Below are positions 1-64,000 of a stretch of DNA of 64,000 nucleotides, one piece after another. How positions within the stretch are numbered: the first letter of the stretch is position 1; every line of letters begins with the position of its first letter. The notes under the pieces were generated by a model that ran no database searches, was not told the origin of the DNA, and worked only from the letters and a program-made list of their open reading frames with translations. The stretch covers positions 1,054,001 through 1,118,000 of the forward strand of contig CAJFCV020000001.1 of assembly GCA_904066235.2 (NCBI GenBank), read 5' to 3'. The DNA comes from Bursaphelenchus xylophilus (taxonomy: Eukaryota; Nematoda; Chromadorea; Rhabditida; Aphelenchoididae). Position numbers and translations under genes: made by a program.

Positions 1-304
1 CAATGCCTGCGCCTTTTATCAGGAAATTGTGCCAGTTTTGGGAATTTCCGAGCCCTAAACCCAAAATTGGGCAGCTAGCTTTGTCATATTTCTTGATCAA
101 CACAACTTTCAGATTTTGTAACTCATGTTCCGCATAAAATTAGGAACGCCAATAAAAATACAATTCTTGTAAAGAAAGCCTAACAATAAGAGTCGCAGTT
201 TTAGCAATTCCCTTGCAAAATTTTCCGTATTTTTCGATGCATTTCGCCGCGATTGAACTTTACTTTCAGTGGTTAGCACTTTGCATAGCTTCTGGCTTAA
301 CATT

Positions 305-458
305 TATCAGTCTGTCGGGAAAATAGTGAGCGCAATTTAGCTGCCTCGTCGCTGAAGTGAAAAGCAATTTGATTTTCTCCGCAACACAATTCATTTTCTC
401 GGCAGCGATGCGATTTTCACTGCGACATTCTGCTCATTATTTTCCCGACAAACTAATA
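305..458. repeat. Family A inverted-repeat element, copy 1
   Basis: The left end reads ATCAGTCTGTCGGGAAAAT and the right end is its inverted complement. The inner part carries the family core of GCGACGC, GAGAAAAT and TGAAGTGAAAAGCAATTTGA words. The size of about 155 bp and TA-rich flanks fit a MITE moved by a DNA transposase. No coding capacity is seen, and I infer rather than recognise the superfamily. Confidence 0.85.
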
Positions 459-1102
459 GTTGAAGATTGGTCCAAAACGTTTCGACAGCGACCAATTCTG
501 GGGCCCTTTTGTGGTCCTCGAAGACAAAGGCCCTCCGGGGTGGGCGGGGCCCACTGGGGCCTTCCTTCACCCTTGAGCGGACTTCCAGCCGATTTCCGGC
601 ATCCGGTCAATTGTCTTTAACGACCGGAGGCGCCCCGTCCGCCATTGTTGCATTCCCGTTTCCCCCGGCATCGGGAATAGGAAAGCGGCAAGAAAACCGG
701 CCATCCCCGCTTTTGTTGTGCGCCACCCATTGTTCGCGGCCATAACAAGCGTCGTCGCGGAGTGATGGGGTTTTGTCCTCCCGCCTCGTACGACTGCTAC
801 TACCATGCGGTTTTGAAGCTCAAGCATGCCAAAAATTCAATGTTTTTGGCATTTTTTTCAAGTCCAAGGGCTAAGAATTTGTTTTCTTCTTGACAAAAGT
901 CAAAGATCTCGTTGAATAGAATTACTAGTCGGTTTGTAAAGTCGTTGGATTAATTTAGGCTTCGCCAAATCTCTAGGTGTCGGCATAGCGATGATGGAAG
1001 ATTCCAAATCGCGACTAATCCACATTATTTTCCCGACAGACTGATAAGATGACTTCGGAAGCCATCAAAAAAATTTTTAGGCTTAAATTTATTTTTATAT
1101 GG

Positions 1103-1257
1103 TCAGTTTGTCGGGAAAATAATGAGCAAAATTTCGCTGCGCCAATCCCGTCGCTGAAATGAAAAGAAATTTGATTTTCTCCGCGATACAATTCAGTTTC
1201 TCGGCGGCGATGCGATTTTCGATCCAACAGAGTGATCATTATTTTCCCGACAACCTG
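1103..1257. repeat. Family A element, copy 2
   Basis: Both termini and the AAATTTGATTTTCTCCGCG core are present. The right terminus is altered to CGACAACCTGA. A solo right terminus sits 60 bp to the left, so two insertions probably lie side by side. Confidence 0.8.
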
Positions 1258-1290
1258 AGAGTATTTTCATAAAGTCACATGGACATTTGT

Positions 1291-1545
1291 CGCGGCCCGC
1301 ACCGTGCAGAAAAATTACCAATTTTTTGCACCGTGCATTTCACTTTCTTTCGGCTTTTGCACAGTGCATCGAATTATAAATATCGCTGCGACAAAAGCAA
1401 GTTTCAACTACGTCGCTGTGAGGAACTTGCACAGTGCAAACGGCTTTTTTGAAGTTTGCACTGTGCGTTGGCGACAAGCCTGGGAAAAAGTTCAAAATGC
1501 ACTGTGCGAAGGCGAAAACATGTCCATGCACTTTATGAAAAAAAC
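1291..1545. repeat. CACTGTGC-word repeat block, family E-like
   Basis: The words GCACCGTGCA, GCACAGTGCA and CACTGTGCG recur in both orientations over about 250 bp, making a compound hairpin. Similar blocks lie at about 8330-8620, 12873-12990, 24516-24690, 28787-29005 and 47846-48037. This copy lacks the CCGGAAAGTCGC ends of the best copies. Confidence 0.55.
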
Positions 1546-1706
1546 TATCAGTCTGTCGGGAAAATAATAAGCACTTTGTCGCATCGAAAATCACATCGCC
1601 GCCGAGAAAATTAAATATATCGCGGAGAAAATCAAATTGCTTTTCACTTCAGCGACACGATCGGCGCAGCGACATTGTGCTCATTATTTTCCCGACAGAT
1701 TTATAG
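1546..1706. repeat. Family A element, copy 3
   Basis: The left end is TATCAGTCTGTCGGG and the right end is TTTTCCCGACAGATTTATA. The core contains CGCATCGCCGCCGAGAAAA in the opposite orientation to copy 1. Confidence 0.85.
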
Positions 1707-2385
1707 TATAATCTCTAAGCTCTCTCCTACTTTTTTGCCCATTCTCAAGTGTCTCAGGCAAATTTAACGACACTAGACTTCAATTCGAAGCCTCTGCTCT
1801 CCCACTCTCGCCCGAGACAGATGTTGCTCATGGCCGTCTGTCATGTGCAGCGCCAATAACTTTGATTTAACACTCGCGTATTCATAATGTTGTCAAACAC
1901 TGCACACATGTCACATCCGCGCGCCCCCCACCCAACCCCATAATATCTGGCATCCCCCCTATTTGAGTAGGGGTGGATGCCAGGTGTGACGCGCGCCGCC
2001 CCCTCCGCTTGTCATCGTCTTCATGTCGCGCAGCTGTCGCGGCGATCCCACCACTCCTCCCAATCGTCTTTTATTCGCGATGCGAATTCCATCCGCTTTT
2101 TCTCCGACTGTTTCAAGGCCAGGCCCCCGGAACAGTCGGATCCGCAAATGGGGTGAGGGTGGAGTGAGGAGATTGGGAGTGGTAATTGATGGACCACGGG
2201 GAGTTCAACTTCCCAATTTAGCCCCGCCGATCCGCGGTCATTACAGCCACATTTGGCGCCTAACGAGCCACTTCCAGATCGTCAAGATCGGGTTGGCGAG
2301 ATTTTAAGGAGTTTTTTGCTGGGTTGCTGCCAAATTAGCCTCCAATTTGAGGGAGATTTGATTTTTTCATTTCACAATAGAAGAT

Positions 2386-2535
2386 ATATCTGTCGGGAAA
2401 GTAATGAGCATTATGCCGGTGCCCCGATCATGTCGCTGAAAGCAATTTGTTTCCTCTACGATACAATTCATTTTCTCAGCGGCGATGCGATTTTCGCTGC
2501 GACAGAGAGCTCATTATTTTCCCGACAGACTGATA
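2386..2535. repeat. Family A element, copy 4
   Basis: The left terminus is decayed (ATATCTGTCGGGAAAGTAAT). The right terminus is intact and ends in GACTGATA. Confidence 0.8.
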
Positions 2536-2731
2536 CGACTGGTCGATTTTGAAGTCAGGCTTTGTGAACCAAATCTCAGCGCATTCTCAACGAGCTACCT
2601 ATTTTTTCGTTATTTCAAGCGTTTGATGTGCGGGTACCCCAATTTTTCAAATTAGCCAAAATTTGGTGGGGAATACGACTTTTGCGTTATTTATATCATC
2701 ATATAAGGTCACATACGGCCTTATACTTTCA

Positions 2732-2887
2732 TATCAGTCTGTCGGGAAAATAACGAGCACTCTGTCGCCTTTTAAAATCGCATCGCCGTCGAGGAAATGA
2801 ATTGTGTCGCGGAGAAAATCAAATTGCTTTTTAATTCAGCGACGCAATCGGCGCAGCGACATTGTGCTCATTATTTTCCCGACAGAC
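2732..2887. repeat. Family A element, copy 5
   Basis: Both termini are clear. The sequence in between contains GAGAAAATCAAATTGCTTTT, as in the consensus of the other copies. Confidence 0.85.
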
Positions 2888-3076
2888 AGAGATTAGTTAA
2901 TTTATGAGGGTTTATATCCCCTTGGAAGATGTTATTGCTCCTTTATTCAACTAGATCGGCACTTTTTTGGGGCTGCTGTCTTCTTCCGAATTTCTGCTAA
3001 AAAACACCCCTCCTAAATGATAGCCTCAAGGCGCGTTAAACTCTTCTTTACTCCAATTTTTTGGATCTTCTCCTCT

Positions 3077-3226
3077 TATCAGTCTGTCGGAAAAATAATG
3101 AGCACAATGCCGCTGCGCCAATCGCGTCGCTGAAGTGAAAAGAACTTGATTTTCTCCGCGGCACACTTCATTTTCTCTTGATTTTCGATGCGAAATTGTG
3201 CTCATTATTTTTCCGACATACTGAAA
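3077..3226. repeat. Family A element, copy 6
   Basis: Both termini share the same one-base change (GTCGGAAAAATAAT on the left and its complement ATTATTTTTCCGAC on the right). This suggests the two arms were converted together, or that this is a sub-lineage. Confidence 0.8.
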
Positions 3227-3782
3227 TTTCTCCTCAAAACTTTTCCCTCATGCTCCCTACATCGCAATGCGACATTCTGCACCTCATGCCTGGGGCGTTG
3301 TTGGTCGGAGAAACGACTCAACACGCCAAGGTATGGGAAGAATTGGAGCCTCCTGGGAATGCCCTCCTTTTCCCCCGCCGTAATCTGCGACGGCGGCGGG
3401 CACTTGAGCGCGGTTCGCACGGTACCTGATTCCGCATGTGCACTTAATGGCATTACATCACTGACCTGGGCCCGGCGCGCCTGCTGTGTTTTTTTTTCGT
3501 CTTCGCCCTTCCTTTTCTTTGGCGAATGGCGCTTAATGCGGCGTGCAGTCTGCGTAAATCCAAGATGGGGGCTTTGATGTGTAAATTTGGGTCTGGTTAG
3601 GAGGTCGGAGGCTGGGTATAACGAACTATGAGGCGGGAAATTTTGTTTGGTAGGGTTATCTTGGCTATAATTTTGATGTTTTTGTTGTATTATGTGTTGG
3701 TGTAATTTGTTGTAAAATCGCGCATAATTGATAAAAAATGGGATGTACTGCTATAAGTTTGTAGTAAAACAAAAAATAGGGC

Positions 3783-4142
3783 ATGCTACGGAGGTAGAAT
3801 GAGGGATCTGACTTGCTACGGCTGTAGAAGGAAGGATCTGTCTTGTCTTGGCCATAGAATGGGGAGTCTTTCCCGCTACGGCTGTAGGATGAAGAATATG
3901 TCTCGCTGTGGCCGTAGAGCAAAGAATCTGTATCGCTTTGGCCAGAGAATCATAAATCTGCCTTACCTTGTCTAACGAATAAGATATCTGCCTTTCCTTG
4001 AGCAAGGAAGGAAGAACCTGCATCGCTTTGGCCATAGAATAAAAAATCTGCCTTCCTGCTGCAGTAGAACAAGGAATCTGTCTACATTTTCCCTTATAAC
4101 GAACAATCTTTCTTGCTTTTCCGATAGCCCTACAATATCTTG
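3783..4142. repeat. Minisatellite, 30-bp unit, about 12 copies
   Basis: Units follow the pattern CGCTNNGGCNNTAGAANNAA then NNATCTGNCT, each 30 bp. Alternate units resemble each other more, so a 60-bp higher-order period is likely. Because 30 is a multiple of three, several overlapping minus-strand ORFs stay open through the array, with repeats such as SRSKSDPSFY. I treat those as by-products, not genes. Confidence 0.8.
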
Positions 4143-4412
4143 CCCATTAGCCACATAGACTTGGCTCCGACTCTGATATGTCTAGTATTCTTGGGTTCTA
4201 GATTCCTTTAGAGGCAACCCTAATGCTGGGCATATCGGAGGCAGTGCGAATGTCTGGCTACTGTCCTATTTTTTATCAAATTTTCCAATCTTGGGCATAC
4301 AACATTTCTAAATATTCAAATTTTCAAAAATTTATCTTCTCCTTGCCAGTTATCGCGAAAAAAATTTTAAAAAATAAATTTTAATATCGTACTGTAACCT
4401 CCAATCTTTCAG

Positions 4413-5198
4413 AACCCCGACCAGGAGCTCGAATTCGATGTGCACATCATCAGCTACGCGAAGCAAATCACGAACGCCGTCTCGGCGCTGGTCAAGGCGG
4501 CGCGCTCCACGCAACGCGAGCTAGTCCAGCAGGGTCGGATCGACCCCCGTCCCCAACAATTCAAAGGCAACGACTACCAATGGAGCGAGGGCTTCGTGTC
4601 GGCCGCCAAAGCCGTCGCCGCCGCCGTCCAACAACTCTGCGAGACCGCGAACAGCGTCGTAGCGGGGCACGCCAGCGAAGAGAAGCTGGCGGCGTGCGCC
4701 AAGACGGTGGCCGCGCATACCGCACAACTGTTGGTGGCGTGCCGCGTGAAGGCCGACCAGGGCAGCCACAACATGCAGCGGCTGCAGAGCGCCGGACAGG
4801 CGGTCCGCGTCGCCGCCGAGAGTCTGGTGAATGCGGCGCGACAGCGGGTGGCGGACGACGAGCGAATCGTCGTCATCAACGACCGCATGGTGCATGGTAT
4901 TGCGCAGGTAAGAGAGTGGCCAAGAGAGGCCAAAAAATCATGGAGAAAAATAGAAAAAAATCATCAAAAATGTCAAGTATAATATAGAAGAAAGCAAAAA
5001 AAGAGTATAAAACAATGAAAATTGAAAGAGATATGAATCGCATTGTGTCAACAAGTTAACAACATCCCATTCTAGGTGATGAAAGCTCAAGAAGAAGTGA
5101 TACGCAAGGAGCGCGAGCTGACCGAAGCCCGCCGACAGCTGGCCCAAGTGAACAAGTCCCGATACGCGCCGCAGGACTCGGACGAGGACGCCGCCTGA
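4413..5198 (+). CDS. Talin, C-terminal two exons (I/LWEQ actin-binding module)
   Basis: Two exons, 4413-4907 and 5076-5198, are joined in phase 0 by a 168-bp intron (CAG|GTAAGA to TTCTAG|GTG). The 205 visible residues match the talin C-terminus. The first exon reads through YAKQITNAVSALVKAA, QRELVQQG, GHASEEKL and HTAQLLVACRVKAD, and the last exon carries the coiled-coil segment EEVIRKERELTEARRQLAQV before a short acidic DSDEDAA tail. Talin links integrin tails to F-actin at muscle and focal attachments; this part is the I/LWEQ (THATCH) domain with the terminal dimerisation helix. The acidic tail differs from the vertebrate ending. HIP1/Sla2 proteins also carry I/LWEQ, but the KEREL-EARRQLAQ ending favours talin. 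The 5' part of the gene is outside the window or beyond a very long intron. Confidence 0.93.
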
Positions 5199-5297
5199 AC
5201 CTCAGCATATGCGAACCCATTCATCGAGTAATTGGATAATTTATACGATTTATTGTAACTCATTTCTATATTGTTTTTCCTGCCCGTTCAACACATC

Positions 5298-5303
5298 AAT
5301 GAA
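5298..5303 (+). terminator. Possible talin polyadenylation signal AATGAA
   Basis: AATGAA lies 100 nt after the talin stop and is followed by a T-rich run. AATGAA is a known variant of AATAAA in nematodes. No AATAAA is nearer. Confidence 0.35.
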
Positions 5304-5463
5304 GTTTTATTGTGTCATAAGGGCTGGTTTTTTGAGTAGTTTGAGAGTGAATTTGATAAGACAAATGATGAGGGATGGTGTTCAAGTCATCACACACCTG
5401 AAAACAACTGATTGCCTCAGGGAATTTGACTAAAAACTAGAGAAAATAGGAGATTTTGATATG

Positions 5464-5612
5464 ATATCAGTTTGTTGGGAAAATAATGAGAACAATGTAG
5501 CTGGTCTATTGTGTCGCTGATGGAAAAGAAATTTGATTTTGTGGCGAAACAACTCATTTCCTCGGCAACTTTTGGATACGGCAGAATTCTCATTATTTTC
5601 CCGACAAACTCA
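5464..5612. repeat. Family A element, copy 7
   Basis: This is a diverged copy with termini AGTTTGTTGGGAAAATAAT and TTTTCCCGACAAACTCAT. It lies about 260 bp after the talin stop. Confidence 0.75.
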
Positions 5613-7197
5613 TGCCTACTGTAATATCGGAACTGGATCAAAGGTTGCTCGAATGTAGTGTCAAAACGTATTTTTGCAATTGAAAAACTTGAATATGCTC
5701 CGATCAACGCTGAACCTCAAAAATCGACAGGTCTTGATACCTGAACTGACAAAATATTATATGAGAAGAGAAAGTTCTCCAAGTGCGACGCTCAGAAGTT
5801 GATGAAACTTGGCTCAAATTTGTTATAGAATTTTTTTCTTTATAAGGCATATTCGAGACTTCTAGCTCGGGGTAGAATATGACGTAAGTTTACAGGAGAG
5901 CCCGGTTCTCTGAAGAGTCCGGTTTTTTCGTTTTCCACGGGAAGTCCGAAAAGTCATGCGTTTTGAATTTTCAAAATGAGAATTTACATGTTATACGACG
6001 AAATATTTTCCTACTTATTTCTAAACTGAAAGGTGACATTTTATACGATGAAAATTTTTCTTCATGTCGCCTCTTATGTCTAAAAGTTCAAACATCCAAA
6101 CTCCTCGGCAAAAACACATCTTATACAATGAAATACTTCTTTGTGTATTTTTAAAATGGAAAGTGACATTTTATACGATGAAAAATTTTCATCGTATAAC
6201 CTGTCACCTCTCATTTCTGAAAATTCAAAAATCGGGTAAAAATCGACAAAGTGCTCATTATTTTCCCGACTGACTGATATCGCAAGTTTTGTCGCCGTAA
6301 ATTGTATTTACGTCATCTACCACAACATGACCTCCAAAACACCTTCTTCCCTACGGAAATGACGCATCCAGTGACTCATTTCCCTTTTACAGTTTACGAT
6401 CACATAGTAAAAATACAAAAGCGTATAAAAATTTTTCCTTTTCCGGCCTACATTTACATATCTTTCTCGTGATTATTATGCAAATCCTGTGCTCAAAAAC
6501 ATAAAAATTTCCCTTCCGTGGCCATAAAACTGGCCACAATTTTATTATTAGATTATAATAAATGTATTAAGAAATCTCGGGGCCAGCGGTGCTGATTGGT
6601 TTAAACCGCCGCTCTTATTCATCATGTAAATGAATGTAGAAGGGAAGAGGGGATGTCAGGGGACGGGCTTATCGCGAATGATGACGAATATATGGGTTGG
6701 GGATGGGGTGGAAGTGTTGTTGATCATGTAGAGGTTTTTTGTTCCAAGTTTTAGAATTTGGGACGTTTTCTATGACAGTAGGGAAACAGTTGACACATTG
6801 GGACGTCTCTCACTCCCACTGTCTCTGTCTTGGGGTAAGAGCGTGTGCGCAATAACAAGTCAGTTTTCATCTTTTCTAAAGAAAACTCAGGTTTGCAAAA
6901 GCTGAAAGCAGAAAAAGTGGTTGTACGTCGCATCCAAGTCTCCGCGGATCCATTTCCCAGCATTTTCAATTTTTCCAAAAAATTTTTTTCTGTGCCAAAA
7001 TTTGTGGCCCAAACGTGTTTTTCTTTGACCATTTTTTTCGCGTGATATAACAGCATTTCGGCTATCGTTGAATATCTCGACGGCGCCAGCAAATCGCGAG
7101 CTAAAACTTTCAGGCATTGATATGCGGCCCATGGAGAAGTTGTGTGGCAAATTTCACCAAGCGTCGCACTTGCAGTACTTGCCATTTTGTGCAGTTG
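5613..7197. other. Intergenic, mixed repeats, no gene seen
   Basis: Words such as GACATTTTATACGATGAAAA recur at about 5990-6210 and end in a hairpin at 6163-6210. A solo family A terminus at 6250-6280 abuts a roughly 200-bp segment (to about 6480) that has a second copy at 42984-43180, also beside a family A terminus. The segment 6580-6740 is a GC-richer, non-repetitive patch that could be regulatory, but nothing specific supports that. Confidence 0.5.
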
Positions 7198-7437
7198 ATC
7201 AGTCTGTCGGGAAAATAATGAGCGGAATGTCCCTGCGCCGATCGGGTCGCTGAAGTGAAAAGCATTTTAATTTTGCTGCGACACAATTCATTTTCTCGCC
7301 GATGAAATTTTCGGTGCGACAGAGTGCTCATTATTTTCCCGGCAGTCTGATATTGCCTTCTTGAGCTCGTAGCGCTCGCAGAAAAAAGGCTGAATTTCCC
7401 TTTATTGAGTGCTCATTATTTTCCCGACAGACTGATA
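7198..7437. repeat. Family A element, copy 8, plus an extra terminus
   Basis: A complete copy at 7198-7352 is followed by a solo right terminus at 7409-7437. The same pairing of a full copy with a lone terminus recurs elsewhere in the window. Confidence 0.8.
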
Positions 7438-8118
7438 TTTCTCCCCAAAACTATGCCTTCATGCTACCTGCATTCTGCGCCTTGCCTCGGGCGTTATTTT
7501 TAAGACAGTTATTATTCTGTGTAATGGTTAATAGTGGCTCCAACTTCGACCACACTGTGTAAAAAATTCAAAATTACCTTGGTACCCGTTGCCATTTTTT
7601 TTCGTTCGTCCCAGGCGAGGCATCCAAAAAATCTAACTTGGAGCTCATCCCCTTTTGTGTATCATCTCGTTCTTCCCCCCTTTCCCATACCGTATTACAA
7701 ATACTATTATATCATATGTATAAATAAATTCGCCTTTGGCCAAACCACCCAACGCTCTGACCCTTGCGGAATGCAAACACTCCCCTCCTTTCTTGCGTAA
7801 TAATTATTATATTCAATTATTGGCTCGTCCTTTCATTACCCGCATTATTGTCGTCATAACCCGCTCGCCCCATTCCCGAACCATTCGCGTTTGCGATCCA
7901 ATTGTAAGGCGGACACTCACAGCTGTTCCCTCCCGCCGGCCCTTTCACATATTTTTGCGGATCCTGATATTCCTGTTTTATTATTAGAAGCGTCTTGAAT
8001 CGAAGCGACGCAGTCGTTTTTTTTTAATTTTCTCTTTTTTTTGGTAACTAATAAAATATGCAATGGAGTTGATGTCTTTTTTTGACTTTTTTTTGAGTCA
8101 ATCTGCAGCTGTCTAGTT
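7438..8118. other. Intergenic, nothing recognisable
   Basis: This is AT-rich sequence with pyrimidine-rich runs at 7610-7700. The short ORFs have no recognisable similarity or splice-site support. Confidence 0.4.
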
Positions 8119-8279
8119 ATATCAGTCTGTCGGGAAAATAATGGGCACTCTGTCGCATCGAAAATCGCACCAGCGCCAAGAAAATGAATTGTGTCGCGGA
8201 GAAAATCAAATCGCTTTTCACTTCAGCGACGCGTACGGTGTTCATTATTTTCCCTCATTATCTTCCCGACAGACCGATA
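8119..8279. repeat. Family A element, copy 9
   Basis: The left end is TATCAGTCTGTCGGG. The right end carries a small duplication, with two successive CATTATTTTCCC-like words before GACAGACCGATA. A CACTGTGC-word block follows to about 8620. Confidence 0.8.
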
Positions 8280-8739
8280 ATTTGTCGCGCGCAAAAATAT
8301 TGTCACACCGAACCATCTTTCTGCAAAATAGGCACTGTGCAAACCACTTTTTTCACCATTTGTGCAGCGACGCGCCAAAACCGCACTGTGCGAAGTACCA
8401 GGACTTTTTTGCCCTAATAATTGTAAGTGCTACTATTAGTCTTTTCATAAAGTGCGTAGACACCTTTTTTCTTTGGCAAATTTTGACTTTTTCCCACGCT
8501 TGTTGCTGGCGCACAGTGCATTTTGAAGCTTTTTGTCTTGTCGTGCGCGATTCTCATTTTTGCGACAAAGAATTTTTTTCAAAGTGCCACAAAACTCGGG
8601 GCGATGAATTCTCAGGAGTTTTTGCGCAGTAGCTATCGCACCTTGGAATAGCCTATCATCGATTTGCCGCAGTTGTAAATTTGGTGCGCAACTGCATACT
8701 GTTTTTGACGAGGCAAAACATTTTGCTGTGACAACTTGC

Positions 8740-8873
8740 CATTATTTCCCCGGCAGTCTGATACGAAAGAAAAGCAATTAATTTTGCCGCGACACAATTC
8801 ATTTTCTCAGTAGCGATGCGATTTTTGAGATTTTAGATGCGACAGAGCACTCATTATCTTCCCGACAGACTGA
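8740..8873. repeat. Family A fragments, two right termini in tandem
   Basis: One right-type terminus lies at 8740-8762 and another at 8848-8873, with core words between. The left half is missing. Confidence 0.65.
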
Positions 8874-10257
8874 TTTGTGTCTTGACTTCACTTGTATATT
8901 AATTTTTATCGTGATCAACTCTCCATACCACTCTCAACTCATTTCACAACTCTCCTCTTGACTCATTCCCCTCGTTAAACATATTTACCCCGATTCCGTT
9001 CCCTCTCCCCTCTCTTGTCAACATGAAAGCGCGGCCGCACCGCCGACCTTCACAACCGATGTGGAAATGGAGCCACAATTGAGGGTCCCCGCTCCGATCG
9101 GCATATGAGGGCGAAAAGTTCACAAAAACAGCCTTTGCGATGGGCGAAAAAGAAAGATGGGCCATTTTCGGTGTAACACACGAAGACCCAAAAGAACTCG
9201 GGGGGCTCGCGGAAAAAGGTCGTCTTTCACAATGCAAATAGGGCTGACGAAAGGTCGGGCGGGTGTTACTGTTTTTGCGAAATGCAAAAATATTTTTGCT
9301 ATAGGAGGGTTGTCGTGTACGAAGTCTAATTTTTACCGGGAAATGGACTCTTGGCACCTTTAAAATTGTTTGTAATAGACAGGCTTTACTGTATTGTGAC
9401 AAATCAAAGGATTCTGGAGGTCCTTAGAGGCACAGTGACTGCTGTGCAATGAACCTTTGTACAGCAGAACCTGTCTATAAAAAAGACTTTCAAAGGTCTC
9501 AGGAGTCAATTCTAGGCCATCCCGAGCCTCCACAAAACGAGACCTTTCCATAGCGAATAATATTTTTATTTTCATTTTCAGTCCCGTGCAATTCGTTGTA
9601 CAGAGGTTTAATTGTAGTCGTTGCGCCAAGCGCGTCGCTGAAGCAAAAAGCAATATGATTTTCTCCGCGACACAATTCATTTTCTCCGCGGCGATGCGAT
9701 TTTCGATCCTACAGAGTGCTTGTTTTCCCGACAGACTGTTTGACTAGTATAATCATGCATTATGGAGAAGCTGGAGAATGTAGCGCTATTTTTCAAGAAA
9801 ATTCTCAACTTGCGCACTCAGATTTCAACAAAATTTGGAGTAAATTTAGAGCTATTTTTTCTAATAAAGATTCGAAATCTCTAGCTCACGCCTTGCAGAA
9901 ATGATGGGATTTCTAGAACGAGATTTTGTCAAGTTATGACAGTTTCATGTGAGTTTATGCATGCGAAGTTTTAGACCTATTTGCTGCAGTAGAGTATACT
10001 GTAAGCCGGCAAAGGTATGGCCAAAAAGTGCTTTCTCTCTGACCGCTCTCCGCTTTTGCGTACTCTCTTGGCCGGAAAGATCGTGCAATATCTCGGCTGC
10101 GAATGCAAAGCGTTTACTAAGACTTTTAGGAATTAGAAACGTGACCTCTGCCTGACATGTCCACAGAATTTTGAGTGAATCTGACCGTCGCACTTTGAGC
10201 ACTTCCTTTGCATGGATAAAAACCGTAAACGTAAGTTTGCGCAAAGTTTATCGAAAA
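8874..10257. other. Intergenic with family A and retro-like fragments
   Basis: A family A fragment lies at 9615-9739. Words like CTCTGTACAACGAA and its complement at 9360-9610 belong to a dispersed repeat also seen at 12110-12300, 22250-22640, 30190-30610 and 49080-50780. Family B internal sequence is present at 9780-10240. No gene is supported. Confidence 0.5.
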
Positions 10258-10570
10258 ATCGACTTTTTTATGTGAAACATAAAATTTGGGAGCTCCAATG
10301 ATATTATTTGCGCCGTGGATTGCCTTTGTCTTTGTTTGTTGCCGTTCTGGACATTAATTTATATTGCACTTGAGGCATGTGATTTAATAGGGAGGTAGTC
10401 CAAGTGTGACGCTCAGATTTTCTTTCAATTTTGCGCACACTTCGGGACTAGGCTAGATATCGATTCCTAAAAACTTTAACTCGCGATTTGCAGGGAGAGC
10501 CAAGGTACTCAATGATAATTTCAAATGAAGTTGAGGAATTTGAGCGTTACAGTTTGAGTATTTCCTCTGC
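10258..10570. repeat. 135-bp repeat joined to a short family B element
   Basis: The segment 10258-10390 (GCTCCAATGATATTATTTGC and following) recurs at about 17762-17900 and 19028-19165 with few changes. In each case it runs straight into a family B left terminus. Here the family B part (10396-10570) is short, with inverted ends GTGACGCTCAGATTTTC and GAATTTGAGCGTTAC. Confidence 0.7.
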
Positions 10571-11192
10571 GAATTTCTCTAGCTTACATTAATTTCTCCC
10601 TCTTCTAATTGGTCAAGCAACCCTTGAATATTATTTTAATATCGGTTGTCATGACAATACCTCCGTTATAATTACCGTACCCCTCTTTTTTCCCTCTCAA
10701 CGACCATATAAACACCTAAACCCATACTAGTTTACTTTGACCTATAACTGTGTCAACACAGTTATGGATCAAAAATAAACAGCACTGTCGACCCTCCATC
10801 TACATCTATATATAACTCATAATGTGCATACAGAGTGTATGTACAACCGGGTCGCTTGTGAAACATCACTTTCTTGCCTCCGGTTTTACCGCCGCGCATA
10901 AAATATCACGATGAATGGGAGGGCGATCATTTATATTTCCCCCCTTCAACAAACAAAGAGAAAGATGTGTGGGGAACCCGTTTACTGTAAATATCATGTG
11001 TGTCACAACCATACCATCTGCTGCGGCGGCGGGGAGAAGAGAGCGGCGAAAGTGTGGTGGGGATGTTGTTCTTGTTATTTTGTTGCAATCGCTGCTTTTT
11101 TTGAGGTTGGATGTTTGTGTAAATGTCTAGAAGTTTTAGGAAAAGTCTTTGGGGGCGACGCAGAGTGTTTGATTCAACTTGGTAAAAATTTA
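10571..11192. other. Intergenic, nothing recognisable
   Basis: This holds low-complexity AT sequence and a GC-richer patch at 10900-11100. A short palindromic word, AACTGTGTCAACACAGTT, occurs at 10745-10762. No gene is supported. Confidence 0.4.
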
Positions 11193-11640
11193 CAGGGAAA
11201 GTACTCCAAGTGCGACGCTCAGATTTTCTTTAAAATTTGCACATACGTCGGGTATGGACAAAGTATCAATTACTTAAAGTTTTAGCTCGCGCTTTGCGGG
11301 CGTCGCCGAGATATCGAACGGTTTTTGCCGCCGAGAGAGCACGCTAAACGTGGAGAGCGGTCAGAGAGAAAAGCGCTTTTTGGCCATAACTTTGGCCGTT
11401 TCGTGCGGAAAAATTTGATTTTTTGTAGAAACATTATCCTTTACGCTTGAAATAGGCATGAAACTTTTCGTGCCGAAATATGGCAAAAAGTCCTAAATTT
11501 TGGTCGATTTCGATCTAAAAATCTCGGTTGTTTCTGCAAAGCGCGAGCTAGGATTTTCGCATATATCTTAGAAAAAACTATTCTAAATTGGTGCCAAGTT
11601 TCATCAAAATCTGAGCGTCGCACTTGGAGTACTTCCCCTG
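11193..11640. repeat. Family B inverted-repeat element, full copy
   Basis: The left end is CAGGGAAAGTACTCCAAGTG and the right end is its inverse, CACTTGGAGTACTTCCCCTG. The size of 448 bp nearly equals that of the copy at 20712-21160. Inner words include GAGAGCGGTCAGAGAGAAAA and AAAATCTCGGTTGTTTCTGC. No ORF is shared between copies, so it is non-autonomous. Confidence 0.85.
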
Positions 11641-12110
11641 TTAGAAAAAATTTTTTGAAGAAATATGCGGGATTCTTATACGCTTTTTCAAAAAGTGTAT
11701 AGACTTTGTGCGGTCGCGCAGACGCTTAAATTTTGAGGAAACTTGGCACGAATTTAGAAAATTTTTACTAAAATATACGCGAGAATCCTAGCTCGCGCTT
11801 TGCGGAAACAACCGAGATTTTTAGATCAAAAGTCGACGAAAAATTTTACAGCTTTTGCCGAATTTTGGCACAAAAAGTTTTGTGCCTATTTCTACCATAG
11901 AGGGTAATGCTTCCACCAAAAATCAATTTTTCCCATGTAAAACTATGGCCAAAAACTATTTTTCTCTCTGACCGCTCTCCGGGTTTCGCGCAATCTCTCG
12001 GCCGCAGTTATCGTTGAATATCTCGGCTGCGCCTGCAAAGTGCGAACTTAAACTTTCTGGAGTTGATAAGTGGCATATGAAGAAGGTAACAGTGACCTGT
12101 GCACAACCAA
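11641..12110. repeat. Family B partial copy
   Basis: Inner family B words (GCGCGAGCTAGGATT-like, CTCTCTGACCGCTCTCC, GTTGAATATCTCGGCTGCGC) occur without a clean pair of ends. Confidence 0.6.
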
Positions 12111-13814
12111 TTGCCGTACAACAAAACCCCTTTACAACAAACAATTTCAAAGGGTCGGAAGCGTCAATTTGGGGCCAAAATGAGCCTCAATACAACGAAA
12201 CTCCTCTATAATGAACCTCTTTTTTTGTCAGTGACAGTTCGTTATACAGAGTCTTTACAGAGATCCAAGAATTTCTACAAAGACCCTTTATTTCCTCCAA
12301 TATCAGGCCCACTTGAGTTGAATCTGATCGCTCTACCCCCTTCTTTCCCAATGGCCTCGATCGTCGCCCGTAAACAGGCCGCACACATCTGTCGCGTGTC
12401 TATTTTTACTCCACATTTTTCTATTTTTGCGCTCCCCGCGTGATAAACGGCTCTTTGTTTTCTTCGGGAGAACACTTGACCCCGGGGGGTCAAGTGTTTT
12501 TTAGTGTTTGTTCCGAATGTAATTTCACAATTCACGCTTCCCGCTCCCGTTCTCGGAGCTTCTACTTTACACTTTCGTTGCTGTTACATCATACATTTAT
12601 GGGGCGCAATGACTCTGAACAACCGTTATTATTTCGTTACTGTCTCTTCTGGATTCTTCGCGATGATTTTTGGGGAATTTTGGGGATTGGAATGTGTGGG
12701 AAAATAGGAAAGAACCGCTGTAGAACAAGTTGCAAGGGACTAGAAAATTGTTTGTTATAGAAAGGGTTTGTTGTAGATAAAGGTCATCTTGCTCAAAGAT
12801 TGATTCTTGAGACCTTTGAAATTGCCTGTTATGCTAGTCCGTTTGTAAAGTAGTGATTACGGCGACATGCATTGTTGCACCGCGGTTGCACGGTGCACCG
12901 TGCAACTTTTTGCTTTTTGCACCGTGCATTTTTTTGGGATGTCGCTCGCACTCTGACTTTTTTGCACGGTTGCGAAGTTTTTGGTTCTTCCCGGATTCAA
13001 AATGGTATGTTTTTTGCTACTCCGCCATTGTACGGTTCCGCGGAGGTTTAAGCCTTCAGAGAGTTTGATCTGTTTTATGAAGAGTATAGGTACATCATCA
13101 GGTCTGGCACGATACATAAAATCTCTGCGGAAAGCCCAAGATTTGAAATTTTTTTAAACCGGCATCATGTGTTTCATAGGTCGGTTGGATCAACTGGTGG
13201 TATTTCTGGTCAACAGAGACTACAACTCAAGTTTTTATGATTTTTAGATAGTGCAATATGGTCTAGGCTATCCAAAAAAAAGTGAAAAAATTACTCTCCT
13301 TTCCCGAATTGTCGTCTTCCTCCATTGACGACATCCCCCTTCGCCCCCAATCCTAATTCTTTGCAATTCGAATCTGCTCGAAAGGGAATTTCCATTTCGA
13401 TGTGAGTGTGTTGTTTGCAGGCAGAAGAGGGCCGGTTCTCCTCCTTACTTTTCCCTCTCCCCCCTCGCACCAGTTACACTTCATTCCGTCCGCGCGCGCT
13501 TTTACATCCCCTCCCATTTCGCAGCCACGTGCGGCGAAAAAACATTCGAACAATTGGGTGGGGCAGCGGCGGAATTGATGGGAATTCTGGGCATTTTCGG
13601 GATTAATTTTCGAGTAGTTGTAGGAGAGAATTGATGATTGTCGCTGGGAACGGGGGCCTCCCACAGATTGGGTTTTGTGGGGAAAGTGCGAGGTCAGCGG
13701 GTCTTTTGTTTTTTTCGAGAAAACGTCATTTGCGGTCAGGCATTGCACTAATGAAGATGGGGGTTTTGCACTCAGCAGTTGTTTTTTTTACATCCAGAAG
13801 CAATTGAAATGGAC
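12111..13814. other. Intergenic, dispersed repeats
   Basis: The dispersed TACAACGAAACTCCTCTATA-type repeat occurs at 12110-12300. A hairpin with ACACTTGACCCCGGGGGGTC pairing lies at 12472-12500. A CACCGTGC-word block lies at 12873-12990. The segment 13330-13760 is pyrimidine-rich and non-repetitive. No supported exon was found. Confidence 0.45.
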
Positions 13815-14450
13815 AAGGAGGGCGTCCATGTGCGACGCTCAAATTTTCGTTAGATTTTGCATGAATATGAGGTATAGCTCGCACATTAATTTCTGAAATT
13901 TTTAGCTCGCGCTTTGCAGGGAAAGGCAGAGCTATTCGACGATCTTTGCCGCCGAGAGAGTACGCAAAATGAGGAGAGCTGTCATACAGTAACCCCTCCT
14001 TTTCTCCGTATCTTTTCCGAATTTGCGTGGAAAAAATGATCTTTTGTGGAATTATTAGCCTCTACGGTAGAAACAGGTACAAAACTTTTCATGGTAAAAT
14101 TCGAAAAAAGTCCCGACTTTTCGAGTCGACACAAAATCAATCGATACCGGGCGTAGGCAGATGGATACCCATAAAAATGTTGTAGGAAGTGCCTATGAGG
14201 TCTGACAAAGCTGTTGAATCATCGGCGGAGGCTGGGCGAAGGTTCGGCGGAGACTTGGCGTGACTTTCAATATGTTGTGGGTAATGTTTCCACCAAAAAT
14301 CATTTTTTTTGCACGAAACTGGCAAAGATAAGACCAAAAATGTGATTTTCTCGGCTCTCTGGATTTCGCGCACTCTCTCAGCCCTCAAAAATCATTCAAT
14401 ATCTCGGCTCTCCCACTAAAAGACAAGCTAAAACGTTCAGGTGTTGCCTT
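13815..14450. repeat. Family B partial copy with internal insertion
   Basis: The left end resembles GTGCGACGCTCAAATTTTCG. The inner GCCGAGAGAGTACGC and CCACCAAAAATCA words follow, then AAAATCATTCAATATCTCGG. The right terminus is not clear. Confidence 0.55.
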
Positions 14451-15567
14451 TCGCTTCCAGTTTTTCGCAACTTGCGTAGCGACCTGTGAACCCCGATCAG
14501 TGCAAATTCAAGGTCCAAATTCTCATCACTTTTTACCGCAAGTAGTAGCTCTACAGCTTTCCTCTTACCTCTTCGTCACTTCAAATTTTAATTTTCAATT
14601 GCCTGAGGAGTGTTTTTCTTTTAGTTCCGGCGCCTTTTCATGGAAGTGAAAGTCAAACTTTAAAGTCCACGTGTTTTTGTAAACGCCATTCTTATTTCGA
14701 ATTCCGTGTAATGCTGTTGATAAGGGTTCTTCAATTTGTTTTCCGGGTGTTGTTTTGAAATTGTAATTGTATTGCACGTGGTTTGTGTTCGTGGAAGTTA
14801 CTCCTGTCGGAAACTGGTTGGGGTTTTTTAACCCGTTTTTTAAGGGTTTAGTCATCAACGAGGGAGATTTTTAAAATTTACAGCCGTTGTTATGCTATTT
14901 TTTCAACGATAGCGCTCTAATTAAAGCGACTTTTCATTGGCTGAGTAGTTATTGTTGCCATGGAAACCATTTAATTGAAGAATTAAGCTTTTCCGTGTCA
15001 TATTTATAACCAATGAGGGCCGAGAAGTCGGATGTAAAGTGGTCAAAAAAGCGTCGACGGAAACATATGTTACAAAATACCGTCTCTCTTCATTTTTCAT
15101 TGTCAATGTTGGCAAAGCTTGTTGAAAATCTGAGCTAAGCCTGCAAGACATGAGCTAAAATTTTCAGAGAATGATTAGCACCGTGCGTAGGTTGTGTGGT
15201 AAAAATGTGAAGCAAATCGACCGGTCGGATACCGAGAAAAAAATTTATTTTAAACGCCCCTGTCGCACCGAAGATTGCGAAAGAAAATGAATTGTGTCGC
15301 AGCAAAATCAAATTGTTTTTGACTTTAGCGATCGGGACAGCAACATTGCGCTCATTACTTTCCCGACAAACTGATAGCTTGGCTTTCTGCGCAAAGCGTG
15401 GGGTAAAGCCGTCAGGGATCGAAGCTTGGCCTAGCAACCAAAATTTTTTTTGGCTTTTAGAATTTTTTTACATTTGATGCAAAAAACCTGTTTATGACGT
15501 ACGATTTCAGAAGTCGCAAAAGGCAATTTCGGGGCAAACTTTCGTAAAACAAAGCCTCATATATGTA
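14451..15567. other. Intergenic, no supported gene
   Basis: A minus-strand ORF at 14858-14595 has ordinary-looking composition (motif HVQYNYNFKTTPGKQ) but no recognised similarity. It could be a fragment of a retroelement protein. Family B and family A fragments lie at about 15110-15180 and 15285-15380. Confidence 0.35.
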
Positions 15568-15818
15568 CTACAGTGACGGACCCGATCCAGTGGCAAAAAA
15601 CGTACCATTTTGAATCCGAGAAGCATCAAAAATGTGGCAAAATGCTTCCCTCTGCAAGTGAAAAAACTTCGTTTTGAAGGGTCCACACAAAAAGAGCGGG
15701 CGCGCTTTTGAAATCGGAGTTTTTTCACTTGGAGAGGGAAGCATTTTGCCGCATTTTTGATACTTCTCGGATGCAAATGATACGCCTTTTGCCACTGGAT
15801 CAGGTCCCCCACTGTAGT
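15568..15818. repeat. Family C hairpin element, copy 1
   Basis: The ends are CTACAGTGACGGACC and its inverse, GGTCCCCCACTGTAG. The arms are about 110 bp and contain GATCCAGTGGCAAAAAACGT and AATGCTTCCCTCTGCAAGTG with their complements, so the whole element folds back on itself. Other copies lie at 18329-18579 and 46088-46280. Confidence 0.85.
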
Positions 15819-17089
15819 TCATATGTGTACTAGTCTCTTTCTGCATAGTGCAGACATGAAAAAAAAACTCCACCGAATTTACGAAATGACTAGTAACAAA
15901 AAAAAATTTTTTTTGACTCTTTACAATTCGCTGTACATCGATTTAATCTCTCCCAAATGTGTCAAGCCTCCGTCCCTCATGTGAACCACATGATCTTCTT
16001 GCCGCTCCTTTCGTCATTCTCCTTGCTTTTCCCCCCTCCACACTAAACCCTCATCCATTCATTCTTTGGATGAGGATTTTAGTTGTGAAGCGATGTTGTT
16101 GTTCGAGGGGGGCGTCGAAAGAATGGGGGAAGAAGGGGCGAGCGGCTGTTGTCGTTGTGCATACATGATTGGTGGGTGTATCCGCTCGTCTTTTCTCCAT
16201 TCGCTTCAGCGACATCTCCACATCGTCGTCCGGATTCCTCTGTCACAGCCCGAAAACATTGTTATTGTCGTTGTTGTTTTGGGATTTTTTCTTTCATTCT
16301 TCGGCTCGAACAGGCTTTATTGGAGAACTTGTTTTTTCTCGGAATTCGACTGGTCGATTTTTGCGAAATTTGGAATAGAGAATGCATGAGGGAAGCTTAT
16401 CAATTGCTAGAGATTTTTAGCTTTAGCTTTGCAAGGAGAGCCGAGATTTTCAGCGATCTTTGCAGACAAGAGAGTATGGAGAATGAGGAGAGACGGTCAG
16501 AGGAAAAAAATTTTTTTTACCACGTTTGTGGATTTACGGAGAAAAAATAATTTTCCTGTCGAATGTCGGCTATTAGTACTATATTTTTATAAAGTGCACG
16601 GACATTTTGTCGCCGCAAAGTGCACAAAATTGCTTTTTACTTCAGCGACGCAATCGGCGTAGCAACATTGTGCTCATTATTTTCCCGACGGACTGATACG
16701 TTTGTTTTTATTTTTTTTTTTTTTTATTTTTTCCAAAAATCTCAATTTCAATTTCCCACCCGTTTGAATCCAAATTTCGCGAAATTTTGCGGACTCCAGA
16801 CACTCCGAAAAAACGAGCCGGATCCTTATTCATTCCAAGTGTAACTCATGCAAAACAACGACCGCTCGGGCCGAAGAAGACGGGCCTCTCATTTCGAATA
16901 ATATTCACACTTTTCGCGCCCATATGAGTAGTTGTTTACTCTCGGCCCGCCTACCGTATAATTGTAAAATTTGCAATTCCGAATTCAAATTTGCGGAAAA
17001 TAAAAACAGAGACGCCCGGAGGGAAAACAATATTTTTTCGCTGTATAGCGAACGGTCGTTACGCAAAAAGAAATGAGTGAAGCTAGTGG
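15819..17089. other. Intergenic, repeat fragments
   Basis: Family B inner sequence occurs at 16390-16530. A family A right half lies at 16615-16698, ending in a T-run. I see nothing recognisable at 15950-16330 apart from pyrimidine-rich low-complexity sequence. Confidence 0.4.
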
Positions 17090-17243
17090 TATCAGTTTGT
17101 CGGGAAAATAATGAGCACTCTGTCGCTGCGCCAATCGCCTCGCTGAAATGAAAAGCAATTTGATTTCTTCGCGACACAATTCATTTTCTCGATGGCGATG
17201 CGATTTTCGAAGCGTGCTCATTATTTTCCCGACAGACTGATAG
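17090..17243. repeat. Family A element, copy 10
   Basis: The paired termini are TATCAGTTTGTCGGGAAAAT and its complement ending in GACTGATAG. Confidence 0.85.
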
Positions 17244-17761
17244 ATTGAAGTTTCATCAAATTCTTGAATTTTTTGCCATGATTTTTCGTCCCCACCGAGT
17301 CTTTTGCACCTTGGAATTTTCCAGGCCTTTCCTCCGTTATTACAAAAACCTCCATCATTCATATGATCAACCGTATTGCTTCCCAAAAATTTTGTAACAC
17401 TTTTCATCGCCACTCTCCCCGGAGATAAGCCTGTTTATTTACATCGATCGTTTCTTATGACCCCAAGAGATTTTCAAATCGTTTTTTTCACAACAACAAC
17501 TGTATAATGAAAGGGAATGTGCGATGCACAGACATCACTTCGATTTTGCAATTTCTGTTTATATTACTCTCGGTTTTTATCAGCGCAAGTTTTCCATGAG
17601 TTTTTTGAGGAACAAGGGAGGTAGAACGCCACATGGAATGTATAATATAACACCTTATGGTATGTATAATAAGTAATGTAGGTCGGAGATATGTGGGAAA
17701 TTTTAGGAAATTTTTGATTTTCTCTGTGACCGCTCTCGGAATTTCGTGCGCAAAGTTTATG

Positions 17762-18719
17762 CGGAAAGTCGACCTTTTATGTGAAACATAAAACTTCGAA
17801 GCTCCAATGATATTATTTGCGCCGCGAATTGCCTTTGTCTTCGTTCGTTGCCGTTCTGGACATTAATTTATATTGCACTTGAGGCATGTGATTTATAAGG
17901 GAGGTTGCCCAAGTGCGACGCTCGGATTTTCTTTAAATTTTGCGCACAGATCTGGACTAGGCCAGACATCGATTCCTGAAAGTTTCAGTTCGCGTTTTGC
18001 AGGGAGAGCCGAGATATTCAACGAAAATGAGAGAATACGCAAAATCAGGAAGCGGTCAGAGAGAAAAACACTTTTTGGCCATATCTTTGCCAGTTTCACG
18101 CGTTAAAAAGTTGATTTTTTGTGGAAATACTATATTACACTCTACGGTATACATAGCTATCAACCTTTTCAGAAAGAAAAAAAGAAAAAACGCGTCACAT
18201 TTTAGGTACCCAAAAAAGGTTGTAGGAAGTGCCTACGAGGAAGCCGTTGGGGGGTCGGCAGACACTCGGCGAAGACTCGACGCAGGTTTGGCGAAAACTT
18301 ACAGTATGCTCACTTTTTCAAATTTTAGCTACAGTGAGGGACCGAATCCAATGGCAAAAAACGTCTCAATTTGCATCCCGGAAGGGATCAAAATGTCTCC
18401 AAACCGTTCCCTTCTCTAAGCTAAAAAACCCCGCTTTGAAGAGCCCGCCTTGAAGGAAAGGGCGCGCTTTTCAAAGCGAAGTTTTTTAGCTTAGAGACGG
18501 GAAGGGTTTGGAGTCATTTTGGCCCTTCTGGGATGCAAAAGGAGACGTTTTTTGCCATTGGATCAGGTCCCTCACTGTATTACTAACGTTAGTTTTCTTT
18601 ACCCAGTCACTGTAAATAGCGCGAGCTGGAAATCTCCCATATGTCTTCCAAAAACTTATTCTAAATCTGTGCCAAGTTTCATCAAAATCCGAACGTCACA
18701 CTTCGAGCACATCCCCTGT
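17762..18719. repeat. 135-bp repeat plus family B, with family C nested inside
   Basis: The 135-bp repeat (to about 17900) runs into a family B left end (CAAGTGCGACGCTCGG at about 17909). The matching right end, CGAACGTCACACTTCGAGCA, lies at about 18690-18712. A complete family C hairpin (18329-18579) interrupts family B, so the C insertion is younger. Confidence 0.75.
18329..18579. repeat. Family C hairpin element, copy 2
   Basis: The ends are CTACAGTGAGGGACC and GGTCCCTCACTGTAT. The arms pair through GATCCAATGGCAAAAAACGT and a TAAGCTAAAAAAC/GTTTTTTAGCTTA core. Confidence 0.85.
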
Positions 18720-19497
18720 AAAAACAACTGGTTCTGCCGTTTTCTCCTTTCGTTTTACATTTTAAATAAAAATCTAGCCGTCTGTAGCGAAATGGTGACG
18801 GGGATGTGAGGGGTCTGCGAATCCCCTTTATGAGATTTAAAAATACTTGGGATTCCGGCTTCCCTTCCGTTTGATCGACTTTGTTCTCGCGGTAGCCCGA
18901 TTTTTTCGACTTTCGCGGCGGCGATGTAACAAAATTAGATCCGCAGTCTGCTCTAACGTTTTTTTTTTTGGTTTAATCCAAACAGAAAATCAATGAATTT
19001 TCCATTGATCATTTTGAGCTTACAAGAAGAATCGACTTTTTTTATGCGGAACATAAAATTTGGGGAGCTCCAATGATATTGTTTGCGCCGCGAATTGCCT
19101 TTGTCTTCGTTTGTTGCCATCCTGGACATTAATTTATATTGCACTTGAGGCATGTGGTTTATAAGGGAAGTAGCCTGAGTGCGGCGCCCAATTTTCAGTA
19201 CAGGGGGAGGTCAGTGACAAAAAAAACTTTTTGGCGGTATTCTTGGTAGCCTGCGCGGAAAAAAACTATTTTTTGATGAAGCATACTCTCTGGCAGCATT
19301 AAAAACAGGTATGAAACTTTTCGTGTCAAGATTCGCAAAAAACACCTATATTTTTGCTAACGTTAGTTCGAAAAATCTCGGTGTTTTTCGTAAAGTGCGG
19401 GCTAGGAATCAAGGCTATGCCTTGGAAAAAATTATTGTAAGTTTACGCCAAGCTTCATCAGAATCAAGCTTCAGTAAAGTGTTATCAACGGCCGGTG
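18720..19497. other. Intergenic, third copy of the 135-bp repeat
   Basis: The 135-bp repeat occurs at 19028-19165, followed by a worn family B left end and family B inner words to about 19480. No gene is supported. Confidence 0.5.
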
Positions 19498-19985
19498 ACT
19501 TTATGTGTCCTAAGCATGGCTGCAAACCGGGCCAGCCCGGCCCGGCCGAAGCTGGCCCGGAAAGAAGAATCAAGCCCGCAGGCCCGGGCTTGATGCTCCA
19601 AGCCCGGCCCGGGCTTGGAAAATTTGGAAAGCCCGGCCCGGTTCGGCCCGGAAAATTTTTACACTAGGTTGGAAAGAAAGAAAGCGGGAAATGAAAGGAA
19701 AATTATGGCAAATTTTCGCAAAATGTAAAGAAAAATTTACCAAAACCTAGGTACATAAGGTCACTATACGTTCGCTATCAGCAGTGTGTTCGAAAAAATG
19801 AAAAATTCGATCGAAAAAGCATATTTTTTCCTTTTTTCCGGGCAAAACTTAGACTTCAAAAAACCGGGCCGGCCCGGGCCGGGCCTAAAAATCGAAGCCC
19901 GGAGTCGGGCCGAGAAATTAGTCGGCCCGGACCGGGCCGGAAAATTTTGCAAAGCCCGGCCCGGAGCCATGCCTAATGTGTCCTC
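19498..19985. repeat. Family D GC-rich element, short form
   Basis: The left half (CATGGCTGCAAACCGGGCC then GGCCCGG runs, to about 19750) and the inverted right half (CCGGGCCGGCCCGGGCCGGG to GGAGCCATGCC) enclose a short AT-rich centre. The same two halves lie at 25530-25755 and 28430-28667 with 2.7 kb between them. Confidence 0.75.
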
Positions 19986-20711
19986 TAGAATCGTTTGCTG
20001 TAGGCAGGCTCGCTGAATTAAGTCCTTCTATAAAAAAATGACTTTTTTTAATCCCTTGTCATTTGTTCTACAGACGTTCCTTTCTATAATATTTACAGAG
20101 ATTCCACTCCCCAAGACTTCTCATTGCGAAACCCTCATCTCTTTACATACGTATTATGATGACATTTCCCGAACGCGAGAGATTTTTCATTTCTCCACGT
20201 CATCTAAAAATAACTCAACGTTTTTCCTTTTTCAGTTAACACTCAACCGCTCCAAAGTCAACTTTTCGTTCAGCCGTTTTCAACGATTTTTTTTTTGAGT
20301 CACTTCTCAGAAGTCGTTTTCACAGACAGATCCTTATCACATCATCGATATTCCACTTCGTTTACACATCGTTTTTTCGCCTCTTCGAGAGCTTTAAAAT
20401 CTCATTTTTTGGAAGGAATCCAGGCAGTTTTTTTTTGGGTCGAAAGCGTTGATTTGATCGTTACACTTGTTGAAAGTCCGGCTACAACCGCGTGCACTTT
20501 TATCCCGTTCTTGGGGGCGACGAGAGATCAACAGGATCTCGCTGAATGAGTTTGTTATACCCGGCTGGTTTTGGGGTTGGAAAATTTTAGTTTTTAAAAG
20601 AAATTGCGAACAGTACGACAGGTCTACATACGTTTAATACAGCGTAAAATGCAAAAAAAAAAATTTTTTTTTGAAAAATCTCAAGGTTATGTTTGGCATA
20701 AATTTTGCTGA
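19986..20711. other. Intergenic, no gene recognised
   Basis: AT-rich sequence with a few dispersed-repeat words. The ORFs at 20038-20549 lack any recognised similarity. Confidence 0.35.
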
Positions 20712-21160
20712 CAGGGGAAGTACTCCAAGTGCGACGCTCAGATTTTCTTTAAATTTTGCACACACGTCGGGTATGGACTAAATCTCAATTCCTGAAAGTT
20801 TTAGCTCGCGCCTTGCGGGCGCCGCCGAGATATCGAACGATTTTTGCCGCCGAGAGAGCACGCTAAACGTGGAGAGCGGTCAGAGAGAAAAGCGCTTTTT
20901 GGCCATAACTTTGGCAGTTTCGTGCGGAAAAATTTGATTTTTTGTAGAAACATTATCCTTTACGGTTGAAATAGGCATGAAACTTTTTGTGCCGAAATTC
21001 GGCAAAAGGTGTCAACTTTTCGCCGACTTTTGATCTAAAAATCTCGGTTGTTTCTGCAAAGCGCGAGCTAGGATTCTCGCATATATCTTATAAAAAATTA
21101 TTTTAAATTTGTGCCAAGTTTCATCGAAACCTGAGCGTCGCACTTGGAGTACTTCCTCTG
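20712..21160. repeat. Family B element, second full copy
   Basis: The ends are CAGGGGAAGTACTCCAAGTG and CACTTGGAGTACTTCCTCTG. It is 449 bp, closely similar to 11193-11640 throughout and in the same orientation. Confidence 0.85.
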
Positions 21161-21326
21161 TGAGATTTGGGGCAAATTAAAACTGTAATTTTTTAAAGCT
21201 TACATTATTTTTTAGCTCGCATTATGCAGAAATTATGGATATTTTTAAGACGCGCTTTGCAGAGACTTGCGCTTAACCGAAAATTAATGGTATTTTCCTT
21301 CGAAAAATGCCTAAAAATTAAAATTC

Positions 21327-21477
21327 ATCAGTCTGTCGGGAAAATAATGAGCACTCTGTCGCGTCGAAAATCGCATCGCCGCCGAGAAAATGAATTGTTT
21401 CGTGGAGGAAATCGGATTGCTTTTCAGTTCAGCGACGCATCGAAATTGTGGTTATTATTTTCCCGACGCTCTGATAT
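21327..21477. repeat. Family A element, copy 11
   Basis: The left end is intact. The right end is changed to CCCGACGCTCTGATA. Confidence 0.8.
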
Positions 21478-22047
21478 CTCGATTTTTTTGACTGCAACTT
21501 TACAAGATAATTTTTCCATAAAAAACCGATTTTTTCATATAATAACTTTTTATTTGTCCACTTCCAAAAATCGATTATTATTTTCGGACTGGAGACCTGA
21601 AGTCGGCAAACTTCCGTATTTTACACCACAAAACTCTCGACCTTACAACAAGACTGTAATCCGATATTCTTAGTCATCGAATTCCGGAATTTCCGTCGCC
21701 GCTCTATGAGACATCTTGGTTTACTTTTCCAATACATTTCTCCCTCTATTCAGATGTTTGCACTCTTAGTCATCACATCTAACACCCTGCTTACAAAAGC
21801 CCACAAGTCATTTCTCTCCCTCTGTTCTTTGGTTTTACATCTTTTGAAAGGATTTTTTTAGATTTAAAAAAATTTACATTTAAAGCGTCCGTATTTTACA
21901 CAATTTTTTCTTTGCCAAACGCGTCAAATTTAAAACTTTTTTCGCCCAAAAAATCGCCCTTTCCCTAAACTACAAGAACTGTGACAACTAATCGCGAAAT
22001 ACTATAGTAGTGTTCGTTATAGAAGGATTTCGTTTTCCAAAGGTCTA
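21478..22047. other. Intergenic, nothing recognisable
   Basis: AT-rich sequence without clear repeat ends or exons. Confidence 0.4.
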
Positions 22048-22196
22048 CATCAGTCTGTCGGTAAAATAATGTGGATTCGTTGCGCCTTGGAATCGCCCAT
22101 CATCGCTTTGCGACGGCTGGAGATTTGGTGCGCGACTGCGCTCAGGCAGAAATTTAACTGCGAAAAATCCACATTATTTTCCCGCCAGACTTATAG
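22048..22196. repeat. Family A element, subfamily with ATGTGGATT ends
   Basis: The termini continue as AATAATGTGGATTCGTTGCG rather than AATAATGAGCAC. The core has CTTGGAATCGCCCATCATCG and differs from the main form. The other members are 23272-23829, 30701-30871 and 40075-40224. Confidence 0.8.
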
Positions 22197-22239
22197 AGCC
22201 CACCCAACTCTTACTGGACCTCAAGACGTCCTTCGTCAT

Positions 22240-22640
22240 AGCCAGATTTTGTTCAACGGTGGTTTGTTGGACAAAGGGCATACAAAAAACGAAATCTCTG
22301 TACAACAAACCTCTGGACAGTTCCAGAGGTCCCAGGAATCGTTTTTAGGCCAAAATGAACCCTCCTTCGACGAGACGTTTCTATCAGCCTGTCGGGAAAA
22401 TAATGAGCATTCTGTTGTATCGAAAATCGCATCGCCGCTGAGAAAACGACTTGTGTCATTCAGCGACGAGATCGGCCCAACGACATTGTGCTCATTATTT
22501 TCCCGACAGATTGATAGAAGTGTCTCGTCGAAGGAGGGTTCAGTTTGGCCTAAAAACGACTCCTGTGACCTCTGGAACTGTCCGTTACAGAGCGGTTTTG
22601 CTGTACAGAGGTTTGTCCTTCAGAAAATTTTGCGAGATCT
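22240..22640. repeat. Large palindrome with a family A element at its centre
   Basis: The left arm contains ACAAACCTCTGGACAGTTCC, AGGCCAAAATGAACCCTCC and TCGACGAGACG. The right arm carries the inverted equivalents GTCTCGTCGA, GGAGGGTTCAGTTTGGCCT and ACCTCTGGAACTGTCCGTTA. A complete family A copy (22382-22516) sits exactly between the arms. Confidence 0.75.
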
Positions 22641-23271
22641 CTCTATAACAACAATTTTTGAGGTTTCAAGACGCTATTTTTCACTAATTATTGTAGGTAA
22701 GCCCTACAAAGCCCGAAGAAATTTTCCAGTCTCTACCAATAACAAATAATTTTTTTCGTCCTTTGCGATCCATTTTACAAGTTGCTGCAAGCAAAAGTGA
22801 AAAAAAAAAATAAATCAAAAACATCTCGTTTTTTCCCCCTAAATCACATTCCTGCCCCAATTCCCCATTAGCATCATATGTTGTCTCCCCCATTGCCGAC
22901 TAAACATCACATGCCCTCCTTTACACATTTCCTTCGAACTCAATTTCTGCAATTTTCTCGTCCCGAAAAGATGCCCGCAGGCAGTTCCATCGGTGTGAAA
23001 ACATTTCCGAAGAGTGGGCGCCTCTCAGTCGGCCACTTGGAGGAGGAAGAGAAATCTCCGACCAAGACAGAGAAAAAATCCCTTTCGATTTGGCCAAAAA
23101 CGCCGATTTTACACTTAAAAGAGAGAGTGGAATGGAGTTGGGGCCTCCCATTCAAGTGATCCTTCAGACCGACTTTAGTTGTTTTTTAGTGATTAGAAGG
23201 TGTACAGTAAGGGAGGGGGAAGGCAAAACGAACGTCTTTTTGGAGGGATTTGCTTGAATTTCTAACCTTTT
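22641..23271. other. Intergenic, no gene recognised
   Basis: Several overlapping ORFs at 22878-23159 in both strands show no recognised domain. The GC content is moderate. I cannot rule out a small exon. Confidence 0.35.
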
Positions 23272-23829
23272 ATCAGTCTGTCGGGAAAATAATGTGGATT
23301 TACCAGACTGTCTAGAAAATAGTGTGGATTTATCAGTCTGTCGGGAAAATAATATGGATTTACCAGACTGCCTAGAAAATAGTGCGGATTTATCAGTCTG
23401 TCGGGAAAATAGTGTGGATTTATCAGTCCGTCGGGAAAACAAGGTGGATTTATCCGTCTGTCGGGAAAATAATGTGGAATTATCAGTCTCTCGGCAAAAT
23501 AACGTGGATTTATCAGTCTGTCTAGAAAATAAAGTGGATTTATTAGTCCGTCGGGAAAATAATGTGGATTTATCAGTCTGCCGGGAAAATAAAGCAAAAT
23601 TTGTCGCCTATTCGCAGTCGCGTACTAAATTTACAGTCGCGACAAGTCGTCGCAAAGCGACAGTGAGCGATTCCAAGGCGCAAAATCGACATTATTTTCC
23701 AGACAGACTGATAGATCCACATTATTTTCCCGACATACTGATAAATCCACATTATTTTCCAGACAGAGTGATAAATCGGCATTATTTTCCAGACAGACTG
23801 ATAAATCCACATTATTTTCCCGACAGAAT
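23272..23829. repeat. Array of family A termini (11 units left, 5 units right)
   Basis: The left side has 11 successive 30-bp units of the form TCAGTCTGTCGGGAAAATAA then TGTGGATTTA. A single-copy core at about 23598-23690 follows, then five inverted units (ATCCACATTATTTTCC then CGACAGACTGATAA). The unit length of 30 keeps a long reading frame with VDLSVCRENN repeats open on both strands. That ORF is a by-product of the array. Confidence 0.9.
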
Positions 23830-24270
23830 CGACTGCTAATGTAATAAATACATTTACCTGAGTACTTTATTTCAAATGTCGTCACAATTTTCATTTTTAA
23901 ATCAATGTTTACCATCTTCAGTATAAAAGATTCCCAACTTGGCGCGCCTTTTCCCCTTTATTTTTGGGATTTTAATTACATTTTAGTGGCCGTTCGGGTG
24001 TGCTTTTGCTCACATTGAGGGTCGAATGAGTCTTCGACTTTCTCTCAAGGGCTGTTGCACTTTTTTCAGGATTTTTTTTTATTTTAGAATGTTATTTTCC
24101 AGCGTTTTTTGTGAATTATCAACAATTTTGCCCGCAATTTTTTTTTCGTTAGGGTAGCCGATGACGTGAATCTCAAAAATTCAGCTAATTCTTTCTAATC
24201 TTCACTTTTTTTAGATAGTGCTATAAGTAATCACTTTTACATGGACATTTTTTCGCTTTCGCAGAGCGAA

Positions 24271-24428
24271 TTCAGTCTGTCGAGAAAATAATGAGCGCAA
24301 GTTTGATGCGCCAATCGCATCGCTGAAGTGAAAAGCAATATGATTTCGCCGCGACACAATTCATTTTCTCGGCGGGGATGCGATTTTCGATGCGACAGAG
24401 TGCTCATTATTTTCCCGACAGGCTGATA
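24271..24428. repeat. Family A element, copy 12
   Basis: The termini are TTCAGTCTGTCGAGAAAATA and TTTTCCCGACAGGCTGATAA, with a standard core. Confidence 0.8.
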
Positions 24429-24515
24429 ATACCCCTTCAGGTCTCAGGGAGCATAGAGATATTTTTTGGAGGATCCTTCCGTACCCAACGCAATTTTTTT
24501 TGCCTTCTGCACCCT

Positions 24516-24690
24516 TCTAGCCCTTTCGGAAAGTCGCCGGACTGAAATCAGCGACACGCACTGTGCGAAAGCAAAATTTCGCTTTGCACCGTGCAATAGG
24601 CTTTTTTCGGGTGTCGCTGGCACCTTGACTTTTTTTCGCACAGTGCAGACGCCAAAAATCACTCCAGCGACTTTCCGGAAGAACAAGTAT
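24516..24690. repeat. Family E element, copy 1
   Basis: The ends are TTTCGGAAAGTCGCCGGACT and the inverted GCGACTTTCCGGAAG. The interior holds GCACTGTGCGAAAGC and GCACAGTGCAGACGCC with a GTGTCGCTGGCACC-type spacer. Confidence 0.75.
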
Positions 24691-25529
24691 GTATTTTTTC
24701 CCGTTAACTTGACCTTTTCTGTATCACTTTCCGATCCCATGACCCGGGGAATGCGATAATTTCCCGTGATTTCCGTCGATTGCCCGTTATTCTCTCCAAA
24801 CATTTCCATCCCACACTAATTTCGATCGCATTTCAGCCTATCCCTGTTGCACACAAAGGACAGCGTGCACAGTCATCGTTAAACCGTCAAATCCGCGGAC
24901 GCTTACACCCACACGTTAATCGAAGCATCTTGGTTTTTTGTTTTCGCGACGGCCCCATTTGTATATTGGCCTTTAATTTTTCGCCCGTTTTTTACATTCA
25001 GCATTTTTTGCGGTGGCCGCTTTTAAGATCTAAAGGCTGATCGGAGTCCGGATGGTTTGGAAATTTCGCCATTTTTTTGTTTAAAAAATTTTTGTAAGCA
25101 AAAAATTTGTGGGAAAAGTGTTGGGGAGGGGGCAAAGGCCGCGGTGCGGATTTCACAATACGACTACTGTAGGGGCAAAAGCAAGACAATGTTGTCAAAT
25201 ATAGGCTCAAAAGCATTTAGAGGACTTGATTGCTATCACGACGAACGTAAAAATGATCCAAGCCAACCTTCAGGTTTTTTTCAAATTTGGTAAAAATAGC
25301 CTAAGCAGGCTATTTTTTCAAGTTTCAAGCCCTGGGATCTATTCTTCCCCGTCACAGCCGAATCATTGAACAAAATTGTCTGACGAGAGACTATGGAAAC
25401 CTAGGGGAGACAGTCATATCAGTCTGTCGGGAAAATAACGGCGGTTTTTTTCAGGTTGATAAAAAGATGTTGAACCCTAAAAAATCACTTTTCAACAAAA
25501 AACATCAGGCAGCTTAGAATACTCTTTGG
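24691..25529. other. Intergenic, solo family A terminus
   Basis: A lone left terminus of family A occurs at 25418-25441. Otherwise no repeat or exon is recognised. Confidence 0.4.
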
Positions 25530-28500
25530 CTAAGCATGGCTGCAAACCGGGCCGGCCCGGCCCGGCCCGGGCCTGCGGGCCGGGCCTAAATCTCGAAGCC
25601 CGGCCCGGGCCCGGGCTTGGAAAATTTGGAAAGCCCGGCCCGGTTCGGCCCGGAAAATTTTTGTACTAGGCTGGAAAGAAACAAAGCAGGAAATGAAGGG
25701 AAAATTATGGCACATTTTCGCAAAATGTAAAGAATAATTTAGCAAAACCTATACATAGTGCTATTGCCGCTCGACTATTTTTATAAATTTCTAAGTCGCC
25801 ATAAATTGTCTTACCGTATGGTTACAAAAAATCATAAAATTTTGTGTATAGTCACCCAAATTTTAGCAAAAATATTTTATCACAGATATTTTATCGGATT
25901 TGAAAAAACCTACAAGCGTATTGCGCATTTTTTAAAATTTTTCCTTTTTCTCTTTCTAAAAAAAAACACAAGTATTCGTAGGGTTTGTGGTTATACTTTT
26001 GTTTTGCCCCGATTGACTTGATTTTTGGCATGGTGGTTCTTTTAGATGCTCTCTTTGAGTATTTGAAAAAAAATTTCGAAATTTTCAATTTTGAGTGACC
26101 TATGACGTCATGAAATGTCGAAACTTTGAGCTACCATATCTCGCTTCGTTTTATAGGTATCGACTTGATTTTTGGTTTTGTCGCGTATGGTACATAATGG
26201 GACAATCACTGTCGAGATTTTTTCGAAATTTCAAATTTTACGAAAAAAATCTCAAAAAATGACCTTTTTTCGTAAACGTTCGACGCGTCCAGCTTTATTG
26301 AAATGCAAGCTTCTACAGGTCCATATCGGGAAAGCAAATTCATAACTAAGAGATATCTCGATGTATGTGTAGATACGGCCATGTACAAAGTTACACTTCC
26401 AGAAAACCCCGTCATGATGACGGATTTTCTGGATTTTTTCAATTCCATTAAATTCTACGTACCAAACTTCGTATTTGGTCGTGCCTTTCTTTTTTGTAGT
26501 GAACTTCGTATTTTAGCCATGGCTTACTGTAGAAAATACGATTTGCACAGTGCAAAGTTCGACAAAATGGTTCTCGGCTCCCAGGTCGAAATTCAAAAAA
26601 ATCACTCGCAAATCTTATTTTTTTTGCCCGAAGATTGCCCTCAATTGTTTTTGGACCTGTAGTCATCGTCATCTCTCAGAACCAGTTTCGCCAAAAAAAG
26701 TCGATTTTTCAAATTTTTCAAATTTTCAGTTTTTCAAATTTTTACCCCGGACGGTCAACAACAATGTCAAAAGTGCCCAACTATAGATTGTAGAGCTCGA
26801 AGAGCTCTACAATTTACAAGCTTACACCACGTTCGTATCTCTCGAATTACGGCCCCCAGAGCGGCCGGAAATTTCGGCCGAAAAATGGGCACCTTTTTCA
26901 AAAAGATCCCCTCAGGGCAACTAGCGATGTTTGAAAACTTGACTTCCTGGATGTGATAGTAGACAAACCAAACTACCATCATGCCAAGTTTCAGGTCGCT
27001 GCGTTCCGTATTCGCTGTGCACTGGGTCATCAAAAAAATTTCGAAATTTTGGCCGAATTTCGGCCCTCAGGGCTTCAGATGGAATTTTTTTGAATTTTTA
27101 TTTGTTCTGCCGGGTTCAGTAGGTTAAACTGCTATAGAAACGACAATCGAATTCTAAAATACGACCAAGCTGCGAGAGGAATATTAGAATTACAAAATTT
27201 TTGGATTTTGCTTACTTTGGCGAAAGTAACATTATCTGAAAAACAAGGTCGAAATCGAAAAATCCCGCTCTCAGGTGCACTTCGTATTTAGACTTCGGAG
27301 AAGTATGCAAAACCTCAGTTGTAACATACAACTTTTTGGTAAGATATTTGGAACGAAAAAAAAATTTCAAAATTAACATAATCACAAAATCGACCAAAAC
27401 TCAAAAATTTCCAACCAAAATTCGTCTAAAAGTTACATATTCGGAATCTCCACGTCATTTTGGATATAGTCGTATCTTTTTTCCCGGTACTTTTAGTGCA
27501 ACAAGTGCCAGTTTTGAAAGAACGCCCACTTCCATGACCGAAAACACAAGAAAAGAGCGCGGCGAAGAGAGAGAGCGGGCAGAGAACTGTTTCCTTCTTC
27601 GTTTGGCGGGAGAAAAAAGAGAGTGAGAAAGGGGTGGAGGGTGATTAGACAAAGGTTTTCTCTTTCGATTTCGGTCAGAGATAAGACGGAGAGAGTGCTG
27701 AGTGTGAGGAGGGTGGTACGGAAACTGTCATCGTGACGCGTAATGACGGGAATTTCTGGATTTTTTTTGAGAATTTTTGTAAAATTATCTTTTTGGTCCT
27801 GGATTCTCGGGATTTGGCCGTTTTAGGGCCAAATTTGACGGGGATTTCGGGAAAAATATTGGATTTGGATAATTTTGAGTGCTGAGTCTATCTTTTCGAG
27901 GTTTTAGTTGATTTTTCCTTATTGTATGAGCTTCTGATCAAGTTTTGGTGGAAGGAAGATTGTTTTAGGTAAAAAAATGTAGTCTCGCGGCGGCCGTAGG
28001 CCGTCGCCTCATGCCGGCTCTTTAACCCGGCTAAGCGATCTGGGACTGACTTGGCGATTAGGGTAAGCTTAGCGATCTGGACTTTTTGACCTAAGACAAG
28101 GTCGGCTTGGCGTTTTGAACGCCGAAAGTTGCTACTAGGCTCAGTCTAACGCGTAGCGTTTTTCTGCCGCGGCCGGAGGCCGTCGGCAAAGCTTTGGTGA
28201 GCGTTTCTTCCGCAAAAGCGACTTTTCATCACAATTTATCTTCAAAAATGGCTCAAATCGTGCGCAAAGCAGCGAAACCGGGCGCAGGGTTGCCCGAGAG
28301 ACGTGAGCAGCCGCAGGCTGCGAAGTCTCGAGCCCTAGTCTGCCAGCGTATTAACTATGAGGTCGCACTTTAGAATTTCTGAAATTTTTTTCAAATTGGC
28401 TTGAAAATCTTTTTTTTTTATTTGGGCGAGTGGTAAATACGGTCACTTTACGTTCGCTATCAGCGTTGTGTTCGAAAAAATGAAAAATTCTATCGAAAAA

Positions 28501-28667
28501 GCTTATTTTTTCCCTTTTTTCCGGGCAAAACTCAGACTTTAAAAAAACCGGGCCGGCCCGGGCCGGGCCGGGCCTGAAAATCGAAGCCCGGGGCCGGGCC
28601 GAGAAGTTAGTCGGCCCGGCCCGGGCCGGAAAATTTTGGAAAGCCCGGCCCGGAGCCATGCCTACTT
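25530..28667. repeat. Possible long form of family D
   Basis: The left half (25530-25755) and the right half (28430-28667) of family D are in the same relative orientation as the two halves of the short copy at 19498-19985, but are separated by about 2.7 kb. The interior includes phased A/T tracts at 26000-27100, an AT-rich ORF at 26303-26662 with no recognised domain, and a GCGGCCGTAGGCCG-type palindromic repeat at about 27985-28330. The interior may be element DNA or unrelated insertions. Confidence 0.4.
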
Positions 28668-28786
28668 TGGCGATATCCCACCTTCCCACCTAGGAAATTT
28701 ACTGTAGAGCTCGGGATAGAATCCAGCGGCCAAAAACGCCTTCTACGGCAACTAGGAAACGCTCCTAACACTCATATCTTTGACCT

Positions 28787-29005
28787 CAGCTACTAGCCTT
28801 CCCGGAAAGTCGCTGGACTGAAATCAGCGACACGAACTGCGCGAAAACAAAGGTTTGTTTTGCACTGTGCAATTCGTTGATTTTTGCACCGTAGGCCTCT
28901 TTTGAATAGGCTTCTTTTGGCTGTCGCTCGCACCCTGACTTTTTGCGTACAGTGCAAACGCCGAAAATCAGTCCGGCGACTTTCTGTAAAGACTACTAGC
29001 CTGTG
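28787..29005. repeat. Family E element, copy 2
   Basis: The ends are TTCCCGGAAAGTCGCTGGAC and GTCCGGCGACTTTCTGTAAA. The TTTGCACTGTGC words are interrupted by a small internal duplication around AGGCCTCTTTTGAATAGGC. Confidence 0.75.
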
Positions 29006-29669
29006 GAAACACTTTTACCTCAAAAATCTAAGTTTTGCCGTACACTTTTCCTATTTTTTCGCCAACCTCTGGTAACTCCCCCCTCAAGATACGCCCCTGT
29101 TCATTCTTAATCCCAGAAACTTTCCCTGACCTTTGCCCTCAATTTTACACTCTTTCTTCCCCAAAATAACCCTCCACTTTCCTCGTTCCTCCCAAAAAAC
29201 GAACTGTTGATTCAACATTTCGAAATGTATCCATGGATACATTTGTAAATGTGAATTCCAAACCACATAAAGATGTAACTTCCTCTTCAGTCAAGGAATG
29301 ATGTAATGACCTTATCCTGAGTGCAAACATTTCCCTTTTTTGCAAATTTACATTTTCTATCTATTCAATACGAATCATAAGAGAAATGTAATTATAATAA
29401 CTGTTATTACGCTAATTGAGTTTATGGGATTTTATTAAAAGGATAGCTTTTATGTATTTTGAGGTTTTTACAGTCAAACGAATCGCATTTTTCTGATCGT
29501 CTCTGAATTTTCTAGCCTTCAAAAATCATTGAATATCTCAACTGTTGCTGCAAAGTGCGAGCTAACATTTTCTGCAATTAATTTGTGCCCCATTTGAACT
29601 ACATACGCGAAATTTTGAAAAAATTTTGGTATTTATCTTAGGATACCTGACTTGCAATTCTAACCTCTA
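29006..29669. other. Intergenic, nothing recognisable
   Basis: AT-rich. The word CGAAATGTATCCATGGATAC at 29220-29240 makes a short palindrome. Family B inner words occur at 29510-29590. Confidence 0.35.
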
Positions 29670-29825
29670 TATCAGTCTGTCGGGAAAATAATGAGCACAA
29701 TGTCGCAGCCTAATCCCGTCGAATTGGAACAAAATTTGATTTTTTCCGCGACACAATTCATTTGCTCCGCGGCGATGCGATTTTCGACAAAACAGAGTGC
29801 TCATTATTTTCCCGACAGACTGATA
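29670..29825. repeat. Family A element, copy 13
   Basis: Complete termini, with a worn core (GCAGCCTAATCCCGTCGAAT). Confidence 0.8.
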
Positions 29826-30700
29826 TTTACACCCAGCGATTTGTCTGATTTTTGCACCTAATAGTACATCAGATCGTTCAGACCAAAAAAAAAATTCCTC
29901 CGGCTCTTTTTGCACTTTACCGATTCATCCGCCAGTCTGTATTTACAATGTTATTTTTCCCGATCATTCTGCAGAAGACCAGAGGAACTTTCCGCTCACA
30001 TATAATCTAATGTAAACACAACGGCCTTCCCTGAATTTCACAACTTTTTCCGCCGATACAAACCATTTGTTGGACTTTTTGTGTGGCGGGGAAATCGCTT
30101 CCAGACCGGGCCCCCGACATGTCGTTGATAATATCAAGTTTTGATTGGGAAAAGGGGGGCATTTGTGAGGACTGGGGAGTCTAGTGGGTGAAGCCCATTT
30201 ACAGTTGAGCCTCTGTACAAAGAATCGAATGGGACCAAAAAATTATTCGTTATAAAAGAATTTCGTTGCACGGAGAAGCATCTACGCCTAAAATTGCTTC
30301 AATCGGCTTCGATATACCCTAATTTCGGCCTAAAATTTCTTTAGGACCTTCAAAACTGTCCGTTAAAGCCACATCTCGTTGTATGAGAATTCGTTGTAAA
30401 GAGGTTACACCGTATTTCTAAATGCTCTAAAAAATACAGTGGACCCTCGCTACAACGGACTCCCATACAGCAAAATCTGGCTTTAACGGACAAACTTGAA
30501 GGTCCAAAGGAAATTTAAGGCCAAAATTAGGCTATAACGAGGCCAATTGAAGCAATTTCTGGTCAAAATGCTTCTCCGTACAACGAAACTCCTCTATAAC
30601 GAATAATTTTTTAGTCCCGTACGATTAGTCGCAACAAGAGACAAGTTTTCACTTTATCGTAATAACATTTTATATCCTCATTTTCCCATTGGTGGTGTCA
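29826..30700. other. Dispersed CTCTGTACAACGAA-type repeat, inverted pair
   Basis: At 30190-30610 two inverted segments pair through ACGGAGAAGCATCTAC-like and AATGCTTCTCCGTACAACGA words. This is the same dispersed repeat that flanks family A at 22.2-22.6 kb. No gene is seen. Confidence 0.5.
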
Positions 30701-30871
30701 TATCAGTCTGTCGGGAAAATAATGTGGATTTATAGAGCCTTGGAATCGCCCGTCGGCGCTTTGCGACGGCCAGCGGAGGCTCTGAATTTGGTGAGCGACC
30801 GGGCAAGACATGTTTCCAAGGCGAGACATCTTACTGCGACAAATCCACATTATTTTCTCGACAGACTGATA
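30701..30871. repeat. Family A element, GTGGATT subfamily
   Basis: The ends are TATCAGTCTGTCGGGAAAAT and ACAGACTGATAC. The core has CTTGGAATCGCCCGTCGGCG, as in 22048-22196. Confidence 0.8.
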
Positions 30872-33800
30872 CACGACATTACGCCCACCCTTTCCTAACC
30901 TAATGTAAACCCAAAATAAAAACTCCGGGACCAATAAGAAACCTCCTTTCCTACAAATCCGTACACCCGCCTCGCGAATGTAACTATAGACATCACTCAA
31001 AGCGCGTTCGATTGCTATCTGAAAAAATGTTATTCAATATTCGAACAAAGGGGGGCAGAAGCGGAGGACCGCGCGACTTAAATCAACAACTCGGAGTTTT
31101 GAGTTTTACTGCGCTACGCAATTGTAAACTCGAGTCGTTTTGGACGCGACGGTGTAGTTTTGCAAAGTTTTTGGCTGTTATTTCTCGAGTTACTTGTAAA
31201 TTCGGGTGGTTCTCGAAATTTGGAGTTCATATTTTCTGTTGTAGCGCTGAATTTTTATATTTTTTATGAGCAATCCTCAAAGATCTCCTCCTTGCCGAGT
31301 GCAAACTTGTTTACACCGCATTGAAGACCTTTTCATCCAAATTTACGACATTTTTACGACCACCGTTTATTCACCTGCCCTCTAAACGTTGCCCCCTCTC
31401 CGACCGTGATCGCTTTTACCGCGCCATAAGTTTCGGCGAACCCCCAAAGCCGCGTAAACCGCGGCCTTGATGACAATTTGCCGTGATGATTCATGGGATG
31501 TAATCCGCCGATCGCCTTCCCTCTTCTACCCCTCCCTTCGCATACCCTCCGTCTCGGGCTGGGGCGGTGGTAATGACGAGAAGTGGTGGTGGGGTAGAGA
31601 CCTTCGTTTTGAGGGAGAAGCCGAAAAAAAAACCGATTTCCCCCTCCGATCGCAGCGAAAATGTAAGAGCGCTGAGGGCGGCGGCGGGGTGTGTAAGAGG
31701 CGGTGTGTGGAGGGGGGCTGGCTGTGTGTATTTGTAGGCGAGGGCGATCTCCCGAGTGGTGAGTCTGTAAAAACAAGCAGGCCCCCGCCGTCTTTCCGCC
31801 CGTCGCCCTCACACCCATAAGCCCGTTTGCGTCGACTATCGATTGTTGGGGCGATCCGGAAGTGTAGCACACTTGGACCGCGCCAGCGACGTTGAGTCAG
31901 CGCCCCCCTGCGAACAGGACTTTTGATTTTTTGCGGCATGGGAAACCAAGGGCGGGACGGGATTTTTTGAGTTTAAAATAGGACAGGATGTAGATTTAAA
32001 ATGTCTAGAGAGCGAGTTAAAAAGAAAGTCCTCTTTTTTGACCAGCTGATCAGTTAGTTTCCCTCTTCCTCTATTTCTAATCAAAAAACAAGGAAAAAAA
32101 CGAAATGTCTTGATTTTTAAAGGAAGAACAAGTAATATTTCACTATACTACTTCGAATTTAAAGTTTTTTCTCTGCGCAATCTCGCGATAACGTATTTTA
32201 TCATCATTTTTGTCGGTTTAACAAATTTCTCCGAATTTTTAGCCGTTTCCTTATCAATTTCCCTCATCTTTTTGATTTTTTAGCCCGGAAATTTACTTAC
32301 AATCATGTACATACCAGATATTTTTGATTACGTTAAAACCCCTTTCACAGCTGACCAAACGACATGAAAAACCGCAAATCCAGATTTATCTCTCTCGCTT
32401 TTCATCTTCTTTTCATTTCCTGGTCATTCCTTTGATCAGCGACCAAAGAACATGTGTTATCTATGATGAATGTCATGTATCTTGCATAATTTTGCAGTCC
32501 AGCACGGGATGTCTTACATTTTGAAGGCTAAACTTTCAATAAACCAAAGTGATCATGTGCCATCGTATTTTAAAAACCTTAACAACATTTTTTAGAGTCT
32601 TTTCATAACTATTCACCTTATTTTAAGCAAAAAAGAGGCTAAAATGGCAACTATCTGCACTAGCCGATGCATTTTACAACCTTTAACCTCCGTTTCACCT
32701 CACATTTTGATCTCGCAGCATTTCCAGCAATCTTAAATTTAAAAAACTGTAATTTTACACCTTACATTACCTCAATAAGATGTAAAATTAAAATTTTTTA
32801 ACGATTAAAATTCTACCGCGTGTTTTACATTTTCAATTAAAACATGGGTTAAAGGTGGCGTATTTTACATATATCCACCATTTCTTCCTAAGATACTCTT
32901 CAAAAACCTCAATTTCGGACCTCATTTTACCTAAAATAAGGTGGAACACAAAATTTTCCGAAAAACCAAAAACCGTTTCGTATTTTACACATTCCAACCA
33001 CCGGTTTCCGATCACAAGCCCCGCTTACAGCCCCCACTAACACCAGCGACCGCACGTTTGTATCAGGCCGTACCAAAAAAGGGCGAGCGAAGCGAGAGTT
33101 CCGTTTTCCCGCTTTTGTTGTCTTTTATAAATTGTATTTTTCTCGTTCCAATTGCGGTCACTACCTGATTTCGTGGCGATTGAGGCAAAAACTTTTGCGG
33201 ATACAGCTTTACTTTTTATTAAAAAATTAAAAATATTTTTTTTTATTTACACTTGGAATTCCGTGTAAAACTAACGTAGGGTAGGTGTAACATAGTTCAA
33301 AATGAGGGAAATTTGTTGTATCACACTTTATACACCTTACTGAAATCTTTAATCTTTCTTTTTTCTCATTTTTTAAGTGAAATTACCTAAAATTACCTTG
33401 TTTTAGCCATGGATAAGGTATTTTTTGGAAAATTCTTGATTTTTCCTCATTTTTATCCGTTTTCCCCCGATTTTTTTTGTTTATCATAAAGATTATGGTA
33501 TATTACATCTGTATTTAGCAATTTTCCATCTTCTAACTTTACAGTTCTTTCCATATTTCACTTCTAAAATAAGGATTTTTAGGTCAAAGATAAAAACACG
33601 TATTTTACAAAAAAAATCCCAAATTGTCTACTACACCTTTCCCAACGCACTTTACGTCCATCAGCACACCGTAATCTGTTTAATTGATCGGACTGATGTC
33701 GAAATCTCTCTCTCCCCGCTCGCTTTTTTATCTTATAGACAAAACTGATGCACTTTAGCCGATAAAAATTGATTTGCCCCACAGATCAGAGAGTTGTGAA

Positions 33801-34691
33801 GTGTGTGGTGTTTATAAATCGAAAATGTTTGGATTTATTAATTTTTGATCGAAATGCGGACAATTTTTGATAATTTTGAACAGCTGTTGCCTAGTGTAAT
33901 ATAAAAATTTTGCTAAATCTGTCTATTTTATATCTGACTTAGTGTAATTAATCGTATTTTAAATTGCGATAACTTTTTTCTACTTTTAGAGCGTTCTTTA
34001 TTAATTTTTAGACTTTTTTTCCATCTAATGTCTAGTGTAATATAAAAAATTGTCTAATTTTCCAAAATAAACCTTCTCTAGTATTTCAACACCTCTATGA
34101 TTGATTTAAAAACTACAAATTGCGTATTTTACCAGCTTTACAACATTGTTTTACCTCAATTTCCATATTCAACTTACCTTTATTGCCAATGAATAATATC
34201 CCGCCAAATTTGAGGCAAAACTCCTTGAATCCATTGACAATTCACTTCTTTTTGGCCAGTAGAACACCTAGATTTACCGCGAATTTCTATCAAAAAAAAT
34301 ATTTATTCTTTTTCCTTTTGACATTTCGTCCCAGTCAATAATTTTTGTGACATTTCGTCAAAATCATGGTTTTTTTTATTTACATCGATTGTAATGGATG
34401 TAATGGGGCTGTAATTACGTTTGAAAATGGGTTTGGGTATTTTTAAATAGATTTATGTTATATTAGAAAGGATTTTGGTATTTTATTGTTAAATTTTTGA
34501 ATATTTGGAAATTTTTTGTCGGTTTTTGGATGGAAATTGAAAATAATGTCTTTTGTTGTGTATCCAAGAACTTGATTTGACCCTGAAATTGCGAGAAAAT
34601 TCCAAAATTTTATCTAAAACTTGCTCTTCGAACTTTGTTTATCGAGATGTCATGTTTACTATAATGTTTTCGATTTCTCTCTAATTCCGAT
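30872..34691. other. Long gene-free stretch upstream of the MADF/SANT-like gene
   Basis: The segment 31340-31900 is unusually GC-rich for the window and shows ORFs in all frames. I see no domain or splice logic, so I read it as possible regulatory DNA. From 32000 to 34690 the sequence is AT-rich, with frequent TATTTTACA words and phased A/T runs. No repeat family A-E copy lies here, which is notable given the density elsewhere. Confidence 0.45.
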
Positions 34692-34701
34692 CATTTCTAG
34701 G

Positions 34702-36124
34702 ATGAATTGGGAGTCCAAAGTCTATTTCCTGACATTGGTCCGGGACAATCGGTACAAACTCTTCTCGCACCTGAACAATCAACTAAACGACGCGGCCAAG
34801 GAGGAGAACTGGCGAAAGATCTTCGAACAATGTGTTGCGTACGGCTGTAACGGGCTGCGATCAGTGGACTTTTTGCGCAAAACCACATGGCAGAACTTGC
34901 GTCGGCGGTTCGAGCACAAATTCGAGAAATCCGCGACAGATCCGACGGTGGAATTCGATCAACTCGACGAACTGATAAGGGAGGCGTTGGGCCGTGGAAA
35001 CGAGAAGCTGGACCGCTCGATTTTCGAGCAGTTCAGTCTGGAAAACTTGTCGGACATCCAGAACCACTCCCCCAATTCGATCTTCGCCCCACATTTGGAC
35101 TTGAATGCGAGCAGCAGCGAAGAGTCCTCCCAGATCACCACCAACGACATACATGACAAGAAAGACGAGCTGTTGCTGAGTCTGGAGAGCCTCACCAAAC
35201 AGGTATGCAGCGATAATGTTTGGAGCGTCCAGAGAGAGTTTTGTTTTTGCAGGGAACGTCCGGAAATTTGACCCCGCCCCCGTGGTTCGGCCGTTTTTTT
35301 TAATGGAGCCGTGGGTCGATTTTATGCAAAGTTTTTGAATTTTCTTTTTGTTATTATTCAATTTCAAGATTCCGGACGTTCTCTGCAATGGTATTCTACG
35401 ATTTTTTTGGGGGTTTTTTTGAAAGATTTGATTTTTTCAGTTTTTCAAAAAAAATTTTTGATGTTTTTGATCGAAATTATAATAATATCAAAATTAGAAT
35501 GTGTAAAAAATTATTTGGAAGATTCAAAAATACGATTTCTATAGAAATTTTTAATAATTTTGAGAATTTTCGACAAAAAATTTGGAATTTTAGCGATTTT
35601 TCTGAATTTTATGCAATTTTCCGCTTATTTTTTGACATTTTTCTTTTTAATTTTTTTAGCTTTGTCATTTTAAATTTGTTTCTCGTGATTTTCCCGAGAT
35701 GAAATTTTATATAATTTTCATTTTTTTTTATTAATCATCACCTTTTTTTCAGATAAATCAGAAGCAAGAAGAGGATCAGCAACTGCAGAACGGTCAAAAC
35801 GACCTGGAAGTGGACACCTCGCCGCCCACCCTTCGCGTCGCCCCCATTCCCACGCCAACGCCCGCCTTCTCGAACGCGTCGTCGTTGAAGCGGCGCCGCC
35901 TGTCGCACGTCATCTTCGACAAGATGAACGGGATCACGCCGCTCGAAAAGATGGACCTGAATCAGTTGGAGCGCGAGAAGTTGATCGCCCAGATCAAGTG
36001 GCTCGAAGCCGACACGGAGCTGAAGCAGGTCCAGAAACGCAACGCCGAACTGGAGACGGAAATGAAACAGCTGCAGTACCTGAAGCTGCAGAAGGAAAGC
36101 CTGACCGAAATGGGCTTGATGTAG
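34702..36124 (+). CDS. MADF/SANT-like DNA-binding protein with C-terminal coiled coil
   Basis: Two exons, 34702-35202 and 35753-36124, join in phase 0 to give 290 residues. A TTTCTAG ends one base before the ATG, so the message is probably trans-spliced there, or an upstream non-coding exon exists. Residues 1-75 fit the MADF/Myb-SANT-like pattern: FLTLVRDNRYKLF, then W38 in ENWRKIFEQC, then LRKTTWQNLRRRFEHKF. These domains bind DNA as transcription regulators. The middle is acidic and Ser/Asn-rich. The second exon has a basic patch (SLKRRRLSHVIF), a possible nuclear signal, then a heptad-rich helix (MDLNQLEREKLIAQIKWLEA and on to residue 285) likely to dimerise. The family call rests on pattern only. 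A zeste-like or other SANT regulator is an equal alternative. Confidence 0.7.
35236..35395. repeat. Small inverted-repeat element in the MADF/SANT-like gene intron
   Basis: The left arm TTGCAGGGAACGTCCGGAA and the right arm TTCCGGACGTTCTCTGCAA enclose about 115 bp. The left arm contains a TTTGCAG that could act as a decoy acceptor just 40 nt after the true donor. Confidence 0.7.
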
Positions 36125-37699
36125 CTGACGCGGAGTGTCACAGCTATTGCGCATGATTTCACAGGCCTTCAGGCTTATTTCTACTCAATTTTGAGGATAG
36201 GAGAAGTTTGTTACACTAATCCAAATTGAATTTTTTTGGGATCTTTAGTATTTTTTTGAGATTATTCGAATTTTTTAATTCAGCAAAGTGTGATTTCTAA
36301 AGATGGAAAATGGTATACTGGCATACTGTAGCTCACTCAGAATCTTTTTTGAGCTTGTTACAGTACCCTGTTTTTTCATTTTCCCCGATTTTTTGACGTT
36401 TTTTCCAATTTTTCCCACAAAAAATCGATTTCCCAAAAAAAAATCATTTTGGATTACTGTAGCATCCCCCTTATCCCCTCAATTCTCTAAAATACGCCTT
36501 AATTCCCGCTCTTCTTACAGAACTTATCAATTTCTCCCCCGTTCTTTGCCATAAGCCGACTTATTTTGTTTTTTCTTCCAACTACAGTACCCCTCGCCTT
36601 GAAAATGCCAAAAAAGAGTGTTGTCAGCGTCCCTGCTGTTGCCTTAATTCTATATTCCAAACTTGTTTGTTCCCAAACCGATTACTGTAACCTCGAAAGG
36701 AGTGCTTTAATTTCTTGGGTTACTGTAACATTTTTTTTCTCGAACGGTTCGCAGACTTAGCCGAAACAAACTCGCTATATCAACCCGCAATTTCTGGTTT
36801 TTGGATTTAATTTTTATGGTCTCGACAACTTTCACACAGACTTTCTTTTCCTACTGTAAATGACTACTGTAATATTTCACTTGGAATTTTGATTGCACAT
36901 CAATTTTTGCATAATTTCGATATCGTCTAAGATGGTGGAGATGAAAATTGGGGATTTCTCGGGGCTTAGTCTTTCCAAAAATTATGTCATCATGACGAAC
37001 ATTTTTTAAATTGTGAAAACGGAGTATTTTTCCATAAAACTGCTGAAAATTCTCAAAATTTTTCAAATTACGTAATTATGACCCATCCTTGATGTTTCCA
37101 AAAAATATGTCATTATGACGCATTTTTTGAAACTTGAAAAATCCCTTCGATTTTCATTTCCCTCCATTTCTCTCACATTTCTCGACCATTTTTTTCCAGT
37201 TTTCTCTCTCTGATCTGATATCCGATTACAATGTCATGGCTGAACACAGATGTTACACCTGTCCTTTCAACGAATCTGTAGGCTTTAAAAAATCTTGATT
37301 CCCACTCCCCCACTCCATCGAACATATATGTATATCTCCCGAATATCCCGCTATTTTTGCGTAGAATTGTTGAGATTTTCTTTGTTTGTTAATATCCATA
37401 TTACACACGACTTGAAGAGTTTTGTTTTTGAAGACACATATTCAGTTTTAATTATTTTTTTATTACTTGAAATGTTCAATAAATGAATTCTGCTAAGGAG
37501 GTGAAAAATTGTTTTGGCGGAAATTTTTGGTGACTCTTTAAAAAATTACATCGTGTTACGTGGCGGAAGCATGGTCGTAACGACCGAAATTATGTTTACG
37601 GTATACCTTTATGCATTTCCGTTCGTCTCTGTTACGTAGTTTGAAGATCGTCCTTTTCTTCTCCCGGGCATGGTGTATAGACTGTTATTGGATGGAAAT
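36125..37699. other. Intergenic downstream of the MADF/SANT-like gene
   Basis: AT-rich with many TACTGTA words (CTACTGTAAATGACTACTGT at about 36850) and phased A/T runs. ATTATGTCATCATGACG occurs twice at 36975-37125. No exon is recognised. Confidence 0.4.
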
Positions 37700-38234
37700 G
37701 ATTCATCAGCCCTTTCTTCGTTGACGAAAACGTGAACGGAGAGAATTATCTGGATATTTTGGAAAAGGAAGTTGCTGCCGCAATTCGGCAATGGCCATCT
37801 CAGGTAAGTGACGTCTCGGGAACATATCGAAGTCTTTTTTGGGAGATTTTGGCGAGCCGAGTCTTAAGCTTGGCAAGTCTTGATTGCTTGAATCTTCAAT
37901 TTAGCTTATGTTTTGGCCTAAACAAGGAGAATTTTTTTAGGTTTGTTGTTTTCAACAAGACGGAGCACCAGCTCATTACAATCTTTTAAAGGTCCGAGAC
38001 TTTGTTAACGAAAAGTTTCCGCGCCGGTGGATCGGACGCACCAGCACTGTCAATCCCCTTCCGATTACTATATGGCCTTCAAACTCACCTGACTTGGCAT
38101 CCGTGGATTACCGCGTCTGGGGCCACGTCAAGCCACGTGTTTATCGAGAGCGCCCTGAATCCTTGGAGGACTTGAAAAATCACATCCGCAGATTTTCCTT
38201 GTATGGTTTGATTTTTAAAATAAATTTTTGTTGA
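37700..38234 (+). pseudogene. Decayed mariner-superfamily (DDE) transposase
   Basis: The frame from about 37720 reads VNGENYLDILEKEV and continues to WPSQ|GTAAGT at 37801. After a TTTTTTTAG at 37940 the same protein resumes with CFQQDGAPAH, RRWIGR, WPSNSPDLASVDY and WG, to a stop at about 38231. These are the second catalytic Asp (QDGAPAH) and third catalytic segment (SNSPDL) of Tc1/mariner-type DDE transposases. The N-terminal half, including the DNA-binding domain and first Asp, is missing, and frames upstream of 37720 are broken. The GTAAGT/TTTTAG boundaries suggest an intron inside the transposase. Not active. Confidence 0.75.
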
Positions 38235-38495
38235 TTATAATCGTGCGACTATATACCACTAAGATGCTCAACGCCCGTCGAAAGCTAAGGTCCTCTCTGC
38301 GCAACACGATGTAATTTTTAAAATAGATTCCAAATATCTTCGCCGGGAAATGAGCTTATTCCGTAGTCTGAAAACACAAGAGTTCAGCTTTCGAGGCAAG
38401 AAGAAATTGATGGATAGCAAAGGAGAGCTGAAAGGCACAACATTTTTTTCGTTGTTTCTTGAAGCACCCTGCACTCAAATTCCGTCAACGGTTTA

Positions 38496-38606
38496 CGTAC
38501 ACTTGATCTTCATGATTACTTAACTTTTAACGACTCTGTTTTACTCGGTCGTAAACTAACCAAACGTGCTCTCCGCTACCATGCTCTTATCAAGTGTACG
38601 CAATAA
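38496..38606. repeat. Small MITE with GTACACTTGAT ends
   Basis: CGTACACTTGAT at the left pairs with ATCAAGTGTACG at the right, 110 bp apart, with no ORF. It lies shortly after the transposase remnant, but its ends cannot be matched to that element here. Confidence 0.55.
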
Positions 38607-40074
38607 CATACGCTGTAATGTTTGTTTTTCACTTTACATCGGACACACATCAGACAACATACATTCGCTCGTATCACGGTCATAAATGGTTCAAGATTAA
38701 TTGATCTTTTCCAATGCTTTCCTAGAAAGATGGTAGTGATCTGTCAGTCTTTTTATCGCTGAGAAATGTTTCTTATAAATTTTTGGTGTTTTGATCGGAC
38801 GGTTATTGTCGAAACAGACGGTCCATTTGATGGGACGATAAAGGATTGGCATGTGATGCTTGTAAAAGAGCTGGTTATCAGTCAGTTGGGAAAACTGTGT
38901 GGATTTGTCGAAAATGGGTCGTTTTGGGCATGGTGCGGGGATGCCCATGCACTCTATGAAAATACCAATGACAGTCCGTGGGAAAGATAATGTGGATTCG
39001 TCACAGCAAAATATCTCGCCTCTACGACAATTCCTCCCTTCCCGACGCATTGATACCACTCTTTCGGGAAAATAATGGGCATAATGTGTCGCTGTGGCGA
39101 TTTTTTCAGTCTTCTTTAAGGTAGACCTCGGCGTATACCTCTCGGCAAAAAGTCTACGCACTTTTGAAAAGGCGTGTTATTGACGCAGCAGACGGTCTTT
39201 TAATGGGACGATAAGAGATCGCATGTGATGAGTTTGTACTATAAAAAGTGGTAAACGTTTGCGTTGAAAATGAGGTCAAAATTTTAATTGAGGCAAAAAA
39301 GGGATGGGGATTAGAACTGTTTCGGTGGAGTCTAAATTAGAATACAGTAGAAACCCAAGCTTCCAAGTGCGACGCTCAGACTTTCTTTAAATTTTACACA
39401 CCTTTTGATCCTATTTCCAACCTATCGTCACCCCTAATGTGACAAGCTCGGTCAGACGTCTTTTCTCCGGGGGAATACCCAGAAAACCGCATTGCCGTTC
39501 TTACAACTGACTACCGATTACATATTGGCTGGGTTTTGGGTCGACCTTGAACGATGCTTCCTTTCCTCTGCAATGATGAGGAAAGGAAGGAATTGGGAAG
39601 TGGAAGTTGATCTGTTACGCCGTACAAATTAACATTTGTTACGGTGGAAGAGCGGAGGAACTTGCAAAGAGACTGGGAGGTCGACTACCTACAGTAGAAG
39701 TCAAAAACCAATCTATAGATAGTATCAATTCTTGAAGATTTAGCTCGCGCTTTGCAGCCGCGGCCGAGAAATTCAACGATCTTTGCCACCGAGGGAGTAC
39801 GCGAAACGCGGAGGTCAGAATTAAATGGACACATCGAGCAGAATGACTTTAACGCTAAAGTTGAAAGCCGCGTGTTAAAGCAAAAGAAAATCAAAATTTT
39901 CGCACGTTTCGTCAAAAACTGAGCGAAAGTTATCTGCTTGCTCTTACCGGCAAAAACAACATGTTTTTTTACAACCATATCTTTTTTGTTTTCTAATGGT
40001 TCTTTAACTTGACCAATGATTCAGAGCCAATCTTTGCTCTTCCTTACCCTCCCAGACATTCTCAACTCGGCTAT
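38607..40074. other. Intergenic, worn family A and B fragments
   Basis: Worn family A-like pieces occur at 38877-39075 (CAGTCAGTTGGGAAAAC, CTTTCGGGAAAATAAT), a family B left end at 39360, and family B inner words at 39730-39820. No gene is seen. Confidence 0.45.
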
Positions 40075-40224
40075 TATCAGTCTGTCGGGAAAATAATGTA
40101 GATTTGTCGCAGTAAAATATCGGGTCTCGTCGCACAAAAATCTCGAGCCGTGACTAGTCGTCGCAAAGCGATTATGGGCAATTCTAAGGCGTAACAAATC
40201 CACATTATTTTCCCGACAGAATGA
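40075..40224. repeat. Family A element, GTGGATT subfamily
   Basis: The left end is TATCAGTCTGTCGGGAAAAT and the right end is ATCCACATTATTTTCCCGAC. The core carries GACTAGTCGTCGCAAAGCGA, also present in the array at 23.6 kb. Confidence 0.8.
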
Positions 40225-42386
40225 TCGCACAAACTCCAAACCCTAACTTGTATTGGCCTCCCTTTCAGGCCGGGGTCGGATAAAAAAATGGTAAGGGGGG
40301 ACCAAGGTAATTTTGACGTTTTCCATGATGACCCCCAGGCGACTCCCCAGAATTTTTAGTCAGCTACGTCTCTGGTTTGTTGCGACACGGATGGCAAAAT
40401 GAAAATCTCATCTTTCTCGGCCAGACTGATGATACTGTCCCCAGACGCTCCCACTCTTATTATTCCACTTTCCCAAAACATGACCTATTCTCAGCCCTCT
40501 CCAACCCCTCCCCCTCCAAACTTCAGCGCACTATCAATGCGGAAGAAGCGCTGACAGACCGTGCTTCTCGCGCCGATTGTTATAAGAAAAAGCCTAAAAA
40601 AAGTAGTGTGTTCGGTCCGGTTGTAAAATTGCTCGAAAGCCGGCGATAAGGCGGGTACAAAAGGGGGACTTTTTTGGTTTAAAAAGACGAGAAGGTGGTA
40701 TTCCCTTCAAGGGCTGTAACAATATTAAAAACCAAGGCTTTTGGAGGCTACTACAATATAAAAAGCCGGCGTTCAGCGGGTTAGTTTGATCTTATCTTCA
40801 TATTCTTGGAGTCTACTGGGATTTCCATCGCGTTGACTGCGTTTTAAAGCGCCGTTGAAAAGTCGTTGACGGAAGTTGAGGGTGGGAAAAAGCGTAGAAA
40901 TTGGAACTATCCATGAACTAGTTGGAAGGAGAATTTTGACGCTACTACTGACTAAATTACTACCAATTATCTGTGATTTGACTACGCTGAAAACTACTGC
41001 AATTAGAGTTGTAGTGCTGGGAACACAACTTGGTGTTATACTGAGACTATCCGAGCTTTCATTGGCCAAGTGCTGGTAATTGGCTGTTGATTTGTGTGTT
41101 GACGGCCTGTTAATTGCAATCTACAACATCCCTGTGATCTTTTTATGGGTAAAATTGTAAGTTCTGTTGCTATATTTACAAGGGAAGTACTCTAATTGCG
41201 AAGCCCAGAGTTTCTTTAGATTCTACACAAATATAGGCTGCGTATTACTTCCTGAAAGTTTTAGCTTGCGCAAGCGCAGCCAAGATATTCAACAAAATTT
41301 GCGGTCGATAGAATCAAATGGAGTACGCCAAATGCGACGCTCAGATTTTCCTCATGTTAGATTTTGCGCACATGTTGGGTATAGGCCATATATCAATACT
41401 TGAAAATTTTAGCTCGCGCTTCGATAAGAGAGCCGAGATATTCATCGGTCTTTACGACCGAGACACTACGTGAAACGTGGTGAGCGGTCAGAGAGAAAAA
41501 CATTTTTCGGCCATACCTTTACCAGTTTTGTGCCGAAGAAATTGACTTTTTGTGGAAGCATTACTTTATATGGTAGAAATAACTGCAAAACTTTTTGTGC
41601 CGAAATTCGTCATCCTCATTTACCGCATTTTTTCCAGCTTTCGATCTAGAAATCTCTTTACAAAGCGCAAGCAATGAGTCTCTTATATTTTTTCGAAAAA
41701 ATGAATCTTAATTTTCGCCAAGTTTCTTCAAAATCTGAGAGTCGCACTTGAGCACTTTCTTTGTCAGTAATTTTGCAAAAGATTTTCAACCTACATCTTC
41801 CCTTTCTTTGTACCCATTTTTTCACAACTTTGAGCATCAAAAACTACTTTCCTTTTTGTCTCCAATCTTGCATTCCCATCGCTCGCGGAGCCTGCAGTCC
41901 CCTTGTTTTTCACTGTATTATCACTCAAGGTGATGGAAATTCGAAACGACGTTTGCAGAAGAAACTTTGGTTCACAAGTCTCATGTGCGACGCTAAGATT
42001 TTCTCTAAATTTAGCACAACCTTCGAGCATAGGCTACATATCAATTTTTAAGAATTTTAGCTCGCGCTTCGCAAGAGTAGCCGAGATCTAAAACGAGCTT
42101 TGCGGTCGAGAGAGTACGCGAAACGCGGAGAACGGTCAGAGAGAAAAACACTTTTTGGCTTTATCTTTTCCAGTTTTGTGCGGAAAAAATTGATTTTTAG
42201 TGGAAATACTTCTATTTACAGATAGAAATAGCAATGAAACTTTTCATGCCAAAATTCGCAAAAAAAAAATTCACATTTTTCTAAATTTTTGAGTGCCGTT
42301 GCAAAGCTACGACCGGCAACTGCAGCCCTCAAAAAATGCACATTATCTTCCCGACAGACTGATTGTAAAAATACGACTTTTTTCAG
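40225..42386. other. Upstream or intron region of the uncharacterised gene
   Basis: A family B copy with worn ends spans about 41178-41763 (AGGGAAGTACTCTAATTG and CTGAGAGTCGCACTTGAGCA). A partial copy follows at 41974-42290, and a solo family A right terminus lies at 42334-42363, only 23 nt before the splice acceptor. A minus ORF at 41069-40773 (LPTSSWIVPIST) has plausible composition but no recognised family. The 5' exon(s) of the gene at 42387 were not found. Confidence 0.4.
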
Positions 42387-43898
42387 ACCGTCTCCTGCCG
42401 CCTCGTCTTCTGTCCCAATGGCTTGGCCGAGCTGGACATTCAGACCACCGAGATCCGGGTGCCCGAACACAGCACGGTCAATCAAGTTCTGCGTGAGATC
42501 ATGAACAGCAGGGAGTTCGAGAGGGAGTACTATTCGTTGTACGACTTCACCTACCTCAAGGACGACAAGTACGAACGCGGGTTTCTGTATCAGGATGTGG
42601 AAGAGGGCTCCTACTACATCTTCGCATTTCTACCTCAGACTTATTCTTATGTAAGTGTTATGAAAAGATTTATTTATATTGGCATGTCAATTTTTCTTGC
42701 GAAAAAAATATTTTGTACGAAAATTCGAGCTGCGCCCGAGACTTTTGAAAATTTTGGTGACATGTTATACGAAAGCTATTTAAGATCGATTTTTATGCGA
42801 AAAAAATCTCAGAGTTTTTGAAACAGCGTCTGTCGGGAAATAATGAGGGCCACAAGAAAATAATGATTGACTCGTCGCTGAAATGAAAAGCAATTTGATT
42901 TTCTCCGCGACACAATTCATTTTTTCAGCGGCTATTCGATTTTTGATGCGACAGAGTGCTCATTATTTTCCCGACAGACTGATGCCGCAAGTTTTGCCAT
43001 AAATTTTTTTCATGTTGTTTACTACAACATGACCTCCAAAACACCTTCTTCCCAGCGGAAATGTCGCATCGATGACTAATTTATCTTTTACAATTTATGA
43101 TCACATAGTAAAAGTGTAAAAACACATAAAAACTTTTACTTTCCGACCTAAATTTACCTATATCTTTCTCGTGATATGCTCATTATTTTCCCGACAGACT
43201 GATAGTACAGATCTTTGACTGCTATTTCACAAACTTCCTTTCCTAATTCCCTTCAATTCCAGTCCCTTTACCCCGATGGATCTCGTCGAATTCTGGACGA
43301 GCGCTACAGCACCAACGACTACGTGAAAGTCGTCCTCGAAGCGGTCCTGCACGGACGCACCGGACAAGAGTACGAGCTTCGGGTGCTGGACGAGCGAGGC
43401 GCCTGCGTTCGGGAGCATAAAAAGTTCACCTACTACACGATCGAGGACCGTGGGCTCGAGACGGCGCACTTTGTGCTCGAGGAGTTCCCGCTGGAGCGAC
43501 GGATCGACTTGGAGACGGTGGCGCGCAACGCGCTGGACGAATTGATCATTGAGGCGCTCGATTTGCCGGAGGAAAAGTTCCCCGTCCTCTATCATTTCGT
43601 CATTGCGCAGCCGGAAATCATGGACGCGCAATATTTCACGCTGAAATGTCTGCGGGAGATCCCGCAGTTCGCGATTCTGCTGCGAATCATGGCCGAGGTG
43701 ATTGGCGAAAAGGATTGGCGCTACTTCTTCAAGAGCATCGTCATGGTCCCCACCAGTCTGATCATGAGCTTCGAGGGACTGCCCATCGAGATTAAGAACA
43801 CGAAGCCGAATCCCTTCAACTTTTACTACCTGATTAAACCGATCCGCAAGATCTCCGAGGACGCGCTGTGCCGAAGGCGCGCGGTCCGACGAAAATAA
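42387..43898 (+). CDS. Uncharacterised protein, last two exons
   Basis: Exons 42387-42650 (acceptor TTTTTTCAG, donor TAT|GTAAGT) and 43263-43898 (acceptor AATTCCAG) are both in phase 0 and give 299 residues to a TAA that overlaps an AATAAA signal at 43895-43900. GC-rich codon use stands out from the surrounding introns, as in the talin and LACTB exons. I do not recognise the protein. It starts TVSCRLVFCPNGLAEL, has a Tyr-rich stretch (YYSLYDFTYLKDDKYERGF) and an acidic alpha-helical middle, and ends in a basic LCRRRAVRRK tail, possibly a nuclear or RNA-binding signal. The Asp/Glu-rich beta-alternating pattern around residues 15-110 could be a ubiquitin-like or RA-like fold, but that is a guess. 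The start codon is upstream and was not found. Confidence 0.75.
42829..43204. repeat. Family A copy plus a roughly 200-bp repeat and a solo terminus, in intron
   Basis: A family A copy (42829-42983) is followed by a segment (42984-43180; ACAACATGACCTCCAAAACA, TTATGATCACATAGTAAAA) shared with 6283-6480, then a lone family A right terminus (43173-43204). The duplicated segment therefore travels flanked by family A ends. Confidence 0.75.
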
Positions 43899-43951
43899 AG
43901 CTTTATATACTGATATTTTATCGGAGAGTCGATTTTTTGGTCATGCCAAAT

Positions 43952-44107
43952 CTACCAGTCTGTTGGGAAAATAATGAGCGCTCTGTCGCATCGAAAATTG
44001 CGTCGCCGCCGAGAAAATGAATTGTCTCGCGGAGAAAATCAAGTTGCTTTTCACTTCAGCGACTTGGGAAGCAACGTTGTCCTCATTATTTTCCCGCCAG
44101 ACTGATA
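43952..44107. repeat. Family A element, copy 14
   Basis: The ends are CCAGTCTGTTGGGAAAATAA and TTTTCCCGCCAGACTGATA. It lies about 50 bp after the end of the uncharacterised gene. Confidence 0.8.
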
Positions 44108-44637
44108 TCAGTCTGTCGGGAAAACAACGGCGGGTCGTTATTGAACTACGTCGCACGTCAAAATGAGGAGTCCGGTGACCGGAATAGACTCTTCGCTATC
44201 GGTTTTTTACACTTCGTCTTTTTCGCAGAGAAAGAGAGAAAAAACACGCAAACACGTACTCTCTCGCCCCAAAAATTCCCCATTTCTCCCCCGACGAAAC
44301 GTTTTTTCGCGTCTTCTTTTGGCAATTTGCCAATCCACTCACCGGACTGTTTTGGCTTGTCTCAGTTTGACGTGCGTCGCTGCTTTGGCCCCAGCACTTT
44401 GCACAGCGCAAATTTTTCTCGAAATTATTTTATTTCTCCTGTCAAATGTGACACTTCGTTTGGACGAAACTCAAAAGTGGACGGGAAACATTTTCCCCTA
44501 TTTTGGGTTGCCGCGGCGGCAATCGTGTCGCTGAGGTGAAAAGAAATTTGATCTTCTCCGCGACACAATTCATTTTCTCGGCGGCGATGCGATTTTCGAT
44601 GCGACAAAATGCTCATTATTTTCCCGACAGGCTGATA
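44105..44637. repeat. Family A element, long composite copy
   Basis: A left terminus (TCAGTCTGTCGGGAAAACAA) starts directly after copy 14. The matching right terminus with its core lies at about 44520-44637. The extra 400 bp between them is not family sequence, so this is either a larger element or two half-copies. Confidence 0.55.
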
Positions 44638-46087
44638 GTAGGGGAAATCGCAATGATAAAAATGTACCGTTAACGTTTTTTGTCTCTTTTTATGGTCTTT
44701 TAGACGATTAAAAGCTCGTCACCGACGACGAGGTAATGAGGGATTCCCCGCCAAAATTCCGATACGATCAGCAGCGGCAACGAAGTTTTGAGTTTTTCAG
44801 GTGGGAAAAGGCAGATAATGCTTTTAATTGCGAGCTTAAGAAGGCGCGAGGGAAAGGGAAAGTTATTGTTTTTTCGTGTATAAAGTTGATGGGTTTAAGA
44901 TGTAAAAGTTTTATTGAAATTTGCTCAACCCTTTGTACTACCCGATGCAAAAAGGTTTGATTATTTGTCGCGTCCACAAATTTTGTTGCCTGAAAAAAAA
45001 CTCTTGACATATCTTTGCACTAGACATGGCTAGTGGGCCGGCCGAACGAGTTTTAAAGGCCCCGGGGCCGGGCCGACCTCTTCCGGCCCTCGGGCCGGGC
45101 CGACCGGGGGCCCCGCCAGGCCCCCAATCGGCCCCCAATGACAAAAATTCCCAGTCTCAAAGCGAAAATTAGGGTTGTCAATAAAAATAAAACGCACAGC
45201 CAAGAACCGATTGGGTTTTTTGAAGTACCTTAGGCAATGGTTGGTAATTTTTTGTTTCAAAAATTTATTGTCGGTTGTACAACCCCCCAGTCCAGTTCAG
45301 CCCCCTTGACCCAGTATAAACCCCTTCATCCAATCTGAAGCGCCTACTCGGGATTGGGTTCTCTCGGCTACGATCAACGGGGCCGAGAAAATTTGAAGGA
45401 GGCCGGGGCCGGGCCGACCTCTTCCGGCCCCCGGGCCGGGCCGCGATTTTCGGCCCGCCCCGGCCCCTCAGCCATGTCTACTTTGCACTATACGCTCGAA
45501 ATCCCGAGGTAAATTTCTGGACTTTCCCCCCCCTGTAGTACAGAGTGGGCCATTCAAAATTTGGAATAAAAATGTCAAAGGTCAGTACGGGTACCTCCAT
45601 AAACTTAGACAGGCCATATTTGGTGGTCAAAAAACGGGATGTCTCAGCTTTAATCTGATATAAATTTTATGGTAATTGGTGCGTTATTGGCGGAGAAATA
45701 CGTCAAAAGAGTTGGTAGTTTTGGGTGGCCCACCCTGTACATAGACTTGAGAGAATTGTCATCAAAGAGTTTCGTTGTAGCCGAAAATTGACAAATGAGA
45801 CTTTTAAAATTGTCCGTTGTAGACGATATTTTTTGCACAGAGGAAATGATATGTAGCCTGTGAAAAAAGTCTGTTCGAAATTCAAAGATAATCTGAGCGT
45901 CGCACTTAGAGTACCTTATGAATTTACTGTTGTGTAACATGTATTTTGCGCTGATTTTGATGAACAATTGTAAATTTCGCATAGTATTTTGTAGAAACTA
46001 TAAAATTTCTCCGCGATATAATAATTTTACTTTGTGATATATTACATATACTACCATATAAAGATAATTTTATAATAATAAAATATA
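44638..46087. other. Intergenic with a family D-like GC-rich element
   Basis: Inverted GC-rich blocks at about 45024-45130 and 45380-45482 (ACATGGCTAGTGGGCCGG and CCGGCCCCTCAGCCATGTCT) form a variant of family D whose core word is GGGCCGACCTCTTCCGGCCC. A solo family B right terminus lies at about 45889-45915. No exon is recognised. Confidence 0.55.
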
Positions 46088-46280
46088 TACAGCGGGGGAC
46101 CGGGTCCAGTGGCAAAAACGTACCATTTTGCATCCGGGAAGTATCAAAAATGTGGCCAAATGCTTCCCTCACCAAGTAAAAAAATTTTCTTTTTGGAGTG
46201 GGAAGCATTTTGCCACATTTTTGATGCTTCCCGGATGCAAAATGGTACGTTTTTGATATTGGAACAGGTCCCCCACTGTA
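46088..46280. repeat. Family C hairpin element, copy 3
   Basis: The shorter, best-paired copy: TCCAGTGGCAAAAACGTACC and CATCCGGGAAGTATCAAAAA arms meet around TTTGGAGTGGGAAGC. Confidence 0.85.
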
Positions 46281-46354
46281 TATTACTTGAATTTCCCATC
46301 ATATATTAACCATATAATAACATTTATCCACATATCATGACGTCTATTACAATT

Positions 46355-46360
46355 TTTATT
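46355..46360 (-). terminator. Polyadenylation signal AATAAA for the LACTB-like gene
   Basis: AATAAA on the minus strand, 25 nt past the stop codon (TGA at 46387-46385). Confidence 0.6.
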
Positions 46361-46384
46361 ATTTTAATATAATACTTCGTATTC

Positions 46385-49300
46385 TCACAAATCACCCGAT
46401 TCAGCCACAAAAACATTGACTAATTCTTCGCCGAGTTTTGTTATGTCATCATAAACCTCTTGGCAGTTGGCCAGAATGGTCACGCACACTCCTTTCGGCC
46501 CAGCCGGGGGTTTGGTTGAGCTCAAAGTTGTCGGTTTGAACAGCACCAACGAGCTGCAGCCAGTCGCGGCTCCGGTGTGGTAGCTGAAAAATGGGAAAAT
46601 ATAACGATCATAGAAAAATATAGAGTGATTTTTTATCATAGTGCAACTCTCTGTACAACAAATTGCAGGGTTCAAAGGGCTGATAAAAGATGTTGATAAT
46701 ATGTCATCAAATCGCATTTTACCAAACAGAAATGAGTAAAATTTTTAGGTCAAAAATTGGTGAGAACAAGACGTTTTTTGGCAAATTGGCTATTCTCTTG
46801 ACGGCAAAGCTCGTTGAATATCGCGGCTGCCGCTGCAAAGCGAGAGCTAAAATTTTCAGCAGTTGATATGCGGTCCATGTCCGGCGGGCCCACACCTGCG
46901 GGCAACCACTTTGCGGGCAGCTTGAAAAACCACGGAGATTCTGCGGACATGTCTTGAAATCGGCCAAAATTTGCTTACAACTGGAAATTCAAACGATGGG
47001 ATTGACAACTGGATGTTGCGGATTAAGTTTCCAGGTGTATAAGTGGCTTGAATAGCTGTCATAAGCTTATCCAGGCATTTTTTATCATTTTTTGAAAACA
47101 AAATCCCATAACTTTGAACGCAGTGGATGAATTGAATAGATTTTTGTACTTATCAGTGCCAAGGAGTTGTCAATGTACAATTTCTATCGTACTACGTAGA
47201 TTACGGGAGGAAAATTGTAATTCTAATCAAAAAATGTCGGCTGGCCGCAAAGTGGTTGCCCGAAAGTGTCGCGACGCCCCATGTCCAATATATGTCAAAA
47301 GTTTTCAAAAAATCAGCGAGTCTCACACAGTACATCTCCCTTGGCAAACTTACAAGTATCCGGTTTGATTTTGTTTTGTCCCGGAAACTTGTTTGGTATC
47401 CGGAGTGACCATCCATCCGAGAGCGTAAAAATGCTTGTAGTCGTCGGTTCTATACTTCTCATTCAGGAATTCCTTCATGGTACTTTGAGTCAGGTATGCG
47501 CCAGGGACACCTAGAGAGCTGAAAAGAAAGGTTGCAAGAGGTTCCTCAGCGGGTCAAAAATTGTTCGCTTTTTTTTGTTTATAGGAGGGTTTTGTTGTAC
47601 AGAACTTTTTTGGCTTAACACTGACTCTAGGGGCTTGCTCTAACAATAAGATTTGCTGAATATTTCCGTTGGAAAATGTGATCTACCTCCAAACAAAGAC
47701 TTGGAGAAAACTCTTGAGGCCTCCAGAATTATCGTAGTTCCTCCGGAAAGTTGCCAAAAAAATGAAGCGACGCACTTTATTTTCTCGACAGCGATGCGAT
47801 TTTTGCTGCGGCAGTTGTTCCTTATTTTCCCGACACACTGTTACTAGTCCTGCCAGAAAGTTGCCGGGCTGATTTTAGGCGTTTACACTGTGCAAAAAAG
47901 GTCAGGGTGAGACAGCGGGAAAATGCCCATTGCACGGTGCAAAAAGCAAGAAATTGCACAGTGCAAAGAACACTTTTGTTTTCGCACAGTGCGTGTCGCA
48001 GAAATCACTTCCGCGACTTTCCGGAAGGACTAGTATTCATTACAGACTGATTTTGATCTGACTGTAATGCATGTCCGAAATTGCAGATCGATTTTTTCAT
48101 TTATCAGTCTGTCGGGAAAATAGTGACCACTATATCGCATCGAAAATCGCATCGCCGCTGAGAAAATGAATTGTATCGCGGAGAAAATCAAATTGCTTTT
48201 CACTTCAGCGGCGAAGCGAGATTTTTCTCATTATTTTCCCGACAGACTGATAATATTAAATAGCTCACCTAGCCAGCGCAACATTTGCCAATTTGAGTAG
48301 ATCCTGACTAGTCGACAAGATCCCTCCGCCTGCATGTTTGTAAGAGACGTCCACTTCCGGCACGTTGACCAATTCATGCTTTCGATTTCTTCGATAGTAT
48401 CGGGCTCTGTTCGAAATAATTTTGTCGTTCACATCCAAACAAGTGCTGTTCATGCCGAGATCGGTGAAAAGTTCGGAGGCCAATTTTTTGAACGATTTGC
48501 CGGAGGCTTTTTCCAGACACGCCGCGAGAAGGGCGAATCCATGAGTCGTGTAGCTGAAGTCGCCTAAAAAATGGGAAAATACGAAGGTACGACTATAAAA
48601 AATGAGTAAAATATAGCAGAACCTCTGCATAACGACTCGCAAGGTACCAAAAAATTTTTTTTTGTTATGTAAGGGTTTCGCTGTACGAAGATTCGGTTTG
48701 GCGTTTTATCAGTCTGTCGGGAAAATAATGAGCACAATTTTTTATGCCGCTCGCTGAACTGAAAAGCAATTTCATTTTCTCCGCGAAAAAATTCGTTTTC
48801 TCGGCGGCGATCTGATTTTCGATGCGACAGTGTGCTCATTATTTTCCCGACAGACTGATAATGTCGAAAAATTGACTTTTCAAAGCCGCAGAAATTGTTT
48901 GTTATAGAGAGGTTTTCTTATGGAGATCTCTAAAAACAAGTGCTCATTATTTTCCCGACAGACTGATAATGTCGAAAAATTGACTTTTCAAAGCCGCAGA
49001 AATTGTTTGTTATAGAGAGGTTTTCTTATGGAGATCTCTAAAAACAAGTGCTCATTATTTTCCCGACAGACTAAGGATGTTATAAAATTGACTTTTTGAA
49101 ACCTTAAAAACTGTTTGTTATAGAAAGGTTTTATTATGGAGGTCTCTAAAAACAAGTGCCCATTATTTTCCCGACAGGCTGATGATGTTATAAAAATTGA
49201 TTTTCAAGACCCTTGAAATTGGTCGTTATAGAGAGGTTTTGTTGTGGAGGTTTATAGAAATTTGGAAATTTTCCGTTAGGTTTCGTATAAACATCATATG

Positions 49301-50975
49301 AATACATAGTAAAAACTTTTATTTTAACTTAAAATTGACTTTCCCCGACCCTTGAAAGTGTTTGTTATAGAGAGTTTTTTCTGTAAAAAAGTGTCACAGG
49401 AAATTTTAGGCAATTTCAACTAATATATATGTAGGTAAAATACGGGGTTCCTAGTTTATTTTTTTAAGTACGACTTTTTCAACTTACCCGGTTTCTTGAT
49501 TAAGTCATCATTTTTGAATAATTCCAAAGCCTCCGTCGTATTTTCGAAGCGTTTCCGAAGCAAGAATTCGTATTTTGGCTCCTTCTCATTATACGATTGG
49601 TATAACTCATCAATCGTTTTGGGATGGGGCTCGTCTGGAGAGGTCTCGGGATTCTGAAAAAAATATAAAGGCATTCTATGTGTGTTATAGGGAGGTTTCG
49701 CTGTGGAGGGTCTTACAGCGGGGTTATTGCCAAAAAAAGTTTTAAAAGCGTGTTTGAAACTTCGCTTTGTTTCATCTCTTACCTTATCATAATGCCGAAT
49801 TCCGCCTCGATGTCCAAGCAACTGTCTAACCGTGATATCAACTTCTTTTCCGTCCCATTTCTTCTTCGGAAAGTCGGGGAGGTACTCCTGAAATATCATT
49901 TTCAAAGATAGGAATTGTGTTATCAACTTTAGTGGACCATACATGCAACTTACATAAATGGACTTCTCCAAGTCCAAAGCCCCATTATCGACCAATTTTG
50001 CGGCGATGGTTGCGGTCACCGGCTTGCTGATGCTCGCAATTCTCATGACGCTGTTTGAATGGCATTTGGACGAGTTCTCAACGTCCGCCAGCCCAAAACC
50101 TTGCGAATAAACCAGCCGGCCGTCGACGGAGACAGCGACGGTTGCGCCGGGAGTACCTGAGACCTTCTGAAAAATTGAAATTTTTTGTTGAAAAGCCTCT
50201 GTATAACGAACAATTTCAGCGGTCTTATAATTCAAATTTACGTCAAAAAATCTCTGTAGAGCAAAATCTCTCTATAACAAACACTTTTGTTTAAACCCCT
50301 CTACAACAAAAACTCTTTATAACAAACAATTTCATCGGTTTTAAACTTCAAATTTAGGTCAAAAAATCTCTGTAGAACAAGACCTCTCGATAACAAACAT
50401 TTTTTTGAAGACCTCTCTACAGCAAAAACTCTTTATAAAAAACAATTTCGACTCTCTAAAAATCCAATTTTGGGGTGAAAAAACTTCTTTAAAGCAAAAC
50501 CTCTCTATAACAAACATCTTTTTGAAAACTCTCTACATCAAAAACTCTCTATAACAAATAATTTCAGTTCCCTTAAAAGTCAATTTTTAGGGTAAAAACC
50601 TCTCTACAACAAAACCTCTCGATAACAAACATTTTTAAAAAATCTTTCTGTAACAAAAACTCTCTATAACAAACATTTTCAGCTCTCTAAAAATGCCCCT
50701 TTTGCCTGAAAAACCCTGTCTACAACAAAACCTTTCTATAACAAACAATTTAAAAAAAATTTATTTTGGTTTTTTTCGATTCGTTATACAGAGATTCCAC
50801 GGTATTCTAGACCACTTACCATCCATCGTTCCACCAACTCCGTTGCTTTTTGTGCCCTTTTTGTTTCAACGGAATACGAACTCTCCCGAAATTGCCCTTG
50901 AAAACCGTTGGTTTGAGAGATGCCAACCAAAGAGGCGGCTGCCAAGCTGACTCCAAGCGTTTTCGACCAGGTCAT
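46385..50975 (-). CDS. LACTB-like serine beta-lactamase-family protein, complete
   Basis: Seven minus-strand exons: 50975-50820, 50166-49954, 49887-49783, 49653-49488, 48563-48269, 47518-47354 and 46583-46385. All have GT/AG boundaries and sum to 1299 bp, exactly 433 codons (432 aa). The penicillin-binding/beta-lactamase fold is shown by SxxK at residues 97-100 (MRIASISKP, catalytic Ser and Lys), the HAGGGILSTSQDLLKLAN segment typical of LACTB, and HTG at 369-371 in place of KTG. The usual YxN motif appears as YTT at 218-220, so the Asn is replaced. The N-terminus (MTWSKTLGVSLAAASLVG) looks like a mitochondrial targeting or anchor segment. Mammalian LACTB is a mitochondrial intermembrane-space protein that forms filaments and affects lipid metabolism; a similar site here is inference. 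All large introns are filled with repeats. Confidence 0.92.
46584..47353 (-). repeat. LACTB-like gene, last intron, repeat-bearing
   Basis: Contains family B inner words at about 46790-46870 (GTTGAATATCGCGGCTGC) and dispersed fragments. No exon is missed, because the flanking exons join in frame. Confidence 0.5.
47846..48037. repeat. Family E element, copy 3, in LACTB-like intron
   Basis: The ends are ACTAGTCCTGCCAGAAAGTT and the inverted GACTTTCCGGAAGGACTAGT. CACTGTGCAAAAAAGG and GCACAGTGCGTGTCGC words lie inside. The ACTAGTCCT ends are the clearest of the three copies. Confidence 0.8.
48102..48252. repeat. Family A element, copy 15, in LACTB-like intron
   Basis: A complete copy that ends 17 nt from the donor site of the fifth exon on the minus strand. 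Confidence 0.85.
48707..49255. repeat. Family A copy continuing into a 108-bp tandem repeat
   Basis: A complete family A copy (48707-48860) is followed by about four tandem 108-bp units. Each unit carries one family A right terminus plus a TTTGTTATAGAGAGGTTTT segment. The first two units are essentially identical, and the third and fourth are diverged. Confidence 0.8.
50167..50819. repeat. Degenerate tandem repeat filling LACTB-like intron 1
   Basis: About ten imperfect units of the form AACCTCTCTATAACAAACA with CTCTCTACAACAAAA follow one another. They match the dispersed repeat found at 12.1, 22.3, 30.3 and 49.1 kb. Confidence 0.7.
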
Positions 50976-52058
50976 CGCGAAATTTTGGTCGAAAATGCGA
51001 TTTCGACGAGGAATTTGGACCTAAAATTAGTCGAGCCTTGGGCTGAAAATAGAAGGACACAAGAATTTTTGATAAAAAAGAAACGAAAAAAGAGCAGAGA
51101 AAAAAGCAAACGCTTTTTAATTTTTACAAGGAGAAGAGAAATTGAGCGTTTTTTTGGTTGATCAGCGCTTATCCGGCGCTACGACTTTTCGGGTCAACGA
51201 CAGTTCGAATTGACGATGCTTTGGGTTGCCTACGGCTTGTCGCTGAATGCAACAAAAAACAGGGGGAGGCTAGGAGAAGGCTCAGTTAGCCATAGCTAAT
51301 TATAAGACAAGAAAAAGTCTCCGCCGAGCATCCAACGGCTCTCCCCGGCCTTATAAGAACCTCCAACAACTTTTTTCGGCTCTCCGCCTGTCCTAGCTCA
51401 CGCACGGCAACCCAGGGGGTCTCCGCGGAAAAATGTCGACAAAAGCGGCTTATTTTCGGTAAAAAAGCCGTGAACATAGAAAAATGGAAAAAAACAAACC
51501 TAGAACTACCATTGCGACCACCATTGTGACTACTGTTACGTTGGAGTTGTTCCATTTCATCCAGTCGAGTCCTCGACTGGATTTATTTTAATTTTACGGT
51601 CGAAGGAGTCGATGCCTGTTTTCTCTCCATTTTTGTTTTGCAGATGCAATTTTCTGTCATTTTGACACTGAAGATCGTCGGCTTTGGCCCATCCGGCGTG
51701 TCTTGCAAACTTTTCAGACCTTTGCAAGGTTTATCATGGCCAATCTGAACCGTTCCCGCGAGACTCCGCCCGTTTTTTCTTTTACTTAGGATCATATTTG
51801 AACTTGGCTTCCATTTTCTATTGATGATCAAACGTCATGTGGGCTCAAATTGCATTACATAACTACAAGAAAGTTACACAAGATTTGCTACAACAACATC
51901 CTCAATGATTGGAAATGTAAGCCATAAAGATTTTACAAAAAAAATATAATATACAATCATGATAACAGTTTGAAGGTTAGTAAAATTTGAAATACAATAT
52001 AAAACCTCGGTACATCCTCCTCAATGTACTGTTAGTTAATTAAATACTGCTATTATCA
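50976..52058. other. Region upstream of the LACTB-like gene
   Basis: This should hold the LACTB-like promoter. A hairpin, TCCAGTCGAGTCCTCGACTGGA, lies at about 51560-51582. Overlapping minus ORFs at 51286-51831 show no recognised domain. Confidence 0.4.
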
Positions 52059-52271
52059 ATGTTTCTTGTGACATTGTTGATGAATGACCAGCAGGCCTTA
52101 AACATGAGGAAGATCGTCTCCATCCCATGTCTGGAGATGATGTGGAATCTAACGTATGGGGAGGAAATCCCAGACGATTATATGGAAAAGGTCCACAACA
52201 AACTACTGGAGATGTTTGCGAAAGGCGTCAAAATACACAATGGATTAAAATACTATGGAAATACATACTAA
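52059..52271 (+). CDS. Unrecognised short ORF, probable relic
   Basis: A 70-residue frame with natural-looking composition (RKIVSIPCLEMMWNLTYGEE, HNKLLEMFAKGVKIHNGL). No domain is recognised. It may be one exon of a longer gene, or a relic of the same mobile-element gene set seen at 61.9-64 kb. No promoter motif was found upstream. Confidence 0.35.
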   Translation: MFLVTLLMNDQQALNMRKIVSIPCLEMMWNLTYGEEIPDDYMEKVHNKLLEMFAKGVKIHNGLKYYGNTY

Positions 52272-52313
52272 AAATGACAAATTATCGACAATATAGACTC
52301 GGGTGTTTTTTAA

Positions 52314-52654
52314 ATGTCAGACACCATTTTCAAAATGAGACTTATAAATTTTGTTGATACGAACAACCAAGGCACAAACACCTCTGGAATTTGAGTTCCT
52401 GAATCTGAGCTCGGTAGAGGACGTCATTTTCATGGGCGTAATATATGTAGTACAACCCCAACTCATACATAATTTGTTCGATTTTTATTTTTAGTCAAAC
52501 TGCTGAAACTATGATCTCTGGGGACCCTTCGGCTCAACCCAATCAAATTGAGACCATCCTATGGCTTGATTATCTTTATGGTCCGTATATCGAAAGAACC
52601 GACCCGGGGATTGAGGATACTGAAGCATTCACCTATACGAATCGACGCCCGTAA
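52314..52654 (+). pseudogene. Broken ORF fragments of an unrecognised protein
   Basis: A frame starting MSDTIFKMRLINFVDTNNQG runs to about 52383. Coding-like sequence continues in another frame (TPLEFEFLNLSSVED), implying a one-base indel. After a TTTTTAG at 52494 a further frame reads ETMISGDPSAQPNQ and ends at a stop at 52654. The pieces read as one degraded gene. The family is unknown. Confidence 0.4.
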
Positions 52655-52659
52655 GGGCC

Positions 52660-52880
52660 AGCGTCAGAGCTCTGCTGGACGCATACCAGGATGGTAAGCG
52701 GAACCCACCAGTACCGTTAACATCGCAACGGTACCCATGTGTGTAACCCAAACTACAATGACTTAATCTACTATATAAGCTGCCCTCGAAATCATCGAGG
52801 AAGAGCTTCCACTCTCTTTATACTCTTGTAGTTATTCTCTCTAATAAACTTTATCTAACTCTCTAAAGTCGACCATTACA
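52660..52880 (+). repeat. Probable solo LTR (right part)
   Basis: TATATAAG at 52772-52779, AATAAA at 52843-52848 and an ACA-ending boundary at 52880 have the spacing of an LTR U3-R-U5. The left end was not located. It abuts an integrase fragment on the opposite strand, so the two may come from different elements. Confidence 0.45.
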
Positions 52881-53409
52881 AAAAGATAGTGCTGGTTGAA
52901 AGGGGATGGTTTTAGCCAAGGTCTTGTCTCCGCGGTTCACCTTGTTGATTTGGCATTGGGAACAAGAGCTGATGTACTGTTTGATGTCGCGAACCATTCC
53001 GTCCCAGAATACGCATTTTTTGAGGTTTGCAATACTTTTCTGTAGACCTTGATTCCACGATGACCACCTTGAAGGTGGTCATCGTGGAAATCAGTTAATA
53101 TTTTTGTCCTTAATTCTTTGGGAATGTAAATGCGGGAAAAATCCCTTTTTTGTAATGATGCAAAACATCATCAATAAATCGAAAATTTTTGAGTTTTAGT
53201 TTAAATAATTTAAGACGTCCTTTAGTAAGTTCCGGAAAATTTTTGTTGTTGATTGCGTTCGCAATTTCTATGCAGATGGGATCGGTTGGTTGAGCGGTTT
53301 TAACCGTTCTTTTTCTAGTGAGAATATGGAAATAATAAACATGGAACGGATCGTAAAGTAATTCAAGTATAGAATTTTCAATCGTGAAATTTACAGTGTC
53401 ATAGCGCAT
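52881..53409 (-). pseudogene. LTR-retrotransposon pol fragment (integrase zinc-binding region)
   Basis: Minus-strand frames read LTRKRTVKTA and FIDDVLHHYKKG upstream of an HHCC finger: HLQGGH (H-x4-H) in one frame and CSQC (C-x2-C) in the next, about 30 residues on. A frameshift separates them near 53040. This order is typical of the region between RNase H and the integrase core in Ty3/BEL-type pol. The catalytic core is absent. A perfect 17-bp palindrome (53054-53088) overlaps the finger. Confidence 0.6.
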
Positions 53410-54314
53410 GCGACAGCCGTAATACCATGCAGATATCCCAGAGATGCCTTAACCAGAGTCTATGAGGTTCCAGCGAATGCGAGGCATCATTATCGTCGAC
53501 GAGATCAAAGCCCTAACGTCCAAATCAAGAAAACAACTCTTCAATCTCGTAAGTTTTTGCGTAAAATTTTTGTCTTTCAAGTGAAACCGCTGGACCCAAA
53601 AAAAACTTAAACCTTCACCATTGTGTCGCAATGTCGGGACAAACATTCAACTTTTTTGTTTGACTTTAAATCATTTTTTACCTAGCACCGAAAAAACGTA
53701 ATTGATTTGCGTTTTCCTTGATGAAGTCTCCGCTTTTGTCAACAATATTTGCCGATAACGCTCAGCGTTGCGCGATGAAACGCCCGCTAAAGAAACCCCT
53801 CAAACCGAAAGTTTGCCTATGCAATTTAATACTATAACAGTTCATAAAACAATTTTTTGCCGGCGTCCTAAATTTTCAGTCGGGGTTTGTCGTAGGCCTC
53901 GAAAGTCTCCGCAATAAACATGAAATGTAATGAAATATGTGTTAGAGGTAGGCTGGCGCCAAGCGTAAGTTTCCTAGGCCGTTGTTTAGGATAATCCCGT
54001 TTAGTAGATGGTCAATAAATTAGTTTTATTTATAGTTGTTGTAGATGGCTTTTGTGGGGCCTGTAAGGCGGACGAATAAGGCTTTTAGGGAGGTTAGCGG
54101 GTTCGGCAGGACTCGCTAGGTCGTAGAGCCGTAAATAATACTACTAATTTACCCTAGTTTCGACAACATGTAGCACTCAATAAACAGAATGGAAATTTCC
54201 TATCGTCATATTACTAAGCTAATTTAAATGCACTATCAAAACCTAACGGATGAACCGCTATGGCTAAAGTCGCCTTTTCAAAGTTCATAGAAATCGATAA
54301 GGATAATGATTATA
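53410..54314. other. Unassigned stretch between element relics
   Basis: A plus-strand frame at about 53410-53620 (RYPRDALTRVYEVPANARHH) and a minus-strand ORF at 53646-53449 overlap; neither is recognised. The segment 54060-54150 (GGTTCGGCAGGACTCGCTAG) has a diverged second copy at about 56400-56493. Confidence 0.35.
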
Positions 54315-55810
54315 TATACTCCCCGTACAATGTTTTGACCCCCCTCCTAACTCGGTCCAAGGTGTACTAATTCGGACCAAATTTGGTATGTAGTATACTC
54401 ACAGGCTAGTAACAAAAAATAACATAGCAGGACGTACCTTATAGTTGAATTTCAAAAGCTAGGGGCAATTTTCAAAAATCACCTTAAAAAATCGAGGAAA
54501 AAGTTTTGACCCCCCTTAACAAAAAGTTAGATATCGCCAGTGGATGCCACGCAAACTTATTGTAATCGACGTCCCATACCTGAATACAGGTTAATATATG
54601 GTTTTCCGTTGAATGCTTCGTTGCATTTGAGGATTCAACGCGTTAAACCGTTTTTGATGCAGAGCTGCCCAAAATTGTAAAAATCTTGTCCTAGCGCTTT
54701 CCTAGAGCTCTACATTGGGTTTATATTATGTGCTTTAGACCTGTATTTACCTTCTCCTTTCAATAAAAGTGCATGGTGGCCTGGCGGTGTAGATTCGGCA
54801 GATACCCTCTTGTCATGCCCAGCCTTGATGAGCCATTTGCTCTTTGACTCAAGGTCGAGATGTGGTCGTTAGGTCCTTAGTGTAATCCTGAGACTCCTAG
54901 TTACTCTCAGTAATGTAAAATGTTTTGATTTGACACGTTTTGTAATGGGTTTCATTCACCTTAACCTTGACTTTGCCGTTACTGTAGATAACCCCGAGTA
55001 CTACTACATCCCCAACTCCCATTTGGCGTTTCATACGTCTCAAATGAGTATGGTGGGTGCTGTAGCGTCATAAATTACCTGGTCCATCAAATGAAAGCCG
55101 TTTTTGGTGGCTAAAAATCCATTTGAAAAACGCGGGTTTTTCGTTAAGGTGCAGATCGGCGAAGTTGCGCCTGCAAACCATAGGAGACCGAGTCAGCCGG
55201 AGTTTATTCTTTGCTTGAGAGTAACTAGGAGTCTCAGGATTACACTAAGGACCTAACGACCACATCTCGACCTTGAGTCAAAGAGCAAATGGCTCATCAA
55301 GGCTGGGCATGACAAGAGGGTATCTGCCGAATCTACACCGCCAGGCCACCATGCACTTTTATTGAAAGGAGAAGGTAAATACAGGTCTAAAGCACATAAT
55401 ATAAACCCAATGTAGAGCTCTAGGAAAGCGCTAGGGCAAGATTTTTACAATTTTGGGCAGCTCTGCATCAAAAACGGTTTAACGCGTTGAATCCTCAAAT
55501 GCAACGAAGCATTCAACGGAAAACCATATATTAACCTGTATTCAGGTATGGGACGTCGATTACAATAAGTTTGCGTGGCATCCACTGGCGATATCTAACT
55601 TTTTGTTAAGGGGGGTCAAAACTTTTTCCTCGATTTTTTAAGGTGATTTTTGAAAATTGCCCCTAGCTTTTGAAATTCAACTATAAGGTACGTCCTGCTA
55701 TGTCATTTTTTGTTACTAGCCTGTGAGTATACTACATACCAAATTTGGTCCGAATTAGTACACTTTGGACGGAGTTAGGAGGGGGGTCAAAACATTGTAC
55801 GGGGAGTATA
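54315..55810. mobile_element. Foldback element with about 595-bp arms
   Basis: The left arm (54315-54909) starts TATACTCCCCGTACAATG. The right arm (55217-55810) is its nearly perfect inverted copy, ending CATTGTACGGGGAGTATA. About 307 bp separate them. Only a few mismatches were noticed over the arms, so the element is young or its arms are kept alike by conversion. TA flanks suggest a TA target site. No ORF of note is present, so it is non-autonomous. Confidence 0.9.
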
Positions 55811-55989
55811 GCATACCGTCCTTGGACATAACGGAGGATTAGTGTTATGTCTAAATTTGACGGTATCAGTTGTTATGTGTCATTAAACAACCCGCCCATC
55901 TTCTGGTTAAGCTCATTGGGAATGGGACTCCGTACCTCGTGATTTGTGAACAGTAACAGGCCGTGTTGCCTGGAGTATTACAGAAATGG

Positions 55990-56264
55990 ACTCTGCCTTC
56001 CGCACTTATTCCACTCTTCCCGACTATTACAGCGAAACTGCACAAAATCTCCAGACAAAAGCGAAAAATTGAACCTCGAAGGTAACCGTGTGGCATCGAT
56101 AACTCTGTTCGTAAGTATCATTTTTTCAGATGACTCTGTTCGTAAGTATCATTTTTTCAGATGATGCAAAATTGGCCATTCTGGCCACAGTGGAAACAGT
56201 CGATCTTCCGCCCGCCGGCCACCCCGGCGACCGCTATCTTCTCAACGTTCGACCCCAGTAAGTT
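55990..56264 (+). pseudogene. Diverged, broken copy of the 61.9-kb cluster gene
   Basis: The stretch KLNLEGNRVASITLF matches KLNVEANKVESVTLF of the protein at 61932-62668 (10 of 15 identical). Just after it, a 31-nt segment is duplicated in perfect tandem (56102-56132 and 56133-56163), which shifts the frame. Beyond the duplication a frame with LAILATVETVDLPPAG continues. I read it as a pseudogene of a second, older copy of the element. The duplicated segment also creates GTAAGT and TTTCAG words, so a new 50-nt intron (56111-56160) is an alternative reading. Confidence 0.55.
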
Positions 56265-56493
56265 ATCATTTTAAAGATAAGTACGTAAACTACAGCCCCG
56301 GCCCAAATTGGCGTACATGCCAACCAACAATTGGCCACCCCGTAAACCTACATCCGGTTCCACACCTTTCGACGTGGAGCGCAGATCAGCCGGCCGGGCA
56401 TCCATCGGCCGCTGTAGGGCTTGGGAAATGGGTAGATTAGCAGGTCCGGCAGGGCTCGCGAGGTTGCAGAGCCACGTAGGAGTATGGTAGTTT

Positions 56494-56827
56494 AATGGGA
56501 ACGCAGTTGGGTCCTTCCTCCAGCCGATTCCAGGTCCCTACTACTTCCGCTAGTATCAGTGGGACAACCTCCCAACTGATCAACTCCCCAAACGCCGAAT
56601 CCAACAGTTACAGTCGATAGTTTATTGACAGGCCGCGAGCACAATACAAATAAGATACCAACAGATCCAATATTCCAGCGGGGCCAAACGCACGACCGCT
56701 TTCTAACCTTCCATTCCAACCAACTCCCTCTGACTGATTCCTCCTTCCGTCCACGTTCCTCTCTCACATTAGGCTGCTCGTTATCGTTGCGGGACCAAAT
56801 GAGAGCCCAGATGCGGCTGGCTCCACA
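56494..56827 (-). repeat. 3' LTR of the retrotransposon
   Basis: 334 bp, matching 60130-60463 with no difference noticed by eye. This implies a recent insertion. Confidence 0.85.
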
Positions 56828-59007
56828 CGCCCCTCCCATAGGTTGACGGCGTCCTCGACGTCACGTTGAGTTGACGTTGCTCGGTGCTGATTGTCACTGG
56901 CTTGATTTGACTTGAACTGGTTGGACCGGGCTCGAACTGGCGGGAAATGGCTTGACTGGGCTTGATGTGAATTGAACTGGCGCGACACGTGTTGACATGA
57001 AACGAGAGTAAAGTTAATGTAAAAGTCCCTAAAATCCCTAAAATATCCTAGATACCCCATGGCTCCCCCCTCAATAACTAAACGACGTCCCGGCGTTTTC
57101 AGAAAGCTTTTTCGCATTCCTGAAACAGGCCAACATGTCATCTGAGTTGACTTTTTACCGGAACGTAATAAATAAATAGAGAACTTTTGAATCAAAAACA
57201 GAAATACCTTCAAAATAATACAACAAATTACAATAAAATACGGTATTCCCACAATAAAATAGCAATTTACAATACATTTTGCCATACAGGTCCACATAGT
57301 ATCGAAAGATTTGAATTTTGTGCCCTTTCCTTTGATTTTCTGGTAAGGTGACGTGATATCTGTCTCAGAGTTTGAGTTTTTAGTCTTTTCATTCCTTTCC
57401 AGATCACTAGAATTCATAATTTTGCGGTTTGAGAAGTTTTCGTGACCAAAATTTTCGAATATCTCCTTAAACTTGCATGCTTTCCCTTCGATTCGCGAAT
57501 AATTTGCTAATCCGGCCGAGGTTTGTTGGTTCAATGCACCATTCAAACATTGAGTTTCTTGAGCAAATTTAAATTTACATCCTTTGGCGGGTAGAAACGA
57601 GCTAGAAAAGCGATTGTAGTCTTCGTAATTTTCCGAAATTTGCTTATTCTGACCAAGGGTAAGACTTGACATCAACTGGAAAACACATGACTCTGCTAAA
57701 TTCGCACAATCACTCTCAACTTTCGGGAGATTTGCATCAAGTTCCGAACATTTCTTTCTTATAGGGTCATCTTTTAACCATTCAGCGTAGAGAGAATCAT
57801 CCAAAATTTCCATAAAATCAATACTGTCATCATACTTCTCTTTGTTCCAGCTCATGAATACGCTTTTTGACAATTCTGAGGTATAATCCGTCTGGTAATT
57901 GGCTTTTGTGTGCGATAATGGTGCTTCTGGTTTGTAAAACAACTCTTCGAAATCTCCATTTTCAAATCCTGAATGATCTTCACCTTTCTCTTCGATGTTG
58001 CTATCGGATTCACAAGGTTTCTTACTTTGACATGGCTCATTAGTGGCCGCAAACTTCTCATTGTCTATCTTCACGATCTTTCTTACCTCAGTATTTCTTT
58101 TATATCTTTCCATTAGTTGCCGATAACATCGTAAAAGTTCGTCAAAGTTTTCGTCGTAAGCATCTGTCGGATCAATAATTTCTTTTGGATCACTGCTGCA
58201 TGTTAAGTCTGGGTGTTTATCATGAACAATAGGTGATGAGTTGTTCAAATCAGACTGAGAAAGATCACTTTGACACTGTTCTTGAGATTCTGGAAGGTTT
58301 TTTGAAGATAAAACACATTCTCGTTTCTTCTTGAAGCAACTCTTTTCGAGATGATTCGGTTTTCCACAGAAATTACAATGTAAATCAAGTTTTTTGATGT
58401 CCGATGGCTGATGTTTCTGAAGTTGGAACGCCTTATAGGCCTCGTCTTGAGATGGTAGAGAGTCTCGAATCAAGATTTGGTCATAATGAGGAAATGTCGA
58501 AAGGTAATCTATAACAAAGTCTTTCTCATACCCGAATTCTTCCATGAGTGGATCCATAATGTCTCCGAAATACTCCGTATTCTTGTTCAGAGCTTGATAG
58601 AAGTCCAAGATTCTTCCTCGAAGTCGTTTCTCCAACACTTTACAACGGTATTCAAGATGTAGGTCCTCTGTGGCAACGAAGAGGTTATATAGAATGTCAT
58701 AGATGAACTCTTCTTTCTCTTCACCAGTTATGTAAGACATTCGGCCGTTTCTCAAGAGGTAAATTTGTTCAAATGTTAATGTATTCGTGATGTGTGTATC
58801 TGATAATGCTTTCTTGATGCTTTCTCGATAGAATTCAGTCTTTTCTACACGCGAATCACAATCAGAATAGTTTTGATAAGGCAAGGAAGGAATAGAAGGC
58901 AATTTCAGCGAAAGATTCGACATTTCTCGAAGATTTTTCTGCATTTTAGGTACCAAATTTACTAAATCAACATCGGTCGCACAAACTTCGTTTTTATTCA
59001 CCTGCAT
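56764..59007 (-). CDS. Retrotransposon gag-like ORF with CCHC knuckle and membrane segment
   Basis: A 747-codon ORF starts at ATG 59007 and runs through to within the 3' LTR. Residues 75-200 are helical and gag/capsid-like. Residues 211-224 form a CCHC zinc knuckle (C-x2-C-x4-H-x4-C, from CNFC to EKSC) that would bind element RNA. Residues 230-570 are acidic, Ser/Asn-rich and probably disordered. Residues 579-614 are a strong hydrophobic helix (CYFIVGIPYFIVICCIILK), unexpected in gag and more like the membrane anchor of an env-like protein. Either pol was deleted and gag fused to an env remnant, or this lineage makes a membrane-anchored gag. The last 70 or so codons overlap the purine tract and LTR and are probably not functional. 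Confidence 0.7.
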   Translation of the reverse strand: MQVNKNEVCATDVDLVNLVPKMQKNLREMSNLSLKLPSIPSLPYQNYSDCDSRVEKTEFYRESIKKALSDTHITNTLTFEQIYLLRNGRMSYITGEEKEEFIYDILYNLFVATEDLHLEYRCKVLEKRLRGRILDFYQALNKNTEYFGDIMDPLMEEFGYEKDFVIDYLSTFPHYDQILIRDSLPSQDEAYKAFQLQKHQPSDIKKLDLHCNFCGKPNHLEKSCFKKKRECVLSSKNLPESQEQCQSDLSQSDLNNSSPIVHDKHPDLTCSSDPKEIIDPTDAYDENFDELLRCYRQLMERYKRNTEVRKIVKIDNEKFAATNEPCQSKKPCESDSNIEEKGEDHSGFENGDFEELFYKPEAPLSHTKANYQTDYTSELSKSVFMSWNKEKYDDSIDFMEILDDSLYAEWLKDDPIRKKCSELDANLPKVESDCANLAESCVFQLMSSLTLGQNKQISENYEDYNRFSSSFLPAKGCKFKFAQETQCLNGALNQQTSAGLANYSRIEGKACKFKEIFENFGHENFSNRKIMNSSDLERNEKTKNSNSETDITSPYQKIKGKGTKFKSFDTMWTCMAKCIVNCYFIVGIPYFIVICCIILKVFLFLIQKFSIYLLRSGKKSTQMTCWPVSGMRKSFLKTPGRRLVIEGGAMGYLGYFRDFRDFYINFTLVSCQHVSRQFNSHQAQSSHFPPVRARSNQFKSNQASDNQHRATSTQRDVEDAVNLWEGRVEPAASGLSFGPATITSSLM

Positions 59008-60129
59008 TCTCTTTTCTAAACGTGGAACAACAAATTTTCAAACAACTTATCCTTATTTCCTTTAGGTCTCGAAATTGTACCAGGTCCGCTGGGTTTTTTC
59101 GATATTACACTTGATAGGTTGGCCAAGATTCACGGGGTTCCTGCAATTAAACTTCAGTAACACAATTCAAACGAGTTCTCTGTTCTTTCACAACAAATTA
59201 TAATCAATTACAACCAAAAATTCTTCGGATTTCAACAAAATTTCAAAGTCCACGACACAAGATCAAAGTTCTAGATCAACAACGATTAAATAGGTCCAAA
59301 CGACACAGAAATAACCACACAGCTAGCGAATCAACCAAACGCAGTTTCCCAACAAAATTTCCAAGTAGTTCAAGCCTCTCAAAGACGTATATTGCGTCAA
59401 AAATCGTCAAGTTCACCTAAAATAATATCCAAAAATCGCAAATTTCTCAATTTCTCGTCAAAATTCTTCAAACAAAAGGGTCGTAATAGCTTATTCTCGC
59501 TATAAATAGTCTCACCTCGCTCAATAATCAGGAATGTTGTGAGTGTATGGCCGCAAAAGTATCAATTATATTATACTTGGCCAGGAGTCGAAATTTTCCA
59601 AATTCTTGCGGAAATTCGCTCCAAAGTGGGTAAGTATTCTTTTACCACGCAAGATCTTTGTTCTTCTCACAGACCTGCAGCTGTTTTGACCACGGATTTC
59701 TTAGGATCAAAACAGTTTTTCCTTCCGAGTTTACCTTTCTTTGGGCTCGTCAGGTCCGAATTTACACAATTTCTTGCAGTGTAAATTCGGTTTCAACCTC
59801 ACTCTAAGTTCTTACGGTGAGGCTGAATCAGATAAGACCGTGATTTCTTTTGGTCAATATCTGAGTTCGTCGGACTGATTTCTTATGCCTCCGAACACTT
59901 CTCTCAGAATTATAGATCGAGAGGCCGAGATTTAGGTAATAATTCTTTTACCCTCGAGAGAATCAAATGTTTGAAATCACTCGGCAGATAGACCGAAATT
60001 TCTTCGAGTCGGATCTATCTGATCTCGTTGTAACCTAAAAATCGAACGAAACAAGGAAAAAAACCACCAAAATCCAACGCAAATCGAGTCCAACGTGTTC
60101 GAAGTGTCGTCGTTCCGTAGTGGTCGCCA
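59008..60129 (-). other. 5' leader of the retrotransposon
   Basis: Non-coding sequence between the primer-binding site and the gag-like start, about 1.1 kb. The short ORFs here are not conserved with anything recognised. The packaging signal would be expected in this stretch. Confidence 0.5.
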
Positions 60130-60463
60130 AATGGGAACGCAGTTGGGTCCTTCCTCCAGCCGATTCCAGGTCCCTACTACTTCCGCTAGTATCAGTGGGA
60201 CAACCTCCCAACTGATCAACTCCCCAAACGCCGAATCCAACAGTTACAGTCGATAGTTTATTGACAGGCCGCGAGCACAATACAAATAAGATACCAACAG
60301 ATCCAATATTCCAGCGGGGCCAAACGCACGACCGCTTTCTAACCTTCCATTCCAACCAACTCCCTCTGACTGATTCCTCCTTCCGTCCACGTTCCTCTCT
60401 CACATTAGGCTGCTCGTTATCGTTGCGGGACCAAATGAGAGCCCAGATGCGGCTGGCTCCACA
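60130..60463 (-). repeat. 5' LTR of the retrotransposon
   Basis: The boundaries are set by the comparison with 56494-56827, by the TGTGG start, and by the adjoining primer-binding site. Confidence 0.85.
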
Positions 60464-61082
60464 GTTTGTAAGTAATACTAATTTTCATCCATGAATTGAT
60501 GCGATCCCCACATCCTTTCCGCATCTCATTACCGTTCTGGTTCATAGATGTATGGATCCTATAAGCGGATTCGGCGCCAAAAAGAAGCCGTCTATATCAC
60601 CCATCTACATCTGATGTTGCTCAGGTCCTATAAATAGTATTGTATAATATAACGGTGGGTCCAGCTGGTGTTTATGTATCTGCCTGCCCGTCTACATGAT
60701 CATGCTGCTCGCAAAAACCACAATGCATTCAGAAACTGCTATGCCGAGTTGTTGTGTTGTTGCGTTCTTCATGGAAACAAATGTGGAATGCTTGATGTTG
60801 GTGTGGTTTGTTAAGCCGTATCACAAGTAATGCCCAAGAATTTTGAAAATTTTACGGTCCAAGAGATCCGCCACAAACCTCTGTACATTAAATCTCAAGA
60901 GACAAATTTGGGATTCGTTGATGTTATTTTAGATGTTTGCCTGTAACCCCGTTAATAAATCGTTTTTTACGGAAACTGGCAATATTGAAAATGAAATCAA
61001 AAGTTGATTGTTTATATTACATAACATTACATAATAATATTACATCGAAGTAGTTATAGGCTACAAAAATGAGCCAGGGGGG

Positions 61083-61232
61083 AACCGGAAGTGATAGAGT
61101 AGGGGAAAGGAGGAGAGTCAGACAGTGAGAGAGGCGAGAGAGTGTTGAGAGGAGGAGAGTCAGACAGCGAGAGAGGCAAGAGAATGTGGAGGGAGAGAGT
61201 CAGACGGTGAGAGAGTGTGTAGAGGAAGGAGA
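61083..61232. repeat. Purine-rich minisatellite, about 3 units
   Basis: GAGAGTCAGACAGTGAGAGA recurs three times with a period of about 45 bp (third copy GAGAGTCAGACGGTGAGAGA). Confidence 0.75.
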
Positions 61233-61888
61233 GTGGGCGGAGCTTGTGATAAAATCATTAATAGTTGAAATAAAATTATTTTTCCAGCAATTCCGAGTTT
61301 TCAACAAGAAGATGTGCAACTTTTTGCAGTTATGCGGAAAATATTTTGTTTCCGGAAATATTAAACATTAAAGGGACGCCAAGTATTTCAAAAAAACAAA
61401 ATGCGCAATATAAATATTGTTGTAAAAATGTTTTGCAAAGTTTCAAAAAACTTGCAAAAAGTTTAAAATAATTTGCAGACACTTGCAAAAGTTTTACGAT
61501 TTATGACCGACGTAATGTGGTTTTACGAACGAAAGGAATGTACAGTAAGAAAAGACGAAAATACCGTAATCCTTAGCAGTCAACCGCACAGAACAGTGCA
61601 ACTGAAGCTAAATGACTTTAGGCTATTTTGAGCTGATGACTCTATGATGTTGATTGATGACTTGTACTTTGTACCAGGATGCAAAAACGCGACAACTTAT
61701 AGTTTGTAGTCTTTGCATCCGGAGCTTGATTAATCACAAATAAAATTTGCAAATTCAAAACGCGGCAACTTATACTATTTCTACCTTCGCTGTACGATCA
61801 GTCAGTGCCTGTGCCTTTCTGCTGTGCGGCGGTCCGCGTCGTTCTCTCCGAAGATTGCGAAATCTACGCGTCGTTACTGTACTTTGTC

Positions 61889-61896
61889 TATTTAAG
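61889..61896 (+). promoter_or_regulatory. TATTTAAG core-promoter motif, gene at 61932
   Basis: TATTTAAG lies 36 nt before the ATG at 61932. With a usual TATA-to-start distance of about 30 nt, the 5' UTR would be very short. A TTTTCAG at 61905-61911 could alternatively serve as a splice-leader acceptor. Confidence 0.6.
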
Positions 61897-61931
61897 GAGT
61901 TTAGTTTTCAGCACTGGTCAAGTTTGGTATC

Positions 61932-62668
61932 ATGCAATTTGTCCCAAAAACCTCAACTCGAGTGTCCAAGAAGACAAAAAGAGATGTAAGTTTTTAAATT
62001 TAAATTCGTATTTTTTGTTTTAGGTATCAGAGGCTGTCATCGGAGAGAAGGAAAACATTCCGCCCGAAATTGTTGTTCAGCTGCCCGCTACTCAGACTCC
62101 TCAACAAGGTCAAGGGATGATATCACAGCAAAGTAAAGCAATGAATCAGACTCCTCAACAAGGGCAGGGAATGAATCCACAAACCCAAAAGGTAGCTCCT
62201 CAGAATGCCCAAGGAACTCAGGATGTGTTGAAGAGAAAGTTGCCGTCCCGTGCCAATGAAGCCAAACCCGCTAAATCAATGGACCAGTAGGTTTTAAAAT
62301 TTTTCTGACTTTGTTCACTCTAGGTGGGTGGTCAAGCGCTGCAAGCTCAATGTTGAGGCCAATAAAGTCGAATCCGTGACCCTGTTCCTGCGGTCAGCCA
62401 TGGTCCCCTTCCTACAGCAATCAATTACGTTCCGCAACGAAGCCCTGTTCCAGCGCCTCGCGGCGTTGGTGGTCGGAGAGGTAGGTAGAAAATGTGCATA
62501 TGTTTGGAAAATGAAAAAAAAAATACGCACATTTTTTACTTATAGGTCATCGAGGTGAAGGACTACAAGGCCTACAATACATATGTCACAATTTTTGGAG
62601 AAGGTGATGTGAACACAACCGTCCAGTTCCAAAACTCCGCTGACGAAGAGGAAGATATGCTTATTTAA
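61932..62668 (+). CDS. Maverick-like cluster protein, Q-rich, acidic tail, possibly ssDNA-binding
   Basis: Four exons (61932-61985, 62024-62286, 62324-62480, 62546-62668) with introns of 37-65 nt sum to 597 bp, giving 198 aa. Residues 1-20 are basic. Residues 40-82 are Gln-rich with the octapeptide TPQQGQGM at 43-50 and again at 61-68, from a 54-nt tandem duplication. Residues 107-188 form a compact beta-rich domain (WVVKRCKLNVEANKV to YNTYVTIFGEG). The tail DEEEDMLI is acidic. A basic or disordered arm, a beta-barrel-sized domain and an acidic tail resemble single-strand DNA-binding proteins of viruses, but I do not recognise the family. It lies 64 bp upstream of the packaging ATPase on the same strand. 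A diverged broken copy is at about 56.0-56.3 kb. Confidence 0.75.
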
Positions 62669-62669
62669 G
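62662..62669 (+). promoter_or_regulatory. TATTTAAG core-promoter motif for the ATPase, overlapping a stop codon
   Basis: The last codon and stop (ATT TAA) of the upstream gene are embedded in TATTTAAG, 64 nt before the ATPase ATG. The upstream gene's AATAAA (62713-62718) lies beyond it, so the two transcription units overlap. Confidence 0.6.
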
Positions 62670-62732
62670 CACGTCAAAAAATAATGTCACAGAAATAATC
62701 CCAACCTTTTAAAATAAAAATCGTGCTGTCCG

Positions 62733-63365
62733 ATGGAGGTTATTGATTCGGCAGAGATAAAATTTCGTTCCCCATTCGGAATGGTGGTTTCGGGGAGTAG
62801 TAGCAGTGGAAAAACAGTATTCACCATGAAGCTCATCGACCAGGCAGCATCTCTGATTTCCCCGCCTCCGCCAGACGTTTTGTATTCATATGGACAGTAC
62901 GGCGACCACATTAGAGCCCTCGAACAAAAAGGAATAAAAACAATGCAAGGGGTGCCGGGCGAAGAAACGCTGCGCAATTTGAGGCCCCACTCTCTCCTTG
63001 TTCTGGATGATCAGATGAGTGCAGTGGACGAAAAGTGGTTGGTTGATGTTTTTGCGAAAAAGTCACACCACATGCTGTTCAACGTCATCTTTTTGACACA
63101 AGATGCGTTTGAGAAATCGTTGAAAACCGTGAGGATGAATGCACAGTATCTTGTCCTGCTAAAAGCTCCAAATTCCCAACTCCATGTCCGAGTTTTGGGC
63201 TCGCACTTGTTTCCTCGCAAGCGTGGATTTGTTGAGGCATACAATGACGCAACAGAGAAGCCCTACTCCTACCTGTTGATCGATCTGCATCCGCGAACCA
63301 AAGACACGCTGCGTCTTCGTGCAAACATTTTCCACGGCGAAATGACCACGATTTATCAGTTATAG
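62733..63365 (+). CDS. Maverick/Polinton-type genome-packaging ATPase (A32/FtsK-HerA-like)
   Basis: A 210-aa single-exon protein. Walker A is GSSSSGKT at 21-28, and Walker B is SLLVLDDQM at 87-95 with D92-D93. KKSHHMLFNVIFLTQ at 109-123 holds the SHH and sensor TQ motifs, and FVEAYNDAT at 166-174, SYLLIDLHP and LRLRANIF follow. This order is that of the DNA-packaging ATPases of Mavericks/Polintons and adintoviruses, which pump element DNA into a capsid. It is close to the usual length and has no frameshift, so it could be active. The ATG is the first in frame, with TATTTAAG 64 nt upstream and AATAAA 27 nt after the stop. Its 3' end overlaps the TBP gene on the other strand by 6 bp. Capsid genes expected with it are not in the window. 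Confidence 0.88.
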   Translation: MEVIDSAEIKFRSPFGMVVSGSSSSGKTVFTMKLIDQAASLISPPPPDVLYSYGQYGDHIRALEQKGIKTMQGVPGEETLRNLRPHSLLVLDDQMSAVDEKWLVDVFAKKSHHMLFNVIFLTQDAFEKSLKTVRMNAQYLVLLKAPNSQLHVRVLGSHLFPRKRGFVEAYNDATEKPYSYLLIDLHPRTKDTLRLRANIFHGEMTTIYQL

Positions 63366-63928
63366 GGTGTGACAAAATTTCTGAACTTGAGAATAAATTG
63401 GAGAAAATGATTCAAGTATTTGTTGCATTGATTTTCCTCCATTAATTACAATCTTTCCAGTCGTGAAAACCAAACAGGTAATTCCATTTTTTCTGTAGAA
63501 AAGGCCGGGAAAAATTTCGGGTTCGTAGAAAAAGTCGTGCGGACAAATATTCCTGAGGCCGTTCAAATCAATTTCACTGCCCATGTTCGAGGTTGCGACA
63601 AGGTTGACGATTTTGAATCCGTGTGGTCGCGACTCCATGTCATAATGTTGAAGTAAATCGCATAACGAGACAACGGTTTTGCGAGCCAATTTTTCCGTCT
63701 TCACTCCGGTAATAACACACTTTCCCGTCCGGAACAAGAGAACCGTAGCACCATTTAAGCGCACAATTGCTCCGTTGAACTTCGTCTTGTTGAATTTGAC
63801 TTGTTCACAGCGATTCGACAGCTCCAAAAGGTCGAGTTCGCGGCCTGCAACTTTCATAGAAAAGACAAAAAGAACCCACCGACACTTGCTACCGAAACAA
63901 TATTTCTGAGGACAATTTCGAAATCCAT
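63360..63928 (-). CDS. TATA-binding-protein homologue carried by the Maverick-like cluster
   Basis: Two minus exons, 63928-63880 and 63844-63360, are separated by a 35-nt intron (GTGGGT to TTGCAG). Together they give 534 bp, 177 aa. It is a bare TBP core with two direct repeats, residues 9-83 and 93-177. Exon 1 supplies the first strand (RNIVSVASVG), which lines up with the start of repeat 1. The four phenylalanines that wedge into the TATA minor groove (yeast TBP F99, F116, F190, F207) correspond to F39, F54, F128 and F143. FRTGKCVITG and FTTGKIVINGGKS match the F-x-SGK strands, and YEPEIFPGLFYR is the near-invariant TBP signature, with E124 and E126 at TFIIB-contact positions. No N-terminal extension is present. 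Expected function: binding TATA-like DNA and recruiting TFIIB/RNA polymerase to element promoters. Alternatively, a recently captured host TBP paralogue. Confidence 0.88.
63392..63397 (+). terminator. Polyadenylation signal AATAAA for the ATPase
   Basis: AATAAA 27 nt past the ATPase stop, lying inside the TBP-like coding region on the other strand. Confidence 0.55.
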
Positions 63929-63945
63929 TCGTAGATCAAAAAAAG

Positions 63946-63953
63946 TATTTAAG
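63946..63953 (+). promoter_or_regulatory. TATTTAAG motif pointing rightward
   Basis: Lies 36 nt before an ATG at 63990. It forms a divergent pair with the leftward motif at 63982-63989 in a 61-nt intergenic gap. Confidence 0.5.
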
Positions 63954-63981
63954 CAAAACACGCGCGCACAACACTACTCGA

Positions 63982-63989
63982 CTTAAATA
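63982..63989 (-). promoter_or_regulatory. TATTTAAG motif for the TBP-like gene
   Basis: TATTTAAG on the minus strand, with 53 nt between it and the TBP-like ATG (63928-63926). Confidence 0.6.
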
Positions 63990-64000
63990 ATGGTGCATGT
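63990..64000 (+). CDS. Possible start of a divergent gene, cut by the window edge
   Basis: ATGGTGCATGT at the very end is preceded by TATTTAAG at the same spacing (36 nt) as the gene at 61932. Only four codons are visible, so the call rests on promoter position alone. Confidence 0.3.

What the first reader, a model, noticed from the sequence alone, without database searches (positions are those of the whole stretch)
63360..63928. A TATA-binding protein encoded beside a Maverick-type packaging ATPase
Seen: a 177-aa two-exon protein with both TBP repeats, all four DNA-wedging phenylalanines (F39, F54, F128, F143) and the YEPEIFPG signature, tail-to-tail with a Maverick/Polinton-type packaging ATPase. 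Known: some giant viruses carry TBP-like genes, and the usual Maverick set is polymerase, integrase, ATPase, protease and capsids. I do not recall TBP as part of nematode Mavericks. Inference: the element supplies its own promoter-recognition factor, which could free it from host control or direct polymerase to element genes. The protein is diverged but intact, which suggests selection.
Basis: partly seen in the sequence, partly recalled or inferred. Interest (0 to 1): 0.95.

Follow-up and report, generated by a model that had tools for sequence, protein, structure and literature searches.

The report
Virus-like transposon with own TATA-binding protein
A virus-like jumping gene in a nematode genome carries its own copy of the protein that marks where genes start, together with an unusual start signal in front of most of its own genes, as if it runs a private gene-expression system.

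Summary
Window 63360-63928 (-) encodes an intact TBP (Pfam PF00352, 6e-36) whose stop overlaps that of a Maverick packaging ATPase. The genome is very probably Bursaphelenchus xylophilus (a published 140-bp diagnostic amplicon matches exactly). Beyond the window the TBP lies in a complete 14.3-kb Maverick (family A): ~615-bp TIRs, 6-bp TSD, polB, integrase, protease, capsid-like genes; a second copy sits on another contig. A different 17.8-kb family (B, two copies) carries a second TBP, 36% identical, with an intron at the same site and phase. No TBP hit lies in families C and D. New here: 8 of 11 family-A gene starts have the box TATTTAAG 34-71 nt upstream, against 1 in 113 kb of mostly host DNA; no 8-mer reached 6 in 1000 shuffles. 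B, and most C and D genes seen, have TATAAA-type boxes. TBP-A has two rare substitutions at DNA-binding positions; both TBPs keep the TFIIB glutamates but lose a basic helix. Most likely the element brings its own promoter-recognition factor, working like the TATT-binding viral TBPs of beta/gamma-herpesviruses. Binding and expression are untested; no structure could be predicted.

The parts
61049..61663 (.). left terminal inverted repeat of the family-A Maverick (~615 bp; element about C1:1115049-1129312); begins AGTAGT, preceded by target duplication CATCGA
61889..61896 (+). TATTTAAG box of gene 1
61932..62668 (+). gene 1 of the element, probably several exons, function unknown
   Evidence: ORFs; no significant Pfam match for the two pieces tested; exon joins not tested
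62662..62669 (+). TATTTAAG box upstream of the ATPase (overlaps the end of gene 1)
62733..63365 (+). packaging ATPase (A32-like, 210 aa)
   Evidence: Pox_A32 E 0.0019, below cut-off; 12 matches in the genome
63360..63844 (-). TBP exon 2 (most of both TBP repeats)
63845..63879 (-). 35-nt intron, phase 1, same position and phase as intron 1 of the family-B TBP
63880..63928 (-). TBP exon 1 (49 nt)
63946..63953 (+). TATTTAAG box of the 142-aa gene that starts at 63990
63982..63989 (-). TATTTAAG box of the TBP gene itself, 61 nt before its ATG
63990..64000 (+). first bases of the 142-aa gene; the rest of the element (MCP, 112 aa, 378 aa, protease, polB, penton, integrase, right TIR) lies beyond the window in L009 and L010

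Best explanation
A Maverick (Polinton) lineage in an ancestor of this nematode captured a nematode TBP gene. The copy became an element gene that is kept in two diverged Maverick families. In family A it acts as a dedicated promoter-recognition factor: it binds the TATTTAAG boxes that lie before most element genes, including its own, and recruits host TFIIB and thus host RNA polymerase II. It is predicted to escape host factors that bind the basic helix of normal TBP (such as Mot1 and TFIIA). This would give the element coordinated, late-like expression of capsid, packaging and integrase genes that host TBP serves poorly. Shown: element membership, intact frames, recurrence in two families, shared introns, box distribution, residue changes. 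Inferred: DNA binding, box preference, TFIIB use, escape from regulators, timing.
For: Two complete A copies and two complete B copies with TBP, TIRs and 6-bp duplications. Phase-1 intron after exactly 49 nt in both A and B; second intron of B at the same codon and phase 2 as in both host TBP genes. A+B on one side of a branch, 92/91; A+B with nematode TBPs not rejected, p 0.106. TATTTAAG before 8 of 11 A gene starts, all 8 occurrences in the element being these, against 1 in 113,242 bp of background; any 8-mer reached at most 5 in 1000 shuffles. No TATAAAAG, TATAAATA or TATATAAA in the 9.9-kb piece L009 of A and one TATAAATA, in the TIR, in the window piece; many in B, and no TATTTAAG in the four B pieces. 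All four phenylalanines, the N69 and N159 asparagines and both TFIIB glutamates kept in A and B; the yeast T215 position is Asn in A and in 0 of 125 other TBPs, I194 is Phe in A and in 0 of 125. Basic helix residues lost in both, as reported for viral TBPs (PMC7221094 section 12). Beta/gamma-herpesvirus TBP-like proteins bind a TATT box, which cellular TBP is said to bind inefficiently (PMC4893493 passages).
Against: No binding, expression or transcript data. Family B has a TBP but ordinary TATAAA boxes, and TBP-less C and D also have TATA-type boxes, so an element TBP is not needed for such promoters. TATTTAAG occurs before the ATPase of TBP-less family C and once in a D locus. Yeast T215R, I194F, T124N and R141A are listed as losing DNA binding (PMC2265533 table passages), so A's changes at T215, I194 and R141 could mean lost rather than altered binding. 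3 of 11 A genes (378 aa, protease, polB) lack the box in sense orientation, and the TBP gene of B has no TATAAA in the 110 nt upstream. A and B did not join in the larger tree. No predicted structure.
Confidence: 0.62

Rival explanations
1. The TBP is a host-directed effector: a minimal TBP core that competes for TATA boxes or titrates TFIIB and so dampens host transcription, while element genes are read by host TBP.
For: Both TBPs keep most DNA-face positions and the TFIIB glutamates but lose the basic helix; family B boxes are ordinary TATAAA, so B would need no special factor.
Against: Does not explain the switch to TATTTAAG in family A nor A's rare DNA-face changes.
Confidence: 0.17
2. The TBP is a passenger: a captured host gene without function, not yet decayed.
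For: Captures of host genes by Mavericks are known (recalled); copies within a family are young, so intactness of a copy alone says little.
Against: A and B TBPs are only 36% identical yet both intact. Of 12 DNA-contact positions that I picked from recall, 10 are identical in A and B (binomial p 0.001 against 36%; 0.003 if I194, which differs, is added). They share an intron that both host TBPs lack, so they were kept over long divergence.
Confidence: 0.06
3. The TBP is an architectural DNA-bending protein for replication or packaging and not a transcription factor.
For: Tail to tail with the packaging ATPase in A.
Against: In B it lies between the PAZ and MCP genes, not beside the ATPase; retention of the TFIIB glutamates would be unexplained.
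Confidence: 0.07
4. On origin only: A and B acquired TBPs independently, or one element passed its copy to the other, so there was no single ancestral capture.
For: Different place in the element (A beside ATPase, B between PAZ and MCP); no TBP hit in families C and D; A+B support is only 92/91 with long branches, and they did not join.
Against: Same extra intron, same phase, same 49-nt first exon in both, absent from both host TBPs.
Confidence: 0.3

Closest known systems
Maverick/Polinton transposons
   Same: TIRs, 6-bp target duplication, type-B polymerase, RVE integrase, packaging ATPase, cysteine protease, capsid-like genes (gene set as in PMC4028283, passage)
   Different: Adds a TBP gene (families A, B), a noncanonical TATTTAAG promoter box (A) and a PAZ-domain gene (B)
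Beta/gamma-herpesvirus TBP-like proteins (EBV BcRF1, KSHV/MHV68 ORF24, HCMV UL87) and their TATT late promoters
   Same: Virus-encoded TBP-fold protein paired with a TATT-type box before late genes (PMC4893493, passages)
   Different: Those are about 10% identical to TBP and BcRF1 acts in a complex of six EBV proteins (same passages); TBP-A is a clear sequence homologue (PF00352). Analogy, not membership
TBP-like proteins of large dsDNA viruses and mirusviruses
   Same: DNA-contact Phe mostly kept, N-lobe basic signature lost (PMC7221094, section 12 and passages); TBP in 59% of mirusvirus genomes (PMC10132985, passage); the alga virus CpV-BQ1 has a TBP and two TFIIB proteins thought to redirect host polymerase (PMC12085832, passage); ASFV B263R (PMC5825884, listing only)
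   Different: Almost all TBP-bearing viruses of PMC7221094 also encode a TFIIB-like protein and often lose the TFIIB glutamate; no TFIIB-like match was found in the Maverick ORFs scanned and the glutamates are kept
Host TBP genes of this nematode (C3:5325029, C5:5872039) and TLF-like gene (C1:4180152)
   Same: TBP fold; family B shares the phase-2 intron of both host TBP genes
   Different: 32-33% identity to A; host TBPs lack the phase-1 intron and keep the basic helix

Membership tests
Maverick/Polinton | long terminal inverted repeats and 6-bp target site duplication | tested here: met
   ~615 bp (A), 680-688 bp (B). The script found CATATG and TGTCTC (B); CATCGA and TATACT (A) I read from the flanks it printed, after moving the right end by 3 bases to AGTAGT. 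That AGTAGT termini are typical is recalled
[quoted passage not shown]
   DNA_pol_B_2 5.4e-23 in A and 1.4e-16 in B; protein priming itself not tested
Maverick/Polinton | RVE integrase | tested here: met
   rve 6.6e-9 in B; the part of A scanned gave 0.012, below cut-off; A is 49% identical to B over residues 4-307
Maverick/Polinton | adenain-like cysteine protease | tested here: met
   PF00770 6e-6 in B, over cut-off; A only 0.004, below cut-off
Maverick/Polinton | packaging ATPase | tested here: met
   Pox_A32 0.0019 for A, below cut-off; no A32 match for B; A and B 53% identical
Maverick/Polinton | double jelly-roll major capsid protein and penton | tested here: inconclusive
   DJR-like PF21738 0.031 for A, no capsid family for B or the penton-like ORFs; MCP profile has no PDB match. 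Named from position and mutual similarity
TBP (TFIID) family | two TBP repeats over the curated cut-off | tested here: met
   A: 122.5 bits, cut-off 22.9; both repeats of A and of B over cut-off
TBP (TFIID) family | four intercalating Phe and two central Asn | tested here: met
   both A and B
TBP (TFIID) family | bends TATA DNA and nucleates a pre-initiation complex | not testable with these tools
   needs biochemistry
Herpesvirus-type viral TBP with late complex | partner proteins of the viral pre-initiation complex | not tested
   not searched specifically; no TFIIB-like Pfam match in the ORFs scanned. Not filed as a member

The most novel reading that the evidence does not exclude
Some animal Mavericks run an orthogonal core-promoter system: a host-derived TBP and the element's TATA box have co-diverged (TATAAA-type to TATTTAAG), the TBP has shed the host's regulatory surface but kept TFIIB contact, and so a transposon has independently evolved a herpesvirus-style viral-TBP/TATT switch in a nematode genome.
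Probability: 0.45. Interest if true: 0.92.

Novelty: new variant of a known kind. Interest (0 to 1): 0.86.

Why it matters
How an integrated DNA virus or virus-like transposon switches its genes on in an animal is largely open. Here both halves of a promoter system, factor and box, are visible in one 14-kb element, with a second family (B) that has the factor but an ordinary box, and two families (C, D) without the factor. That natural series makes TBP-box co-evolution directly testable with a few purified proteins and DNA probes, and would give a second, independent case of the TATT strategy known from herpesviruses.

Tried and rejected
Rejected: a host TBP duplicate near a Maverick fragment (the flanks and a second copy show a complete element); recent origin from the host paralogue on C5 (p-AU 0.003); prokaryotic origin was not pursued, since the best solved-structure matches are human TBP (7e-25) and archaeal TBPs are weaker (1e-18 to 1e-20) (which entries are human or archaeal is partly recalled).

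Led nowhere: relatives in IMG/VR with TBP (A1, P0002), ATPase and MCP queries, four scans, none confirmed; the profile of A+B TBPs gave 390 proteins, of which the 120 listed are 30-39% identical, eukaryotic TBPs where named, none shown to lie in a Maverick; canonical SL1 not found; MCP against solved structures, nothing; PAZ ORF, no homologue in the protein collection. The first tree, 36 rows, did not join A and B as neighbours and warned of long branches. For the 26-row tree I dropped ten rows after seeing it: TLF, P0001, P0002, P0004, P0005, P0065, P0090, P0099, P0124, P0125. The TATTTAAG box was first noticed by eye at three genes and then tested by the unbiased 8-mer count. In one search the gene-1 start was one base off and the 142-aa gene had only 89 nt upstream; one search used the corrected start and full lengths with the same count. 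Of 15 family-B ORFs printed, two (156 aa and 192 aa, first ATG far inside the ORF) were left out of the 13 counted. One search failed after its first two results; the rest was run.

Full report
WHAT IS THERE. A 177-aa TBP is encoded on the minus strand, 63360-63928, with a 35-nt intron at 63845-63879 chosen from five possible ones. Pfam TBP (PF00352) matches both repeats at 6.2e-36. It lies tail to tail with a 210-aa packaging ATPase (62733-63365), the ORFs overlapping by 6 nt.

WHICH ORGANISM. The window is G000:C1:1054001-1118000 in a 78.25-Mb genome of 8 contigs. The published Bursaphelenchus xylophilus-specific set BxITSF/BxITSP/BxITSR (PMC3823978, table passage) is present exactly, in order, spanning 140 bp as published. 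I take the genome to be B. xylophilus, the pine wood nematode. Canonical SL1 was not found.

THE ELEMENT. A second copy lies on C5:8431678. Both copies belong to a ~14.3-kb element with ~615-bp terminal inverted repeats; aligned pieces of the two copies are 98.9-100% identical. The ends read AGTAGT and each copy has a 6-bp duplication (CATCGA, TATACT), read from the flanks printed. Inside are ORFs for polB (5.4e-23), integrase, protease and capsid-like proteins. The capsid labels rest on position and on similarity between families, since Pfam support is weak (0.031) and the MCP profile had no PDB match. In the pieces compared no stop interrupts the genes of the C5 copy; its 378-aa gene is 402 aa long there, with more repeats. 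So the element is a complete Maverick (family A), and the window holds its left 2.95 kb.

A SECOND FAMILY WITH A TBP. The TBP hits on C2 and C6 lie in another Maverick, family B, 17.8 kb, TIRs 680-688 bp, duplications CATATG and TGTCTC, with ATPase, protease, MCP, polB, penton and integrase. Family-B TBP has 174 aa in three exons, open in both copies, 36% identical to A; the B copies differ in exons 2-3 by two nonsynonymous and one synonymous codon. In the whole genome PF00352 hits seven genes: two host TBPs, one TLF-like gene, two A, two B (a search that scores only its best candidates). The ATPase search finds 12 matches: 2 A, 2 B, 7 of family C, 1 of family D. No TBP hit lies at the C or D places, nor in the eight C/D ATPase loci by an A/B/host TBP profile. 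TBP is thus seen in 4 of 12 ATPase-bearing copies, 2 of 4 families. PolB or integrase searches also touch further elements (C4:106919, C5:7793058, C6:12233587, C4:3284497) without a TBP hit there.

ORIGIN. Intron 1 of A and of B follows exactly 49 coding nt in phase 1 in both; both host TBP genes read through this place. Intron 2 of B splits the same aligned codon in phase 2 as the intron of both host TBP genes; the TLF intron lies five codons away by my reading. The simplest reading is one capture of a nematode TBP gene with its phase-2 intron, gain of intron 1 in the captured gene, and loss of intron 2 in A. Whether the phase-2 intron is special to nematodes was not tested. The tree is weak because A and B are very long branches: A+B 92/91; A+B+nematodes not rejected (p 0.106); A+B with the host paralogue on C5 rejected (p 0.003). 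In the larger first tree A and B did not join. Independent captures or exchange between elements are not excluded.

THE PROMOTER BOX. In the 100 nt before 11 family-A gene starts the commonest 8-mer is TATTTAAG, in 8 of 11, at 34-71 nt before the ATG; all 8 occurrences in the element are of this kind. Background is 1 in 113,242 bp, mostly host DNA. In 1000 dinucleotide shuffles no 8-mer exceeded 5 of 11. Genes with the box: gene 1, ATPase, TBP, 142 aa, MCP, 112 aa, penton, integrase. Without: 378 aa and protease, which follow other genes on the same strand, and polB, which has the penton box in the opposite sense. Family B has TATAAA before 9 of 13 starts (0 of 1000 shuffles reached 9), 6 of them at 40-58 nt, and no TATTTAAG in its four pieces L015, L016, L018, L019; its best 8-mer, TCTATAAA in 4 of 13, is not beyond shuffles (86 of 1000 reached 4 or more). 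By eye, TATA-type boxes stand before 4 of 7 family-C and 4 of 5 family-D genes seen, TATTTAAG before the C ATPase, and one TATTTAAG lies in a D locus. The 9.9-kb piece of A holds no TATAAAAG, TATAAATA or TATATAAA; the window piece holds one TATAAATA, in the TIR at 61409. So TATA promoters are general in these Mavericks and family A has switched to TATT.

THE PROTEIN. Against 125 other TBPs (5 and the 120 listed of 390), A and B keep all four Phe, the Asn of yeast N69 and N159, and the two TFIIB-contact Glu (yeast E186, E188). A alone has Asn at the yeast T215 position (125 others: T 115, A 8, V 1, S 1) and Phe at I194 (I 106, V 14, K 3, N 1, T 1); B keeps T215 and has Asn at I194. Yeast numbering is mine and fits the residues listed in PMC2265533. 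There, T215R and I194F are among mutants that lose DNA binding, and T215 is said to face the DNA (passages); that I194 belongs to the known altered-specificity triple mutant, and that T124/T215 touch the central base pairs, is recalled. The basic helix residues (yeast R137, K138, R141, K145) are V, S, D, H in A and gap, gap, D, Y in B. A basic N-lobe patch, three of its positions in helix H2, binds TFIIA, Mot1, TAF1, Brf1 and Brf2, and its loss in viral TBPs was proposed to let them evade Mot1 (PMC7221094, section 12 read); that my four positions are that patch is inference. Unlike most viruses of that paper, no TFIIB-like protein was found in the element ORFs scanned, in keeping with use of host TFIIB.

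MECHANISM. The parts fit an element-encoded TBP that reads element boxes and hands over to host TFIIB and polymerase II, out of reach of host TBP removal. The nearest working analogue is the TATT-binding TBP-like protein of beta/gamma-herpesviruses; [quoted passage not shown] Binding, transcript starts and timing are untested.

NOVELTY. Searches for Maverick or Polinton with TATA-binding protein or TBP, or with nematodes, in the held open library showed no report of a TBP in a Maverick among the titles and abstract starts listed; some searches listed only 15 of 16, 5 of 1812, 12 of 52 and 15 of 29. Joint hits opened in passages concern other elements or giant viruses. Jeong 2023 is not held. 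TBPs in other viruses are known.

LIMITS. No expression data, no structure (eleven busy replies), no other nematode genome available, gene starts taken as the first likely ATG by me.

Noticed in passing
L018 5105-5506 (-), C6:10630208-10630555; second copy C2:2300080-2300427: Family-B Maverick encodes a standalone PAZ domain (PF02170 4.2e-6, 27.1 bits against cut-off 28.8) that aligns over nearly its whole length with the human AGO2 PAZ domain (5.9e-4), next to its TBP. Only the two B copies were found in this genome (which did not find host Argonautes either), no homologue in the protein collection. It may bind small-RNA 3' ends and blunt silencing; untested.
   Followed up: partly
G000 C5:5871812-5872568 (L006): A second, host-type TBP paralogue with the basic helix and the host intron; groups with a Panagrolaimus TBP.
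   Followed up: partly
G000 C1:222806, 2761591, 3539174, 9674948; C4:1539045; C5:1534108, 3608775: Seven copies of Maverick family C without a TBP hit; ungapped comparison of the 3.6-kb ATPase loci gives 99.9% for four of six pairs, the other two lower, possibly by indels. Looks like a recent burst.
   Followed up: partly
G000 C6:428570-435890: A family-B remnant with integrase and polB pieces but no ATPase or TBP hit.
   Followed up: no
L009 2628-2843: 36-nt GC-rich tandem repeats inside the 378-aa gene of family A; the C5 copy is 402 aa, open, with a different repeat number.
   Followed up: partly
window 54681-54872 and 55253-55444: Identical ORFs on opposite strands, an inverted duplication.
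   Followed up: no
window 56764-59037 (-): A 757-aa ORF with a zinc-knuckle-like stretch; part of the neighbouring ORF recurs at 60035-60484. Possibly a retroelement.
   Followed up: no
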